64,000 nucleotides of DNA. Source: an uncultured Bacillota bacterium (GTDB lineage: Bacteria > Bacillota > Clostridia > Lachnospirales > Lachnospiraceae). The position numbers were made by a program, and so were the translations under genes. Of this stretch, positions 1 to 64,000 are shown piece by piece. Location: positions 1 through 64,000 of the forward strand of contig CASEXH010000015.1 of the NCBI GenBank assembly GCA_949291945.1. Direction: 5' to 3'. The notes under the pieces were generated by a model. It had not been told where the DNA came from. It did no database searches and saw nothing but the letters and a program-made list of their open reading frames with translations. The number at the start of each line of letters is the position of its first letter. Within the stretch, counting starts at the first letter, position 1.

Positions 1-186
1 GGCTGTAACAAGAATCAGTTTTCCATTTGGAGCGTCGGATTCGTTCAGTAAGTTGTAGTCGATCTTTGCTTTGTACTTTCCGTACTGTTCCAGATATTTT
101 TCATCAATACCTGCTTTCTCTGCAATCTTTGTGATTGGCTCCATGACACATTCCTGTGCGATTTCGATGTCTGATTTGAATCCCAT
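1..186 (-). CDS. fhs: formate--tetrahydrofolate ligase, N-terminal fragment
   Basis: Only the first 62 codons lie in the window; the gene continues past its left edge. The product would make 10-formyl-THF from formate, THF and ATP in the cytoplasm, feeding purine synthesis and, in acetogens, the Wood-Ljungdahl methyl branch. The protein begins [20 protein letters not shown] and continues with [16 protein letters not shown], the typical start of clostridial Fhs proteins. ATG at 186 is set by a strong AAGGAGG about 9 nt upstream. The leader holds a ZTP riboswitch with a terminator, which is a well-known arrangement for this gene and supports the call. The catalytic P-loop lies outside the window and was not seen. 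Confidence 0.93.
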
Positions 187-224
187 AGTTCAACATCCTC
201 CTTAAAAAATAATGATTTCTCTCG

Positions 225-259
225 CCCCTTTTTCAACTCTTTTACGGTTGAAAAAAGGG
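225..259 (-). promoter_or_regulatory. possible antiterminator hairpin in fhs leader
   Basis: The terminator's own CCC plus T-run (257-259 and 251-256), followed by CAAC (247-250), can pair with positions 225-237: CCCTTTTTTCAAC against GTTGAAAAAGGGG, about 12 of 13 pairs with a 9-nt loop. This helix would use the 3' end of the terminator stem, so it could act as an antiterminator. The pairing is seen in the sequence; the role is inferred. Confidence 0.45.
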
Positions 260-287
260 CAACATTTGTTACTCGCAAATGCTGCCC
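251..287 (-). terminator. riboswitch-controlled intrinsic terminator of fhs
   Basis: On the minus strand a 12-bp stem with one mismatch (GGGCAGCATTTG / CAAATGTTGCCC) and a 7-nt loop is followed directly by six T. Its 5' arm overlaps the conserved CUGGGCA of the ZTP riboswitch, so aptamer folding and terminator folding exclude each other. That is the layout of a ligand-ON switch. Confidence 0.88.
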
Positions 288-358
288 AGACGGTCGGCTT
301 TCATTATAATTCTGATTCCCCTGTGGTACTCCACATTTATCCGTCAGTAATCAGAATC
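283..358 (-). promoter_or_regulatory. ZTP/ZMP riboswitch (pfl motif)
   Basis: Read on the minus strand, P1 pairs GATTCTGATT with AATCAGAATT. A GTGG-AGTA-CCAC hairpin follows, then GGGGA, a linker, and the signature 3' segment CCGTCTGGGCA. The loop GACGG can pair with CCGTC as the pseudoknot. In the usual consensus these are GGCGG and CCGCC, so both sides have changed together. ZTP signals low 10-formyl-THF, and fhs restores it. The assignment rests on motif recognition and gene context. Confidence 0.88.
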
Positions 359-395
359 TTGTTTTTTGGTAAGCTCTATTTCTTACCCTGGCTTT

Positions 396-424
396 AATTT
401 ATCACAATCACTGGCAGTTGTCAA
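396..424 (-). promoter_or_regulatory. sigma-A promoter of fhs
   Basis: A perfect -35 TTGACA (419-424) is followed after 17 bp by TAAATT (396-401) as the -10. It lies about 40 bp upstream of the riboswitch P1 stem, at the right distance to transcribe the whole leader. Confidence 0.65.
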
Positions 425-535
425 CGAATATTTTGAAGTTTGTGATTTTTTTACCAATATTTTTTGTATTCTTTACACAATTTAACGAAGACTATTTTTC
501 TCCATTTTAGATATACTTAACAATTTTAGTTGGTT

Positions 536-1501
536 TTACTTGTTAATAAATGCTTCAACCTCTGCTCTCTCAGGCATTACCCGCAGGGCACCTTTTTTGG
601 TGGTCACGATAGAAGAAGCTCCATTGGCAAACCGGAGCATTTCCTGAAGATTTTCCTCTGTCAGCCCCTGGATCCCATGCTCCAGCACATAGTTCAGGGC
701 ACAGGCGCCGAAAGTATCTCCCGCTCCTGTGGTTTCTATGGTTTTTTCCTGGATAAAAGGTGCCTGGAACACTTCCTTTCCCTCATGGAAAGCCATGCTC
801 CCTTCCTTTCCCATAGTCACATTCATAAGCTTCAGGTTCGGATATTTTTCCAGCAGTATATGGGCGCCTTCTTTAATATCTTTTGTACCGGTCATAAATT
901 CCAGCTCTTCTTCAGAAATTTTCAGAAGATCACACTGAGATAATCCATAGCTGATCTGCTCCTTTGCTTCTTCCATGGTCTTCCAAAGAGGAGGACGGAG
1001 ATTTGGGTCAAAGGAGATGAGAAGTCCTGCCTTTTTTGCAACATCAACGGCTTTTCTGGTGGCATTTCTTACGCCCTCGTGGGTCATAGACAAAGTTCCG
1101 TAGTGGAAGGCTCTGGCAGAGGCGATATACTCCTCATCGATCTGATCTTCATTTAACATCATATCGGCTCCAGGGTTTCTGTAGAAAGCGAAATCCCGGT
1201 CTCCGTCTTCAAAAGTATGAACAAAGGCCAGGGTAGTATGTACCTCCGGATCCTCATACAGATGGCTAGTATCAATATTCTGTTCTTCCAGAGCTGCTCT
1301 TAAAGAAACACCGAACTGATCTTTTCCCACAACTCCCAGGAAGGAAGTTTTCTTTCCCAATTTATTCAGCATTGCAAGAACATTACAGGGCGCTCCTCCG
1401 GGATTGGCCTCAAAAATAGGATTTCCCTGACCGCTGACACCATTTTCCGTAAAATCAATCAGCAATTCTCCAAGTGCGATCACATCAAATTTTTCACTCA
1501 T
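536..1501 (-). CDS. scrK: fructokinase, PfkB/ribokinase family
   Basis: A cytoplasmic sugar kinase that would phosphorylate the fructose released by the GH32 enzyme encoded just upstream. The 321-aa protein starts MSEKFDVIALGELLIDF and has the early PfkB glycine motif (NPGGAPCNVL). Near the C-terminus is the second PfkB signature TTGAGDTFGACA, with the catalytic Asp in GAGD. ATG at 1501 was chosen because it has AAGGAGC 9 nt upstream; an upstream in-frame ATG at 1564 lacks a good site. It is the last gene of the sucrose operon. Fructose specificity is inferred from the operon; the family also covers other sugars. No clear terminator follows. Confidence 0.9.
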   Translation of the reverse strand: MSEKFDVIALGELLIDFTENGVSGQGNPIFEANPGGAPCNVLAMLNKLGKKTSFLGVVGKDQFGVSLRAALEEQNIDTSHLYEDPEVHTTLAFVHTFEDGDRDFAFYRNPGADMMLNEDQIDEEYIASARAFHYGTLSMTHEGVRNATRKAVDVAKKAGLLISFDPNLRPPLWKTMEEAKEQISYGLSQCDLLKISEEELEFMTGTKDIKEGAHILLEKYPNLKLMNVTMGKEGSMAFHEGKEVFQAPFIQEKTIETTGAGDTFGACALNYVLEHGIQGLTEENLQEMLRFANGASSIVTTKKGALRVMPERAEVEAFINK

Positions 1502-1596
1502 AATCTTAGCTCCTTGATTCATATTATTGTCATAAATTATAGTTTTTTTTTCCTGTTTTCGCAAGCTTTATCGGAGATCTTTCTTCATTATAGCAA

Positions 1597-3090
1597 TTAT
1601 TTCTCTGATTTTTCCATATTGTACTGGCAGACGGAAACTTCCCCTTCTCCTCTGGCCTCAAATGCGATACCTTCTGCTTCCAGTCCTGTGTAGGTCAAAG
1701 AGGACATGGCTTTCTCTCCGTCATTGACAAAGATCTCCACAGAATACTTATCTACCAGGATCCGCAGCTTCAGCTTTCCATCTTTTTCCTCTACTGTCAT
1801 TTCCCTGGTATGTATCCGGTCTCTCCTGTCTCCGGAATACCTTCTGTCAAAAGTAAGGATACCTTCTCTTCTGTCATAGATCACATCTGTATGATGTTTT
1901 TCATCCATAGCCAGATAGATTCTGAACTTGTCATACGCTTCTCCTCTGATCTCCAGGGCAAGGTCTATCTGCCGTCCTTTGATTCCTTCCAGAGACTGTT
2001 TTTCCCGGATTTTCACACCGTCATATTGTATTTTTTCTCTGCGATACTGCTCCAGTTCCCGAATAGGGTTCTGGTACAATCTTCCCCCTTTTATCTGAAG
2101 TTCTCTGGGTATGGTCATCATGCCTCCCCAGGCTAAATGCTCCGGAGAAAGATAGTTGTCCCAGGACTGGAGCCAGGCAATCATAACTCTTCTGCCATCT
2201 GGAGTAAGAGTGGTCTGAGGGGCATAAAAGTCCAGCCCATAATCAATTGCCTGTACCGCCTCCCGGTGAAGGATAAAATCTTTCCGGCTGCAGTTTCCTA
2301 TGATACAGAGAGTGCCGTTTCCGCTGTGGAATTCCAGGCCTTCCGCTTCCATATCCTGAGGGGAGGTCAGGAGGACAGCTTTGTCGTCAAGAAAGAAAAA
2401 GTCCGGGCACTCCCACATTTTTCCATATCGGTTTTCACATTTATCCAAAATGCTTACCAGGCTCCAGTTTCGCAGATTCCGTGACGTATATACCGGTATC
2501 TGGCCGCTGCCGTCACTGCTCCTGCTTCCCATAACCGCATAGAAAGTATCTCCCTCCTGCCAGATCTTGGGATCCCGGAAATCCTCCAGGCTGCTTCCCT
2601 GGGGAAGCCCATCAGGATAGATCACCGGATTGTCTTCTGTTTTCTGATAGTCCACTCCGTCTCCTATAGCCAGGCACTGGGTCTGGCGGATCTCTTTACC
2701 ATTTTCTGTCTCTTTTTCTTCCACGCCCGTATATAACAATACATGCTGACCCTGGTATTCCAGAGCACTGCCGGAAAAGCAGCCTGCATGATCATAATCT
2801 TTATCAGGGGCCAGAGCCGCCGGAAGGTCTTTCCAGCTGACCAGATCTTTCGACACACTATGTCCCCAGTGCATAGGCCCCCAGGCCTTTGCATAAGGAT
2901 AGTACTGATAAAAAAGATGGTATTCTCCTTTATAAACAGAAAATCCGTTGGGATCATTGATCCACCCGATGGGTGCGCATACATGGAAAGACGGTTTCTG
3001 CCGGTTTACTTCTTCTGTTATATTTTTCTGCGCATATGCTCTTGCCTTTTTTAAAGCTTCGCTGACTTCTGTTCTGCCTTCCATACTCAT
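1597..3090 (-). CDS. GH32 beta-fructosidase (sucrose / fructo-oligosaccharide hydrolase)
   Basis: Hydrolyses terminal beta-fructosyl bonds of sucrose or short fructans. All GH32 active-site motifs are present in order: WINDPNG (nucleophile D46), FSGSA, FRDP (transition-state stabiliser D173) and WECPD (acid/base E227). They are followed by the usual C-terminal beta-sandwich; at 497 aa the length is normal. There is no signal peptide, so it acts on imported sugar. AGGAGG lies 11 nt before ATG 3090. It sits between an ABC binding-protein gene and fructokinase. With an ABC importer and no PTS nearby, the substrate is probably unphosphorylated sucrose or kestose rather than sucrose-6-phosphate. 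That preference is inferred. Confidence 0.92.
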   Translation of the reverse strand: MSMEGRTEVSEALKKARAYAQKNITEEVNRQKPSFHVCAPIGWINDPNGFSVYKGEYHLFYQYYPYAKAWGPMHWGHSVSKDLVSWKDLPAALAPDKDYDHAGCFSGSALEYQGQHVLLYTGVEEKETENGKEIRQTQCLAIGDGVDYQKTEDNPVIYPDGLPQGSSLEDFRDPKIWQEGDTFYAVMGSRSSDGSGQIPVYTSRNLRNWSLVSILDKCENRYGKMWECPDFFFLDDKAVLLTSPQDMEAEGLEFHSGNGTLCIIGNCSRKDFILHREAVQAIDYGLDFYAPQTTLTPDGRRVMIAWLQSWDNYLSPEHLAWGGMMTIPRELQIKGGRLYQNPIRELEQYRREKIQYDGVKIREKQSLEGIKGRQIDLALEIRGEAYDKFRIYLAMDEKHHTDVIYDRREGILTFDRRYSGDRRDRIHTREMTVEEKDGKLKLRILVDKYSVEIFVNDGEKAMSSLTYTGLEAEGIAFEARGEGEVSVCQYNMEKSEK

Positions 3091-3126
3091 ATTCTGCTTT
3101 TCCTCCTATATGGCACTAGATTCTTT

Positions 3127-4833
3127 TCAGGACTGAGTATCCTGGGTGGCTGCTGTATTTTCCTGGGTCAGAGACTCCTGATACTGGTCAAAATACTTCT
3201 GCTTGATAGCCAGGTAATCTGAAAGACCATAGTCTTCCATCTTTTCCAGATAGCTGTCCCATTCTTCCTCAATGCCGCCGTTCAGGATCCAGTCGGCTTT
3301 TTTCTGTTCTGCATATTTCTTAATATCTGTATCATACTGAGATACTTTATTCGTGTCGTCAATACTCATAAATACATTTGGATACACATACTGGCTGTGC
3401 ATGTCTTCCAGATAGGTTTCATGCATATTATCAAGACGCCATTTTGCATCGTCCGGCTGAGTCACATACACATCATAATAATCGTTCAGTACTGCCAGAG
3501 GGCCGTTTACAGACTGGGATTCCCGGACTTCTACCGGAGAGTTGTCTCCCAGATCTTCATGTTTTAACATTTCTCCGCCCTCAGAATTTATGCTCATTTC
3601 AAAGATATTGGGTTTCCCCTCTTCACCGTAGGTTCCCCAGTTGTTCTGCACAGACTGGAGAGGCGCATACATCTGATCGATCCAGGCTGCCGCCAGTGCG
3701 GTATCCCTGCAGCTGGTGGTAAGTACACACCGGCCTCTGTCAAAACCGCTGGTCTCACTGTTATTCTGTCTGGTAATGTTCACCAGTCCGTCAGGGCCTG
3801 CAAGCGCCGGAAGCATTACATAATCGTCATAGTTATCAATGTTTGCGATATCCCAGGTAAAGCAAAGGCCATATCTGTGATTTTTACCTTTTGCAACGTA
3901 GGTAGACCATTCCTGAGTAAAGGCTTCCGGATCCACCAGATCTTCCTCTACCAGTTTATGAAGCCATGCAATTCCTTCTTTATAGCCTTCCTGCACGGCT
4001 GTATAGATCACTTCGCCTTCGTCCGTCACTGCAAAATGGTCTGCAGTATCTCCATATCCTTCTCCAAAGCCGTTGATCAGGATGGCCGGATCCTGGTCGC
4101 CGTTATTAATGATAAAGGACATAGGGATCACATCGCCCTCTACTCCGCATTCTTCCTGGATCTTATCTGCATTATCCCTGAAAGCGATGAGCACCTGTTC
4201 CAGTTCATCTACGGTAGTAGGGATATCCAGCCCCAGGCAGTCCATCCATTTCTTGTTGATATATGGGATATCTCCGATAGCCTGAATGGCTTCCTTTCCT
4301 TCCCCCAGCTGTTCGATCCAGGGGAAGGAATAGATGTGTCCGTCGGGAGCGGTACACATAGTCCGGTATTCCGGGTATTTTTCAAAAACCGCCTGGAGGT
4401 TCGGCATATATTTATCGATAAGATTTTCCAGAGGAATGATGATTCCCTGTTTCGCATAGCGAAGCAGATCATAATCACTCATGCCGGCATTAAAAAGTCC
4501 GTCAGGAAGATTTCCAAACTGGGCCAGTGCCAGGTTCTTTTTATCTGCAAACTGATCTGCCACAAAGCAGGTCCAGTCTATATGCACATTTGTCTGTTCT
4601 TCCAGCCTTTTAAAGATCATTCTCTCATTGGGATCCTGGGTGCTGGTAGCCGGCGCACTGGTAATAAAGGAAAGCTCAGCCTGTTCTTCCAGGGGAAAAG
4701 CCACCTGGCTTACCGGCGTATCCGGATCCACATCAGCGGCCTGGTGGCCGCCGCCTCCACAGCCTGCCAGAGAAAGTACAGAAACTGCGGAAACACATAA
4801 TGCCGCTAATTTTCTTATTTTCTTATTCATCAT
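3127..4833 (-). CDS. sugar ABC transporter substrate-binding lipoprotein (LplA-like)
   Basis: An extracellular binding protein tethered to the membrane by a lipid. The N-terminus is basic (MMNKKIRKL), followed by a hydrophobic stretch and a lipobox LAGC near residues 22-25, then a glycine-rich linker. The 568-aa length is typical of the large LplA/YtcQ-type solute-binding proteins that accompany paired permeases. No ATPase gene is present; these systems commonly share a distant MsmK-like ATPase. It lies 14 nt after the second permease gene and 36 nt before GH32, so it belongs to the same operon. Sucrose or fructo-oligosaccharide as ligand is inferred from GH32 and fructokinase. Confidence 0.88.
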   Translation of the reverse strand: MMNKKIRKLAALCVSAVSVLSLAGCGGGGHQAADVDPDTPVSQVAFPLEEQAELSFITSAPATSTQDPNERMIFKRLEEQTNVHIDWTCFVADQFADKKNLALAQFGNLPDGLFNAGMSDYDLLRYAKQGIIIPLENLIDKYMPNLQAVFEKYPEYRTMCTAPDGHIYSFPWIEQLGEGKEAIQAIGDIPYINKKWMDCLGLDIPTTVDELEQVLIAFRDNADKIQEECGVEGDVIPMSFIINNGDQDPAILINGFGEGYGDTADHFAVTDEGEVIYTAVQEGYKEGIAWLHKLVEEDLVDPEAFTQEWSTYVAKGKNHRYGLCFTWDIANIDNYDDYVMLPALAGPDGLVNITRQNNSETSGFDRGRCVLTTSCRDTALAAAWIDQMYAPLQSVQNNWGTYGEEGKPNIFEMSINSEGGEMLKHEDLGDNSPVEVRESQSVNGPLAVLNDYYDVYVTQPDDAKWRLDNMHETYLEDMHSQYVYPNVFMSIDDTNKVSQYDTDIKKYAEQKKADWILNGGIEEEWDSYLEKMEDYGLSDYLAIKQKYFDQYQESLTQENTAATQDTQS

Positions 4834-4847
4834 ATCCTATCCCTCCA

Positions 4848-5744
4848 TCAACCTTTTACAGAGCCAACCATAATACCGCTGTCAAAATACTTCTGGAAGA
4901 AAGGATACATAACCAGCAGCGGAAGGCTGGATACTACAATAGTAGCATATTTCAAAAGTTCTGCAACCTTTGCCATTTCTGCGGTACTCTGGATATCTGC
5001 GATCATACCCGGCTGAGGTGTGTTCTGTACCAGGATAGAACGGAGCACCAGCTGAAGAGGCTGAAGATTAGCGTCATTTAAGTAGATCATTGCATCAAAG
5101 TAACTGTTCCACATTCCCACAAAGGAATACAGGGCCAGTACAGCGATGATCGGTTTGCACACCGGCATTAATATTTTAAAGAAATGCTGGATCTCATTGG
5201 CGCCGTCAATAGCGGATGCCTCTCTCAGCTCCTTCGGCGTGGACTGATAATAAGTCCTGGCCAGGATCAGGTTCCATACGTTTACTGCTCCCGGGAGAAG
5301 GATTGCCCATATGGTATTTACCATGTGCAGCTGATTGATCAGGATAAAGGTAGGGATCATACCGCCGTTAAAGAACATGGTGATAACAAAGATCACATTG
5401 AAAAATCCTCTTCCTACGAATTCCTTCTTTGACATGGGATAAGCAGCCAGCAGAGTAATAAATACAGAGATCAAAGTAAATGCCGCTGAGTAAAAAAGAG
5501 AATTGGCAAAGCCTCTCCAGATCATGTCATTTTCCAGAACACGGCGGTAAGCGTCTATGGTCCAGTCTTTAAAGTTAAAACTGATCCCCTGGTTATTCAG
5601 TACATTGGGATCCATAAAGGAAGCAATCACTACATATACAAGAGGAATCGCAATTGCCAGAACAAACACTCCCAGCAAAGTATAGCCTATACCCAGGATT
5701 ACCTTATCCGAGGTTCCCAGTTTAATTTTAATACGGTTTTCCAT
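4848..5744 (-). CDS. carbohydrate ABC transporter permease (LplC/YtcP-like)
   Basis: An inner-membrane subunit of the sugar importer, 298 aa with about six membrane segments. The MalG-type EAA loop is recognisable (LREASAIDGANEIQHFFKI), as is a C-terminus ending in GSVKG, a frequent feature of this subfamily. AGGAGGGGAG precedes the ATG at 5744. The preceding permease gene ends 11 nt upstream and the binding-protein gene starts 14 nt downstream, so translation is tightly coupled. It would form a heterodimer with the other permease. Confidence 0.9.
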   Translation of the reverse strand: MENRIKIKLGTSDKVILGIGYTLLGVFVLAIAIPLVYVVIASFMDPNVLNNQGISFNFKDWTIDAYRRVLENDMIWRGFANSLFYSAAFTLISVFITLLAAYPMSKKEFVGRGFFNVIFVITMFFNGGMIPTFILINQLHMVNTIWAILLPGAVNVWNLILARTYYQSTPKELREASAIDGANEIQHFFKILMPVCKPIIAVLALYSFVGMWNSYFDAMIYLNDANLQPLQLVLRSILVQNTPQPGMIADIQSTAEMAKVAELLKYATIVVSSLPLLVMYPFFQKYFDSGIMVGSVKG

Positions 5745-5755
5745 TTTCTCCCCTC

Positions 5756-6697
5756 CTACAGTCCTTCGCCTTCATTAAGCCTGGACACAACAAAGTTTAC
5801 AATAATCAGCAGAATTACGTTGATCACTGAGTTAAAAAGTCCCACAGCGGTTGAATATCCGTAATCTCCGTTTAACAAACCGATACGATATACATAGGTA
5901 GAAAGAATCTCAGAAGCAGGAAGGTTCATATCTGTCTGCAGTGCATAGGCCTTTTCAAATCCGATACTCATAATGTTTCCGGCCTGAAGGATAAACTGGA
6001 TCACGATAATATTTTTGATTGCCGGCAGTTCCACATACCAGATCTGCTGAAGGATATTGGCACCGTCTACAATGGCTGCCTCTTCCAGATCCTTGCTGGC
6101 ATTGGATAACGCTGCTGTATACATAATAGAGGACCATCCTGCTGCCTGCCAGATACCACTGGCAATGTAAATGGTTCTAAAAGCGGATGGCATTGTCATC
6201 CAGTTGGTGTCAATTCCCAGCACCTGGTTAATAGGCCCCACCGGAGAAAGGAACATTCTTACCATACCGCAAAGAACGATAACAGAAATAAAATTCGGCG
6301 CATAGATCAAAAGCTGGATCTTCTTCTGTATCCCCTTTCTCCGGATCCTGTTCAGAAGAAGCGCCAGGATGATCGGTACGGGGAATCCCCACAAGAGCCC
6401 ATATACACTCAGCTTCAGGGTGTTCATCAGATAGCTCATAAAATCCGGGGAAGATAAGAATCTCCGGAAATATTCCAGTCCTACCCAGGGGCTGCCTAAA
6501 ACGCCGTCGATAACATTGTAATCTTCAAATGCGATCAATACTCCGCCCATAGGCAGGTATTTAAAAATAATCGTAAGCAGCAGCGCCGGTAATAAGAAGA
6601 TCAGATATAACTGCCAGTTTTTCTTTACATATTTCAGTTTTCCTGATATCTTTTCCCAAAATGTCTGCTGCGGCTTTCTATAAATCTGTGCCTTCAT
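5756..6697 (-). CDS. carbohydrate ABC transporter permease (LplB-like)
   Basis: First gene of the sucrose operon: a 313-aa, roughly six-helix permease. It begins with a basic cytoplasmic segment, then the first helix (LYLIFLLPALLLTIIF). The EAA loop reads LEEAAIVDGANILQQIW, the contact site for the ATPase. The ribosome binding site AAGGAG lies 9 nt before ATG 6697. Upstream is a promoter whose start region carries a TGAAACGTTTCA operator, so the divergent LacI protein probably represses it. Specificity rests on context only. Confidence 0.9.
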   Translation of the reverse strand: MKAQIYRKPQQTFWEKISGKLKYVKKNWQLYLIFLLPALLLTIIFKYLPMGGVLIAFEDYNVIDGVLGSPWVGLEYFRRFLSSPDFMSYLMNTLKLSVYGLLWGFPVPIILALLLNRIRRKGIQKKIQLLIYAPNFISVIVLCGMVRMFLSPVGPINQVLGIDTNWMTMPSAFRTIYIASGIWQAAGWSSIMYTAALSNASKDLEEAAIVDGANILQQIWYVELPAIKNIIVIQFILQAGNIMSIGFEKAYALQTDMNLPASEILSTYVYRIGLLNGDYGYSTAVGLFNSVINVILLIIVNFVVSRLNEGEGL

Positions 6698-6742
6698 AAA
6701 AAGCTCTCCTTTCTTTTCCTGCTCCTTTGTTTTTTTGCAACT

Positions 6743-6797
6743 TGAAACGTTTCATTTTTTGTGATTTAACTATATTCTTTCTCCCTTTTTAAGTCAA
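6743..6797 (-). promoter_or_regulatory. sucrose operon promoter with downstream LacI-type operator
   Basis: Minus-strand -35 TTGACT (6792-6797), 17-bp spacer, -10 TATAGT (6769-6774). A perfect 12-bp palindrome TGAAACGTTTCA (6743-6754) lies about 15 bp past the -10, where a bound repressor would block initiation or elongation. A second, near-identical site lies 130 bp away at the regulator's own promoter. Confidence 0.82.
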
Positions 6798-6871
6798 TAC
6801 TTTTTCGTCATTTTTTAGATATTCAGTACATATTTACAGTTTTTATACTTATTTTTTGTCTATTTTTCATG

Positions 6872-6900
6872 TTGTAACGTTTCATATAATAGCGTATACT
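6872..6900 (+). promoter_or_regulatory. promoter of the LacI regulator, overlapped by operator
   Basis: TTGTAA (6872-6877), 17-bp spacer, TATACT (6895-6900). The near-palindrome TGTAACGTTTCA (6873-6884) covers the -35 hexamer. It differs by one base from the operator at 6743-6754, which suggests autoregulation and possibly looping between the two sites. Confidence 0.72.
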
Positions 6901-6950
6901 AAAATCAGCTTATTATAATACATTTATTATAGAAAAGGAGGAGATGAATC

Positions 6951-7964
6951 TTGACCCCTTCTCACACACCTACTATGAAAGATGTTGCCGCCCGGGCCGG
7001 CGTATCCCTGGGAACAGTTTCTAAAGTGATCAACCATATAACCGTAGGAGAAAAAAACAGAAAAAAAGTAGAAAAGGCTATTAAAGAACTGGGATATGAG
7101 GTAAATACTTATGCCAGAGGACTGAAAACCCAGGAGACGAAGCTGATTACCCTCATTGTTCCGGACACTATAAATCCTTTTTTTGCAGCATTTACCCAAT
7201 ATGTAGAAAAAAACCTTTATGAGCATGGCTATAAATTGATCCTCTGCTGTGCCAACGGCATACCGGAAAAAGAAATCGGCTATCTGAATCTGGCCTCTCA
7301 AAGTAAAACGGACGGAATCATCGCTCTGACATATACCGACGTGAGCAACGCCATACCCGCCAGGATCCCTCTTGTCTCCTTTGACCGCTACTTTGAAAAC
7401 CATGATGTGCCCATGATCGCCTCCGATAACTTCCAGGGCGGCTATGCCGGCACAAAGAAGCTGTTGGAACTGGGCTGTCATCACCCGGTATTTATTCGTT
7501 TTCGCTCGAAATTTCCAGGTGAAGCAGATAAAAGAATGGAGGGATATCTCAGCGCCTGCCAGGAACTGGGGATCCAGCCCGATTATCTGGATCAGATAGA
7601 TGCCATAGAGGAAAGAAGGGCCCTGGAGAACTTCATTCAGGAACATACCGACTCCCATGGCGCCTTAACCTTTGACGGTGTCTTTGCAAATACGGACCGT
7701 CATGCATATCTGGTCATGAAGATCTTAAAGGAACGGGGATTCCGGATTCCGGAAGACGTACAGATTCTGGGCTTTGACGGAATACGTAAATACGGTATTG
7801 ACGAAGGTTCCCTTTTCGTCTCCTCCATGTGTCAGCCTATAGAGGAACTGGCCAGGCTTTGTGTGGAGACACTGCTGAAGAAAAGACAGGGCACGGTAGT
7901 TCCTACTCTTTCTCTTCTTCCTGTCACTTATTGTTATGGAGGTACCACCCGGAGAGAATCTTAA
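6951..7964 (+). CDS. LacI family transcriptional regulator of the sucrose operon
   Basis: A 337-aa repressor with an N-terminal LacI helix-turn-helix (MKDVAARAGVSLGTVSKVIN, residues 9-28) and hinge, then a periplasmic-binding-protein-like effector domain starting near KLITLIVPDTINPFF. TTG at 6951 is taken as the start because AAGGAGG is 9 nt upstream. The later ATG at 6975 would cut immediately before the recognition domain and has no ribosome binding site. It is divergent from the sucrose operon, with an operator at each promoter. Sucrose or a derivative as inducer is inferred. A strong terminator follows. Confidence 0.9.
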   Translation: MTPSHTPTMKDVAARAGVSLGTVSKVINHITVGEKNRKKVEKAIKELGYEVNTYARGLKTQETKLITLIVPDTINPFFAAFTQYVEKNLYEHGYKLILCCANGIPEKEIGYLNLASQSKTDGIIALTYTDVSNAIPARIPLVSFDRYFENHDVPMIASDNFQGGYAGTKKLLELGCHHPVFIRFRSKFPGEADKRMEGYLSACQELGIQPDYLDQIDAIEERRALENFIQEHTDSHGALTFDGVFANTDRHAYLVMKILKERGFRIPEDVQILGFDGIRKYGIDEGSLFVSSMCQPIEELARLCVETLLKKRQGTVVPTLSLLPVTYCYGGTTRRES

Positions 7965-7984
7965 AGATCTGTTCCTGACTTTTC

Positions 7985-8025
7985 AAGAACCGGAAGCTGA
8001 AAAATTTCAGTTTCCGGTTCTTTTT
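7985..8025 (+). terminator. terminator of the LacI gene
   Basis: Arms AAGAACCGGAA and TTCCGGTTCTT, with an inner CTGAAA / TTTCAG stem, are followed by TTTTT. The hairpin begins 21 bp after the stop codon. Confidence 0.9.
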
Positions 8026-8127
8026 ATGCAAAAATTAAGAATTTCTTTCGGATTCCATGGAAGAATCTTTAATGTATCCATGTTTAAATAGCTACAATTA
8101 GAAACTTACTAAGAGGGGGACTATACT

Positions 8128-9297
8128 TTGTATCTGATCCAATATCTGCCTTATGCCATTACACTTATTTTTATACTGCTGCCGGCAGTGCTTCTGGGCT
8201 TTCAGCAGAGAAGCCTGAATTTTTACGGGCTTTCCGGCTCTTTTCTGATCCTGCTCATCGTCTTCGGCTCCAGGCCCCTGCAGCTTTTTTATCTTCTTGG
8301 TTCCTTTCTCTGGTCCATACTGCTGATTAAAACCGCTATATTGTGGAGGGAAAAGCAGTTTTTCAGCACCTGGGGCTTTCCCCTCTTTCTTCTGCTCTCC
8401 CTTTTTCCCATGATCCTGAAAAATTTTGTTCTTATCCAGGGAAAACATCTTCCCCTATATGCAGCAACGGCCTGTTTTTTCCTGAAGACCATCCAGGTCC
8501 TTGCACATATATATAAAGGCCGGATACAGGAATATCCTGCAGGGGAATGTGCCGGATATCTTCTTTTCTTTCCCAGTCTTTTCCTGGGGCCTTTAAACAG
8601 CAGCAGACAGTTTCACCAAACCTGGGTCCATATACCATCTGTCCCAGCATACCGCCGCCTTCTTGTCAGAGGGCTGAAAGAACTTTTCTGGGGGATCCTT
8701 TATCTTCTTTTTATCGCCCATATTCTTTCGCTGCCCCTTCAAAGCCTGGAATCCCGGATACAGGAATCCCCTGTGTTCTGTCAGATTCTCCTCTATGCCT
8801 GCTTTTACGGAGCCCGTCTTTTTTTCTATCTGGCTGGTTTTTCAAGAATCGCTGCCGGGTGCTCCTGTCTTCTGGGCACAGAATTAAAGACCAACTTTCA
8901 GAAACCCTTTCTCAGCGTCACTATCCGGCAGTTCTGGGACAGATGGCAGATCACTTTTACTGACTGGCTGAAGGAATTTATCTTCTGTCCCCTTTTGAAA
9001 AGGTTCAAAAAAAGCAGGCAGTTTTCCTGCCCGCTTCTGCAAAAATGTCTGGGATATCTTCTGACTATGGGTGTATTAGGCGTATTCTACGGAATCACCC
9101 CTTCCAGCCTGCTTTTTGCCCTTTACCATGGAGTTGTGCTCTGCCTGTGGGAAGTCTGGGAGACGAAGAGCCACCTTCATGAGAAATGGAAACACCAGCC
9201 TGTATACACTTTTTTTACCTGGATCTTTACTATGCTCCTGCTTTTATTCGGGTTCTTTATTCTGTCCGGAATGTTCCTGAAAATCTTATTTCTATGA
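8128..9297 (+). CDS. MBOAT family membrane protein (DltB-like O-acyltransferase)
   Basis: A 389-aa protein, very hydrophobic with about ten membrane segments. Near residues 265-290 is a PFLSVTIRQFWDRWQITFTDWL stretch resembling the DltB/AlgI segment around FWxRWH. The motif ALYHG at residues 331-335 supplies the invariant MBOAT histidine (H334). Such proteins transfer acyl groups across the membrane to cell-wall or exported polymers. TTG at 8128 has GAGGGGGA 7 nt upstream. The usual partners (dltA, dltC, dltD or an SGNH/AlgX-type protein) are absent next to it, so this is an orphan and its substrate is unknown. Its stop overlaps the end of the convergent next gene. Confidence 0.8.
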   Translation: MYLIQYLPYAITLIFILLPAVLLGFQQRSLNFYGLSGSFLILLIVFGSRPLQLFYLLGSFLWSILLIKTAILWREKQFFSTWGFPLFLLLSLFPMILKNFVLIQGKHLPLYAATACFFLKTIQVLAHIYKGRIQEYPAGECAGYLLFFPSLFLGPLNSSRQFHQTWVHIPSVPAYRRLLVRGLKELFWGILYLLFIAHILSLPLQSLESRIQESPVFCQILLYACFYGARLFFYLAGFSRIAAGCSCLLGTELKTNFQKPFLSVTIRQFWDRWQITFTDWLKEFIFCPLLKRFKKSRQFSCPLLQKCLGYLLTMGVLGVFYGITPSSLLFALYHGVVLCLWEVWETKSHLHEKWKHQPVYTFFTWIFTMLLLLFGFFILSGMFLKILFL

Positions 9298-10422
9298 GGG
9301 CTTATCACTATACATCCATTGAAACAAGTCTCTCCCTGCCTCTTTCAGGCCATTGAGCACACCATCAAAGGTCCCTGCCTTGTAGAAATTCAGGACAATG
9401 GCCCCTACAGGCACAGCCAGGATCATTCCGATAACGCCGCCGATCCGGTATCCGATATACATAAAGATCAAAGTGACCAGAGGGTTCATGCCGATGGAAT
9501 CTCCTACCAGCTTTGGCTCTATGATACGGCGCACCAGCTGGGTAGTCAGATATAGGATCACCAGCCCCAGAGCATAACGGATATCTCCGGACACCAGCTT
9601 AAACACTGCCCATGGAATCAGAACTGTTCCTGTTCCCAGGAAAGGAAGCATATCCAGAAAAGCTACCAGGATAGCCACCAGAATAGCAAATCTTACTCTC
9701 AGTATAAGCATTCCTATGAAAAGGATCACTCCGATAACGGCCATGATCTTAAACTGTGCCTTAAAATATCCGCCAAATACCGTTTTAAAGCTTTCTGCCA
9801 TCATCCGCCATTTTTCCTGGATGATCTGAGGGGTATGGGCCCGTCCGAATTCCAGGATCCTGTCTCTGTCTGCGATGAAAAAATAAGCAGACAAAATACT
9901 GAAAATAATGGATATGAGTATGCTTGGGATATTTCGGGCGAAAGACCCCGCCTTATCTACCGTCAGCTGGCTGAGTCTTCCAACAGCCTGTCCGGTAATA
10001 TCTCCTATATCCTGCTGCACTTCTTTCAGGCTTTCCTGTATATTCTCCGGAAGTTCGCTGATGATACTCTCCAGGTTCCTTCCTGCGCTCTGAAAGTCTT
10101 CCCTGAAATCGGCATACATTTCCGGCGCCTGGTCCAAAAAGGCTCTGGTCTCTTGCCCTATCCTTACTCCCAGGAAATAGATCGCCGCTATCACCAGAGC
10201 AAGAACCCCAATAATGATCAGCATGGAAGTATGCTTTCTAGCCACTTTCAGCCGCCGCTCCAGGATCCTGACAAGGGGATTGGCAATCATAGCGATGACC
10301 CAGCCGATAACAAAAGGCATGAAAAACTGCAGGAAACGTATACCCAGAAAAATTCCCAGGACGATACCTGTCAGCGTTATAAAAAATACCAGTATACTTT
10401 TCACATATTTTTTTAATTTCAT
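9292..10422 (-). CDS. AI-2E family (PerM/YtvI-like) membrane protein
   Basis: A 376-aa polytopic protein. N-terminal helices (VFFITLTGIVLGIFLG and QFFMPFVIGWVIAMIANPLVRIL) are followed by a long hydrophilic insert (roughly residues 85-155) and a C-terminal bundle containing DMLPFLGTGTVLIPWA, a hallmark of this family. Some members export autoinducer-2 and others act in sporulation-related or ion transport, so substrate is open. The ribosome binding site is weak (GGGAGAG about 13 nt away). Its last 6 bases overlap the convergent MBOAT gene. Upstream lies a terminator-like hairpin. Confidence 0.87.
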   Translation of the reverse strand: MKLKKYVKSILVFFITLTGIVLGIFLGIRFLQFFMPFVIGWVIAMIANPLVRILERRLKVARKHTSMLIIIGVLALVIAAIYFLGVRIGQETRAFLDQAPEMYADFREDFQSAGRNLESIISELPENIQESLKEVQQDIGDITGQAVGRLSQLTVDKAGSFARNIPSILISIIFSILSAYFFIADRDRILEFGRAHTPQIIQEKWRMMAESFKTVFGGYFKAQFKIMAVIGVILFIGMLILRVRFAILVAILVAFLDMLPFLGTGTVLIPWAVFKLVSGDIRYALGLVILYLTTQLVRRIIEPKLVGDSIGMNPLVTLIFMYIGYRIGGVIGMILAVPVGAIVLNFYKAGTFDGVLNGLKEAGRDLFQWMYSDKPS

Positions 10423-10456
10423 GAAGCCTGTGGTTCTCTCCCTTTTCTGTCGATTT

Positions 10457-10489
10457 AAAAAGAGGCCGCTGTCGTTCAGACATAGCCTC
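10457..10489 (-). terminator. terminator-like hairpin upstream of the AI-2E gene
   Basis: On the minus strand GAGGC and GCCTC, with an inner GTC/GAC, are followed by TTTTT. It could end the ribU-NUDIX transcript. However, an extended -10 (TGGTATACT, 10510-10518) lies upstream on the same strand, so the hairpin may instead attenuate the AI-2E gene leader. Confidence 0.5.
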
Positions 10490-10609
10490 CCTCTTTCCGA
10501 CTTTTTCTAAGTATACCACAAATTAGAGAGTCAGGCGAACATTTATGTTCATTTGGCTGCCTTTCTGCTCTTTTGCAGCAGTATACCGGACGGTCGGATT
10601 CTTCTGTTT

Positions 10610-11221
10610 TTATAGTTCGTTCAGGAAGTCAAAAGGGGTCTCATCATGAAGGAAATGCATCAGCATGTAAGAACACATGATGGCAATATTTTCTTCTTTT
10701 AAAATTCTCCTGACTTCCTCTCTGTCTGCCAGAACGACTTCAATCTCTTCGGTATCTTCCTGAAATTCTCTGGATATCCTGCCCTCCGCCTTTCCAAACA
10801 CAATGGCGCAGGACTCATCGGTAAGGCCGATGGTAGTAAAAGCAGGCTTCTCATAGGCGGGATCCACTTCAATGGGAGTAAAGGTAAGCCCTGTCTCCTC
10901 TTTCATCTCACGGATCCCGGCTTCTTTAAAATTTTCCTCCGGCTCTACCAGGCCTGCCGGAAATTCATAAATATAGTCGTCAATACTGTATCGATACTGG
11001 CGCACCAGCACTACCCGGTCCTGCTTCTCCCCATAAAGGCTGTAAATGATCACTCCGTCAGGGGTATTTTTTCTTGTTCTGAGCTTCAGCTCTTCCTGAT
11101 TTTTTGCCCTGGAAGCCACATAATATTTCCCTTTTTTCCCGGTCTTAGATTCTCTGTCCAGTTCATAGAGGTTTACAAAGGGATTCTGGGTTTTCTGGGT
11201 AATGCCGTTGATCTTTGCCAT
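10610..11221 (-). CDS. NUDIX hydrolase, ADP-ribose pyrophosphatase-like
   Basis: A 203-aa cytoplasmic hydrolase of nucleoside diphosphate derivatives. The Nudix box is complete: GLVEPEE, then REMKEETGL (consensus GX5EX7REUXEEXGU). The upstream beta-strand pattern (VVLVRQYRYSIDDYIYEFPAG) matches the ADP-ribose/NudF subgroup. It starts 2 nt after ribU ends, with AAGGAG before the ATG, so both lie in the FMN-riboswitch transcript. That link suggests a flavin-related substrate such as FAD, but the sequence alone supports only an ADP-ribose-type enzyme. Confidence 0.88.
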   Translation of the reverse strand: MAKINGITQKTQNPFVNLYELDRESKTGKKGKYYVASRAKNQEELKLRTRKNTPDGVIIYSLYGEKQDRVVLVRQYRYSIDDYIYEFPAGLVEPEENFKEAGIREMKEETGLTFTPIEVDPAYEKPAFTTIGLTDESCAIVFGKAEGRISREFQEDTEEIEVVLADREEVRRILKEENIAIMCSYMLMHFLHDETPFDFLNEL

Positions 11222-11223
11222 CC

Positions 11224-11859
11224 TTATTCTCCTTTTAACAGTACCCGCAGTCTCTTATAGAGAAGCAGGGTAATAAATGAAATCACGATACCTTTTAACA
11301 GATTAAAAGGTACCATACAAAGTATAACAAATGAGACCATATTGTCAATGGCCGGATGGATTGCTGTTCCCATGGCAATAAAGCTGTCCATGGGAATCCC
11401 CATAAGAGTGCTGTATAACGGGAACATAATAAAAGCATTGGTCAGACAGCCCATAGCCGCCATCAGCAAAGTACCTGCTGCCATTCCTTTCAATGCATTG
11501 ACTCTTGTCTTTTTCTTTCTGTAAAACAGGCCTGCCGGAACTACAAAGGCACAGCCGATAATAAAGTTAGACAGTTCTCCCACTCCCATAGTGGTGGTTC
11601 CATGGATCACCAGATTCAGCAGGTTCTTAAGGAGTTCGATAAGCACACCTGCTAAAGGTCCCATTGCAAAAGTTCCCACCAGCACCGGAATCTCAGAGAA
11701 ATCCATTTTGATAAAAGGCGGTGCGATAAAAGGGATCGGAAATTCAAAAAACATCAGGACTAAGGCAATTGCTCCAAGCATGCCGATCTGCACGGTAGTC
11801 CTCAGTTTTGACCGGTTCTGTGTCCTTATTTTTCTGTTTACTGCTGCTTCATTGTTCAT
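11224..11859 (-). CDS. ribU: riboflavin ECF transporter substrate-binding subunit
   Basis: The membrane S component that captures riboflavin and docks onto a shared energising module (EcfA, EcfA', EcfT), which is not in this window. About six helices; the family traits MFFEFPIPFIAPPFIKMDFSEIP and a glycine-rich GELSNFIIGCAF segment are present. An FMN riboswitch and terminator lie upstream, which fixes the vitamin. ATG at 11859 is preferred because AAAGGAG is 9 nt upstream. An ATG two codons earlier (11865) is only 3 nt from that site. Confidence 0.92.
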   Translation of the reverse strand: MNNEAAVNRKIRTQNRSKLRTTVQIGMLGAIALVLMFFEFPIPFIAPPFIKMDFSEIPVLVGTFAMGPLAGVLIELLKNLLNLVIHGTTTMGVGELSNFIIGCAFVVPAGLFYRKKKTRVNALKGMAAGTLLMAAMGCLTNAFIMFPLYSTLMGIPMDSFIAMGTAIHPAIDNMVSFVILCMVPFNLLKGIVISFITLLLYKRLRVLLKGE

Positions 11860-12005
11860 TTTCATTATCTCCTTTACATGATTTTCATAAAAGGAAATTC
11901 TTCTTCATATGGCCTGCTGATCGGATAGGAAATAGCCCTTCCCTATCCGCTGGGATACTGCGGACAGCTTCAGACAAAGCCCGCCGCTTGTCGGACGTAT
12001 CGCAT

Positions 12006-12036
12006 AAAAAGAGGACACCCTATTCGGGGTATCCTC
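12006..12036 (-). terminator. expression-platform terminator of the FMN riboswitch
   Basis: Minus-strand arms AGGATACCCC and AGGGTGTCCT with a short loop are followed by CTTTTT. It lies about 30 nt past the aptamer and 147 nt before ribU, as expected for FMN-induced termination. Confidence 0.85.
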
Positions 12037-12065
12037 CATGAAAGCCACAATGAAATATTATCATT

Positions 12066-12174
12066 TCTTCTCTCATCCAGACTATACTGTCGGTACCGGA
12101 ATCGCACCGGTTCAGCCGTAAAATACGGGTCGCGGACTGTTACCGCCGGTAGGGAATCGCACCCTGCCCCGAAG
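12066..12174 (-). promoter_or_regulatory. FMN riboswitch (RFN element)
   Basis: The minus strand carries the conserved blocks in order: CTTCGGGGCAGGG, CCGGCGGT, AGTCCGCGAC, GAACCGGTGCGATTCCGGTACCGACAGTATAGTC (seen as consecutive blocks) and GGATGAGAGAAG. The end-pairing CTTC/GAAG and the internal stems are intact. It would shut off ribU and the NUDIX gene when FMN is plentiful. Confidence 0.97.
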
Positions 12175-12197
12175 AATTTCTTTTTATTCTGTAGTAT

Positions 12198-12226
12198 ATT
12201 ATATGCCTTTATATATCCTATTTCAA
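12198..12226 (-). promoter_or_regulatory. promoter of the ribU operon
   Basis: TTGAAA (12221-12226), 17-bp spacer, perfect TATAAT (12198-12203), placed about 24 bp upstream of the FMN aptamer. Confidence 0.85.
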
Positions 12227-12325
12227 GAGATTTTTCATATAAATCGCAGATTCAACTTTTCACCAATTTCATCCCGGAGGGATACTATAATGTATATAAA
12301 GTTTTTCCATCACAAGGAGTCTCCC

Positions 12326-12946
12326 ATGAATCATTATTTTCCTTTTGTAAACACGCCCCTCCCCTACGATTATGATGCCCTTGAACCCTTTATCGATGAA
12401 AAAACCATGTTTCTCCACCATAACCGACATCTCCAGACCTATATTGACAATCTGAATTCCTTAATGAAAGAAAATCCCCCTTATCAAAACTGGTCTCTGG
12501 AAAAAATCCTGTACTGCTGGTCCGGGCTTCCCTCTGATATCCGGGTTTCCTTTAAGAATAACAGCGGCGGCATTTACAACCATCGGTTCTTTTTTGAAGG
12601 AATGACGGATAAGGCCGGCCTTTTACCCAGCGTTTATTTCTCCAGGCTTATCAATAAAAATTTTGGCTGTTTTGAAAATTTCAAAAAATGTTTCAAAAAA
12701 TCCGCCCTGTCAGTCTTTGGATCCGGCTATGTCTGGCTGGTACATTGCCGGGGGAAACTGATGATCACACAGACTGCAAATCAGGATACGCCTCTGGACC
12801 AAGGAGAATGTCCTCTTTTGAATCTTGATGTATGGGAACATGCTTATTATCTGAAACACTATAATGTTCGTGCCGCTTATATTGACGACTGGTTTCACGT
12901 GATCAACTGGGATATGGCAGAGCGGCGTCTGCAGAATCTGTTCTGA
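12326..12946 (+). CDS. Fe/Mn family superoxide dismutase
   Basis: Converts superoxide to oxygen and hydrogen peroxide in the cytoplasm; 206 aa, normal length. The metal ligands are recognisable: H31 (MFLHHNRH), the His of YNHRFFFEG, and Asp and His of DVWEHAYYLKHYN. The gateway Tyr is kept (HLQTY), but the second His of the usual HHxTY is Leu, and the usual GSGWAWL reads GSGYVWL. ATG 12326 was chosen for AAGGAG 6 nt upstream; in-frame upstream Met codons lack a site and would add about 40 unrelated residues. It is monocistronic and ends at a bidirectional terminator. The metal cannot be assigned from sequence alone. Confidence 0.9.
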   Translation: MNHYFPFVNTPLPYDYDALEPFIDEKTMFLHHNRHLQTYIDNLNSLMKENPPYQNWSLEKILYCWSGLPSDIRVSFKNNSGGIYNHRFFFEGMTDKAGLLPSVYFSRLINKNFGCFENFKKCFKKSALSVFGSGYVWLVHCRGKLMITQTANQDTPLDQGECPLLNLDVWEHAYYLKHYNVRAAYIDDWFHVINWDMAERRLQNLF

Positions 12947-13040
12947 CAGGTTTCTAAGGGCTTCTGGTATATTTTCTACTATGCTTCCCGACTGCATGGC
13001 TTTTGTTCTGCAAGGCAGTCCAAAAGGCTTATAGTAATAA

Positions 13041-13083
13041 AAATACTGTATCCGGTCTCTATAAATCAGATACAGTATTTTTT
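13041..13083. terminator. bidirectional terminator between SOD and isomerase genes
   Basis: AAATACTGTATC and GATACAGTATTT form a 12-bp stem with a 16-nt loop. T-runs occur on both strands (TTTTTT rightwards, TTTTTATT leftwards), which serves the two converging genes. Confidence 0.88.
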
Positions 13084-13095
13084 AAAATAATTTTT

Positions 13096-13911
13096 CTATT
13101 GATAGTATTCTTTTATGAACTTCAGGCTGTCCAGATATTCCTGATCGCTTCCAAGATGTTCCAGGATTACCGGCATATCAGGGTTCACGCTATCGATCAA
13201 TTCTTTATACTTTTTCAGATTGATCCCGCCTTTTCCACAGGCAGTTTCCTGAAGCTGCAGGGTAAACTCCTGACGCAGCAGTACATCTTTCAGATGGCAG
13301 CTCTTGATATATTTTCCCAGCTTTTCAAAGCATTCTTCCATAAATTCTTCATGATAGAAATACCTTTCAGGGGAAATAATCCAGTTAAACACATCCATAT
13401 GTACTGCAAAATGTTTTCTGTCTACATCCTCTATAAGCTTTACATATTCATCTGGTCCCATAGGATACATCCAGGGCATTGGTTCTATAGTATAAAAAGT
13501 ATTCTGAGGATCTGCTTCATCTATGATGTTCTGGATACTCTTTACCATATCCTTCCAGGTTTCTTTAGTCAGATTTTCTTTGTATGCTCCATCCCATCTA
13601 GCACCTTTTGAGCCGGAAACAGTAACACAGCAACAGGCCCCCAACCTGTCTGCTAATCTAAGCTGCCCCCTGCACCTTATCCGTGCGTTTTCTCTTATCT
13701 CCGGATCCGGTGAGATCGGGTTACACCAGGCTCCCACTTCTGCAATCACAAGTCCCTGGTCTTTTGCTGCCTGTTCATAGGCTTGGATTACCTCTTTAGG
13801 AGCAGTGTAATCCACAGGAAAATTCACTGCCTGGCAACCGATTTTTTGCATATTTTCCGCCCATTCTTCCGGTGTTTTATGTTCCAGAGGACTGGATAGT
13901 CCAAGTTTCAT
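13096..13911 (-). CDS. sugar phosphate isomerase/epimerase-like TIM-barrel protein
   Basis: A 271-aa cytoplasmic member of the xylose-isomerase-like TIM-barrel (AP endonuclease 2) superfamily. Family marks include the early MKLGLSSPLEHKTPEEW strand, TIEPMPWM (metal-ligand Glu), AVHMDVFNWI, SCHLKDV (His/Asp) and VILEHLGSD (last Glu). It ends the xylan-associated gene group, 18 nt after the damaged SDR gene, so a role in metabolism of a released sugar is plausible. The true substrate is not identifiable. The ribosome binding site is a modest AAGGCGG 8 nt before the ATG. Confidence 0.8.
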   Translation of the reverse strand: MKLGLSSPLEHKTPEEWAENMQKIGCQAVNFPVDYTAPKEVIQAYEQAAKDQGLVIAEVGAWCNPISPDPEIRENARIRCRGQLRLADRLGACCCVTVSGSKGARWDGAYKENLTKETWKDMVKSIQNIIDEADPQNTFYTIEPMPWMYPMGPDEYVKLIEDVDRKHFAVHMDVFNWIISPERYFYHEEFMEECFEKLGKYIKSCHLKDVLLRQEFTLQLQETACGKGGINLKKYKELIDSVNPDMPVILEHLGSDQEYLDSLKFIKEYYQ

Positions 13912-13929
13912 ATCATCTACCGCCTTTTC

Positions 13930-14686
13930 TTATTTGTCACTTTCCAGAAGTTCAATAATACATTTCAGATCCTTATACGCATTCATATAAACATATCTTC
14001 CAGACGCATCTCCATACTCGCCCTTCTGTTCTAAGGTCATACCAAATTCTTCACATCTCTTTACAGCCTCCGGCATTTTCTTTCCCCATGGCAGTATCCA
14101 TACGTCCGGGATGTATCATATAGATGCGCATATGCAATTCTTTTCTCTCTTCTTCCAAAAAGTTCCTTAATTTTTGGGTATACATATTCGCCGCATATTT
14201 GGACATAGAATAGGCCGGATAATTATATCCCTTTGGGCTTAAATGCGCAGCTTCTGAAGTAATATTCATGATACAGGGACATACCGACCGATATAGCTGT
14301 TCTATAAAGTATTTACACACCAAAGCTGTTCCTACTACATTTACTTCCAAATTTCTTCTCAGCATATCAATATCCAGATCTCTGATACAGTCTCCCGGCA
14401 TCTTCATTTTTTCAAAAAGCACGCCGGCTTTATTAATCAGAAAATCTATATGTCCATATTTTTTCCGTACCTTATCTGCCGCCTCTTTCACTTCCTCTTC
14501 TTTTGTCACATCCATCTGCAGGATTTCCAAAAATTCCGGATAGTCTGTCTTCAAAGTCAGAAGTTCTGTCATCTGTTCTCCGTCAGTATTCCTGCATGCA
14601 GCGAGTATAGAATCTCCCTGTGCCAGCCCAAGCCGGACCAGTTCCAGTCCAAGCCCCCGGTTTGCGCCTGTAATAAGTCCCAGCAT
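13930..14686 (-). pseudogene. frameshifted short-chain dehydrogenase/reductase
   Basis: The frame opened by ATG 14686 (AAGGAG 8 nt upstream) encodes a classical SDR: GANRGLGLEL cofactor loop, NKAGVLFE in place of NNAG, the catalytic NITSEAA Ser and YSMSKYAAN Tyr-Lys, and HPGRMDTAMG. It then stops at 14051 after an unrelated GGCKEM tail. The next frame continues without interruption from KKMPEAVKRCEEFG to a TAA at 13930, just before the isomerase gene. One extra A in the AAAGAAAA run near 14075-14085 explains the shift. The catalytic core is whole, so the short form might keep some fold. A sequencing error cannot be excluded. Confidence 0.78.
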
Positions 14687-14737
14687 AGTGTTTTCTCCTT
14701 TCTCAGGCAAGCCCTGTATTTATAAAAAGCGCCGGCT

Positions 14738-15970
14738 TTACCCCATTACCATTTCCTGATAATTTTCCTTTGGCGTCCTTTTCAGCGAAATTTCTTTGGT
14801 TTCTCCCAGACAGGAGATTTCATACTCTCCTGCAAATCCGGTAAATTCCAAATTTCCCCGGGGGTCTGTGACCAGACTCAGGGAAGTCATCCACTCCTCC
14901 TTGATCTTTTTCTTTAATTCCACATAGGCAGGTTTCTGGGAATTGTCCTTGCGGATCAGCCCGCAGGGAGCTCCCAGCCATTTATTATCGTCGTCGAAAT
15001 CCCAGGTTGTGATCGCCTGGACATAGGGGGATTCAAAAAGCACCGTGTACATCTCCACCGCTTCTCTGGCCTGGCGTTCTTCTCCCTCAGGGGTAGTAGG
15101 CCAGTAAGGAATCTGATAGTCATTGAGATCCTCGATTTCCGAAGGCATGAGATGTCCCGAGATCAGGGTGTTTTCTGTAAAGTGCAAAGGCAGTCCGAAG
15201 TGAGAGAATCTCTCCAGAACCTCCTGTATCTTCTCTATTCCCCAATACCCCTGATGTTGATGGGATTGGATACCGATAGTCGAAATAGGAACTCCCGCCT
15301 CAAGACAGCCCTCTATCAATATCTCATAAGCCTGGCTGGTATTAAAATCATTAATAACCAGCATTGCCCCCGGATTACTTTTTCTGGCTTCTTCAAAGAC
15401 CCTTTTGACCAATTTGATCCTTCCCATGTCTTTGCATATCCTGGTGATCCCATTATCATATTTGTCAAATACCGGCATGATCACTACTTCATTTATTACG
15501 TCCCAAGCGTCAATCGTTCCCTTAAATGCGCCAACATCGCGGCGAATCCGCATAAGCTGCCGCTCCAGGATTTCTTCATTGCTAAGATTCAGAAGCCAGG
15601 AGGCTGTCTGGGTATGCCAGCAAAGCGGATGGCCTTTGATAGTGATGCCCTTCTTTTTCAAAAACTGTGCCGCCGCCATTAAATTCTGCTGATTGGTTTT
15701 TCCCTCTTCTGGCTCATACTGTCCCCAGTAAAAAGGGAGAGTAGCAAAATTAAAAAGATCCAGCCACAATTCCATTCTTTCCTGCAAGATTTTCCTTCTT
15801 TGGCCGTCCAGGTTTTCTCTGCACAATTCTAACGTATCAAAGGCGTTGCAGCCAAATAAAAATTCCTGTTTTTTCTGTCTGACCTCCACAGCTTTTCCTG
15901 CGAGAGGTTTTCCTTCCCTGTCCTGAAAATGCAGGACTGCCTTCCCTTTTCTATGCTCTAACCTATCCAT
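14738..15970 (-). CDS. intracellular GH10 endo-1,4-beta-xylanase
   Basis: A 410-aa glycoside hydrolase cutting xylan-derived oligosaccharides. GH10 motifs are clear: HPLCWHTQ, the acid/base in WDVINE (E161), the nucleophile in HFTEN (E266) and the late WDFDDDNKW. There is no signal peptide, so it works in the cytoplasm on imported xylo-oligosaccharides. A short N-terminal beta-rich extension (residues 1-35) and about 40 C-terminal residues lie outside the barrel. GGGGAGG precedes the ATG by 5 nt. It lies in the xylan locus, separated from the importer operon by an inverted AraC remnant, and is followed by the SDR and isomerase genes. Confidence 0.92.
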   Translation of the reverse strand: MDRLEHRKGKAVLHFQDREGKPLAGKAVEVRQKKQEFLFGCNAFDTLELCRENLDGQRRKILQERMELWLDLFNFATLPFYWGQYEPEEGKTNQQNLMAAAQFLKKKGITIKGHPLCWHTQTASWLLNLSNEEILERQLMRIRRDVGAFKGTIDAWDVINEVVIMPVFDKYDNGITRICKDMGRIKLVKRVFEEARKSNPGAMLVINDFNTSQAYEILIEGCLEAGVPISTIGIQSHQHQGYWGIEKIQEVLERFSHFGLPLHFTENTLISGHLMPSEIEDLNDYQIPYWPTTPEGEERQAREAVEMYTVLFESPYVQAITTWDFDDDNKWLGAPCGLIRKDNSQKPAYVELKKKIKEEWMTSLSLVTDPRGNLEFTGFAGEYEISCLGETKEISLKRTPKENYQEMVMG

Positions 15971-16310
15971 AATTCCTCCCCGATTCGTCTATCCCAAAAT
16001 TTCTGCGGTACCGTTTTTTTTGTTATCTTCAATATAACATTCTTATAAATAATGCTCTATTGGATTTTTGCTTTTTATCAATGTTTTTTTGCTTTATCTT
16101 TTTCATTCTTAACCATAAGCATCTTAAAAGCTCTCCAAAAAAATCCTTCAGCCCCATCAAAAAGCGGTTCCAGTCCATAATTCAGAAGTTTTACCTGACA
16201 ATCCACATTTTCTTTATAAAATCCTCTGTTTTTCCACCGCAATTTTTGCTATATTATAGTTACATTTTCTGCGGTTCTATTCAATATTTCCAATAGCAAA
16301 GGAGAGTCTC
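15971..16310. other. AT-rich divergent intergenic region
   Basis: This spacer separates the GH10 gene (minus) from the AraC remnant (plus). It is rich in A/T tracts and must hold the GH10 promoter. I see only weak -10-like hexamers (TATATT on each strand) and no convincing -35, palindrome or riboswitch. Confidence 0.5.
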
Positions 16311-18874
<2,564 letters not shown>

Positions 18875-18932
18875 TTCTCATGATCCCGTCCTTTTCACTC
18901 TTTTCTCATATAATTAGTGCCTGGTCTGCACC

Positions 18933-20078
18933 TTATTTCCAGATTCTGTAATTCCCGCTTAATGCCAGCCATGCAAATATATATAGGAAATTATCATAAT
19001 AACGCCGGCTCCCTTTTCTAAGCGGGGTATTCCAAAATTTTTTTATACATTCGCCTGAATAAGGGCCGTCCGCTGCCAGAGAGGCCTGTGCATTTGCTGC
19101 AATAACAGCTACCGGATGTAGTGCCTTTTCCTTAAGTTTTGTCCCGTCTATAAGAAAAACTCCGTCCCAACTGTCTTTTTCTTTCACACAGTAAAATTCC
19201 TGCAGTCTTCCTGCGATTTCTTTCTGCCATGGATCTCGGTGAAACCAAAGTGCATCCAGGCCGATATTAGCCATAGTGCGGTATGCGTCACTATAATACC
19301 AGTCATGACGTCCAAACTGAACTTCTGTACCCGTATGGGGTGTGCCATCGTATTCTGCGTATTCCGCCGAGAGTCCTGTGTCCGGATTGCAGGCCAGATG
19401 GAGAAATACCCGGCTGTTTCCCGCTGCTTCCCGCCAAAATATTCTGTCTTTTTCATCTGCCCACAAAGCAAACAATTCATAGAAATGGGGTAGATGATAA
19501 GAAGGGTCTGTAAATTCCACACCGGGAATAAACTTAATCAGCTTGTTGTCCCGGTTCCACATAGGCTCACCAGAATGTCCCGGTTCTCCCTTATGGATAC
19601 ATTCCCGAAGTATTTTCCTGGCTTCCCCGCTGTAATCAAAAATCCCTTCCCTGTCGCCCCACCGATGAGCAGCAAAAAAAAGAGCCATTGCAAAAAATTC
19701 TTCCCCATCTGGCGCCGGACCATCAGCATTAGGCGTTCCATCTGTACCGCAAGACCATATAAAATAATTTTTTCCTGGTCCTTCCTGTATCCGCATATAA
19801 GTGCATACCCATTTCCATAACCTGTCAAACTCTTTCTGTTTATTCATCTGAACACAGACCATCATGCCATAAGACATTCCTTCCGTACGCACATCATGAT
19901 TTCCTGTGTCCTCCAGGTATCCCATATCAGATCCTGATTCATGATAGAACCTTTCGTCATCTGGCCCATAAAATATTGTTTGGAAGATTTTCTCAAGGCG
20001 GCTGTCGATCTCCTGCCTGTCATATCCCTGTTCTTCAAAAAAATTCCGATATTTTCCTGTATAAAATGCTCCTTCCAC
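18933..20078 (-). CDS. GH8 reducing-end xylose-releasing exo-oligoxylanase (Rex type)
   Basis: A 381-aa cytoplasmic enzyme that removes single xylose units from the reducing end of xylo-oligosaccharides. GH8 marks: the general acid in VRTEGMSYGMM (E66), the TPNADGPAPDGEEFFAMAL segment (Asp119/Asp124 region) and a late GRHDWYYSDAYRTMANIG segment that should hold the catalytic base. GTG at 20078 is taken as the start because AAAGGAG lies 10 nt upstream and no ATG fits. It follows the permeases in the same operon. There is no signal peptide. The exact bond preference is inferred from similarity to Rex enzymes. Confidence 0.88.
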   Translation of the reverse strand: MEGAFYTGKYRNFFEEQGYDRQEIDSRLEKIFQTIFYGPDDERFYHESGSDMGYLEDTGNHDVRTEGMSYGMMVCVQMNKQKEFDRLWKWVCTYMRIQEGPGKNYFIWSCGTDGTPNADGPAPDGEEFFAMALFFAAHRWGDREGIFDYSGEARKILRECIHKGEPGHSGEPMWNRDNKLIKFIPGVEFTDPSYHLPHFYELFALWADEKDRIFWREAAGNSRVFLHLACNPDTGLSAEYAEYDGTPHTGTEVQFGRHDWYYSDAYRTMANIGLDALWFHRDPWQKEIAGRLQEFYCVKEKDSWDGVFLIDGTKLKEKALHPVAVIAANAQASLAADGPYSGECIKKFWNTPLRKGSRRYYDNFLYIFAWLALSGNYRIWK

Positions 20079-20215
20079 TTTTCTTTATCTCCTTTCTGTT
20101 TTTCCGGATACTCCTCCTGATCCAGAGTAATATAAAACTGCCGCATTAAGCATGACAAAGAATCTGTCTGTTCTCAATATCAGCTTAACGCAGCAGTTTA
20201 TTATAGACTTACTGC

Positions 20216-21124
20216 TTATTCTTTTACCCCGCCAATAGTCAGGCCTGTCACAAAATATCTCTGAAGGAATGGATACAGACAGATAATTGGCAGCATAGTC
20301 AGAATCGTTGCTGCCGCACGGACTGATGTAGGCGTAACACTTCCAATAGCATTTTTCATTGCCTCAGCAGAACTTCCCTGGTTTGTCACAGAAGACAGCA
20401 GTTTCATCAGTTCATACTGAAGGGTTGTAAATTCAGGGCTCATACGGTTGTACAGCATGGCATCGAACCAGGAGTTCCACTGTCCTACCGCCACAAACAG
20501 GGCTACTGTAGCATATACCGGTTTACACAGCGGAGATATGATCTTCAGAAAAATCGTCATATATCCCGCACCGTCCAGCTGGGCAGATTCCTCCAGACTG
20601 TCTGGGATCCCTGCCATATAAGTACGGATAACCAGCATGTTAAAAGCACTTACCATTCCTGGGATCACATAAACCCAAAAACTATTGGTAAGTCCCAGAT
20701 TCTTATACAGCAAGAATACCGGAATCATACCGCCGTTCACATACATGGTGATAACCCAGAACAGAGATAAAGATCGTTTAAATAGGAAGCGCTTTCTACT
20801 GACAATAAAGGCCAGAATTGCATTTGCAAACAATGCTGTAACCGTTCCGAATATGGTTCGCAGTACCGTTATATAAGCGCCGGTAAGCAGATTATTTTTC
20901 TGAAGAACTGTAGTATAGTTCTTCAGTGTAAATTTTCTCGGCAGCAGATAGATGCCTCCCCGGAGAGCATCTGTACCATCATTCAGGGAAATAGCCAATG
21001 TATTCAGCACTGGATATAAGGTAATGACCACAAATGCGATCATAAACAGCGTATTTAATACAACAAAAATCTTATCTGGCACAGATTTCTGGGCTTTCGA
21101 TTTTTTCTGTTTTACTTCTTTCAT
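20216..21124 (-). CDS. carbohydrate ABC transporter permease (LplC-like)
   Basis: A 302-aa polytopic subunit of the xylo-oligosaccharide importer. A basic N-terminus precedes the first helix, and the EAA loop reads LEESAQLDGAGYMTIFLKI. The C-terminus TIGGVKE is the family's usual ending. ATG 21124 is chosen because AGGAGG is 8 nt upstream; a GTG three codons earlier directly abuts that site. It lies 12 nt after its partner permease gene and 137 nt before GH8. Confidence 0.9.
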   Translation of the reverse strand: MKEVKQKKSKAQKSVPDKIFVVLNTLFMIAFVVITLYPVLNTLAISLNDGTDALRGGIYLLPRKFTLKNYTTVLQKNNLLTGAYITVLRTIFGTVTALFANAILAFIVSRKRFLFKRSLSLFWVITMYVNGGMIPVFLLYKNLGLTNSFWVYVIPGMVSAFNMLVIRTYMAGIPDSLEESAQLDGAGYMTIFLKIISPLCKPVYATVALFVAVGQWNSWFDAMLYNRMSPEFTTLQYELMKLLSSVTNQGSSAEAMKNAIGSVTPTSVRAAATILTMLPIICLYPFLQRYFVTGLTIGGVKE

Positions 21125-21136
21125 TTTCGGCACCTC

Positions 21137-22096
21137 CTAAAACAGCCTCTCTTCGCCATTACGCTTCGCAATCTGATTAGCAATGACGATCAGAACAATA
21201 CTTACAAAGCTCTTGAAAATACCTGCGGCAGTACCGATCGCATAATCTCCCTGACTGATGCCCCATTTCAGCACATAAATGTCAATCGTCTGGGATACAC
21301 TCTGTACCAAACCATTTCCAAGCAGATACTGGATCTCGAAGCCCGCATTTAATACATTTCCCACATTCATAAGAAGCAGGATAATGATTGTAGGCTTAAT
21401 ACCCGGTAAAGTTACATGTTTAATCTTGGCCCAGCGGCCGGCACCGTCCATACTGGCCGCTTCATAGAGAGATGGATCAATAGATGTGATAGCCGCCAGA
21501 TAAATAATCGCATTCCAGCCAGTCTCTTTCCACACATTGGCAAACGCTACAATAGGCCAGAAATATTTTGTATGAGCAAAGAAATTTATGGGTTCATCAA
21601 TCAGATGCAATCCTACCAAGAGTTCATTAATAATACCAGATCCTGACAGCGCATCATGCAGAATACCTGTTACAATGATCCAGGAAAGGAAATGGGGTAA
21701 GTAGGAAATTGTCTGAACGACTTTCTTACCTCCTTTTGACTGTACCTCGTTTAAAAGAATAGCAAATACAATCGCCATGATAAAGGTTGCCGCCAGGTTG
21801 ATCACACCCATTGCCAGAGTATTTCTGATAACCCGGACAAAGGTCACATCAGAAAACAGCTGTTTAAAATTTGCAAGTCCCACAAAAGCGGAGTGGAATA
21901 GCCCGTCCTTAGGTTTGTAATCCTCAAAGGCCATCACCCAGCCGCCCAGTGGAAGGTAATAAAAAATAATCCCATAGATCACGATGATCAATGCCCAGAA
22001 GATCAGAACCTTCTGCCTCTTGATCTCCTTCCATGTAATCTTCGGTGTCGGTTCCGCTACATTTTCTCTTCTTCTCCTTTTCGCCATAGAAGCCAT
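21137..22096 (-). CDS. carbohydrate ABC transporter permease (LplB-like)
   Basis: A 319-aa permease, partner of the following gene. A charged cytoplasmic N-terminus rich in Arg precedes about six helices. The EAA loop is LYEAASMDGAGRWAKIKHV. AAGGAG is 8 nt before the ATG. The binding-protein gene ends 84 nt upstream. It should pair with the next permease and use a shared ATPase encoded elsewhere. Confidence 0.9.
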   Translation of the reverse strand: MASMAKRRRRENVAEPTPKITWKEIKRQKVLIFWALIIVIYGIIFYYLPLGGWVMAFEDYKPKDGLFHSAFVGLANFKQLFSDVTFVRVIRNTLAMGVINLAATFIMAIVFAILLNEVQSKGGKKVVQTISYLPHFLSWIIVTGILHDALSGSGIINELLVGLHLIDEPINFFAHTKYFWPIVAFANVWKETGWNAIIYLAAITSIDPSLYEAASMDGAGRWAKIKHVTLPGIKPTIIILLLMNVGNVLNAGFEIQYLLGNGLVQSVSQTIDIYVLKWGISQGDYAIGTAAGIFKSFVSIVLIVIANQIAKRNGEERLF

Positions 22097-22180
22097 AATC
22101 TCACTCCTTTTCTATAAAACAGGCAGATGCCCTGTTTTTCTTTCTCTGACATCTGCCCATTTCTTTCAGAATTTTACACT

Positions 22181-23851
22181 TTACTGATACTTCGCAGCCT
22201 CTTCCATTCTTCTGTCTAATTCCTCCTGCATCTCATCTAAGAATGCCTGGGGATCACAGCTTTCATATGCCTCCATATATTCATCCCAGGCTGCATCAAA
22301 ATCTTCTGCCATAACAACTTTTGGAAGATATTCATGCTTGATTTCTCCCATTTTTGTCAGCGCCATACCTCCAGGAGTACTGGTAGTCATATTATTGGAA
22401 TAAGAATACATCGGATACCATGGGCCCGGTGCCTCGCTGGTCCCCAGCATATCCACGTAGGTTTCTGCGCCATAGGCTTCAAAGCATTTTTTTACATCAT
22501 CGCTTAATCCATCGAAAAATTCTGTAGGCTGATACTGTGGCTGCATAGCGTTAATACCGTCCCTGCTGGTTCCTGCATACTGTGGAAAATAGGAATATGT
22601 ACACAGGTGCGATGCCTTATAAGCAGTATCAGATGCCTCAAGTCTCTGTTCTTCTGTCCGGTAGAAAAGTCCGTTTTCATCTACCTCGTAATCTTCTCCT
22701 TCTACACCCCAGTAACGCAGATCATGAACCTCCTGGCTCAGAAGGTCGTTAATAAACTGAAGGGCACCCTCCACATCCTCACAGCTTGTTGTGATTGCAA
22801 GACCGCTGGCCTCATTCAACACACTGCCGGAGCAGTGCCACTTATTCTGGATCCCTTCCTCAATAGTGATTGGAAGAGGAACATAATCGCAGCCCTGCTC
22901 GTCCAGTCCCTGCTGCTTTAAGGAATCATTTACATTATAGGCAAAGTTCCACCACTGGTCGATCATGCCCAGTACACGTCCTGTGGAAAGTTTTGCGATA
23001 TACTCATCATAGGTCTGTGTAAAGGATTCCGGATCTACAATGCCTTTATGATATTCTTCATTCAGCTTCTGGAAGTATTTCACTGCCGTAGGTGTCGTAT
23101 TATAATCGATCACCTTTAATTCCTCAGGATCTACGATAACTGATCCGTCATTTGGATAACCGTCCAGGAACTGAGGTGCATTCTCCAGACAGAAATATCT
23201 CCAGTCCTCACAAAGTATGGTATATGGAATATTCTCAGTACCATCTTCCATGGTCGGATTTGCTTCCTGATAGGCTTCGATCAGATCAAAATACTGATCC
23301 ATAGTCTTTACTTCCGGATAGCCAGCCCACTCCAGGACTCTGGTCTGGATCCAGAACGCTTCGTCATTATGAGTCGTCGCCTTTTCCTCTCCGTAAATGT
23401 TCTGGAACTGATTGATCCAATAAATATGCCCGTCCTCCTGACGAAGCTTATCCCATTCCTGATCAGTCAAGTATTCCTTGATATTCGGATAATCGTCAAT
23501 ATAATCATCTAAAGCTACCAATGCGCCTGCATCATATAGCTGTGCCATACCGTCTCCACCGTCAATAAAATCCGGATATTCTCCCCCGGCGATCATAGTT
23601 CCCACAGCCTCTTCTGCCGTCTGTCCGGTCAGCCAGGTTTCCTTGCACTTTGCACCAGTAATTTCTGCAATTTTCTGTTGAATCTCATTGTCATCATTTA
23701 TCTCCGTTCCGGGAACTGCAAAAAAGGCTGTAAATTCTTTTACTCCTCCCTCCTCAGAACTGCCCTCTTTGTCCCCGCCGCCACAGCCAGCTAAAAGCGT
23801 GGAGAGCATTGCAACTCCCATAAGAGCTGCCAGCATCTGCTTTTTCTTCAT
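22181..23851 (-). CDS. sugar ABC transporter substrate-binding lipoprotein, xylan locus
   Basis: A 556-aa extracellular lipoprotein with a signal peptide MKKKQMLAALMGVAMLSTLL, lipobox LAGC at about residues 20-23 and a Gly/Ser/Glu linker. Its size and aromatic-rich body match LplA-type oligosaccharide-binding proteins. It is the first gene of the importer operon and has AAGGAGG 8 nt upstream. The two-component pair ends just upstream at a terminator, the usual YesMN-importer layout. Xylo-oligosaccharide as ligand is inferred from the GH8, GH10 and esterase genes. Confidence 0.88.
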   Translation of the reverse strand: MKKKQMLAALMGVAMLSTLLAGCGGGDKEGSSEEGGVKEFTAFFAVPGTEINDDNEIQQKIAEITGAKCKETWLTGQTAEEAVGTMIAGGEYPDFIDGGDGMAQLYDAGALVALDDYIDDYPNIKEYLTDQEWDKLRQEDGHIYWINQFQNIYGEEKATTHNDEAFWIQTRVLEWAGYPEVKTMDQYFDLIEAYQEANPTMEDGTENIPYTILCEDWRYFCLENAPQFLDGYPNDGSVIVDPEELKVIDYNTTPTAVKYFQKLNEEYHKGIVDPESFTQTYDEYIAKLSTGRVLGMIDQWWNFAYNVNDSLKQQGLDEQGCDYVPLPITIEEGIQNKWHCSGSVLNEASGLAITTSCEDVEGALQFINDLLSQEVHDLRYWGVEGEDYEVDENGLFYRTEEQRLEASDTAYKASHLCTYSYFPQYAGTSRDGINAMQPQYQPTEFFDGLSDDVKKCFEAYGAETYVDMLGTSEAPGPWYPMYSYSNNMTTSTPGGMALTKMGEIKHEYLPKVVMAEDFDAAWDEYMEAYESCDPQAFLDEMQEELDRRMEEAAKYQ

Positions 23852-23924
23852 CTCGCTTCCTCCTTCAATTTTGATATTATTATTCTATCTATTTCTTCTT
23901 TTTGTTACAACCTGACAAAAATAG

Positions 23925-23977
23925 AAAAAAGACAGGACAAAGTTTAGTTCTTTTTCCAAACCATATCCTGTCTTTTA
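23925..23977 (-). terminator. terminator after the YesMN two-component operon
   Basis: GACAGGA and TCCTGTC (plus adjoining A/T pairs) form the outer stem with an inner GTTT/AAAC pairing. On the minus strand it is followed by TTTTTTC. It separates regulator transcription from the importer operon, so the latter needs its own promoter between 23852 and 23925. Confidence 0.75.
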
Positions 23978-23988
23978 TCTCTTGTTGA

Positions 23989-25578
23989 TTATGCATGATT
24001 CCGATTTTTTTTCCTATAACTTGTAGGTGTACAGCCTTTTATAGAAATAAAACGGTTAATAAAATAATCCAGATCCCGGTATCCCACCTGTTCTGCTACT
24101 GCATAAATCTTGTTATCCGTCCGCAGAAGATATTCTGCCGCTTTTTCAATCCGGTAATTGTTCAGATATTCTTTAAATGGAATCCCGTATTGCTTTCGAA
24201 ACATCTGGCCTAGATAGGCGCTATTTACATAATATTTTTTACTCAATTCCTTTAAGGTAATATTCTCGTGATAATTCTCCCGGATTTCTTTCTCAACTTT
24301 CGCCAGCACACTTCCAGGTGTATTTTTTCGGAGTTCACAAAGATAATCTGCATATTCCAGCATAAAGGTTTCAAAATTTTCCCGGCTTCCCCGAACCATT
24401 CTGGTATCAAAAGCATTCTCCCTAATATAAGAAATAATCTCGTTTTGATCTACACTGTCATCCTGGGCCAGTCCCAAATGGGTCAGCCGTACAAGGAGAT
24501 AATTCATATTGATACGTATCATTCCCGGTTCCATATCTGCACCGTTTATTTCATAGAAGACCCGCTCTACAATACTCTTTATTTTATCCCGGTGGTTTTC
24601 TTCTACTGCTTTCAGCAATTCTTCTATGATCTCTTCACTTATGATCTTGCCGCTTTCCTCTGTTTTTCTTTCTGAATAATACCGGATACGCTCAGATGCA
24701 TCAAAATTCTGAAAGCTGAGAGCCATGATCGCTGTATGAAAAGAACGGTAAATGTCTTCTACTTTTTCTACCTTATCACCTACATAAGCTGTGACCGATA
24801 TCTCAATACCATCTCTCACATTATCCAGAAGTGTTCTCAGGAATCTCTCTTCTGTCATATTTGCTTTTTCGGCTAAATGTACATCATAGAGTATCCCAAT
24901 ATCAAACCACTCTTCTCTTCCTGCCAGATCCATAAAAACAAAATAGCCGTCTGCATCTCCCAGGTATTGTCTGCATCTGGCATAAACAGCTTTCTGCGCA
25001 CACCTGATGGTCTGCGGTTCCATAATCTTTTCTCCGCTTTCCAATGCCAGGCAGACATAGCGAAGCCCTTCAGGCGCTTCTACTTTCTGGGATATGTACT
25101 CTACGGCTTCCCTGTCTCCCCTTCCCAATAAAATGGACTGCATATACCGTGCAAAATATGCCTGTTTCATTTTTTCTTCCTGAGATCTCTCATTCTCTCT
25201 TTTGTTATACAGCTGGTTCACCCTCTCCAGAAGTTCCGAAAGCTGTTCTTTCTGCACCGGCTTTAAAATATAATCTGTACATTTATATTTGATTGCCTGC
25301 TGAGCATAGGAAAACTCTCCATAGCCGCTGACGATCACAAAAAATGCCTCCGACACACTCTCTTCTCTGATTTTTTTCAAAAGCGTGATACCATCCATCA
25401 CCGGCATCTTAACATCTGCCAGGATCAGATCTACTTCATTGGTTTTCAGAAAATCCAGAGCTTCTTTTCCATTATAAACCATTCCTGCAATTTCATATCC
25501 CCACTTTTCCCAGTCTATCAGCACAGAAAGCCCCTGTGCGATAAAAGGCTCATCATCTACTAACAGTACCTTCAGCAT
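23989..25578 (-). CDS. response regulator with AraC output domain (YesN-like)
   Basis: A 529-aa cytoplasmic transcription factor. The N-terminal receiver domain has the acidic pair VDDE, phosphoacceptor D55 (LILADVKMP), the Thr/Ser switch (VIVSGYGEF) and the conserved Lys (ILKPVQ). The middle region of about 250 residues is variable, as usual in YesN proteins. The C-terminus carries two AraC helix-turn-helix motifs (ITLKELSKKYYVNSAYLGQMF and IYAVAEQVGYRDLDYFINRF). Its start overlaps the kinase gene's end by 26 nt. Expected target: the adjacent importer-GH8 operon. Confidence 0.93.
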   Translation of the reverse strand: MLKVLLVDDEPFIAQGLSVLIDWEKWGYEIAGMVYNGKEALDFLKTNEVDLILADVKMPVMDGITLLKKIREESVSEAFFVIVSGYGEFSYAQQAIKYKCTDYILKPVQKEQLSELLERVNQLYNKRENERSQEEKMKQAYFARYMQSILLGRGDREAVEYISQKVEAPEGLRYVCLALESGEKIMEPQTIRCAQKAVYARCRQYLGDADGYFVFMDLAGREEWFDIGILYDVHLAEKANMTEERFLRTLLDNVRDGIEISVTAYVGDKVEKVEDIYRSFHTAIMALSFQNFDASERIRYYSERKTEESGKIISEEIIEELLKAVEENHRDKIKSIVERVFYEINGADMEPGMIRINMNYLLVRLTHLGLAQDDSVDQNEIISYIRENAFDTRMVRGSRENFETFMLEYADYLCELRKNTPGSVLAKVEKEIRENYHENITLKELSKKYYVNSAYLGQMFRKQYGIPFKEYLNNYRIEKAAEYLLRTDNKIYAVAEQVGYRDLDYFINRFISIKGCTPTSYRKKNRNHA

Positions 25579-27367
25579 CTTTATCCCCCTCCCTAAAATA
25601 TTTCACAGGCGCTGATATTGTCACAATGGTTCCCACCATTTTCTCGCTTTCCAGTGAAAAATGAATATTCCCATCTGTCTGCATCTTCAGCCTCAGGCAT
25701 GCGTTGATCACACCTACTCTTCCTTTTTCCCGAAGCATCTCAATATTTGCGTTTTCCATTCTCTCACGCAGATAATAGAGATAGGACTCCGGCATACCGC
25801 TTCCTGTATCTTCCACTTCCAAGTAAAGCTTTTCTTCCTGCCGATATGCTTTCACAAAAATCCAGCATTTCGCCGCCTTATCTTCAATCCCGTGTACACA
25901 GGAATTTTCTGCGAAAGTCACAAGAGAAAGTTTCGGAATTTTATAGCCTGCACATTCCTCCTGGATTTCTATGGAATAGGAAAGGCGGTCTCCAAAACGA
26001 TATTTCTGCAATCTCAGATAAGCTTCTACAAATTTCTTTTCTTCTCCTATAGTTACCATATCGGTTCCCCATTCTACATACTGCCGTTCCATCACTGCAA
26101 GCTGCTCGATCATATCTGCCGTCTCATACTCTTGTTTCAATACGCTGCGCATCCGGATATTCTCCAGTATGTTAAAAAGGAAATGAGGATTTATCTGTCC
26201 ATGGAGGGCCAGCAGTTCCGCTTTCTGTCTTGCAATATTCATCTCCTGCTGTTTCAGCCTGCTCTTATAGACTGTTTCAATCAGAGAATTCGTCTTTTGG
26301 GCCATAATATTGTAATTACGCATAAGAGAGGCGATTTCATCCGTTCCATGGATATTTTTAATCTCTTCCAGACGTCCTTCCACGCTGTAATTGAAAATCC
26401 GGCTCAGAAAACCGATACGTTCTACAAAATTTCTCCGAAGCGCATTCATAAAAATCCATGGAAACAATACATTGATCAGAAGCATCAGTACCAGGATCGG
26501 AAAGCTTTTAATCATAACCTCTCCCACACCGCTGCTGTAAGGCATCACATAGATAGTCAGTTCCTGTCCGTAAAACGCCATTCTTTCCGTATATTCCCCG
26601 CTTCTATACCCCACGCTGCTGATATAAGAATAATTCTGACTGCTGTTGCCCAATCCGGTATTGGATAGCAGAATCTGTCCCGTTTCGGAGCAGACGTACA
26701 CATCACCTCCATAATTCGCCATTGTCATTCCCTGGTTGATGGCATTATAATCCAGATCTATTCTCAGGAGTTTATTGTACTTATCCCGCTTATATCGATC
26801 CAGTTTCCGTACAAAAGACAGCTTTTTCACCGGACTTGGGTTGGTCGGCCCTGCATCCTCATAGTAAAAATACATCTGCATGTTCTGTCCGGAATCCATA
26901 AAATCCCGATACCATTTTTCCTCTTCCACAGATTCCATACGCCAGAAGCGTCCGCCGTTAACGATGGTATCGTTATCTGCATACATCCGGATGATGGAAT
27001 TGCTGGTTCCCAGCAAGCTGTCAAAAAGAGAGTCTTTCAGCAGTTCCTGATACTGATTATAATAATCCAGCGTCGATTGAAATTCTGTATTCAGAAACTC
27101 ATTGATATACTTGTTAAAGTAAATATTCTTGGAAAGCATGACTGTCTCCTCTGCAGCGCTGTTTAAACTATATTTCACAGCGCTGACGATGCCTCTGCTT
27201 GTTTCCTGTTTCGTATCATATTCTCTTTTGACGATCAATCCGATGATCACTGCATCCGTCAATACCAATGGAAGTATCATACAGTAAAAATACAGCAAAA
27301 ACAATTTTTTTTTGATCTTTAGATTGTTAAGGCGATCATCCAGCCAGTTTCGAAATCTTCCCGTCAT
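25553..27367 (-). CDS. sensor histidine kinase (YesM-like)
   Basis: A 604-aa membrane kinase sensing an extracellular sugar-related signal. TM1 is near residues 21-46 and TM2 near 286-310, with a Cache-like extracellular domain between. A HAMP linker (EGRLEEIKNIHGTDEIASLM) and coiled coil follow, then the His_kinase motif INPHFLFN (H395) and an HATPase domain with ENSCVHG and VEDTGSGMP. ATG 27367 is chosen because GAGGAG lies 7 nt upstream; earlier in-frame Met codons have no suitable site. It partners the overlapping response regulator gene. Confidence 0.92.
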   Translation of the reverse strand: MTGRFRNWLDDRLNNLKIKKKLFLLYFYCMILPLVLTDAVIIGLIVKREYDTKQETSRGIVSAVKYSLNSAAEETVMLSKNIYFNKYINEFLNTEFQSTLDYYNQYQELLKDSLFDSLLGTSNSIIRMYADNDTIVNGGRFWRMESVEEEKWYRDFMDSGQNMQMYFYYEDAGPTNPSPVKKLSFVRKLDRYKRDKYNKLLRIDLDYNAINQGMTMANYGGDVYVCSETGQILLSNTGLGNSSQNYSYISSVGYRSGEYTERMAFYGQELTIYVMPYSSGVGEVMIKSFPILVLMLLINVLFPWIFMNALRRNFVERIGFLSRIFNYSVEGRLEEIKNIHGTDEIASLMRNYNIMAQKTNSLIETVYKSRLKQQEMNIARQKAELLALHGQINPHFLFNILENIRMRSVLKQEYETADMIEQLAVMERQYVEWGTDMVTIGEEKKFVEAYLRLQKYRFGDRLSYSIEIQEECAGYKIPKLSLVTFAENSCVHGIEDKAAKCWIFVKAYRQEEKLYLEVEDTGSGMPESYLYYLRERMENANIEMLREKGRVGVINACLRLKMQTDGNIHFSLESEKMVGTIVTISAPVKYFREGDKDAEGTVSR

Positions 27368-27396
27368 GGTAGTTCTCCTCATCTGTCTTTTCCGTT

Positions 27397-27663
27397 TCAT
27401 CCTTCTCTTTTCAGGCAGATCACATTCCAAGGCATTTTTCCAGCTCTGCTTTTATACTGCCGTTTCCTTTCCATATCGAAGACCCGTTTCCATTTAAAAC
27501 AGCAAAACTGTCCATCTGTATTTGCGACCTTCAGGGCATCCCCCGAAGTATAAGTATCTTCCAGAAGTTCTTTAATCAGCAATGTCTTATCTACATAATA
27601 ATATCCCTGTTCTCTGATCTTTTCAAAATCATCTACGCCAATAGGCAAAGGTTTAAACTTCAT
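27397..27663 (-). pseudogene. remnant of AAA-ATPase-like / DUF1703-type protein
   Basis: From ATG 27663 about 38 residues match the N-terminus of the large AAA-ATPase-like proteins that end in a PD-(D/E)XK-like domain: LPIGVDDFEKIREQGYYYVD, then KTLLIKELLE. The expected continuation (FLSRPRRFGKSLL Walker A) is missing. The frame runs on through Cys/Lys/Arg-rich codons with no family resemblance, stopping at 27397. Intact relatives are around 500-570 aa and often occur in many copies per Lachnospiraceae genome. This appears to be a truncated, non-functional copy. Confidence 0.7.
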
Positions 27664-27765
27664 GCACTCACCTCTTTCCCCTAAGTATATCCCATAACCC
27701 ATTCCAATTCCAGCAAAATTTCCTCAAACCAGCCCTGACTCCACCTCACATTTTCTATACACGCA

Positions 27766-27860
27766 GAAAGCCCCCTGTGTTTTCTGCGAATTTGTCGAGC
27801 ATGGTTTGAGACCTCAGAATCAAACCAGCGCAGACTGAGCAAGAAAACACAGGGGGCTTC
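27766..27860 (-). repeat. core-in-stem repeat element, copy 1
   Basis: An 18-bp perfect inverted stem (27768-27785 with 27842-27859) encloses a 56-nt core (27786-27841). The core starts GCGAATTTGTCGAGCA and ends CAGCGCAGACTGAGCA on the plus strand, with a GGTTTGA/TCAAACC hairpin inside. The core is nearly identical to that at 49409-49465 although the arms are unrelated. It lies 19 bp past the stop codon of the minus-strand ABC transporter gene, in the position of a terminator. Confidence 0.88.
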
Positions 27861-27878
27861 CATCCCGTCTATAAATAA

Positions 27879-29771
27879 CTATGACAGTTCCAGTTTTCCA
27901 GTATACAACTGATAGTAGGTTCCCTTCATAGCCAGCAGCTCTTTATGGGTACCTCTCTCGATGATCCGTCCGTGTTCCAGAACCATGATGGCATCACTAT
28001 TCCGGATAGTGGACAGTCTGTGTGCAATAACGAATACGGTACGTCCCTTCATCAGGTTATCCATACCCTGCTGCACGATACGCTCTGTACGGGTATCGAT
28101 GCTGGAAGTTGCCTCGTCCAGAATCAATACCGGCGGGTCTGCGATGGCGGCTCTGGCAATAGCCAGCAGCTGACGCTGTCCCTGAGACAGTTCTTCACCG
28201 TCACCGGTAAGTACCGTATCATATCCCTTTGGAAGCATATTGATGAACTGATCCGCATGGGCCAGTCTGGCTGCAGCATAGACTTCTTCGTCCGTGGCAT
28301 CCAGCTTTCCGTACCGGATGTTTTCCATAATGGTTCCGGTAAACAAGTGGGTATCCTGAAGTACGATTCCCAGAGAATGACGGAGATCTGCCTTCTTGAT
28401 CTTGTTGATGTTGATTCCGTCGTAGCGGATCTTACCGTCCTGCACATCATAGAAACGGTTGATCAGGTTTGTAATCGTGGTTTTACCTGCACCGGTAGAA
28501 CCTACGAAGGCAACCTTCTGCCCCGGCTTTGCGTAAAGGGTCAGATCATGGAGTACCATATGATCATCGGTATATCCGAAAGACATATCAAAGAATCTAA
28601 CGTCACCTTTTAATTCTGTATAAGTTACGCTGCCGTCAGCCTGATGAGGATGCTTCCAGGCCCATACTCCTGTACGCTCCTTACATTCAGTAAGGCTTCC
28701 GTCGGCATTCTTTCTGGCATTTACAAGAGTTACATATCCGTCGTCTACCTCCGGCTCCTCATCGATCATATGGAAGATACGCTCTGCACCTGCCAGAGCC
28801 ATGATGATAGAGTTAAACTGCTGGGCAATCTGCATAAACGGCTGTGTAAAACTTCTGGTAAACTGAAGATAAGAAGCCATAATGCCCAAAGTGATGCCGC
28901 CGATCCCGGCTACGGAGAGAACCCCGCCGAAGATGGCTGTGAGCACGAACTGCAGGTTTCCCATATTACCGATGATCGGTCCCATCATACTTGCAAAGGT
29001 ATGAGCGGAAGAAGCGCTTTCAAAAAGACGCTCGTTCAACTTATCAAATTCCTGTTCCGTCTTTCTCTCATGATTGAAGACTTTGATGACTCTCTGACCG
29101 TTCATGTGCTCTTCCACATATCCGGTCACATCTGCCAGGTCGATCTGCTGACGGATAAAGTACTTGCCGCTGTTGCCTCCTACAAATCTGGCTACCACGA
29201 TCATCAGCAGGATCACCAGCACTGCCAGCACTGTAAGGATAGGGCTTAAAACTACCATGGAAATAAAGGTTACCACAATAGTAAAGCTGGACATCAGCAC
29301 CTGAGGGATAGACTGGTTGATCATCTGTCTCAGAGTATCGGTATCGTTAGTATAAAGACTCATGATAGATCCGTTGGTATTCTGGTCAAAATACCGGATG
29401 GGAAGGGTCTGCATATGTTCAAACATCTCGTCTCTTACTTTTTTCAGGACGCCCTGTCCGATAATAACCATCATCCGGTTGTAGACAAAACTTGCAATAA
29501 CGCCCAGGATAAAAATACATGCCAGTACAGCCATTGCCTTATACAGCTCGCTGAAATTCGGATCCTGCTGCCCTACCAGAGGCAGGATAAAGTCGTCCAG
29601 CAGAAATCTCAGTGACAGGGATACTGCTATCGTGGAAACAGAAGTCATAAGTATACAGATCAACACAATGATAAACTGTACTTTATAAGGACCTGTCACG
29701 TATTTCATCAGCCTGCCTGCTGTTTTAATGGTCCCTGCGCTTACCTTTGGTTTATCGTTTGTCTTACTCAT
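27879..29771 (-). CDS. ABC exporter half-transporter, second subunit (MdlB/SmdB type)
   Basis: A 630-aa fusion of a six-helix exporter domain (residues about 25-335) and an ATP-binding domain: Walker A VGSTGAGKTT, signature LSQGQRQ, Walker B LILDEATS, H-loop IAHRLS. It overlaps the preceding half-transporter gene by 8 nt, so the two should form a heterodimer. ATG 29771 has GGGAGG 8 nt upstream. All nucleotide-site residues look canonical here. The MarR gene at the head of the operon suggests export of a toxic or antimicrobial compound; the substrate is unknown. Confidence 0.92.
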   Translation of the reverse strand: MSKTNDKPKVSAGTIKTAGRLMKYVTGPYKVQFIIVLICILMTSVSTIAVSLSLRFLLDDFILPLVGQQDPNFSELYKAMAVLACIFILGVIASFVYNRMMVIIGQGVLKKVRDEMFEHMQTLPIRYFDQNTNGSIMSLYTNDTDTLRQMINQSIPQVLMSSFTIVVTFISMVVLSPILTVLAVLVILLMIVVARFVGGNSGKYFIRQQIDLADVTGYVEEHMNGQRVIKVFNHERKTEQEFDKLNERLFESASSAHTFASMMGPIIGNMGNLQFVLTAIFGGVLSVAGIGGITLGIMASYLQFTRSFTQPFMQIAQQFNSIIMALAGAERIFHMIDEEPEVDDGYVTLVNARKNADGSLTECKERTGVWAWKHPHQADGSVTYTELKGDVRFFDMSFGYTDDHMVLHDLTLYAKPGQKVAFVGSTGAGKTTITNLINRFYDVQDGKIRYDGININKIKKADLRHSLGIVLQDTHLFTGTIMENIRYGKLDATDEEVYAAARLAHADQFINMLPKGYDTVLTGDGEELSQGQRQLLAIARAAIADPPVLILDEATSSIDTRTERIVQQGMDNLMKGRTVFVIAHRLSTIRNSDAIMVLEHGRIIERGTHKELLAMKGTYYQLYTGKLELS

Positions 29772-31497
29772 TCTCTTCACCTCCCTTAACCTGTGACTGA
29801 TAGATTTCCTGATAAATAGCATTTGTCTTCAGAAGCTCTTCAGATGTTCCCATGCCATTGATCTTTCCGTCATCCATTACAATGATCAGATCTGCGTCTT
29901 CCACCGAAGAAATTCTCTGGGCAATGATGATCTTTGTTGTATCCGGAATTTCTTCCCGGAAAGCTTTCCGGATCATAGCATCGGTCTTGGTATCTACCGC
30001 ACTGGTAGAGTCATCCAGGATCAGGACTTTAGGTTTTTTCAGTAACGCCCTGGCAATACACAATCTTTGCTTCTGGCCTCCGGAAACGTTATTTCCGCCT
30101 TCTACGATCATCGTATCATATTTGTCCGGAAATTCCTGAACAAAACTGTCTGCCTGAGCCAGGCGACAGACTCTCTGTACTTCCTCATCTGTGGCATTCT
30201 CATCACCCCAGCGGATATTATCATAGATAGAACCTGTAAAGAGCACATTTTTCTGCAGTACCACAGATACCTGATCACGAAGAGACTCCAGCTTGTAATC
30301 TCTTACGTCTATGCCCCCTACTTTTACCGCACCTTTGGTAACATCATAAAGTCTGGGGATCATCTGTACAAGTGTTGACTTGGCACTTCCGGTACCTCCG
30401 ATGATTCCTACCATCTGTCCGGATTTAATATGGAGATTGATATTCTTCAGAGAAAGATTACCTCCTTCTCCTGCATAGCTGAAATCTACATTTTCAAAAT
30501 CAATATCTCCGTTTGAAACCTCTGTTTTGGCGTCTGCCTTATCTGCCATTTCCGGCACTTCGTTAAGTACCTCTGTGATACGGTCTGTAGAAGCTTCTGC
30601 GATCATGATCAGTACAAAAACGAAAGACACGATCATAAGAGAACTTAAGATCTGAATAGCATAAACGATAACGCTGGTAAGCTCTCCGGTTTCCATGGCT
30701 CCGAAGACAATGCTGCGTCCGCCGATATAAACCATGCAAAGAACTACCAGATACATGGTAAACATCATCACCGGGTTGTTCCAGGCTACGATCTTCTCTG
30801 CAGCAGTAAACAGTTTATAGACAATCCCGGATATTTTATGGAACTTTTCGTCCTCATGTTCTGCTCTTACATAAGCCTTTACTACTCTGGCCGCATTAAC
30901 ATTTTCCTGAACCGTATTATTCAGAACATCATATTCGTCAAATACCTGGATAAAATGAGGATGGGCTTTCTTTGCAATAAAGATCAGAGCCCCGCCCAGG
31001 ATCGGCACAGTGATCAGCAGCATAAGAGCAATATCTGCATTGATCGTCAGCGTCATGACCAGAGATAAGATGATCATGATAGGCGCTCTGACCAGCATTC
31101 GGATGGTCATCATATACGCCATCTGGATGTTGGTAATATCCGTTGTCAGCCTGGTAACCAGACTGGAAGTTGAAAAGTGGTCAATGTTTTTAAATGAAAA
31201 TTCCTGTATTTTATAGAAAATATCATGCCGCAGGTTCTTGGCATATCCTGAGGAAGCGATCGCTCCTGTCCTTCCTGCCATTGCACCGAAAAACAGGGAT
31301 ACCATAGCCATAATAACCAGAACCACACCGATACTCAGTATGTATCCCATATCTCCGTTGGCAATACCTACATCAATGATCCTGGCCATGAGAAGCGGAA
31401 TCAGCACTTCCATAAAAACTTCAAAGATTACGAGAATCGGCGTCATAATAGATTCCTTCTTGTATTCCCGTACAGATTGAAGCAGTTTCCTATTCAT
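29764..31497 (-). CDS. ABC exporter half-transporter, first subunit (MdlA/SmdA type)
   Basis: A 577-aa half-transporter: six helices (residues about 15-300), then an ATP-binding domain with Walker A IGGTGSAKST, signature VSGGQKQ and Walker B VLILDDST. The residue after Walker B is Asp rather than Glu (DDSTSAVD). That is the usual sign of the degenerate ATP site of heterodimeric exporters; the partner has LDEATS. It overlaps both the MarR gene (8 nt) and the second half-transporter gene (8 nt). Confidence 0.93.
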   Translation of the reverse strand: MNRKLLQSVREYKKESIMTPILVIFEVFMEVLIPLLMARIIDVGIANGDMGYILSIGVVLVIMAMVSLFFGAMAGRTGAIASSGYAKNLRHDIFYKIQEFSFKNIDHFSTSSLVTRLTTDITNIQMAYMMTIRMLVRAPIMIILSLVMTLTINADIALMLLITVPILGGALIFIAKKAHPHFIQVFDEYDVLNNTVQENVNAARVVKAYVRAEHEDEKFHKISGIVYKLFTAAEKIVAWNNPVMMFTMYLVVLCMVYIGGRSIVFGAMETGELTSVIVYAIQILSSLMIVSFVFVLIMIAEASTDRITEVLNEVPEMADKADAKTEVSNGDIDFENVDFSYAGEGGNLSLKNINLHIKSGQMVGIIGGTGSAKSTLVQMIPRLYDVTKGAVKVGGIDVRDYKLESLRDQVSVVLQKNVLFTGSIYDNIRWGDENATDEEVQRVCRLAQADSFVQEFPDKYDTMIVEGGNNVSGGQKQRLCIARALLKKPKVLILDDSTSAVDTKTDAMIRKAFREEIPDTTKIIIAQRISSVEDADLIIVMDDGKINGMGTSEELLKTNAIYQEIYQSQVKGGEENE

Positions 31498-31993
31498 ACA
31501 TTTCTTCCCTTCCTTTCATATTGTTCTCTTCTTTTGATAGATTTTCGGACATCTTCTTCAAAACCTTGAGACAGGTCCTGTAGTCCTCCTCCCGGATCCC
31601 CGCTTTCAGCTTATTCTCCACAGTGCGGATATTTTCCATAACTTCCTGACGGATCGTCAGGGCCTTCTGAGTGGGGAGCAGCCGCTTCATCCTGCCGTCT
31701 TTTTTGGAAGACTCTCTGGTGATGAAGCCGTTCTTTTCCATAAGCTGGAGGACCTCTGTGACTGTGGACTTACTGATCCGGAACTCCTTCTCTATATCTT
31801 TCTGATATACCGGCCGTTCCAAAGACTTCATAAGGATATAATGCAATATACGGTTCTGCATGGTAGTCAGCCCACAATCCTTCCAGGTGTAGAAAAAAAT
31901 CGTCCTTTTCAGCTGATGGGAAACGATGTTAATGATCCTTCCCGCATCTTCTGTATCCTTGGGACTTTTCTGCTTTGACTCCTTTTTTTCCAT
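31490..31993 (-). CDS. MarR family transcriptional repressor of the ABC exporter
   Basis: A 167-aa winged-helix regulator: the recognition region KDIEKEFRISKSTVTEVLQLMEKNG is followed by the wing (SKKDGRMKRLLPT), between flanking dimerisation helices. It is first in the operon; its last 8 nt overlap the exporter gene. GAGGTG lies 5 nt before the ATG. A large inverted repeat immediately upstream of its start, just past a near-perfect promoter, is the probable operator, so it should repress itself and the exporter until an inducer binds. Confidence 0.9.
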   Translation of the reverse strand: MEKKESKQKSPKDTEDAGRIINIVSHQLKRTIFFYTWKDCGLTTMQNRILHYILMKSLERPVYQKDIEKEFRISKSTVTEVLQLMEKNGFITRESSKKDGRMKRLLPTQKALTIRQEVMENIRTVENKLKAGIREEDYRTCLKVLKKMSENLSKEENNMKGREEMYE

Positions 31994-32010
31994 TTACTCA
32001 CCTCACTGAA

Positions 32011-32080
32011 TTAGTTCGTGTCCCCAACAGTTCGTGTCCGAACTAATTACATTATAAGGCTCTTTTTCCACCTATGTCAA
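32011..32080 (-). promoter_or_regulatory. consensus promoter and MarR operator
   Basis: Minus strand: TTGACA (32075-32080), 18-bp spacer, TATAAT (32051-32056), both perfect. Directly downstream (32011-32046) is TTAGTTCGGACACGAACT then GTTGGG then GACACGAACTAA. This gives a palindrome AGTTCG-GACA-CGAACT and a second half copy of GACACGAACT. The placement over the transcription start fits autorepression. Confidence 0.88.
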
Positions 32081-32127
32081 TGCATGAATCTGTGAAAAAA
32101 ACATCTCTATTCCAAGGAGTTTTAGGC

Positions 32128-32157
32128 AAAAAAACAGAACCTGCAAAGTCCTGTTTT
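32128..32157 (-). terminator. terminator after the aminopeptidase P gene
   Basis: Minus-strand AAAACAGGAC and GTTCTGTTTT (one G-U pair) with a short loop are followed by a run of T. It lies about 50 bp beyond the stop codon. Confidence 0.65.
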
Positions 32158-32206
32158 TTATAGGTGATATTTTTATTTTCAGACAAGTCATTATGCAAAA
32201 TATGCG

Positions 32207-34012
32207 TTAGTTAAGAGGAGCCGCAGCTTCTTTCAGCCAGGCCTTTTCTTCCTCGTTCAGCATAGGTCCGATCGTTTCATAGACCTTTTTATGGTAAGCA
32301 TTGAGCCAGTCCAATTCTTTTTTGGTAAGCATTTCCGTAAGAATGGCCTCTCTCTCATAGGGTACCAGAGTAACCGTTTCAAATTCCATAAATTGTCCGT
32401 AGGAGTTTTTCTCTGCCTTCTTGCACAGCAGGAGATTTTCTGTACGGATTCCGTATTCCCCTTCCAGATACAGTCCCGGTTCGTCAGAGGTAAGCATCCC
32501 TTCTTCCAGAGGTGTGGCATTCCCTCTCCTGCCCCCGGAACGGATCTTCCAGTTAATATTCTGGGGACCTTCATGAACATTCAGGAGATATCCCACGCCA
32601 TGTCCCGTACCGTGATTGAAGTCCAGGCCATGCTCCCACAAAGGTCCTCGTACCAGTATATCCAGATTGGCTCCGCTGCAGCCGTACTGGAATCTGGCCA
32701 TAGCCATACGGATATGGCCCTGAAGTACCAAAGTAAAATGCTCTTTCTGCTCCTGTGTCAGCTCGCCCACTGCGATGGTTCTGGTTATATCCGTGGTTCC
32801 CTGCCAGTACTGGCCGCCGGAGTCAATAAGAAAGAAACCTTTGGGCTCTACTTTTGCGCAGTTATTTTCTGTAGGCGCATAATGGCACATAGCTGCATTT
32901 GGCCCGTAGGCGCAGATAGTCTCAAAGCTCAGATCCAGACAATCCGGATCTTCCATCCGGAATTCCCGGCTCTTCATGGAAGCACTGTATTCTGTAACCT
33001 CTCCGCCCGGCACATTGTTCTTCAGCCAATAAATAAACCGGCACATTGCTCTGGCGTCTTTGATATGGGCAATCTTCAGATTTTCCATTTCCACGGCATT
33101 CTTATTTCCCTTGAAAATGGCTGCAGGATTGGCCCGGAAAACAAATTCTGTCCCCTGGGGAATATTTTTATAAAGAGTATAGTTGGTACAGGTCTCTTCC
33201 AGCATAACCTTCCTGGCAGGATCTATTTTTTTCACATCTTCGTATACCTGGAAATAGGGGTGAAGGGCTACTCCCGCCTCTTCCAGCTCCTTCCTGACCT
33301 CAGAAGGCACCGCCTCTTCCTGAACGTAAAAATGCACCTGATCCATGGTCAGGATCATATAGGAGAGCACTACCGGATTGTATTCGATATCATTTCCCCG
33401 GATATTCAGCAGCCATACAATGTCGTCCAGGCTGGAGAGCACATGGATATCCGCTCCGGCGTTCTCCATTTCTTCTCTGACCTGAGCGATCTTTTCCTCC
33501 CGGGACTTTCCGGCGTACTTCACATCAAGGACATACACCGGCTCTCTGGACATTTCCGGACGGTCTGTCCAGATTTTTCCTGCAAGGTCAACGCCGCATT
33601 TCATCACTGCCTCTTTGCCGTCAAGAAGTTTCTCATACTCCTTTCCTTCGGCAACGCTGATGGTCCTGCCATCGCAGCCAAGGCAGCCATTCTCGGGCAG
33701 ATTTTCCTGGATAAACGCATCCACTGTGGGAACTCCTTCCTCCCCCATTTTCATCAGGGAAACTCCGGTATCTTCCAGCTGTTTCGCCGCCTGGATGAAA
33801 TATCTTCCATCTGTCCACAGGCAGGCCTGATCCTGTGTCACCACAAGGGTACCTGCTGAACCGGTAAAGCCGGAAATCCAGGCTCTTGCCTTAAAATAAT
33901 CTCCCACATACTCAGACTGATGAAAGTCTGCAGTAGGCACTAAATACATGTCCATTCCTTCAGCCTTCATTTCCTGCTGAAGTTTTGCAATTCTTTCCCG
34001 ATTTGCATTCAT
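32207..34012 (-). CDS. Xaa-Pro aminopeptidase (peptidase M24B)
   Basis: A 601-aa cytoplasmic metallopeptidase removing N-terminal residues ahead of proline. The long form has two creatinase-like N-terminal domains (about 1-300) before the pita-bread domain. Dinuclear metal ligands are visible: DSGGQYWQGTTDITRT (two Asp), FNHGTGHGVG (His), DEPGLYLEGEYGIRTEN (two Glu). This matches the approximately 600-aa eukaryote-like aminopeptidase P. The ribosome binding site is weak (GAAGG). It lies 73 bp after tex and may share its transcript. Confidence 0.93.
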   Translation of the reverse strand: MNANRERIAKLQQEMKAEGMDMYLVPTADFHQSEYVGDYFKARAWISGFTGSAGTLVVTQDQACLWTDGRYFIQAAKQLEDTGVSLMKMGEEGVPTVDAFIQENLPENGCLGCDGRTISVAEGKEYEKLLDGKEAVMKCGVDLAGKIWTDRPEMSREPVYVLDVKYAGKSREEKIAQVREEMENAGADIHVLSSLDDIVWLLNIRGNDIEYNPVVLSYMILTMDQVHFYVQEEAVPSEVRKELEEAGVALHPYFQVYEDVKKIDPARKVMLEETCTNYTLYKNIPQGTEFVFRANPAAIFKGNKNAVEMENLKIAHIKDARAMCRFIYWLKNNVPGGEVTEYSASMKSREFRMEDPDCLDLSFETICAYGPNAAMCHYAPTENNCAKVEPKGFFLIDSGGQYWQGTTDITRTIAVGELTQEQKEHFTLVLQGHIRMAMARFQYGCSGANLDILVRGPLWEHGLDFNHGTGHGVGYLLNVHEGPQNINWKIRSGGRRGNATPLEEGMLTSDEPGLYLEGEYGIRTENLLLCKKAEKNSYGQFMEFETVTLVPYEREAILTEMLTKKELDWLNAYHKKVYETIGPMLNEEEKAWLKEAAAPLN

Positions 34013-34085
34013 GTTAAGCCCTTCTTTCTTCTTTAAAGTAATTTATACCCGCTGATGGGGAAATCTCTCCATGGAAGGATCTCCT

Positions 34086-36230
34086 TTAATGGATACCTTT
34101 CATGGTAAGAGAAATTCTCTTTTTCTTCATATCTACCGATAATACCTTGACCTCTACAATGTCCCCTACACTTACCGCTTCCAGAGGGTGTTTGATATAC
34201 CGGTCTGTCATCTGGGAAATGTGCACCAGACCGTCCTGATGAACGCCGATATCCACAAAAGCACCGAAGTCGATAACGTTCCGGACCGTCCCTTTCAGGA
34301 TCATGCCCTCTTTCAGATCCTTCATCTCCAGCACGTCTGTGCGGAGGATTGGTCTTGGCATTTCCTCTCTTGGGTCACGGCCGGGTTTTGTCAGTTCTTT
34401 TACGATATCCCGGAGGGTCATCTCTCCCACTCCCAGTTTTTTGGCCATCTGGCCATAGTCCTTCACATAATATACCGCCGGGCCGCTGAAGATATCCTCT
34501 GGCTTCATTCCCATCTGAGCCAGGAACTTTTCTGCTGCCTCATAGCTTTCCGGATGAACGCTGGTGCCGTCCAGAGGATTTTTTCCGCCCCGGATTTTCA
34601 GGAAACCTGCACACTGCTCGAAAGCCTTTGGTCCAAGTTTTGCCACTTTTAAGAGGTCTTTTCTGTCTTCAAAACGTCCGTTTTCTTCCCGGTAGGCCAC
34701 AATATTTTTAGCGATGGCCTTACTGATTCCGGATACATACTCCAGGAGAGAAACAGAGGCTGTGTTCAGATCCACTCCTACCCGGTTTACACAGTCCTCC
34801 ACCACTCCGGAAAGGGCCTCTCCCAGTTTTTTCTGGTTCATATCGTGCTGATACTGACCAACACCTATGGATTTCGGATCAATCTTTACCAACTCTGCCA
34901 GCGGATCCTGAAGTCTTCTGGCAATAGATGCCGCACTTCTCTGGCCCACATCAAAGTTGGGGAATTCCTCTGTAGCCAGCTTGCTGGCAGAATATACAGA
35001 AGCTCCAGCCTCGTTGGTGATCACATACTGGACTTTCTCCGGAATTTCCTTTAAAAGCTCCACAATAACCTGTTCAGACTCTCTGCTGGCAGTTCCATTT
35101 CCCACAGAGAACAGGGTAATGTGATACTTTTTGATCAGTTTTTTCAGAGTTTCCTTTGCTGCGGCGATTTTTGCCGGTGTAGTAGGAGCCGTAGGATAGA
35201 TCACCGTTGTATCCAGAACTTTTCCTGTAGGGTCTACCACCGCCAGCTTACAGCCGGTGCGGAAAGCCGGGTCCCAGCCCAGGACCACCTGCCCCTCGAT
35301 GGGAGGCTGCATAAGAAGCTGTTCCAGATTTTTCTTAAACACTTTGATGGCTCCGTCCTCGGCCTTTTCTGTAAGATCGCTGCGAATCTCCCTTTCGATA
35401 GCAGGAGCGATAAGGCGGCGGTAACTGTCTTCCACTACAGTCTTCAGGGTTTCCGTAGTGTTGGGATTATCCCTTGTGATCACCTGCTTTTCCAGATACC
35501 GGAGGATATCTTCTTCCGGGGCCTGGATTTTTACCGTAAGGATCTTTTCCTTTTCTCCCCGGTTGATGGCCAGGACTCTATGGCCTGCCACCTTAGAAAC
35601 CGGTTCCTCATATTCATAATACATATCATAGACTGTAGATTCCTCAGGCTTTTTCGCTGAAGATACCAGAAGTCCGGATTTCATGGTCATCTTCCGGATA
35701 CGGATCCGATAGTCTGCCTCATCGGAAATACTCTCCGCCACAATATCCATAGCTCCTGCCAGAGCTTCCTGAGCATTCTTTACTTCTTTTTCTTCTGAAA
35801 TAAAAGACTGTGCCTCTTCCTCCAGATTCTTATCTGTAGTCTGAAGCCGCAGGATATTGGCCAAAGGCTCCAGACCCTTCTCTTTGGCAATAGTTGCCCT
35901 TGTCCGTCTTTTTGGGCGGTACGGACGGTAAAGGTCCTCTACTACTACCAGTGTCTCTGCTTCCAGGATCTGTTTTTTCAGTTCCTCTGTCAGTTTTCCC
36001 TGCTCTTCAATACTGGAAAGAACCTGGTTCTTCTTATCTTCCAGATTTCTCAGATAGTTCAGCCGCTCAGAAAGATTTCTCAACTGTTCGTCGTTTAATG
36101 CGCCGGTTACTTCTTTTCTGTATCTGGAAATAAAGGGAATGGTATTTCCCTCATCTATTAATTTAACGGCAGCTTCCACCTGCCACTTTTCTACCTTTAA
36201 TTCCTGGGTAATCTTTTGAATAATATCCAT
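34086..36230 (-). CDS. tex: Tex family RNA-binding transcription accessory protein
   Basis: A 714-aa cytoplasmic protein with the full Tex layout. An N-terminal helical part (IPFISRYRKEVTGALND) is followed by a YqgF/RNase H-like domain (VLGWDPAFRTGCKLAVVD), two helix-hairpin-helix motifs (KELLEYVSGISKAIAKNIVAYR region) and a C-terminal S1 domain (GMILKGTVRNVIDFGAFVDIG ... ISLTMKGIH). It binds nucleic acid and influences transcription and stress tolerance in several bacteria. The gene is normal in length; AAAGGGAAAG precedes the ATG. Confidence 0.95.
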   Translation of the reverse strand: MDIIQKITQELKVEKWQVEAAVKLIDEGNTIPFISRYRKEVTGALNDEQLRNLSERLNYLRNLEDKKNQVLSSIEEQGKLTEELKKQILEAETLVVVEDLYRPYRPKRRTRATIAKEKGLEPLANILRLQTTDKNLEEEAQSFISEEKEVKNAQEALAGAMDIVAESISDEADYRIRIRKMTMKSGLLVSSAKKPEESTVYDMYYEYEEPVSKVAGHRVLAINRGEKEKILTVKIQAPEEDILRYLEKQVITRDNPNTTETLKTVVEDSYRRLIAPAIEREIRSDLTEKAEDGAIKVFKKNLEQLLMQPPIEGQVVLGWDPAFRTGCKLAVVDPTGKVLDTTVIYPTAPTTPAKIAAAKETLKKLIKKYHITLFSVGNGTASRESEQVIVELLKEIPEKVQYVITNEAGASVYSASKLATEEFPNFDVGQRSAASIARRLQDPLAELVKIDPKSIGVGQYQHDMNQKKLGEALSGVVEDCVNRVGVDLNTASVSLLEYVSGISKAIAKNIVAYREENGRFEDRKDLLKVAKLGPKAFEQCAGFLKIRGGKNPLDGTSVHPESYEAAEKFLAQMGMKPEDIFSGPAVYYVKDYGQMAKKLGVGEMTLRDIVKELTKPGRDPREEMPRPILRTDVLEMKDLKEGMILKGTVRNVIDFGAFVDIGVHQDGLVHISQMTDRYIKHPLEAVSVGDIVEVKVLSVDMKKKRISLTMKGIH

Positions 36231-36372
36231 ATAGTTACTTTCCCTTTCTTTTTTGATTCCTTAACCCATAAAACTCTATCACGTATTTTTCTAAAAATCA
36301 AGGAGGTCTTGCCCCCTTTATCTTTACATGCTAAAATAGGTAAAAACATTACAGAAATGAGGTTCTAAACTT

Positions 36373-36993
36373 ATGGACAATCAAACCGAAGGCAATTACT
36401 ATCAGCCTTACCGGCCTGAGGATCCGGCCCCTGCCCCGCCTCCCCGGTATTATGACGGGAACCAGAATTTTGCCACCCTTTCTCTGGTCATGGGAATCCT
36501 GGCGCTGGTTTCTCTTTGCTGTTTTCCTTTTATATCTATTCCTTTTGCCGGACTGGGGATCTTATTTTCCTGCCTTTCCAAAGGCAGATTTTCCCGTCCC
36601 GGACCAGCCAAGGCAGGCCTGGCAATTTCCAGCGCCCTGCTGGCGATCCTGACAGCACTGATCCTTGTTCTTTGCGCCCTGGCAGTCTCCTCTCCTGTAG
36701 GAAGAAGCTTTCTCCAGGACTACATGGATCTGCTTACATCCGACAATATCACCCAGCAGGATCTTTATAACTTTATCGAGAAATATACCAGTGAGTTTTC
36801 CGGTTCAGATTCCTATTCCCAGCCGGACACTCCTTACTATGACAACGGCGGGGATGCTTACGAAGATTTCTTTAACGACTACTATGATTATTTTAATGGA
36901 GGAGATGGATATCCGGGATATTCCTATCCTGACGGAGGAGATTACCCTGAATACCAACAGCCCCCTTCCGGAACAGGAGACAACTATATTTAA
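36373..36993 (+). CDS. DUF4190-like small membrane protein with acidic Tyr/Gly tail
   Basis: A 206-aa protein of unknown function. The N-terminus is proline-rich (PAPAPPPRYYDG). Two membrane segments follow (about 40-75 and 88-118) in a DUF4190-like arrangement (LSLVMGILALVSLCCFP ... KAGLAISSALLAI). The C-terminal 70 residues are very acidic and full of Tyr, Asp, Gly and Pro (DYYDYFNGGDGYPGYSYPDG), low-complexity and probably disordered. It starts 18 nt after a GAGG site. Its stop overlaps the convergent DUF2752 gene by 4 nt. Confidence 0.7.
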   Translation: MDNQTEGNYYQPYRPEDPAPAPPPRYYDGNQNFATLSLVMGILALVSLCCFPFISIPFAGLGILFSCLSKGRFSRPGPAKAGLAISSALLAILTALILVLCALAVSSPVGRSFLQDYMDLLTSDNITQQDLYNFIEKYTSEFSGSDSYSQPDTPYYDNGGDAYEDFFNDYYDYFNGGDGYPGYSYPDGGDYPEYQQPPSGTGDNYI

Positions 36994-37415
36994 AGGATTC
37001 CTGTTCCCCACAGAATCTTCACCATATTTTTTACAAAACACTGGAGTATGATCACCGCCGCTTCCAGATAGAGAAATTTATCTGTGTAAGGGAGACCGAT
37101 CTTCAGGCGGCCTTTTGACAAGGACTCTATGGTATGGGAAACCATGAACCATACATAAAGGGCAGCGGCAACCACTACTCCTGGATGATACCAAAAAGAC
37201 TGAAAGATATGACCGGAAAGCAGCAGACGGCAGGCCCTTGTTCCTCCGCAGCCCGGGCAGTACAGTCCGGTAAGGCTGTGGAATACACAGGAAGGAAGTG
37301 AAAACTCTAGGCCCAGGAAATACTCTGCAGCCAGCCAGAAGACCAGCAGCCCCAGCAGGATCAGGCCGCAGATATAAATTCCTTTTTCCTGCTGCCGGTT
37401 TCTGTTCTGACTCAT
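36990..37415 (-). CDS. DUF2752 domain membrane protein
   Basis: A 141-aa protein with about three helices and the DUF2752 signature CVFHSLTGLYCPGCGGTRAC: cysteines of the CPxCGxTR kind, placed just after the first helix. Function unknown. ATG 37415 is chosen because AGGCGGGAAGG lies upstream; the longer reading would begin within a tract of unrelated codons. Two neighbouring genes also encode small membrane proteins of unknown role, but on the other strand. Confidence 0.8.
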   Translation of the reverse strand: MSQNRNRQQEKGIYICGLILLGLLVFWLAAEYFLGLEFSLPSCVFHSLTGLYCPGCGGTRACRLLLSGHIFQSFWYHPGVVVAAALYVWFMVSHTIESLSKGRLKIGLPYTDKFLYLEAAVIILQCFVKNMVKILWGTGIL

Positions 37416-37507
37416 AGCCTTCCCGCCTTTCCTGTAAAAATTATGATAGAAGATTATACTACAAGATCCGCAGTCAAGCAAACCTTATTCAGATTGGAGA
37501 TAATTAT

Positions 37508-38266
37508 ATGAGACGTTCATCATCAGACCTAAAAGCCTTAGCCAGACAGGCCCTGAGCGGACAATGGGGGCTTCCTGTTGCTGCCTGCCTGCTTATATTT
37601 ATTTGTTCTTTTATTCTGACTCTGGTGATCACTGCCCTGTTGAATCCATACAGTGTGCTGAGTATCATCACTTGTCAGATCATGATCTACATTGTCAGTC
37701 TTTTTATTTCACTTTTTCAGGCAGGCTACATGAAGCTGCTCCTGAACATGAACCGGAAAGAGCCTTTCAGCCTGAAAGACCTGATCAGCCCTTTCACCCT
37801 GCAACCGGACAGATTCCTGACTGTAAATCTGATCCTGCTTCTGGCGGAAGTGCTTCTTTCCCTTCCTTTAGACGTATTAAGCTACCGCACCAGCGGCATG
37901 ACCTCTTTGTCTTTCTCTCTGGGCGGTTCTCTGATAGCGGCTCTGGTTGGGCTTATCCTTTCCCTGTTCTTCGGACTGTCCAACTATCTGCTTCTGGATA
38001 ATCCCCAGATGGGCGCCATAGAATCCATGAAAGTAAGCTGCCGCCTGATGAAGGGGAACAGGGGCAGGTATTTTTACATCACCCTGAGTTTTATCCCTCT
38101 CTCGGTTGCCTGTATCTTCACCTGTTATATCGGATTGCTCTGGCTGGAGCCCTATATTGCAAACACCAGGGCCCATTTCTATATGGATGTCACCGGAGAG
38201 CTGGACAATCCCGGACCCAAGGAAGATCCCCCTGTTCAGGAACAGTCCTTTAACAGCTATATGTAA
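37508..38266 (+). CDS. DUF975 family membrane protein
   Basis: A 252-aa protein. The N-terminus RRSSSDLKALARQALSGQWG is the characteristic DUF975 start, followed by about five or six helices and a polar proline-rich tail. Related proteins resemble glycerophosphoryl phosphodiesterase membrane domains; no function is established. GGAG lies 8 nt upstream of the ATG. It ends at a strong bidirectional terminator shared with apgM. Confidence 0.85.
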   Translation: MRRSSSDLKALARQALSGQWGLPVAACLLIFICSFILTLVITALLNPYSVLSIITCQIMIYIVSLFISLFQAGYMKLLLNMNRKEPFSLKDLISPFTLQPDRFLTVNLILLLAEVLLSLPLDVLSYRTSGMTSLSFSLGGSLIAALVGLILSLFFGLSNYLLLDNPQMGAIESMKVSCRLMKGNRGRYFYITLSFIPLSVACIFTCYIGLLWLEPYIANTRAHFYMDVTGELDNPGPKEDPPVQEQSFNSYM

Positions 38267-38270
38267 AAGA

Positions 38271-38315
38271 AACCCCCTATCACATTTCCGCAAAAATGTG
38301 ATAGGGGGGATTTTT
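38271..38315. terminator. bidirectional terminator between DUF975 and apgM
   Basis: CCCCCTATCACATTT and AAATGTGATAGGGGG form a 15-bp perfect stem with a short loop. TTTTT follows rightwards and a mixed T-run leftwards. Confidence 0.92.
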
Positions 38316-38322
38316 CTTAATA

Positions 38323-39525
38323 TTATTCTTTCAACAAGTACCGGATGAGCTCATGCCCCTTTTCCAGCAGTTTTCCTGTTTTTCCGGCTTCTGCCTCACT
38401 GTAGCAGACTCCTTCCTTCTCTTCTTTGTTTCTGCTGTCATAGAGCACGTAGGGAACAGGATCGGAGGTGTGCGTCTTCACACAGATGGGAGTCGGATGA
38501 TCCGGCAGTACCAGCATCCGGTAATCCTCTCCGGAAGCGTCCATACCTTCTTTGATCCTGTCCACCACTCTTTGATCCAGATATTCGATGGCCTTAATCT
38601 TCTTTTCTATACTTCCCTGATGGCCCATCTCGTCAGGGGCCTCCACATGAACATATACAAAATCGCAGCCATCCTCCAGCAATGCTTTCAAAGCAGCATC
38701 TGCTTTTCCCTCATAATTGGTATCCAGACCTCCGTTGGCCCCTTCCACATAAATATTTTTCATGCTGGTTCCCACGGCGATCCCTTTTAAAAGATCCACG
38801 GCGGAGATCATAGCTCCTTTTTTATGGAATTTCTCTTCAAAAGAATCCAGAGAAGGCTTTGTGCCTGCTCCCCAAAACCACAGACTGTTTCCCGGATTCA
38901 GTCCTTTTTCCATTCTGGCCCGGTTTACAGGATGATCCTTCAGGATCTCATAGCTCTTTTTCTGCATTTCCAGAAGAGCCGGCTCATCGGGAAGGTATTC
39001 CCCGATTTTCTTTCCCCGGATATCGTGAGGAGGAGTAAGGGGCACTGTCATCCCTTCTTTCCAGATCAGGCAGTGGCGGTAGCTGGTGCCGGTATAAAAC
39101 TGAAAAATCTCATTTTCCAACTCCTTTTTTACTGCTTCCAGAAGGATTCCGGCCTCCTCTGTAGTGATCTCATCTGCACTGTGGTCCAGGATCCGCTTAT
39201 CCTCGTAATTCTCCTCCTGAGTCAGGGTCACCAGGTTGGCACGTATCGCCACATCTCCCTCCTGCATATCCACGCCGATATTCAGGGCCTCCAGAGGAGA
39301 TCTGCCGGAATAGTAGATTTTTGGATCATATCCAAGTACGGAAAGATTTGCCGTATCGCTTCCCGGCGCCATTCCCCGGGGAACGTTCTTTACCATTCCC
39401 ATTTCTCCCCATCTGGCCAGATTATCCATCCCGGGGGTGTCTGCGTATTCCAGAGGAGTTTTTCCTCCCAGTTCCTCCAGAGGCTGGTCTGCCATACCGT
39501 CTCCTAAAACCACAATATACTTCAT
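38323..39525 (-). CDS. apgM: 2,3-bisphosphoglycerate-independent phosphoglycerate mutase, archaeal type
   Basis: A 400-aa alkaline-phosphatase-superfamily enzyme. The metal site starts at VLGDGMADQP, the phosphoserine is in GSDTANLSVLGYDP, and C-terminal ligands include YVHVEAPDEMGHQG and VLPDHPTP. It interconverts 3- and 2-phosphoglycerate. In many Firmicutes this gene sits beside threonine genes and has been annotated as a homoserine kinase substitute. Here it is 13 nt after hom, so a role in the homoserine/threonine branch is a real alternative. GAGG lies 9 nt before the ATG. Confidence 0.9.
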   Translation of the reverse strand: MKYIVVLGDGMADQPLEELGGKTPLEYADTPGMDNLARWGEMGMVKNVPRGMAPGSDTANLSVLGYDPKIYYSGRSPLEALNIGVDMQEGDVAIRANLVTLTQEENYEDKRILDHSADEITTEEAGILLEAVKKELENEIFQFYTGTSYRHCLIWKEGMTVPLTPPHDIRGKKIGEYLPDEPALLEMQKKSYEILKDHPVNRARMEKGLNPGNSLWFWGAGTKPSLDSFEEKFHKKGAMISAVDLLKGIAVGTSMKNIYVEGANGGLDTNYEGKADAALKALLEDGCDFVYVHVEAPDEMGHQGSIEKKIKAIEYLDQRVVDRIKEGMDASGEDYRMLVLPDHPTPICVKTHTSDPVPYVLYDSRNKEEKEGVCYSEAEAGKTGKLLEKGHELIRYLLKE

Positions 39526-39538
39526 GTTCTTCTACCTC

Positions 39539-40756
39539 TTATGCTCTGATACGGATCCTGCCCAGGATTTCCGGACAAGCAGCCGCTTTCTCGTCAAACG
39601 TTCCTTCACTCATCATTTCTGTAACAAACCCGAATTCATCGTCCAGTCCCGGAACAGAAATAAATTCTGCTTTTCCAAAGAGCACTTCGATTTTCTCTTT
39701 GTCTTCCTGAAGGTTTCCTTTCACCCTTACAAAGAATTTATGTTCTACATCTTTTATGTCAACCTGATCCAGAACCTTGCTGCTCCAGTAAGTCACTACC
39801 GTCTTGCCCTGATGTTTTGCACAGTCCACAACATCTCCCACCACAGCGCTGGCGGTAGGCAGTTTTCCTGCTCCGCTGCCGTAGAACATAGCGTCTCCCA
39901 ATACATTTCCATGTACAAAAATAGCATTAAACACACCGTTTACACTATACAGAGGACTATTCTTTCCTACCAGTTCCGGGCATACCATTGCATAAAATTT
40001 CCCGCCCTTTCTCTTGCTGGTAGCCAGCAGCTTCACCTTCATGCCAAGAAGGCTGGCATATTTCATATCTTCAGCGGTGATCTTCGTGATTCCCTCGGTA
40101 TAAATACTCTCATAATTTACATGAGCTCCATAGGCCAGAGAAGAAAGGATAGCGATCTTCCTGCAGGCGTCATAGCCTTCCACGTCTGCCTCCGGGTTTC
40201 TCTCCGCATATCCCTTTTCCTGGGCTTCCTTCAATACAGCATCAAAATCTGCATACCGGTCTCCCATTTCCGTCAGGATATAGTTTGTGGTTCCGTTTAA
40301 GATACCTGTGATCTCGTCAATCTCATCTGCTGTAAGAGAAGAGTTCAGCGGACGGATAATGGGAATGCCGCCCCCGCAGCTTGCCTCAAACATATAGTTT
40401 ACCTTATGGGCCTTGGCGATCTCAATAAGCTCCAGGCCATGTCTGGCAACCAGTTCCTTATTAGAGGTACACACAGACTTTCCTGCCTCTAAGGCTCTTT
40501 TTGAGAAAGTATAGGCCGGCTCCACTCCGCCCATCACTTCTACCACGATCCTCACTTCCGGATCATTAATGATCGTTTCAAAATCATGGACCAGGATATT
40601 CTCTATAGGACTTCCCGGAAAATCCCTGAGGTCCAACACATACTTGATATGGATCTCCTCTCCTGCTCTTTTTTTGATACTCTCTTTGTTCGTATCCAAT
40701 ACTTCCACTACACCGGAACCTACAGTTCCATAGCCTAACACTGCAATTTGAATCAT
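39539..40756 (-). CDS. hom: homoserine dehydrogenase
   Basis: A 405-aa enzyme reducing aspartate semialdehyde to homoserine for threonine and methionine. It has an N-terminal NAD(P) fold with GYGTVGSGVVEVL, a catalytic domain with TSNKELVARHG and GTTNYIL, and a C-terminal ACT domain (HKFFVRVKGNLQEDKEKI) for feedback control. AGAGGAG lies 6 nt before the ATG. It follows an ACT-domain protein gene by 15 nt and precedes apgM, forming a three-gene unit. Confidence 0.95.
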   Translation of the reverse strand: MIQIAVLGYGTVGSGVVEVLDTNKESIKKRAGEEIHIKYVLDLRDFPGSPIENILVHDFETIINDPEVRIVVEVMGGVEPAYTFSKRALEAGKSVCTSNKELVARHGLELIEIAKAHKVNYMFEASCGGGIPIIRPLNSSLTADEIDEITGILNGTTNYILTEMGDRYADFDAVLKEAQEKGYAERNPEADVEGYDACRKIAILSSLAYGAHVNYESIYTEGITKITAEDMKYASLLGMKVKLLATSKRKGGKFYAMVCPELVGKNSPLYSVNGVFNAIFVHGNVLGDAMFYGSGAGKLPTASAVVGDVVDCAKHQGKTVVTYWSSKVLDQVDIKDVEHKFFVRVKGNLQEDKEKIEVLFGKAEFISVPGLDDEFGFVTEMMSEGTFDEKAAACPEILGRIRIRA

Positions 40757-40771
40757 AATCTTCTCCTCTGC

Positions 40772-41215
40772 CTATTCTCTGCCTAATATTTTCAGATAAT
40801 GCACACCTTTAATATGCTCAATATTATCCACCATCGCCGCCGCATCCCCTTCTGTGGGAAGAATCGCCACACTTAAAGTAAGACCGGCTACGCCGTTCAT
40901 AGGGATACTCTGATGAATGGTCAGGATATTTCCGTGAAACTGGGCGATAGCCGCCAGTACCGCTGAAAGCAGTCCGGGCTCGTCATCCATCTGAAGGATA
41001 AAAGTAATGTTTTCCCCTTTGGTTTTCTCCTTAAATGGAAAAATATCATCTTTATATTTATAAAAGGAGCTTCTGCTTATCCCCACCGCATCTACTGCCT
41101 CCTGTACGGTATCCAGCTTTTGAGTATCCAAAAGTTTTTTGGCCTCCACTACTTTCAGAAGGACATCTGGCACCGCCTTTTCTGTTACTACATAATACTT
41201 GTTGTGATCAGTCAT
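40772..41215 (-). CDS. ACT domain protein (PheB/UPF0735-like)
   Basis: A 147-aa putative amino-acid-sensing regulator. An N-terminal helix-turn-helix-like segment (VQEAVDAVGISRSSFYKYKDDI) precedes an ACT domain (ITFILQMDDEPGLLSAVLAAI). ATG 41215 has AAGGTG 6 nt upstream. Proteins of this family are often first in hom operons and are thought to sense pathway amino acids; a specific ligand is not established. It shares the operon with hom and apgM. Confidence 0.87.
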   Translation of the reverse strand: MTDHNKYYVVTEKAVPDVLLKVVEAKKLLDTQKLDTVQEAVDAVGISRSSFYKYKDDIFPFKEKTKGENITFILQMDDEPGLLSAVLAAIAQFHGNILTIHQSIPMNGVAGLTLSVAILPTEGDAAAMVDNIEHIKGVHYLKILGRE

Positions 41216-41293
41216 AAGGTTCACCTTTGTTCTTTCCAAAAATACATTTGTGCGTCCTCAGAAGATAGTACCATACTTTATCCTTTTAGGCAA

Positions 41294-42412
41294 CTATTTT
41301 TCCTTTTTTCCCAAAGCGGACCATTTCAGGTAAGCATTGATAAAGTTATCAATGTTTCCGTTCATCACCGCATCTACGTTTCCCGTTTCCTCATTGGTCC
41401 TGTGATCTTTCACCATGGTATATGGCTGCATGACATAAGAGCGGATCTGATTTCCCCAGCCGATCTCTGTCAGCTCGCCCTGGATGCCGGAAAGCTTCTT
41501 CTCATTTTCCTGCTGCTTCAGCATATACAGCTTCGCTTTCAGCATCTGCATGGCTTTATCTTTGTTCTGGAACTGAGAACGTTCATTCTGGCACTGTACC
41601 ACGATTCCGGTGGGAATATGGGTAATACGCACTGCCGAAGAGGTCTTATTGATATGCTGGCCGCCGGCACCACTGGAACGGTAGGTATCGATCTTCAGAT
41701 CGTCGGGATTGATCTCCACGTCCAGATCCTCTTCTATGTCCGGCATCACATCACAGGAAACAAAGGAAGTCTGTCTTTTTCCTGCAGCATTGAAGGGAGA
41801 GATCCTGACCAGACGGTGAACTCCCTTTTCCGATTTCAGATATCCATAGGCATTTTCCCCGTTTACCTGTAAGGTCACGGATTTAATCCCCGCTTCCTCA
41901 CCATCCAGATAATCCAGAACCTCTGTGGAAAATCCATGCCGGTCTGCCCAGCGAAGGTACATACGGTAAAGCATGCTGGCCCAGTCACAGGACTCCGTAC
42001 CGCCGGCCCCTGCGTGAAGGGTTACAATGGCGCTGCATTTGTCGTATTCTCCTGAAAGAAGGGTTTTGATCCGGATGTTTTCGAACTCCTCCTCAAACTC
42101 TTTCAGCATCTCTTCAATATCAGGAATTACCGAAGGGTCATTTTCTTCATATCCCATATCAATCATCAGCTCGATCTCTTCTTTCTGGTTCTGAAGTTTA
42201 TTATAGACCTCCATATCGCTTTTCAATGCGCTTAATTCTTTCATCATTTTCTGAGACCTTTCCGCATTGTCCCAGAATCCGGGGGCCTCCATCTCTCTTT
42301 CCAGCTCCTCTACCCGCTGCTCTTTATTCTCCAGGTCAAGGGATTCCCTCACCTCTTCCAGAGGCTGGGCATACCCGTTCAGCCTGGTCTTAAAGCCATC
42401 TAATTCAACCAC
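41294..42412 (-). CDS. prfB: peptide chain release factor 2, no programmed frameshift
   Basis: RF2 ends translation at UGA and UAA. The 372-aa protein has the anticodon-like SPF tripeptide (VRISPFNAAGKR) and the catalytic GGQ (SSGAGGQHINKT). One continuous frame runs from ATG 42412. At the place of the usual +1 frameshift site (CUU UGA C) the codons are TCC CTT GAC CTG, so the internal UGA is gone and autoregulation by UGA readout should be lost. It follows secA and a small gene on the same strand. Confidence 0.95.
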   Translation of the reverse strand: MVELDGFKTRLNGYAQPLEEVRESLDLENKEQRVEELEREMEAPGFWDNAERSQKMMKELSALKSDMEVYNKLQNQKEEIELMIDMGYEENDPSVIPDIEEMLKEFEEEFENIRIKTLLSGEYDKCSAIVTLHAGAGGTESCDWASMLYRMYLRWADRHGFSTEVLDYLDGEEAGIKSVTLQVNGENAYGYLKSEKGVHRLVRISPFNAAGKRQTSFVSCDVMPDIEEDLDVEINPDDLKIDTYRSSGAGGQHINKTSSAVRITHIPTGIVVQCQNERSQFQNKDKAMQMLKAKLYMLKQQENEKKLSGIQGELTEIGWGNQIRSYVMQPYTMVKDHRTNEETGNVDAVMNGNIDNFINAYLKWSALGKKEK

Positions 42413-42429
42413 TCTTATTTTCCTCCTTC

Positions 42430-42669
42430 TTACTCATCAATCTCTACCGTTACCATATAAATACTCACCTGCGGTTCTACCTTTCGCACTGTACCTGTAA
42501 GCTTATCCAAAGGCTTCTTCAGATTACTGGACATGGCCACTGCAGGTTTGATAGTATAGTAGTACATGACTCCCGACATGGTGATGGCCTGATCTTCCTT
42601 CAGCTCCACCCGGTCTCCCGGCTTGACCAGTCCTTCTCTCTCCATAGTAAAATCCACCATCTGTCCCAT
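42430..42669 (-). CDS. small conserved-looking protein between secA and prfB
   Basis: A 79-aa protein of unknown function. It is beta-rich: GLVKPGDRVELKEDQ, AITMSGVMYYYTIKP, then KLTGTVRKVEP and SIYMVTVEIDE, which looks like an SH3- or OB-like small barrel. No membrane segment, signal or zinc motif. ATG 42669 is preferred because AGGAGG is 7 nt upstream; the ATG two codons earlier is 1 nt from it. It ends 17 nt before prfB, implying co-expression with protein secretion and translation genes. Confidence 0.75.
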   Translation of the reverse strand: MGQMVDFTMEREGLVKPGDRVELKEDQAITMSGVMYYYTIKPAVAMSSNLKKPLDKLTGTVRKVEPQVSIYMVTVEIDE

Positions 42670-42839
42670 AACCATTCCTCCTCACACAAACCGGAAGTCC
42701 TCATCCTGTTTTAAGACTGTAACTGACAAACTGCTGCAGTTACAGTTGCCTATACCTACAGCAGTCCTATGCCATTTTCCAGTAGCTGTCCGGCCATAAA
42801 GCCCAAACAGCTGCATTCCTCTATATTTCTCTCCGGCGA

Positions 42840-45413
42840 TCAGCTGATCTTCTTCCTGCCACAGCACTGTTTATACTTCTTTCCGCTCCCGCAGGGACAT
42901 GGATCGTTGGGATATACTTTTTTCTCTGCTTTCTGCACAGGTTTCTTAGGGCCGGAATCATCCTTATTGGTTCCTGTCACCTGAGCCACCTGCTCTCTTT
43001 CTACCTTCTGCTCCAGACGGACATGATACAGGAGCCGCAGAGTAGTCTCCTGAATGGCAGCAATCATGCTGTCAAACATTTCATAGGCCTGAAGTTTATA
43101 TTCCACCTTGGGATCTCTCTGTCCGTAAGCCTGAAGGCCGATTCCCTGACGGAGTTGATCCATATCATCGATGTGATCCATCCACTTCTGGTCAATGACC
43201 TTCAGCAGGATCACTCGCTCCAGCTCACGAAGCTGCTCGGCTTCCGGAAACTCCGCTTCTTTCTCCTCGTAAAGCTTTACAGCCTCTTCTTTCAGCTTCT
43301 GTTTCACCTGGTTTTTCTTCATACCCTTGATATCTTCACGGGTAATGGGCTTTAACGGGATGATAGGACGGAGAACAGCATTCATTTCATTCATATCCCA
43401 TTCTTCCTGATCCACATCATCAGAAAATACCATATCTACAGCATGTTCTACCGTATCTGTGATCATCTTATATATAGCATCCCGCATGTTTTCGCCGTCC
43501 AATACTCTCCGGCGCTCTTTATAGATAATCTCTCTCTGTTCATTATTTACCTGGTCATATTCCAGCAGGTTTTTACGGATACCGTAGTTATTGCTTTCGA
43601 TCTTCTTCTGTGCCTTTTCAATAGCGCTGGAAAGCATTTTGTGCTCAATCTGCTCATTTTCTGCCACGCCCAGAGACTTAAACATATTCATTAATTTTTC
43701 AGAGCCGAAAAGACGCATAAGATCGTCTTCCAGAGACAGGTAAAACCTGGATTCACCCGGATCTCCCTGACGTCCGGAACGTCCTCTCAGCTGATTGTCA
43801 ATACGCCTGGACTCGTGACGTTCTGTACCGATGATCTTCAATCCTCCAGCCGCTCTTGACACTTCATCCAGTTTAATATCTGTACCACGGCCGGCCATGT
43901 TGGTGGCAATGGTCACATTGCCTGCTTCACCGGCATGGGCCACGATTTCCGCCTCTTTTTCATGGAACTTGGCATTCAGCACCTGATGAGGAATCCCCTC
44001 TCTTTTCAACATACGGCTTAAAAGTTCAGATGTCTCAATGGTGATAGTGCCTACCAGAACCGGCTGCTGCTTTGCGTGGGCTTCTTTAACAGCTTCCACT
44101 ACAGCCCGGAATTTTTCCTTTTTGGTCATGTAAACCGCATCTTCCAAATCCACACGGGCAATAGGCTTGTTGGTAGGGATTTCAATAACGTCCATTCCGT
44201 AAATATCCCTAAATTCCTTCTCTTCCGTAAGAGCTGTACCGGTCATACCGGCTTTCTTTTTATATTTATTAAAGAAATTCTGGAATGTAATGGTTGCCAG
44301 GGTCTTGCTTTCCCGGCGTACCTTCACATGCTCTTTTGCCTCGATAGCCTGATGGAGACCATCGGAATACCGACGGCCCGGCATGATACGTCCTGTAAAT
44401 TCATCTACAATAAGTACCTCATCATCTTTTACCACATAGTCCTGATCCCGAAACATCAGATTATGCGCCCTGAGAGCCAGGTTAATATTGTGCTGGATCT
44501 CCAGGTTTTCCGGATCTGCCAGGTTCTCAATATGGAAAAATTCCTCTACCTTATGAACACCCTGTTCTGTCAGATTTACGATCTTGTCCTTTTCATTGAC
44601 GATAAAGTCCCCAGTCTCAGTGATCTCCTCGCCCATGATGGCGGTCATCTTGGTAACCTCGCCGCTGGCCTCGCCTCGCTCCAGCTGTCTGGCCAGAATG
44701 TCGCAGACTTCGTAAAGTCTGGTAGACTTGCCGCTCTGTCCGGAAATAATCAGAGGGGTACGGGCCTCATCAATAAGCACAGAGTCCACCTCATCGATAA
44801 TGGCATAGTGAAGATCTCTCTGTACCAGCTGTTCTTTGTAGATCACCATGTTGTCACGCAGGTAGTCAAATCCCAGTTCATTGTTGGTCACATAGGTAAT
44901 GTCACAGGCATACTGTGCTCTTCTCTCATCGTTTTTCATAGAGTTGAGCACCACGCCTACGGTAAGACCCAGAAACTCATGGACCTTTCCCATCCATTCC
45001 GCATCACGGCTTGCCAGATAATCATTGACTGTTACTATGTGTACGCCCTTTCCCTCCAAAGCATTCAGATAAGCAGGAAGGGTAGATACCAGAGTCTTTC
45101 CTTCACCGGTCTTCATCTCTGCGATACGGCCCTGGTGAAGGATAATACCGCCGATGAGCTGCACCCGATAATGTTCCATGCCCAAAACACGCTTTGCAGC
45201 TTCCCGGACAGTGGCAAATGCCTCCGGAAGAAGATCATCCAGGGTTTCTCCTTCCTGAAGACGATTTTTATATTCTCTGGTCTTTCCTCTAAGTTCATCG
45301 TCACTTAAAGCCTGCATCTGAGGCCGGAGAGACTCGATTTTATCCACAGTGGATTTAATCCTTTTTAATTCTCTCTCGCTGTGGGTTCCAAACACTTTCT
45401 CAATTACATTCAT
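42840..45413 (-). CDS. secA: preprotein translocase ATPase SecA
   Basis: An 857-aa motor that drives preproteins through SecYEG. Visible: Walker [25 protein letters not shown], the second nucleotide domain [13 protein letters not shown] and [11 protein letters not shown], and a C-terminal zinc-binding tail [14 protein letters not shown], which contacts SecB or lipid. ATG 45413 has TAGGAG 8 nt upstream; an in-frame GTG at 45422 lies too close to that site. It heads a secA-small gene-prfB group. Confidence 0.97.
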
Positions 45414-45458
45414 GCATTGCACTCCTATAACTATCCAATTTTTAAACTGTCAACGTTT

Positions 45459-45487
45459 ATTGTAACACTTTCCCTGTATGAACACAA
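45459..45487 (-). promoter_or_regulatory. probable secA promoter
   Basis: TTGTGT (45482-45487), 17-bp spacer, TACAAT (45459-45464). An alternative TTGACA closer to the gene (about 45448-45453) has only TTATAG at the -10 and would leave almost no leader. Confidence 0.5.
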
Positions 45488-45512
45488 GAACAAAGAATTT
45501 CTAGTCTTGACA

Positions 45513-45565
45513 AAAAAATCAGGGATATCCCAACTTCTTATAGAAATAATGTTGAGATATCCCTG
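45513..45565 (-). terminator. terminator after the GH2 gene
   Basis: CAGGGATATC-CAAC and GTTG-GATATCCCTG form a stem of about 15 bp with one mismatch and a 16-nt loop. On the minus strand it is followed by ATTTTTTT. It separates GH2 from secA. Confidence 0.85.
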
Positions 45566-45654
45566 AAAATCATTCCGATTGGGAGCAGGCCCATTAAACG
45601 TATATTAGGAATATTCTGGATTTTGTTTCATACGGCAGCTCCATCTGCCGTGAT

Positions 45655-47922
45655 TTAGTTCTTTTTGATCTTAATCAGCTGGGCATTGATGCTTTCCATA
45701 AATCCTTCAGGCACAAGGGAACCTGCCATCTCTCCCACCTTTTCCAGAGTCATGGCTTTCATCATATCCCACATGCCTTCTCCCGGTTTTACAGTCATAT
45801 TCATAGTCAGCTTAAAAGCTTTTGCAGCGATTTCCATGGCTTCCGGGTTAGCTGCCAGTTCTTCCATAGTATCTTTGATACTGTACATTCCCTCCGGGAA
45901 TTCCATAGGTGCCTTTAAGTCCATGTCTCCAATGGTCTTAAACCAGTTGGCAACGCCTTCTGCCCTCTCGTTAACTTCCGGCAGCACATAGATAGAAGGC
46001 TCTTTCTCTACTTTTTCCAGAGTCATGGTATCTTTAACATCTCCTGCCTCTGCCACAATGGTATTAAACCCGTCAGCCAGAGCTACGTCAAATACAAATA
46101 CCTTTTCAGCAGTCTGCTCTCCCACTTTTTCTCCGTTAAGATACAGAGTAACGGCTGGAAGATTGGAATAAACACGGATCTGGGTAGTCTCCCCGGCTCT
46201 CTGTGCATAACGTTTACCGCAGAGATGAACCATAGGCTCCTTGTTCCAGTAGGCTTTATAAATATAATAGCTGTCTTTCTTAGTCTTTCTGTCAATGGTC
46301 ATCAGACCTTTGTTGTTACGTCCTGCCACGCCGCCTTCATTTCTGGCTGCACAACCGAAGTCAAACATATTCCATACATGGCTGGACCAGATCCAGGGAC
46401 GCTCGTCCAGAACCTTAGCCATATGCTCATGATACAGGGCCTGATACTCTTCACTGTAATCCTTGCAGGCAGGATTTGGTCCGTGATAAGTAATAATACC
46501 TTCACAGCCGTATTCGGAAAGTCCCACGCAAATGTTCGGATGTACTTTGTGGAAGTTGTCCATCCAGGGACCATTGTCTTCCATCTTTCCGCCGTACCAG
46601 CCAAAGTAGTGGTTGTAGCTCTCTACATCGGTAATACCATGCATCGGGCTTTCCACAGGTGTCATAGACACATGGGCGATAGTTGTAAGACGGGTTGGAT
46701 CCAGTTCCTTGGCCAGAGCATTCAGTTCTTTGTGATTTTCTACCAGTTTCTCGGAAATACCGCCGATAAGGATCTCGTTGGAAATTCCCCAGAAGCAGAT
46801 AGAAGGATGATTATAATTCTGGATGATCAGCTCTTTTAACTGGCTGATGCAGTTCTGATGAGCTTCCGGATCTTTATTAAATACACTGATAAAGGGAATC
46901 TCTGCCCACACAATAAAGCCCATCTCGTCACAAGCATCATAGAAGTCCTGTGAATGCTGATAATGAGCCAGACGGATAGTATTGGCACCCAGCTCTTTGA
47001 TCAGTGCCGCATCTGCGTAATGATCTTCTTTTGTTAATGCATTGCCTTTGTAAAGCATATCCTGATGACGGCTCACGCCACGCAGAGGTGTCTCTTTTCC
47101 ATTGATGATAAACCCTTTATCGGGATCGCAGGAGAAGCTGCGGACACCTACCCTTACAGAAATCTCATCATATGCTTCGTTTCTTCTCTGAAGAGTTGCC
47201 TTTACGGTATACAGATATGGGCTGTCAATCTCCCATTTCTGTGCATCCGGCACATAAAGGGTAATACCGGTGCTGTCTGCAGGACGACAGCCGCTGGCTA
47301 CTTCTTTACCCTCTGCATCCAAAACAGAGTACAGTACTGTAAAGTTATCATCTATATTCTTAACATAGGAAACAATTTCGAAAGCCGCACCTTTGCAGTC
47401 ACATGGCTTTGGTGTTACCTGAATACCCGGACCTCCATAATATTCCAGATCAAAATGTGCATCCGGCACACTGATCAGGTTCACGCCTCTGTAAAGTCCG
47501 CCGTAGAAAGTAAAGTCTGCTGACTGAGGATATACACTGTCTTTATACTCGTTGCTGCAGGCAACGACCAGAAGATTTTCTCCCTCTTCCTTACACAGAG
47601 ATGTGATATCTGCACGGAAAGTAGAATATCCTCCCTCATGATAGGTCACCTCTGTACCGTTTACATATACGGTTGCCTGCTGGCCTGCTGCCAGGATCTC
47701 TACATATACTTTTCCTCCGGTCAGAGGCTGCTTTGGAGTTTCAAAAGTCTTTGCATACCAGTATCTTCCTCTGTCGTAGGCCCCATTTCCATCCTGTCCG
47801 TCAATAGCGTTCCAGGAATGAGGCAGCTGTACGGTCTGCCAGTCTGCCGGCAGGCTTTCCGGAAGCCCTGCGTCCTGTTGGATAAACTTCCAATTCTGAT
47901 TCAGGTTAATCACGTTCCGCAT
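45655..47922 (-). CDS. GH2 glycoside hydrolase (beta-galactosidase / beta-glucuronidase-like)
   Basis: A 755-aa cytoplasmic enzyme with the GH2 order: sugar-binding domain (LPHSWNAIDGQDG, GRYWYAKTF), Ig-like domain, TIM barrel with acid/base E383 (GISNEILIGG) and nucleophile E470 (VGLSEYGCEG), then a DUF4982-like domain. The last 100 residues are helical and Met-rich (EGVANWF to the end), unusual for the family. No signal peptide. ATG 47922 has AGGAGG 8 nt upstream. No transporter is adjacent. Substrate cannot be fixed: beta-galactoside is likeliest, beta-glucuronide possible. Confidence 0.87.
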   Translation of the reverse strand: MRNVINLNQNWKFIQQDAGLPESLPADWQTVQLPHSWNAIDGQDGNGAYDRGRYWYAKTFETPKQPLTGGKVYVEILAAGQQATVYVNGTEVTYHEGGYSTFRADITSLCKEEGENLLVVACSNEYKDSVYPQSADFTFYGGLYRGVNLISVPDAHFDLEYYGGPGIQVTPKPCDCKGAAFEIVSYVKNIDDNFTVLYSVLDAEGKEVASGCRPADSTGITLYVPDAQKWEIDSPYLYTVKATLQRRNEAYDEISVRVGVRSFSCDPDKGFIINGKETPLRGVSRHQDMLYKGNALTKEDHYADAALIKELGANTIRLAHYQHSQDFYDACDEMGFIVWAEIPFISVFNKDPEAHQNCISQLKELIIQNYNHPSICFWGISNEILIGGISEKLVENHKELNALAKELDPTRLTTIAHVSMTPVESPMHGITDVESYNHYFGWYGGKMEDNGPWMDNFHKVHPNICVGLSEYGCEGIITYHGPNPACKDYSEEYQALYHEHMAKVLDERPWIWSSHVWNMFDFGCAARNEGGVAGRNNKGLMTIDRKTKKDSYYIYKAYWNKEPMVHLCGKRYAQRAGETTQIRVYSNLPAVTLYLNGEKVGEQTAEKVFVFDVALADGFNTIVAEAGDVKDTMTLEKVEKEPSIYVLPEVNERAEGVANWFKTIGDMDLKAPMEFPEGMYSIKDTMEELAANPEAMEIAAKAFKLTMNMTVKPGEGMWDMMKAMTLEKVGEMAGSLVPEGFMESINAQLIKIKKN

Positions 47923-48030
47923 AAATTTTCCTCCTTTTTTCCAACGTGTTTTCACTAATTGATATTCTACCCTTCCTTTTACAGAAAAAAAAGAAGAATT
48001 TTTAGAGCTTTTTGAATAATTTTTACATAT

Positions 48031-48077
48031 GGCTTCTTCTCTGTACCCTGCCCGAACAAACGGATAGAGAAGAAGCC
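48031..48077. repeat. 12-bp inverted repeat upstream of GH2
   Basis: GGCTTCTTCTCT and AGAGAAGAAGCC form a perfect 12-bp stem around a 23-nt loop. There is no T-run on either side, so it does not look like a terminator. It sits about 110 bp before the GH2 start and could be an operator or part of the 3' end of hpf transcripts. Confidence 0.5.
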
Positions 48078-48085
48078 ACTCACAC

Positions 48086-48142
48086 AAAACAGGAAGTCCC
48101 TCTTGGACAATGCTGCCTCAAAGAAGGACTTCCTGTTTTTTT
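48086..48142 (-). terminator. terminator after hpf
   Basis: AAAACAGGAAGTCC and GGACTTCCTGTTTT make a 14-bp perfect stem with a 26-nt loop, 44 bp past the hpf stop. TTTT follows on the minus strand; the longer T7 tract lies on the plus strand. Confidence 0.75.
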
Positions 48143-48186
48143 CATAAAACCTTATAACCTGCCTGTCCTGCCGGACAGACCATGGA

Positions 48187-48720
48187 TCAGCCGAAATCCG
48201 GTTCGATCAGTCCGTAGGTATTTCCCTTTCTCTTATAAACCACATTGACTTCCTCGGTCTCTGCATTTAAGAATACGAAAAAGTTATGTCCCAGCAGTTC
48301 CATCTGTACGCAGGCATCTTCCGGATACATGGGCTTGAATCCGAATTTCTTGGTACGGATGATCTTGATCTCATTGCCGTCATCTTCATAATCCTGCTCT
48401 ACAAATTCAGGCTGGAAGCCTGTACCGCTCTGTTTTTTATCGATAATCTTATTCTTGTACTTTCTCAGCTGTCTTTCAATAATCTCTTCTACCAGATCAA
48501 TGGAGACATACATATCGCTGCTGACCTGCTCTGATCTTATAATATTTCCTTTTACAGGAATGGTCACTTCGATCTTCTGCCGCTCCTTCTCCACACTCAG
48601 TGTGACAATAACCTCTGTGTCAGACGTGAAGTATCTTTCCAGCTTTCCCAGTTTATCCTCGACTGCTTTTCTCAGGCCCTCTGTAACATCAATGTTCTTT
48701 CCGCTAATTACAAACTTCAT
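48187..48720 (-). CDS. hpf: ribosome hibernation promoting factor, long form
   Basis: A 177-aa protein that dimerises and silences 70S ribosomes as 100S particles under starvation. The N-terminal YfiA-like domain begins MKFVISGKNIDVTEGLRKAV, and the C-terminal dimerisation domain reads IRTKKFGFKPMYPEDACVQM ... NVVYKRKGNTYGLIEPDFG. Length matches the long HPF of Firmicutes. ATG 48720 has AAAGGGG about 9 nt upstream, and a consensus promoter lies 56 bp upstream. Confidence 0.95.
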   Translation of the reverse strand: MKFVISGKNIDVTEGLRKAVEDKLGKLERYFTSDTEVIVTLSVEKERQKIEVTIPVKGNIIRSEQVSSDMYVSIDLVEEIIERQLRKYKNKIIDKKQSGTGFQPEFVEQDYEDDGNEIKIIRTKKFGFKPMYPEDACVQMELLGHNFFVFLNAETEEVNVVYKRKGNTYGLIEPDFG

Positions 48721-48775
48721 TATGTCCAACCCCTTTACGTGTATTTTACAAGAGCTTTTCTTGTAATGTACCATT

Positions 48776-48804
48776 ATTATACCAATATCATATTTCCAGT
48801 TCAA
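48776..48804 (-). promoter_or_regulatory. hpf promoter
   Basis: TTGAAC (48799-48804), exact 17-bp spacer, perfect TATAAT (48776-48781), giving a leader of about 50 nt. Confidence 0.85.
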
Positions 48805-48945
48805 CCGTTTTTAGAAAATTTTAAGGGATTTCTATGTATAGAAACACAGTTGTAAAATTGTATGGAGAATACAGACAGTTTTTACCATTTTCTCTGATTT
48901 CATAACACTGTCCGTATCCCCCATTTCTCAAAAAAGTCTTTTCCA

Positions 48946-49018
48946 GTACATCATTCACCAATTAACTGCGCCAATAGCGTAGGATGTTTTTTGGTCAGTT
49001 AATTATGAAATGATGTAC
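48946..49018 (-). repeat. long interrupted inverted repeat after the small lipoprotein gene
   Basis: GTACATCATT (48946-48955) pairs with AATGATGTAC (49009-49018). After a symmetric 5-by-5 internal loop, ATTAACTG pairs with CAGTTAAT (48961-48968 with 48996-49003). The 27-nt loop contains CCAA and TTGG that can pair again. It starts 4 bp past the lipoprotein stop, and TTTTTT follows some 10 nt later on the minus strand, so it may be its terminator. Confidence 0.65.
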
Positions 49019-49022
49019 CAGC

Positions 49023-49292
49023 TTATCGGTTTTCTGTAGCGTTCTCAGCGTTATCTCTTATGGAATCTCCTGCACCTTCCACACCGTCTCTGACATCCTC
49101 GCCCAGGTCCTCTACGCCGTCTTTCAGCGCCTCGCCGGTATCGCCCACCACGCCGTCGTCATGTACAGAGTTCTCAGAGGCGCTTCCATTGTCATTGTTC
49201 ATGTTCTTGTCGTTTCCGCATGCCGTGCCTCCGGTCAGAATAAGCGCCGCCAGCAGACAAAGGGCAAATTTTTTTATATCTTTTGCTTTCAT
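49023..49292 (-). CDS. small acidic putative lipoprotein
   Basis: An 89-aa protein: MKAKDIKKFALCLLAALILTG forms a signal peptide, with Cys in TACGNDKN as the likely lipidated residue (the lipobox is loose: GTAC). The mature part is strongly acidic with heptad-like repeats of Asp/Glu-Gly-Val (EALKDGVEDLGEDVRDGVEG). Such short lipoproteins are common in Lachnospiraceae; function unknown. AAGGAG is 8 nt before ATG 49292; the longer reading begins without a good site. Confidence 0.72.
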   Translation of the reverse strand: MKAKDIKKFALCLLAALILTGGTACGNDKNMNNDNGSASENSVHDDGVVGDTGEALKDGVEDLGEDVRDGVEGAGDSIRDNAENATENR

Positions 49293-49365
49293 ATCTGTTT
49301 CTCCTTTTCTTTTTAGTCTGCTGTTAATATGCACATTCTTATCCTTTTTTATACAAAAAGAAAGG

Positions 49366-49507
49366 GCAGCCGCATTAATCATATATCAGGAATATTTATA
49401 CATTTTATGCGAATTTGTCGAGCACAGCTTTGAGACTATAGGCTCAAAGCAGCGCAGACTGAGCAATAAAATGTATAAATATTCTCGATTTTGATTAATG
49501 CGGCTGC
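49366..49507 (-). repeat. core-in-stem repeat element, copy 2
   Basis: An outer 16-bp perfect stem (49366-49381 with 49492-49507) and an inner 19-bp perfect stem (49390-49408 with 49466-49484) surround a 57-nt core (49409-49465). The core starts GCGAATTTGTCGAGCA and ends CAGCGCAGACTGAGCA, as in the copy at 27786-27841. Its inner hairpin is GCTTTGAG/CTCAAAGC. It starts 5 bp past the dapB stop codon on the minus strand. Confidence 0.9.
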
Positions 49508-49512
49508 TCCTC

Positions 49513-50277
49513 TTATTTTTCAGCATTGATCACATGGCTCATATTGTACAGGCCTGCGCCTTTTCCCTTCAGGAACTTGGCCGCTTCTACTGCGCCTTTG
49601 GCAAAAACAGTCTTGGAATACGCCGTATGCTTAAATTCAATGACCTCATCCGGACCGGCAAAAATCACTTCATGATCTCCTACGATCGTTCCGCCTCTTA
49701 CTGCAGAAATGCCAATCTCCCTGGGATCTCGCTTCTCTCTCTTCTGGCTTCTGTCGTAAACATAATGGTACTGGTTGTCCATAGCCTCGTTCAGGCTGTC
49801 TGCCAAAGCCAGAGCTGTTCCGCTGGGAGCATCTACCTTCAGATTATGGTGGCGCTCTACGATCTCCATGTCAAATCCTGCTGCAGCCAGGACTTTTGCA
49901 GCATCCTGGATCAGCTTCAGCAGGGTATTGATCCCCAGAGACATATTGGCAGAACGAAGGATGGCTGTCTCCTTTGCAGTTTCTTCCACCTTCCGGATCT
50001 GCTCCTGGGACAGACCTGTAGTACACAGCACCAGAGGCAGCTTTCTGCTTCCACAGTACTCCAGGACCTTGTCCGTAGCTTTTGCTGATGAAAAATCAAT
50101 CATAACATCTGCCGGCACATCACATTTCTCAATGTCGGTAAATACCGGACATGCATATAACCCTTTGTCTTCCAGATCGATCCCGGCTGCCATTTCCACT
50201 TCCGGGTCCTGGGCCGCCAGTCCGGCGATCACCTGGCCCATATGGCCGTTGCAGCCGTTCATAATTATTCTGACCAT
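49513..50277 (-). CDS. dapB: 4-hydroxy-tetrahydrodipicolinate reductase
   Basis: A 254-aa enzyme of the diaminopimelate/lysine pathway. NAD(P) motif MNGCNGHMGQVIAG at the N-terminus; catalytic ERHHNLKVDAPSGTAL with the paired His and the Lys. It follows dapA by 39 nt on the same strand, giving the direct product of DapA the next enzyme. AGAGG lies 7 nt before the ATG. It ends at the core-in-stem repeat. Confidence 0.96.
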   Translation of the reverse strand: MVRIIMNGCNGHMGQVIAGLAAQDPEVEMAAGIDLEDKGLYACPVFTDIEKCDVPADVMIDFSSAKATDKVLEYCGSRKLPLVLCTTGLSQEQIRKVEETAKETAILRSANMSLGINTLLKLIQDAAKVLAAAGFDMEIVERHHNLKVDAPSGTALALADSLNEAMDNQYHYVYDRSQKREKRDPREIGISAVRGGTIVGDHEVIFAGPDEVIEFKHTAYSKTVFAKGAVEAAKFLKGKGAGLYNMSHVINAEK

Positions 50278-50316
50278 TTTCTTCCTCTTTTCTTCTGTGT
50301 CTTTCTCTGTTTATAC

Positions 50317-51207
50317 TTATGCGAGTTCCAATCCGAAATCAATCATTGCCTTCTTTAAGGTCTCTTTGTGCGCTTCTTCCATCTCTGTAAGCGGCATACG
50401 AAGAGGACCCACTTCCTTCCCCATAAGATTCATGGCTGCCTTTACCGGAATAGGATTCACTTCACAGAACAAAGCCCGCACCAGAGGCAGTGCTTTTAAC
50501 TGCATTTCACAGCTCTTCTGCACATCTCCCTCCAGATAGCTCATAGCAAGGTCATGGGTATATTTCGGAGCAATATTGGACAACACAGAGATTACTCCAA
50601 TGCCGCCAAGAGCCATGATCGGTGTGATCTGGTCATCATTTCCGGAATAAATATCCAGCTTTCCTTTGCACATAGCCGCAATATCTGCAATCTGGGAAAT
50701 ATTTCCGGATGCTTCTTTTACAGCTACGATGTTCTCTACATTTTCTGCCAGATACAGAAGTGTCTTAGGCTCAATATTGATCCCTGTGCGTCCTGCGATA
50801 TTATACAGGATAATAGGAAGCTTTACAGAATTTGCAATAGCGGTATAATGAGCGATCAGTCCTTTCTGTGTAGCTTTATTGTAATAAGGACTGACAAGCA
50901 GAAGACCGTCTGCTCCCATACGCTCTGCCTCCTGGGACATCATAATGGCAGTTTCTGTGCAGTTGGAGCCTGTACCTGCCACCACCGGAATCCTTTTATT
51001 TACTTTGTCGATGGTATACCGGATAGCCTCCATATGCTCTTCATGAGAGAGAGTAGAAGATTCTCCGGTAGTTCCGCAGATGATCACCGCATCTGTTCCT
51101 GCTGCGATCTGCTCTTCCAGGATTTCCCCCAGCTTCTCAAAATTCACGTCTCCGTTTTCCTTCATTGGTGTGACAATCGCTACACCTGCACCTTTAAAAA
51201 TAGCCAT
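50317..51207 (-). CDS. dapA: 4-hydroxy-tetrahydrodipicolinate synthase
   Basis: A 296-aa TIM-barrel aldolase condensing pyruvate with aspartate semialdehyde. The pyruvate-binding CGTTGESSTL loop, the catalytic Tyr (VSPYYNKATQ), the Schiff-base Lys in VAVKEASGN and the GGIGVISVLSN loop are all present. AAGGAGG lies 8 nt before the ATG. It is paired with dapB. Confidence 0.96.
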   Translation of the reverse strand: MAIFKGAGVAIVTPMKENGDVNFEKLGEILEEQIAAGTDAVIICGTTGESSTLSHEEHMEAIRYTIDKVNKRIPVVAGTGSNCTETAIMMSQEAERMGADGLLLVSPYYNKATQKGLIAHYTAIANSVKLPIILYNIAGRTGINIEPKTLLYLAENVENIVAVKEASGNISQIADIAAMCKGKLDIYSGNDDQITPIMALGGIGVISVLSNIAPKYTHDLAMSYLEGDVQKSCEMQLKALPLVRALFCEVNPIPVKAAMNLMGKEVGPLRMPLTEMEEAHKETLKKAMIDFGLELA

Positions 51208-51261
51208 ATTTCTTCCTCCTTCTGCTGTTCTCTTATGTTTTTTCTAACCTGGCTTCCAAAG

Positions 51262-51750
51262 CTATTTGATGATTTCCAGAGAGACCACCCTGTCTGCTGC
51301 ATCCTTTAACGCATCTGTGATCATGGTCCCGGTGAGGATCAGTTCTGTCTCATCATCCTTTGCTTCGATTAATCCCTTTACTTCATCTTCTGAAACAATC
51401 CCCAGTTCTAAAGCGCTTAGGATCTCATCCAGAATCAGCATCTCACATTCCTCTGTAATCAGCACTTTTCTGGCAAAATTCAATCCATTCCGGATATTCA
51501 GATTTTCTTCCTGCTTCTCCTCTTCTGTCAGATCCTCATAATATTTGTCTTTCTTCTCAAATCTGAACAGTCGGATATCCGGTTCCAGGACAGAGAGATA
51601 ATCCAGTTGTGTAGTTGCCTTTCCTTTCAAAAACTGGATCACAATGGCTCTCTTTCCATAGCCGACAGCTCTTACCGCCTGCCCGATGGCCACGCTTGTC
51701 TTTCCCTTCCCGGGGCCGCAGTAAATCTGTGTCAATCCTCTTTCTTCCAT
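51262..51750 (-). CDS. cobO: cob(I)yrinic acid a,c-diamide adenosyltransferase (CobO/BtuR type)
   Basis: A 162-aa enzyme attaching the adenosyl group to corrinoids. The P-loop YCGPGKGKTS, IQFLKG, and CEMLILDEI with a following acidic pair are typical. ATG 51750 has AGAGGTG 7 nt upstream. No other cobalamin genes are nearby, so it could serve salvage as easily as synthesis. It lies 54 nt ahead of dapA on the same strand. Confidence 0.92.
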   Translation of the reverse strand: MEERGLTQIYCGPGKGKTSVAIGQAVRAVGYGKRAIVIQFLKGKATTQLDYLSVLEPDIRLFRFEKKDKYYEDLTEEEKQEENLNIRNGLNFARKVLITEECEMLILDEILSALELGIVSEDEVKGLIEAKDDETELILTGTMITDALKDAADRVVSLEIIK

Positions 51751-51868
51751 AATAATACACCTCTTACAGACTGGCTTTTTCGGTTTAATTTGATTAAGAG
51801 TTGTGTATATATTACTACACCTGTAAAAATATTGCAATAAACAACGTCAAAAACTGCCTGACAGCGGG

Positions 51869-51890
51869 GTATGCGGGCTAATCCGCATAC
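51869..51890 (-). other. hairpin with the SSB-like gene's stop codon in its loop
   Basis: GTATGCGG and CCGCATAC form a perfect 8-bp stem; the 6-nt loop holds the TAG stop (51878-51880). A TTTTT tract lies about 17 nt further on the minus strand, so it is a possible but weak terminator. Confidence 0.55.
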
Positions 51891-52504
51891 TCCAGTTTAC
51901 TCACTGACACCTCATAAGCCGTCCGTTTCTCCGTTTCATTTTCCCCCAGCTTCTTAATATACTCCCTGCTCTGGATTCTGCCCCACAAGAGCACATGGCC
52001 GCCTACCTCAAAGGCGGAAGCGTACCGGGCATTCCTTCCCCAGCATATACAGGGTATGTAATCGGATTTCCCATAAGGCCGGTTCACTGCCAGAAGCAGA
52101 TCGGCAATCTCTCTTCCCAAAGGCGTTTTCCGGTAGACCGGCGGTTTACAGATATAACCGTCCAGAAAAATCTGGTTGGTCTTTATGGAATCGTCTGCCT
52201 CCTCCACAAAAGAAAGTTCTCTTACAAACACTGAGAGAACCAGCCGGTTTTTCTTTTCTTCATGACGGTTGTAGGAACGGAACTGTCCCTGTACCATGAT
52301 ATATTCTCCTTCATAATCCTGGCTTACGTCTACCAGACGCTCAGAAACCATCAGAGGGATCCTGTCCTCTGAGTCGCTGAGCCTTTTAACGAGAACATCC
52401 ACCAGGTAAAAGCCTTCTCCGAATACCTGATGACTGAAGGCAAAGCTGGACGCTACCTTCCCTATTATAGACACCTGATTATTTTCAATGATTTTATCTG
52501 CCAT
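51878..52504 (-). CDS. single-stranded DNA-binding-like protein with two OB folds
   Basis: A 208-aa protein. Two OB-type halves can be seen: residues about 8-100 (NQVSIIGKVASSFAFSHQVFG ... YIMVQGQFRSY) and about 110-205 (FLDGYICKPPVYRKTPLGRE ... GGHVLLWGRIQSREY). The second contains the SSB-like PxxRxTPxGxExxxLxLAV pattern. There is no acidic SSB tail. It is not the replicative SSB, which normally lies between rpsF and rpsR; its precise job is unknown. GGGGAAG precedes the ATG. Confidence 0.82.
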   Translation of the reverse strand: MADKIIENNQVSIIGKVASSFAFSHQVFGEGFYLVDVLVKRLSDSEDRIPLMVSERLVDVSQDYEGEYIMVQGQFRSYNRHEEKKNRLVLSVFVRELSFVEEADDSIKTNQIFLDGYICKPPVYRKTPLGREIADLLLAVNRPYGKSDYIPCICWGRNARYASAFEVGGHVLLWGRIQSREYIKKLGENETEKRTAYEVSVSKLEYAD

Positions 52505-52670
52505 GATTTCTTCCCCTTCCTCTTTCTGGTATCTTGTCTATATCATGTTTATTCATGGAACCGGAGTTTTAGAACAAGTTTTTTTATTTTTTCTTTTGCC
52601 CCCTCTCCTCTCTGGAAAAAATTCCGGATATCATGCAGTCCAATCCTTTGATTTTCAGAAGATTCCTCTA

Positions 52671-52699
52671 TTGATACTTATATTTAAGTATGATAGAAT
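52671..52699 (+). promoter_or_regulatory. typA promoter
   Basis: TTGATA (52671-52676), exact 17-bp spacer, TAGAAT (52694-52699), each 5 of 6 to consensus, about 60 bp before the typA start. Confidence 0.78.
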
Positions 52700-52758
52700 A
52701 ATCTCCGGATTTTAAGGAAAAAACTCCTATAGATAAAGAAAAGAGGTTATTGTTATAT

Positions 52759-54588
52759 ATGAAAACATCAAGAGAAGATATTCGCAACGTGGCTATCATC
52801 GCTCACGTTGATCACGGCAAGACCACTCTGGTAGACCAGCTTCTCCGTCAAAGCGGTGTCTTCCGTGAGAATCAGGAGGTCCGGGAAAGAGTCATGGACT
52901 CCAATGATATCGAGCGTGAAAGGGGAATCACCATTCTCTCCAAAAACACAGCCGTACATTACAAGGGCACTAAGATCAATATTATTGATACTCCGGGACA
53001 TGCGGATTTTGGCGGCGAGGTTGAACGTGTCCTGAAAATGGTGGACGGCGTGATCCTTCTGGTAGATGCTTTTGAAGGTGCCATGCCTCAGACAAAATTC
53101 GTTCTGAAAAAGGCTCTGGACCTGGATCTTCATGTGATCGTATGTATCAACAAGATCGACCGTCCCGAAGCCCGTCCAAATGAAGTCATTGATGAAGTTC
53201 TAGAGCTTCTGATGGATCTGGACGCTTCTGATGAACAGCTGGACTGTCCTTTCCTGTACGCTTCCGCAAAAACCGGCCATGCAGTACTGGATCTGGCAGA
53301 CACTCCTGAAAGCATGGAGCCCCTTTTTGAAACTATCCTGAAATATATCCCTGCTCCAACAGGAGATCCGGAAGCGCCTACCCAGGTTCTGATCAGCACC
53401 ATTGATTATAATGAATATGTAGGCCGCATCGGCGTAGGTAAAGTAGAAAACGGGACCATCCGGGTAAATCAGGAGGTAGTTCTGTGTAATCACCACGATC
53501 CTGACAAAATGAAAAAAGTAAAAATCAGCAAGCTTTATGAGTTCGATGGTCTGAATAAAGTAGAAGTTAAGGAAGCCGGCATCGGCTCTATCGTAGCTAT
53601 CTCCGGTATTGCAGATATCCACATCGGAGATACTCTCTGCTCTCCGGAAAATCCGGAGCCCATCCCTTTCCAGAAAATTTCCGAGCCTACTATTTCCATG
53701 AATTTTCTGGTAAATGACAGTCCCTTTGCAGGGCAGGAAGGAAAGTTTGTTACTTCCCGTCATTTAAGAGAGCGTCTCATGCGGGAGCTGAACACAGATG
53801 TGAGCCTTCGTGTGGAAGATACTGACAGTACTGACTGCTTTAAGGTTTCCGGAAGAGGTGAACTTCATCTTTCGGTACTTATCGAAAACATGCGCCGGGA
53901 AGGCTATGAATTCGCAGTAAGCAAAGCAGAAGTTATTTATAAAGAAGATGAACGTGGACGGAAACTGGAGCCTATGGAGATCGCTTATGTGGATGTTCCT
54001 GAAGAATTCTCCGGCACTGTGATCCAGAAGCTCAGTGAAAGAAAAGGTGAACTTCAGGGTATGAGCCCTGCCAGCGATGGAACCACCCGTCTGGAATTTC
54101 ACATTCCTTCCAGAGGTCTCATCGGTTTCCGTGGAGATTTTCTGACCTCCACCAAGGGAGCCGGGATCCTGAATACCGCCTTTGACGGCTATGCTCCCTA
54201 TAAAGGAGACATTCAGTACCGGAAACAGGGATCTCTCATCGCCTTTGAGACAGGGGAAGCTGTAACCTATGGTCTGTTCTCTGCCCAGGACAGGGGAACT
54301 CTTTTCATTGGTCCCGGCGAAAAAGTATACAGCGGTATGGTCATCGGGCAAAGCGGAAAACCGGAAGACATTGAGCTGAACGTATGTAAGACCAAACATC
54401 TTACCAATACCCGTTCCTCTTCTGCCGATGAGGCATTAAAGCTGACACCGCCTAAACGTCTCAGTCTGGAACAGGCTCTGGAATTTATTGACACAGATGA
54501 GCTCCTGGAGGTAACGCCGGAATCACTTCGTATCCGTAAGAAAATCTTGGATTCCAGGCTGCGTAAGAGAGAAAACATGAAAAAGTAA
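52759..54588 (+). CDS. typA: ribosome-associated GTPase TypA/BipA
   Basis: A 609-aa translational GTPase acting in 50S assembly and stress adaptation. G motifs: G1 [11 protein letters not shown]2 ERGITI, G3 DTPGHADF, G4 NKIDRPEA. Domains II, III, V and the BipA-specific C-terminal region ([22 protein letters not shown]) follow. ATG 52759 is used; the AGAGG is 12 nt upstream, rather far, while an in-frame TTG at 52750 would be only 3 nt away. A strong terminator follows. Confidence 0.96.
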
Positions 54589-54616
54589 CCTGTACTGCCC
54601 CAGGTTAATAAGAAGT

Positions 54617-54662
54617 GCACAGGGAACAAAGGTCCTCAGGATTTTTGTTCCCTGTGCCTTTT
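54617..54662 (+). terminator. typA terminator
   Basis: GCACAGGGAACAAA and TTTGTTCCCTGTGC form a 14-bp perfect stem; CTTTTAT follows. Confidence 0.92.
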
Positions 54663-54691
54663 ATGTTTTGTACATTTTTTACAAATATTTA

Positions 54692-54709
54692 TTGTTAAAT
54701 CTTTGTCAA
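54692..54709. promoter_or_regulatory. upstream Rex-like site
   Basis: TTGTTAA-ATCT-TTGTCAA, two mismatches from the Rex consensus TTGTTAA-N4-TTAACAA. It lies about 180 bp upstream of the adhE -35 in a very AT-rich spacer, so chance resemblance is possible. Confidence 0.45.
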
Positions 54710-54885
54710 ATTTTTTCCCATCTGTAAACAGCATCTTTTATATATTGTATTTAATTTTCTTAATTTCATTATTTTCAGATAATTATATATTTAACAATCT
54801 TTTTTCTTTATTTTTCCAAGAAAATATAGTAGAATAAACCTATACAATTTGCCGAAGCTGCCGTAAAATTTTCTCAAAAAAGATA

Positions 54886-54943
54886 TTGACATTTTTTTAA
54901 CAACATTTTATAATAGCTTCAGAAATTGTTAAATAATTATCAA
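54886..54943 (+). promoter_or_regulatory. adhE promoter with Rex operator
   Basis: Perfect TTGACA (54886-54891), 17-bp spacer and perfect TATAAT (54909-54914). The Rex-type palindrome TTGTTAA-ATAA-TTATCAA (54926-54943; one mismatch) lies over the transcription start. A further TTAACAA half-site (54897-54903) is inside the spacer. Rex releases DNA at high NADH, which would switch on alcohol formation. Confidence 0.87.
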
Positions 54944-55007
54944 TATCAACAGAGGACTTCTCTCTGTTATATAAATCATTCATTTTACATTTTAAGGAGG
55001 ATTTCCC

Positions 55008-57626
55008 ATGGCCAAAAAAACAGAAAGCAATGTACCGGAAACCGTCAACAGCGTAGAAGCCCTTCAGGCGAAAATCGCTTCTATGCGTGAGGCCCAGAAA
55101 AAGTTTGCTTCCTATACCCAGGAGCAAGTGGACAAAATCTTTTTCGAAGCCGCTATGGCAGCAAACAAACAGCGTATTCCGCTGGCCAGAATGGCCTGTG
55201 AAGAGACCGGAATGGGTGTTCTGGAAGATAAGGTTATCAAAAACCACTATGCAGCAGAATATACATACAATGCTTACAAAAGAGTGAAAACCTGCGGCGT
55301 TGTGGAAGAAGACAAGTCTTACGGCATCAAAAAAATTGCGGAGCCTGTGGGAATCGTAGGCGCTGTTATTCCTACCACCAATCCTACTTCTACCGCTATT
55401 TTCAAATGTCTGATCTGCTTAAAGACAAGAAACGCCATCATCATCAGCCCTCATCCCCGTGCAAAGAAATGTACCATTGAGGCTGCAAAAGTGGTTCTTG
55501 AAGCTGCAGTAAAAGCCGGCGCTCCTGAAGGGATCATCGGATGGGTGGAAGAGCCTACTCTGGAACTTTCCAATGAACTGATGCGCTCTGCAGATGTAAT
55601 CCTGGCTACCGGCGGCCCCGGCATGGTAAAGGCTGCTTACTCTTCCGGGAAACCGGCCATCGGCGTAGGTCCCGGAAATGTTCCTGTTATCATGGACAGC
55701 ACCTGCGACATCCAGACAGCTGTATACTCTGTAATCCATTCCAAAACTTTTGACAATGGTATGATCTGTGCTTCTGAGCAGTCTGTAACAGCTATCGCAG
55801 ATATTTATGACAAGGTAAAAGCCGAATTCATCAAGAGAGGATGTCATGTTTTAAATAACGAAGAACTGGATAAAGTCCGCAAGATTATCCTTACAGAGGC
55901 CGGCACCGTAAACGCTAAGATCGTTGGACAGCCTGCTCACGTAATCGCTGAGCTTGCAGGCATTTCTGTTCCAAAGGATACCAAGATCCTCATCGGCGAG
56001 GTTACCTCTGTAGATATCTCTGAGCCATTTGCTCATGAGAAACTTTCTCCAGTCCTGGCTCTCTACAAGGCAAAAGACTTTGACACTGCCCTTGACATGG
56101 CAGACCAACTGGTAAAAGACGGCGGATACGGACACACAGCTTCTATCTATGTACATCCTTCACAGACAGAGAAACTGGACAAATTTGCAGACCGCATGAA
56201 GACCTGCCGTATCCTGGTAAATACACCTTCTTCTCACGGCGGTATCGGTGATCTTTACAACTTCAAGCTGGCTCCGTCACTGACTCTGGGCTGCGGTTCC
56301 TATGGCGGAAACTCTGTATCTGAAAACGTAGGAGTAAAGCATCTGCTCAATACAAAGACCGTTGCCGAAAGGAGAGAAAACATGCTGTGGTTCAGAACAC
56401 CTGAGAAAGTTTATTTCAAGAAAGGCTGTCTGCCTGTAGCTTTAGATGAGCTTAAAACTGTATATGGCAAGAAAAAAGCATTCATTGTTACAGATACATT
56501 CTTATACCAGAGCGGTTACACAAAACCCATCACTGACAAGCTGGACGAAATGGGAATCCAGTATGACTGCTTCTTCGATGTAGCTCCGGATCCAACTCTT
56601 CAGTGTGCGCAGAAAGGTCTGGAACAGTTAAAAGACTTCGGTCCTGATACTATCATTGCTCTGGGCGGCGGTTCCGCAATGGACGCAGCCAAGATCATGT
56701 GGCTGATGTATGAACATCCGGAATGCAAATTTGAAGACCTGGCCATGGACTTCATGGATATCAGAAAGAGAGTCTATGTATTCCCGAAGATGGGCATTAA
56801 AGCAATGATGGTTGCCATTCCCACATCTTCCGGTACAGGTTCTGAGGTAACACCTTTCGCCATCATCACAGATGCAACCACCGGAACCAAATGGCCTATC
56901 GCAGACTATGAATTAATGCCGAACATGGCTATCGTTGACACAGACTTTATGATGACTCAGCCGAAAGGACTGACCAGTGCTTCCGGTATTGATGCTCTGA
57001 CCCATGCATTAGAGGCATATGCTTCCATTATGGCTACAGACTTCACCGATGGTATGGCATTAAAGGCTGCCAAATTAATTTTTGACTACCTGCCATCTGC
57101 ATACGAAAAAGGTGCAGCAGATCCTATCGCCAGAGAGAAAATGGCAAATGCTTCTACCCTTGCCGGCATGGCGTTCTCCAACGCTTTCCTGGGAATCTGC
57201 CACTCCATGGCTCACAAACTGGGTGCGTATCATCACCTGCCCCATGGTATTGCAAATGCCTTGCTCATCGAGCATGTAATGCGCTACAACGCAGATCCGG
57301 CTCCTACAAAGATGGGAACTTTTTCCCAGTATCCATATCCACATGCTAAGGAAAGATACTGTGAAATGGCACGTTTCGTAGGCATCCAGGGCAAAGATGA
57401 TGATGAAGTATTTGAAAACTTCATCAAAGCCATCGCTGATCTGAAAGCAAAAGTAGGCATCAAGAGAACCATCAAAGAATATGGAATCACTGAAGAAGAT
57501 TTCATGGCAACATTAGATGAGATGGTTGAGAACGCCTTCAACGACCAGTGTACTGGCGCTAACCCAAGATATCCGCTGATGAGCGAAATGAAAGAAATGT
57601 ACTTAAAGGCTTATCATGAAGGGTGA
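55008..57626 (+). CDS. adhE: bifunctional acetaldehyde-CoA / alcohol dehydrogenase
   Basis: An 872-aa cytoplasmic enzyme that reduces acetyl-CoA to ethanol using 2 NADH and forms spirosomes. The N-terminal aldehyde dehydrogenase has catalytic C254 (DNGMICASEQS). A linker around residues 440-460 leads to an iron-dependent alcohol dehydrogenase with GGGSAMDAAK and the iron-binding His residues of GICHSMAHKLGAYHHLPHG. AAGGAGG lies 7 nt before the ATG. It is monocistronic, with a strong promoter and Rex operator. Confidence 0.97.
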   Translation: MAKKTESNVPETVNSVEALQAKIASMREAQKKFASYTQEQVDKIFFEAAMAANKQRIPLARMACEETGMGVLEDKVIKNHYAAEYTYNAYKRVKTCGVVEEDKSYGIKKIAEPVGIVGAVIPTTNPTSTAIFKCLICLKTRNAIIISPHPRAKKCTIEAAKVVLEAAVKAGAPEGIIGWVEEPTLELSNELMRSADVILATGGPGMVKAAYSSGKPAIGVGPGNVPVIMDSTCDIQTAVYSVIHSKTFDNGMICASEQSVTAIADIYDKVKAEFIKRGCHVLNNEELDKVRKIILTEAGTVNAKIVGQPAHVIAELAGISVPKDTKILIGEVTSVDISEPFAHEKLSPVLALYKAKDFDTALDMADQLVKDGGYGHTASIYVHPSQTEKLDKFADRMKTCRILVNTPSSHGGIGDLYNFKLAPSLTLGCGSYGGNSVSENVGVKHLLNTKTVAERRENMLWFRTPEKVYFKKGCLPVALDELKTVYGKKKAFIVTDTFLYQSGYTKPITDKLDEMGIQYDCFFDVAPDPTLQCAQKGLEQLKDFGPDTIIALGGGSAMDAAKIMWLMYEHPECKFEDLAMDFMDIRKRVYVFPKMGIKAMMVAIPTSSGTGSEVTPFAIITDATTGTKWPIADYELMPNMAIVDTDFMMTQPKGLTSASGIDALTHALEAYASIMATDFTDGMALKAAKLIFDYLPSAYEKGAADPIAREKMANASTLAGMAFSNAFLGICHSMAHKLGAYHHLPHGIANALLIEHVMRYNADPAPTKMGTFSQYPYPHAKERYCEMARFVGIQGKDDDEVFENFIKAIADLKAKVGIKRTIKEYGITEEDFMATLDEMVENAFNDQCTGANPRYPLMSEMKEMYLKAYHEG

Positions 57627-57689
57627 TAAATTCCGCCCTGCTTTATAAAAGTCCGGGGGCAAATGCCATTTTGCTCCCGGTGAATAAGA

Positions 57690-57744
57690 AAAAAATCCCT
57701 AAGCCGTACTGTTCGGAAACATATCGTCCGGCTTAGGGATTTTT
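57690..57744 (+). terminator. adhE terminator
   Basis: AAAAATCCCTAAGCCG and CGGCTTAGGGATTTTT form a 16-bp perfect stem with a 22-nt loop; the last arm ends in a T-run. A second GC-rich hairpin (57652-57680, CCGGG/CCCGG) lies between it and the stop codon. Confidence 0.88.
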
Positions 57745-57750
57745 CGCATA

Positions 57751-57779
57751 TTGACTTTTCTCATGGAAGAGACTATACT
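57751..57779 (+). promoter_or_regulatory. promoter of the MFS transporter gene
   Basis: TTGACT (57751-57756), 17-bp spacer, TATACT (57774-57779). The leader that follows is about 170 nt long and contains a nested hairpin (AAGCTT at 57861/57890, TTGCGG/CCGCAA at 57873/57886) of unknown role. Confidence 0.75.
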
Positions 57780-57952
57780 TATCTCATTCTGATGTCACAA
57801 GGAGATTTTCATATGTATATTTTTATCTTTTCCAGACCCATTTGATGCCAGTTTTTCCGGAAGCTTATCAAATTGCGGATAATTGCCGCAAGCTTTGACA
57901 GGCTCTTGTTTGACTGACCTCAAATTGTATATGGAAAGGATAATAGAATATC

Positions 57953-59131
57953 ATGAAAAGAAATCTCTGTCTTTTATACGGGATTGCTTTCTTACAGGGA
58001 ATGGTATTTTACAGTCCTGCTTCGGTTCTCTACCGCCAGGAAGCGGGACTCACTATATTCCAAATTTCTGTTATCGAAAGCATATCCCTTTTCTTATGTC
58101 TTGTTCTGGAAATTCCCTGGGGAATCCTGGCAGATAAGATCGGCTACAGATCCACTATGATTCTATGCTGTTTTTTTTACTTTATTTCCAAGCTTATTTT
58201 CTGGAAAGCCTGGAGTTTTGCAGATTTTCTCCTGGAGCGTATTTTTTTGAGCATTGCTGTTTCCGGGTTATCGGGAGTAGATATCGCCCTTCTGTATTTA
58301 TGTACCCCTAAGGGAAAGTCTCAAAAAGCCTTTGGTATTTACGAGGGCATGGGAACCGGTGGGCTTCTGACAGCCTCTGTCTGCTTTTCCTTCTTTTTGG
58401 AGGGCCAATGGCGCAGAGCAGCTCTCTTGACCGCTGCCGCCTATGGACTTACCCTTGTCCTTGCCCTGTTTCTTAAAAAGCCAGATCCTCAAAGAACAAA
58501 AAGTCCTTCAAAACCAGCCAGGAAAACTCCCCTTAAGCTTTCCCTGAAGGCTATACGTGCAGTCAGCCCATCCTTCCTGCTGTTTCTCTCCGGCGCAGGC
58601 CTTTTGGCAGAAACCCGGCAGTATATCACAGTATTTTTAAATCAGCCCCAATACATTGCCTGCGGTCTGTCTGCCGGTTCCATTGCTCTGCTATATATTC
58701 TGACCCAGATTGCAGGCATGACAAGTCCCTGGTCTGACTTTCTCACAAAAAAACTGGGGATTCCCTTATTTTCTGCCTGCTGTTTTTTGTGTCCGGCACT
58801 CCTGTGCTTTGCCCTGGCCTTTACTCACAGTCCTCTGTGTTCTGCTGTATGTATTCTGGGGATCCAGGGCTTTATCTCACTTTTTCAGCCTCTCCAGTCG
58901 GAGCTGCAGAACCGGGAGATTTCCACCTCTCACCGAGCTGCCGCTTTAAGTCTCCAGGCAATGTTTCTGGAACTGACCAGTGCTGTATTGGAACCGGTAT
59001 TCGGTTCTCTGGCTCAGAAAAGTCTTGCTCTTGCTTTCGAGTCAGGGGGCTTTTTCTGCATAGCAGGTTTCCTTCTATTCCTGCTCTGGCACAGATTTTT
59101 CTTCAGAAAGCATACAGGTCAACGTCTCTAA
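57953..59131 (+). CDS. major facilitator superfamily transporter
   Basis: A 392-aa, twelve-helix secondary transporter. Helix 2-3 loop motif ILADKIGYRST matches the MFS motif A (G-x-L-a-D-r-x-G-r). A long central loop (about residues 180-200, Lys/Pro-rich) separates the halves. A related group includes drug and nutrient exporters; the substrate is unknown. The ribosome binding site is poor (AAAGG about 13 nt away). It is monocistronic between two terminators. Confidence 0.85.
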   Translation: MKRNLCLLYGIAFLQGMVFYSPASVLYRQEAGLTIFQISVIESISLFLCLVLEIPWGILADKIGYRSTMILCCFFYFISKLIFWKAWSFADFLLERIFLSIAVSGLSGVDIALLYLCTPKGKSQKAFGIYEGMGTGGLLTASVCFSFFLEGQWRRAALLTAAAYGLTLVLALFLKKPDPQRTKSPSKPARKTPLKLSLKAIRAVSPSFLLFLSGAGLLAETRQYITVFLNQPQYIACGLSAGSIALLYILTQIAGMTSPWSDFLTKKLGIPLFSACCFLCPALLCFALAFTHSPLCSAVCILGIQGFISLFQPLQSELQNREISTSHRAAALSLQAMFLELTSAVLEPVFGSLAQKSLALAFESGGFFCIAGFLLFLLWHRFFFRKHTGQRL

Positions 59132-59137
59132 AGCAAA

Positions 59138-59176
59138 GACGGTCTTGCCTGCAAGCAGGCCCACCGTCCTTGTTTT
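59138..59176 (+). terminator. terminator of the MFS gene
   Basis: GACGGT and ACCGTC outer arms with an inner GCCTGC-AA-GCAGGC stem; CTTGTTTT follows. Confidence 0.8.
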
Positions 59177-59193
59177 GAAACTGGGCTTTCATA

Positions 59194-59231
59194 GCAAAAC
59201 ACAGATGGCAGTTTATTCTACCATCTGTGTT
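59194..59231 (-). terminator. terminator overlapping the deacetylase stop codon
   Basis: AACACAGATGG and CCATCTGTGTT form an 11-bp perfect stem on the minus strand. The TAA stop (59213-59215) lies in its loop, and TTTTG follows. Confidence 0.8.
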
Positions 59232-60391
59232 CCATCGCCTAAAAATTCATATACTTGTCCGTCTTCCAAAGTAATGCCTTTGGCCTGGGCCAGTTCCTGA
59301 ACTGTTACCAGTTTATATCCTTCTTCTATCAGATCCGGTATCAGCCTGATGGCTGCGTCTACAGACCACTCATGGATATCATGCATAAGGACTATGGAGC
59401 CATCCTCCACATTATCCATCACACACTGATACGTCTGATCCTCGCTTTTGGTCTTCCAATCTTTTGTGTCAATGCTCCATTTTACAATAGGCATTCCTGC
59501 CAGCTTCTGGACCGTATCATTATAGCTTCCGCCTGGGGGTCTGAGGGTGTCAGGAAGAACACCTGCAGCATCCTGGATCAAACTGCTGGTCTTTTCAATT
59601 TCTTCTGTGATCTGGCTCTGTGTAAGTTTTGCAAGATCTTTATGATCGTATGTATGGTTGGACAACTCCATTCCCAGATCATGCATGCGCTTGACAATAT
59701 CCGGATACCGCTCTACATTCTGCCCCAGCATATAGAAGGTAGCTTTCGCTCCATTCTCCTCCAGGCAGTCCAACAGCTTATCCGTGTACTGTCCTGGACC
59801 GTCATCAAAGGTCAATGCTACCAGGGGAGGTTCTTTTGTGCTGTCATAAACACCATTTTCATCAAAATAGCAATCTTTACCGTCAATTTCTTCCCAACCA
59901 GTGATCACATACCCATTCTCATCAAAATAATACTCTGCCCCATCAATTTCCTGCCAGCCATTCTGGTAAATAGTCCCGTCCTGGTTACGGTACCATTTTC
60001 CCTGTCCGTCTGTCTGCCATCCTGCCACAGAGGTACTTGAGGCCATCTTTTCTATATCAGCCCCTGACATAACCGGTTGTTTCTGGGCCTGGATTTCTCC
60101 CTCCTGGGTGGTCTCCTGGACTTCCTCCTGAAATCTGCTGGTCTGTATCCTATCTACCAACATAGAAGCCCCGGTTCCCGCCAATACCAGGGCCAGGATG
60201 ATCAGGGCCGCAAATGGCAGCCGTCGGATCATTTTTCTTCTCTTCATCTGCCGTTGTTTTTCTGCTTTCCTTCTCTCCAGCATCCGAAGAAGTCTCTCTT
60301 CATATTCCTCATCCGTATGTATTTCCGGAAGTCTTTCTTCCCTTTGTTCTTTTTTTCTTCCAGTCTCTGTATTTCTGCTCATATATATCAT
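59213..60391 (-). CDS. membrane-anchored polysaccharide deacetylase with cell-wall-binding-like repeats
   Basis: A 392-aa protein. A highly charged cytoplasmic N-terminus of about 55 residues precedes one helix (FAALIILALVLAGTGASML). Two or three choline-binding-like repeats (GWQTDGQGKWYRNQDG, GWQEIDGAEYYFDENG, GWEEIDGKDCYFDENG) follow, then a NodB domain: TFDDGP (D196/D197), HTYDH (H246/H250), RPPGGSYN, IDTKDW and LMHD. It would deacetylate peptidoglycan or another wall glycan outside the membrane. AGAGG is 6 nt before ATG 60391. Monocistronic. Confidence 0.9.
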   Translation of the reverse strand: MIYMSRNTETGRKKEQREERLPEIHTDEEYEERLLRMLERRKAEKQRQMKRRKMIRRLPFAALIILALVLAGTGASMLVDRIQTSRFQEEVQETTQEGEIQAQKQPVMSGADIEKMASSTSVAGWQTDGQGKWYRNQDGTIYQNGWQEIDGAEYYFDENGYVITGWEEIDGKDCYFDENGVYDSTKEPPLVALTFDDGPGQYTDKLLDCLEENGAKATFYMLGQNVERYPDIVKRMHDLGMELSNHTYDHKDLAKLTQSQITEEIEKTSSLIQDAAGVLPDTLRPPGGSYNDTVQKLAGMPIVKWSIDTKDWKTKSEDQTYQCVMDNVEDGSIVLMHDIHEWSVDAAIRLIPDLIEEGYKLVTVQELAQAKGITLEDGQVYEFLGDGTQMVE

Positions 60392-60562
60392 ATATATCCT
60401 CTATACTCTCTAAATCCCCGGTTCTGCGGGGCAAACAACTACTCTTCTATCCTTCCCATTATAACCAATCGGTTCCGCTTTGTATAGAGAATTTCTGAGG
60501 TTTTTCTACATTTTTTCTGTCTGTCACGCAGAGACAGAACAGCCTTGAAGAATCTCCCTTCT

Positions 60563-60585
60563 CTGGGGATCTACAAGATCCCCAG
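60563..60585 (-). other. hairpin over the mntP stop codon
   Basis: CTGGGGATC and GATCCCCAG form a 9-bp perfect stem with a 5-nt loop that carries part of the TAG stop (60571-60573). No T-run follows, so it is not a clear terminator. Confidence 0.6.
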
Positions 60586-61131
60586 ATGTTCCAGAAGGAT
60601 CCTTACTCCAAGAAATACCAGGATAATACCTCCCACCAGTTCTGCTCTGGACTTATATCTGGCGCCAAAAATATTTCCTACCTTTACGCCAATGGCAGAC
60701 ATAACAAAAGTGATCACACCGATCAGTCCTGCTGCCAGTACGATATTCACCTGCAGAAAAGCAAAAGTAACGCCTACTGCCAATGCGTCAATGCTTGTAG
60801 CTACGGCCAGGGGAAACATAGCCTTTACCCCCATGCTCCCCTCTGGACAGACTTCTTCTTTATCCAGAGATTCCCGGATCATATTCACACCGATAAATCC
60901 CAGAAGTATAAAAGCGATCCAGTGGTCTACTGCCGTGATCCTGTCCCGGAACTGGCTTCCCAGAAAATATCCTATGGTAGGCATCAAAGCCTGAAATCCT
61001 CCGAACCAGAGTCCGGCGATCACCATGTGCTTTACCGACAGTTTTTCCTGGGCCAGACCTTTGCAGATAGAAACCGCAAAAGCATCCATGGCCAGCCCCA
61101 CTGCCAGGGAAAATAAAGTAATAATATCCAT
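60571..61131 (-). CDS. mntP: manganese efflux pump MntP
   Basis: A 186-aa, six-helix exporter of Mn2+. Family marks: [15 protein letters not shown] at the N-terminus (Asp in helix 1) and the symmetric [16 protein letters not shown] in the second half. GAGGAG is 7 nt before ATG 61131. A Mn2+ riboswitch and terminator lie upstream, which supports manganese as the substrate. The leader between terminator and gene contains a pair of 64-bp direct repeats. Confidence 0.95.
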
Positions 61132-61217
61132 TTCTTATCTCCTCTCTTTCTCCTTCCTGTATCTGCCTGCCATACATGGAACCGGAACCCCCATGTTTCT
61201 TTGCCGGGCAAAGCCTG

Positions 61218-61281
61218 TCGCTGTCCGTTGCCAGTCGGATGCCCGCTCGTGCAAGCAGGTTGGTCGCCCGACCAGCTTATC
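61218..61281. repeat. 64-bp direct repeat, copy A, in the mntP leader
   Basis: Begins TCGCTGTCCGTTGC and ends CCGACCAGCTTATC. It is GC-rich, with internal GGTCG/CGACC and TGC-AA-GCA palindromes. A near-identical copy lies 125 bp away (61343-61406). Confidence 0.9.
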
Positions 61282-61342
61282 CAATCGTTTCGGCTCCGCC
61301 TCACGATTACTGCGATAACCGCACAGCTCGCTGCTTCGCTGC

Positions 61343-61406
61343 TCGCTGTCCGTTGCTCGTCGGATGCCCGCTCGTGCAAGCACGGCGGTCGCCCGACCAG
61401 CTTATC
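61343..61406. repeat. 64-bp direct repeat, copy B, in the mntP leader
   Basis: Same ends as copy A; it differs at about seven positions in two clusters (around the CCAG/CTCG and AGGTT/CGGCG segments). In this copy CGTGC-AA-GCACG is a perfect hairpin. It lies directly beside the riboswitch terminator. Confidence 0.9.
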
Positions 61407-61410
61407 GCAC

Positions 61411-61441
61411 AAAAAAATAGAAGGCACGGCAGGGCCTTCTA
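61411..61441 (-). terminator. terminator of the mntP riboswitch
   Basis: AGAAGGC and GCCTTCT on the minus strand, 8-nt loop region, then ATTTTTTT. It lies just past the aptamer and about 280 nt before mntP. Confidence 0.82.
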
Positions 61442-61452
61442 ATATTCTATGA

Positions 61453-61573
61453 TACCGAGACTCTGCCTATGGCAATACAGGTATATGAGTCTCGCAATTT
61501 AAGACAAGCCAGGCGGATCGCCAGTGTGTTGACTTGCCACGTATCAGTATGATACGCTTCCTACTCCCTCACA
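61453..61573 (-). promoter_or_regulatory. Mn2+ riboswitch (yybP-ykoY motif)
   Basis: Minus strand: GAGGGAGTAGG, a GCGTATCA/TGATACGT stem, CAAGTCAACACAC, CTGGCGATCCGCCTGG and GCTTGTC, then TTGCGAGACTC ... GAGTCTCG as the closing hairpin. The GGGAGUAG and GUCAACA blocks are the known Mn2+-site strands. Mn2+ binding would prevent the following terminator and raise MntP. Confidence 0.83.
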
Positions 61574-61590
61574 GGATTATAATTTCGTTT

Positions 61591-61619
61591 AAAATATCAC
61601 ATTCTTTTTTAAAAGTCAA
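61591..61619 (-). promoter_or_regulatory. promoter of the mntP leader
   Basis: TTGACT (61614-61619), 17-bp spacer, TATTTT (61591-61596), 18 bp before the riboswitch. Confidence 0.62.
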
Positions 61620-61649
61620 GAAATACAGGTATAAAATCATTTTTTTCTA

Positions 61650-61678
61650 TTTACCCTGATTTCTCTGTTTTTTATAAT
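61650..61678 (+). promoter_or_regulatory. promoter of the GH43 gene
   Basis: TTTACC (61650-61655), 17-bp spacer, perfect TATAAT (61673-61678), about 30 bp before the ATG. No obvious regulator palindrome is attached. Confidence 0.6.
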
Positions 61679-61707
61679 AAAGATACTAAATTTACAGGAG
61701 GACCTAT

Positions 61708-63285
61708 ATGTTAAAACAAACTTTTCACAATCCATTGCTTTCCGGTTTTTATCCGGACCCTTCCATCTGCAGAGTGGGGGCGGATTATTACATGGTCACC
61801 TCTTCCTTTGTCTATTATCCCGGCCTTCCCATCTTCCACAGCCGGGATCTGGTACACTGGGAGCAGATCGGCCATGGGATCCACCGGCCCGCACAGCTGG
61901 ATTATAAAAACTGTGAAACTTCTGAAGGGCTCTGGGCTCCCAGCATCCGCTATCATCAGGGAACCTTTTACATCATCAACACCTTTGTGTCCGAGGGTCG
62001 GGAAGCCCAGCGGGACAATTATGTAATCACTGCCAAAGACCCGTCCGGTCCGTGGAGCGACCCCGTTATAGTGGAAGGCGCCGACGGCATTGACTCCAGT
62101 CTTTTCTTTGATGATGACGGCTCCCTGTGGTACGTAGGAAACTTTATCAGCCAAGAATGTTTGTACGAAGGCCATCACGGTATTTATCTGAACGAACTGG
62201 ATCCTGAGACCTTCCAGTTCAAAGGGCCCAGATATATTATCTGGGATGGTAAGAAAACCCGTTCCAAATGGATCGAAGCCCCTCACATCTACAAGAAAGA
62301 CGGTTGGTACTATCTCCTAGTGGCAGAGGGGGGAACCTTTATCAACCACAGCGTTCAAATGGCACGGTGCAGGACGATCAACGGTGATTATGAAATCTGC
62401 CCCAGAAATCCTATTCTCACTCACCGGCATATGCCTGTGCTGAATCCTATTTCGGTTACCGGCCATGCAGATATTGTAGAAACTCAGAACGGAGAATGGT
62501 GGATGGTCCTGCTGGCCGTACGGCCTTATGAAGGAGGACATTACAATCTGGGCCGGGAGACCTTCATGGTCCCCTTTGTGTGGGCGGAAGACGGCTGGCC
62601 TATGATCGACAATGAAAACGGCCTGGTAAATGAAGAGGAACGGCTTCCCCATCTCCCCAGGACTCTCTATCCTCCTATGCCCCAGTGGGATAATTTCGAA
62701 TGTTCCGCCCTTCAGATGCAGTGGAATACCATCCATCCCCCCTTGGAGCCCTTCTACAGCCTGACTGACCGTCCCGGCTATCTCCGGCTTCAGCTCCGCC
62801 CGGAAGTTATGGAAGAAATCTGCACCCCTTCCTTTGTAGGACGAAGACAACGGCATAAAAACTTTCTGGCTAAGACAGCCATGGAGTTCACCCCGGCCGC
62901 AGATCAGGAAGAGGCAGGCATCGCTCTGGTACAGGACGACCGTTTCCATTATCTGATGACTCTGGGACAGAAAGAAGGCCGGCCGACCCTTCGTTTCTGG
63001 AAAACAGAAAACGGAAAGAAATCCCTTCTGACTGAAAAGGAAATCTCTCCGTCAAAGCGTCTGTATCTCAGTGTATACGGTCATACCACCGGATATTCTT
63101 TCTACTATGGATTTGATGACCAGGAAATGCTTCCCCTGATAGAAAATGTGGAAGCTTCCCGCTTAAGTTCCGTGGTCAATAATGGATTTACCGGCGTATA
63201 TCTGGGTATGTACGCCACTTCCAACCATACGGCCAGCAGAAATTGCGCAGATTTTGACTGGTTCTGCTATCAGGGCGAATTATAA
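61708..63285 (+). CDS. GH43 beta-xylosidase / alpha-L-arabinofuranosidase
   Basis: A 525-aa cytoplasmic enzyme releasing xylose or arabinose from oligosaccharides. Catalytic base D17 (GFYPDPS), pKa modulator D129 (GIDSSLFF) and acid E190 (WIEAPHIYK) are all present in the five-bladed propeller. A C-terminal beta-sandwich (from about 330; RRQRHKNFLAKTAMEFTPA) completes the usual two-domain form. No signal peptide. AGGAGG is 7 nt before the ATG. It lies 40 kb from the xylan locus, whose own GH43 is truncated, so it may supply the missing activity. Confidence 0.92.
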   Translation: MLKQTFHNPLLSGFYPDPSICRVGADYYMVTSSFVYYPGLPIFHSRDLVHWEQIGHGIHRPAQLDYKNCETSEGLWAPSIRYHQGTFYIINTFVSEGREAQRDNYVITAKDPSGPWSDPVIVEGADGIDSSLFFDDDGSLWYVGNFISQECLYEGHHGIYLNELDPETFQFKGPRYIIWDGKKTRSKWIEAPHIYKKDGWYYLLVAEGGTFINHSVQMARCRTINGDYEICPRNPILTHRHMPVLNPISVTGHADIVETQNGEWWMVLLAVRPYEGGHYNLGRETFMVPFVWAEDGWPMIDNENGLVNEEERLPHLPRTLYPPMPQWDNFECSALQMQWNTIHPPLEPFYSLTDRPGYLRLQLRPEVMEEICTPSFVGRRQRHKNFLAKTAMEFTPAADQEEAGIALVQDDRFHYLMTLGQKEGRPTLRFWKTENGKKSLLTEKEISPSKRLYLSVYGHTTGYSFYYGFDDQEMLPLIENVEASRLSSVVNNGFTGVYLGMYATSNHTASRNCADFDWFCYQGEL

Positions 63286-63288
63286 TAT

Positions 63289-63969
63289 CTATGTATTTTT
63301 CCGTTTCTTCATGGCTCGCAGGCCCATACATCCGCAGAGCAGCGCTGCGGCTCCCAGCACCAGCAGAATGATCATAATGACATTCCAGGCATTATACGGA
63401 AGCTCCCATTTTGTAAAGTCAAAGGGAATGATCAGGGAGTAGGGTTTATCGGGTTGGCCATATACCGGAATCATAATCTGGTCAAAACCGGCAGGCGCCA
63501 GCCATATCCACAGTCCCATCCAGGCAAAAGCTGCCGATGCCCTCAGCCAGCGGTTTACCGGAAGATAGCGCAGCGCCGCCATAACGCCCCAGGGAAGGGC
63601 CAGGAAAAGCAGGGCATTGGGGAGGCTTAAAGTCCAAAAGCTTCTGAGATTTCCGTCCTGGAGGGCTGTCACAGGTCGAAGCCCCCTGCGGCAGTCGCCA
63701 AATGGACATGCAAGCATGTCCGCTTGGCTCGTTGCTCGCAGGAATAAAAGGAACAGAAGAAATACCGTCTCTGCTGATAAATATAGAAGAGATTTATGCC
63801 GGTACAGAGGCAGATCCCGGAGGGTCTGCCTCAATATAATAGGCAAAAATATCAGGCCCAGTCCCAGAAGAATGCCCAGCGCTGCAGTAAAGAACCAGCT
63901 TCCCTGGTCGTTAAGATCACAGACCAGCAGCAAAAAGAGCAGTAAGCCGGTTTCTATCAGCAAATACAT
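63289..63969 (-). CDS. unknown membrane protein with an embedded palindromic repeat
   Basis: A 226-aa protein with about five helices (LLIETGLLLFLLLVC, AALGILLGLGLIFLPIIL, SAETVFLLFLLFL and two or more later, plus IILLVLGAAALLCGC near the end) and a basic C-terminus. No family recognised. ATG 63969 is chosen because AAGGAAG lies 6 nt upstream; an ATG seven codons earlier lacks a site. Residues about 77-95 (within ATSQADMLACPFGDCRRGLR) are encoded by a nested palindrome, as if a repeat had been inserted in frame. It is convergent with GH43 with a 3-bp gap. Confidence 0.68.
   Translation of the reverse strand: MYLLIETGLLLFLLLVCDLNDQGSWFFTAALGILLGLGLIFLPIILRQTLRDLPLYRHKSLLYLSAETVFLLFLLFLRATSQADMLACPFGDCRRGLRPVTALQDGNLRSFWTLSLPNALLFLALPWGVMAALRYLPVNRWLRASAAFAWMGLWIWLAPAGFDQIMIPVYGQPDKPYSLIIPFDFTKWELPYNAWNVIMIILLVLGAAALLCGCMGLRAMKKRKNT
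63685..63742. repeat. nested palindromic element inside a coding region
   Basis: Three nested stems: CCTGCG/CGCAGG (63685-63690 with 63737-63742), GCCAA/TTGGC (63697-63701 with 63724-63728) and GGACATGC-AA-GCATGTCC (63704-63721). The centre shares the TGCAAGCA octamer with the repeats at 61218-61406. Confidence 0.75.
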
Positions 63970-64000
63970 GGATATCTTCCTTTCTCCCATCCACTGGGAC

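Follow-up and report, generated by a model that had tools for sequence, protein, structure and literature searches.

Downstream of dapB in the 64,000-nt window (the whole stretch of DNA that was analyzed) lies a long palindrome whose central core also occurs elsewhere in the window. The question raised by this locus is whether the core came to lie within the loop of a terminator that dapB already had, as the first-pass annotation had proposed, or whether stems and core are dispersed as a unit. The coordinates bear out the two stacked perfect stems of 16 and 19 bp described there, which are separated by an internal loop of 8 nt on one side and 7 nt on the other, and the outer stem ends 5 nt beyond the dapB stop codon (49513-49515, minus strand), the distance originally given in base pairs. 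The features considered here are as follows.

49366 to 49507, no strand assigned: copy 2, whole element, 142 bp, dispersed as a unit in its own genome and in Blautia relatives
49366 to 49381, plus strand: 5′ arm of the outer stem, GCAGCCGCATTAATCA, perfect 16-bp pairing with 49492 to 49507; consensus GGNGCTGYCGCATTA at other copies
49382 to 49389, plus strand: 5′ side of the internal loop, TATATCAG, 8 nt; most copies have CATATNTCAG
49390 to 49408, plus strand: 5′ arm of the inner stem, 19 nt, perfect pairing; 19-bp length constant at most of 101 non-redundant sites
49409 to 49465, plus strand: core, 57 nt, asymmetric and near-invariant, GCGAATTTGTCGAGCA ... GCAGACTGAGCA on either side of an apical hairpin; its central portion recurs in a second genus
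49427 to 49450, plus strand: apical hairpin within the core, GCTTTGAG-ACTATAGG-CTCAAAGC
49466 to 49484, plus strand: 3′ arm of the inner stem, 19 nt; 0 of 500 column shuffles for every covariation measure
49485 to 49491, plus strand: 3′ side of the internal loop, TCGATTT, 7 nt; most copies have TCGATTTTGA
49492 to 49507, plus strand: 3′ arm of the outer stem, TGATTAATGCGGCTGC, perfect 16-bp pairing with 49366 to 49381
49513 to 50277, minus strand: dapB, 254 aa, the gene upstream of copy 2; single match in each of 20 genomes of the genus
27766 to 27861, plus strand: copy 1, whose 19-nt arms (GAAAGCCCCCTGTGTTTTC) differ but carry the same core
about 54617 to 54657, minus strand: plain terminator hairpin of the own genome, with an unrelated stem, at a site where genome G002 has an element (locus L092)

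Copy 2 folds as DNA at -47.8 kcal/mol (z = -10.15, with 0 of 200 shuffles as stable) and as RNA of the dapB strand at -79 kcal/mol (z = -12.6). On the dapB strand the stem is followed by the T tract TTTCTTTTT. A simple terminator scan did not flag copy 2 because the loop of the element exceeds the limit of the scan.

The repeat family in Blautia

The first 17 nt of the core occur 36 times with zero to two mismatches in the 3.66-Mb own genome, so the structure of copy 2 is not a product of chance. Two further, more diverged copies were read, for a total of ~38. Copy 1, with its core at 27785, does share the core of copy 2, as had been noticed at first reading. Most copies have in common the outer stem GGNGCTGYCGCATTA, the loop CATATNTCAG, the inner arm GGAATATTTATACATTTTA, the core, and a mirrored 3′ half. 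Therefore, the dispersed unit is the full ~140 bp and not the core alone.

A search that allowed one mismatch placed the core pattern in 13 of 20 genomes of the genus Blautia and in 1 of 41 other genomes, and the named hosts are mainly Blautia from chicken gut. A covariance-model search of 299 genomes sampled family-wide, including two Blautia genomes, returned matches in Blautia and one other genus only. Rfam, searched at gathering cutoffs and at relaxed thresholds, gave no credible match for the element, the best scores being far below the gathering cutoffs and mostly to eukaryotic miRNA hairpins; literature searches turned up no account of it. We conclude that the element is a previously undescribed, dispersed, noncoding palindromic repeat of Blautia. 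A phage or plasmid origin was rejected: the full pattern is absent from viral contigs, where a looser pattern produced one unrelated match, and plasmids and phages held nothing relevant to the element. A Blautia-like tyrS locus with a nested element was also found on a contig labeled Candidatus Merdivicinus (L134), which is probably misbinned Blautia-like sequence.

Core, arms, and position at gene ends

Across the 101 non-redundant sites, the 19-bp inner helix has a mean of ~16 Watson-Crick pairs. The arms are completely different between some copies, and two-sided changes were found at 16 of the 19 inner-stem pairs. In an alignment of 29 sequences, the arm helix was paired in 97% of cells and the structure outperformed all 500 shuffles and all slides, with the whole-structure figures driven by helix 1; the covariation figures from this alignment are for helix 1 only, and core pairs were taken from a separate analysis. 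At the copy 1 locus, the relative G017 has compensated arms. Read from the sequence, the core is asymmetric, with GC-GAATTT-GTC-GA-GC versus GC-A-GAC-TGA-GC flanking the apical hairpin; a K-turn was rejected as an interpretation because it did not fit. In another genus (G144), three copies carry TTGTCGAGYACGAGTTTGAGACTACAGGCTCAAACCGARCGCAGACC on unrelated arms that form near-perfect stems of ~14 to 28 bp. Because these copies keep the central core while their arms are unrelated, the core is the constrained part of the element.

Several species have an element on both sides of tyrS (L039, at C2:103556 and 105075 of the own genome, L091, L131, and L253). The arms of one such copy differ between species at 4 to 8 of 19 positions with pairing largely intact, in a setting where the flanks are ~93% identical. 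Tandem partial copies, each an extra 5′ arm and core half upstream of a complete element, are present at three separate loci (L251 and L252 in G019 and L200, the copy 1 locus, in G017). At L247 and L250, copies are abutted by a different repeat (ATGCTTGCATCGGGG type; GACTGCCGCAAGGGTCTGAT in L250) that has apparently displaced one arm of the element.

The copies examined lie between protein genes. A rough ORF caller placed 1 of 37 copies in the own genome in a divergent context, and the wider set comprised 24 convergent, 30 tandem, and 8 divergent contexts, with 15 copies too far from any gene. The median distance from the stop codon in the wider set was 20 nt. Within the nearest 10 nt, the left flank is 54% A and the right flank 50% T, against a background of about 30%, and A-rich left and T-rich right flanks occur together at 42 of 81 sites. 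A very stable stem followed by a T tract gives the element the sequence features of an intrinsic terminator. Located at the 3′ ends of genes between these A and T tracts, the copies are probably bidirectional terminators. The association with terminators is not invariable, as the 8 divergent contexts and a copy in an upstream region in another genus indicate.

An element with these properties could be a functional terminator, or an RNA or DNA site for protein binding, that is under selection, its core being bound by a cellular factor; recombination from one terminator to another would be its sole means of spread, and copies would persist through their usefulness. A nearly invariant core on arms that drift with compensation, a position at the 3′ ends of genes flanked by A/T tracts, and retention of the central core on unrelated arms in another genus are all consistent with this explanation. 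However, the two core orientations are about equally frequent, 16 versus 14 in tandem contexts with no preference, and flip at fixed sites, which also makes a strand-specific RNA role unlikely; moreover, the core has been lost at some orthologous sites. We regard selection on a useful element as an unlikely explanation for the family as a whole.

Empty sites, hairpin tips, and the dapB locus

Relatives that lack the element at a given site were compared with those that have it. At L121, the filled site of G006 reads GGACCGGGAA, element, TTCCCGGTCC, and the empty site of G018 reads GGACCGGGAA-AGTTTTGGCATGACCTGTAAC-TTCCCGGTCC, with flush junctions. The terminator of G018 and G014 at this locus is ACAGGACCGGGAA-loop-TTCCCGGTCCTGTTTTT, with one change per arm in G014, and in G006 this stem is preserved, the element occupying precisely the position of the loop. 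Filled (G000, G002, G006, and G019) and empty (G014, G001, and G018) genomes alike have the lower stem AAAAGGACTYTT/AARAGTCCTTTT at L006, and the upper part is replaced. At L092, filled G002 has AAAAGGACGGCAT and ATGCCGTC on either side of the element versus AAAAGAATGGCAC...GTGCCATT in empty G014, and both keep a lower stem of 13 bp whose differences are compensated. A fourth case, L031, is weaker, with only AAGAGGC/GCCTCTT in common with G018. These comparisons show replacement of a terminator tip at three loci, and less clearly at L031, so that the first-pass proposal of an element seated in a terminator loop holds for sites other than dapB; the claim of flush replacement is limited because the species compared are only ~80 to 91% identical and the loop that was lost may have differed from the one now seen in the empty species.

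Complementarity of the flanks outside the element's own stem exceeded that of mismatched flank pairs at a score of at least 9 (10 of 81 sites versus 0.9 expected) and of at least 11 (5 sites versus 0.13 expected); growth of the stem through template switching could be an alternative source of this pairing. In a nested case, one copy replaces the apical hairpin of another (L119, L134, and L253). Target duplication was not visible at the L121, L006, and L092 sites or in the nested case. L149 and L315, with a copy upstream of a gene, have ~99% identical flanks, and the empty form is a small hairpin, AGGTGTTATTGATTTAAATAATACCT; this may be a clean recent insertion or a reduced short form.

Dispersal of this kind might reflect a nonautonomous transposon, MITE or PATE-like, that is mobilized in trans by a conventional transposase, with its adjacency to terminators due to selection only. 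MITEs such as Nemis and Correia are small, nonautonomous, palindromic, and found near genes, and the element shares these features. Its copies are dispersed and similar, have species-specific core variants (AGCG... in G008 and G013), and insert into one another, as a transposon would. In contrast to a MITE, the element has ends that are inverted repeats but variable, and it is the core that is conserved; arms and outer ends being least conserved is the opposite of what is expected of transposon ends, and the clean empty sites show no target duplication. No mobilizing gene was found in the intervals between close copies or in the Y1 family, the transposase family tested. Y1/RAYT transposase PF01797 had no match in G000, G002, G012, G013, G014, and G017, all of which have copies, and is present in some element-free genomes. 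It is thus uncorrelated with the element, and a RAYT/IS200 Y1 transposase was rejected as the mobilizer. No parent transposon was found between close copies, where only tyrS and other ordinary housekeeping genes lie, and none of the loci read had a copy with a gene between the core halves. An ordinary transposon is therefore, in our judgment, decidedly unlikely.

The core together with its arms is inverted at L006 between G000/G019/G016 and G002/G006, and also between sister species at L033/L127. Neutral palindrome dynamics, in which template switching and gene conversion create, homogenize, invert, and shrink hairpins without a dedicated factor, would account for such inversions and for compensated arms at orthologous sites. 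Template switching between inverted repeats is known to give arm homogenization and spacer inversion (PMC8604942), and switching at quasipalindromes accounts for arm homogenization and core inversion in the element. It is a mutational process and not an element family, however, and leaves the conserved core unexplained: alone, it cannot account for a core conserved across genera on unrelated arms or for about 38 copies per genome. We consider neutral dynamics by themselves improbable.

At dapB, the full element is present in G000 and G001. In G002, whose DapB is 99.6% identical, and in G014, a short hairpin follows the gene, consisting of the outer stem and the loop AATATTCTCGATTTTGA; the stem of G017 is shorter, and more distant relatives have unrelated terminators. 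An intact short terminator in a sister species had been put forward as the sign of an insertion, and a short hairpin is indeed found, yet it carries AATATTCTCGATTTTGA and provides no clean empty site. This coreless form, outer stem plus AATATTCTCGATTTTGA joined at an identical point, was seen at about nine loci (L171, L179, L168/L174, L190, L178, L175, L131, and dapB in G002/G014 among those noted), and at L025/L131 and L099/L175 sister species differ in having the full or the short form. Because AATATTCTCGATTTTGA is the loop sequence of the element itself and recurs in this form, the short hairpin in G002 and G014 is best read as a coreless derivative. Its junction is too regular for random deletion ends, and the form is best read as having arisen via deletion or by a swap between copies. 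At most of the ~38 unrelated sites, the core is accompanied by the outer stem (GCTGYCGCATTA type), the loops, and the arms, so the outer stem belongs to the element and not to a dapB terminator. Although the short hairpin of G002 has the same outer stem, placement of the core alone in a pre-existing dapB terminator is almost certainly wrong, as these parts are common to unrelated sites and the short form itself contains element sequence. Overall, the earlier interpretation is partly supported.

Proposed route of spread and relation to known systems

Our preferred account, held with about even confidence, is that a noncoding ~140-bp palindromic element spreads via replacement of hairpin tips and is tolerated through probable termination. 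The variable but always complementary arms would serve as a stalk that presents the conserved asymmetric core at its tip. Copies would settle just past gene ends, often substituting for an intrinsic terminator hairpin, either its tip or all of it. With its A/T tracts, the element would end transcription from both sides, and insertion would be tolerated because transcription is still probably terminated in both directions. A new copy would form by exchange of a terminator hairpin's tip for the hairpin of the element, through joining of hairpins or polymerase template switching from one to the other, and a putative trans-acting factor would recognize the core. The recurrent short form at about nine loci fits this model only if tips swap between copies.

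A more specific proposal is that the family is a new kind of mobile element for which the resident hairpin tip is cut off and the element hairpin is joined flush, with the core recognized by a putative enzyme and the arms free to vary; we view this as doubtful. The candidate binding motif for a putative factor is GTCGAGCA...GCGCAGAC. If the preferred account is right, a repeat can settle in terminators without harm because it preserves their activity, and hairpins can both receive and donate mobile DNA with no duplication of the target. The family offers a clear system in which to test how long palindromes originate, remain perfect, and spread in bacteria.

Individual features of the element recall REP/BIME, MITEs, 23S rRNA intervening sequences (IVSs), and group IIC introns, but it lacks defining features of those tested. 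Like REP/REPIN/BIME sequences with RAYT, it is a dispersed, noncoding, intergenic palindrome, often past genes, with many copies per genome. It differs in being much larger (~140 bp; copy 2 is 142 bp), in having its conserved part at the tip and not at the foot, and in the absence of the Y1 transposase from element-rich genomes. In 23S rRNA, short IVSs take the form of elongated stem-loops at the tips of helices. The REP/REPIN unit is described in PMC3733652 as a short palindrome of 20 to 40 bp with a GTAG/CGTC tag at one end, and this tag is absent from the consensus ends of the element. IVSs in 23S rRNA are extra sequence at helices 25 and 45 that is tolerated by the host RNA (PMC2672173), and the element would similarly be carried in a host RNA helix; in contrast, its hosts are the terminators of many genes, and it has a conserved core and many copies. 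Group IIC introns also prefer intrinsic terminators (PMC4424553), but the element is 140 bp, lacks a ribozyme and a reverse transcriptase, and replaces the hairpin tip, and Rfam group II intron models gave no match at gathering or relaxed thresholds. What would be new relative to known dispersed palindromic repeats is the tip-replacement behavior.

Elsewhere in the window, Rfam identified a ZMP/ZTP riboswitch (277-361, minus strand) and an FMN riboswitch (12061-12180, minus strand), and a direct repeat of 64 nt, 92% identical, occupies 61218-61281 and 61343-61406 with a spacing of 125 nt.
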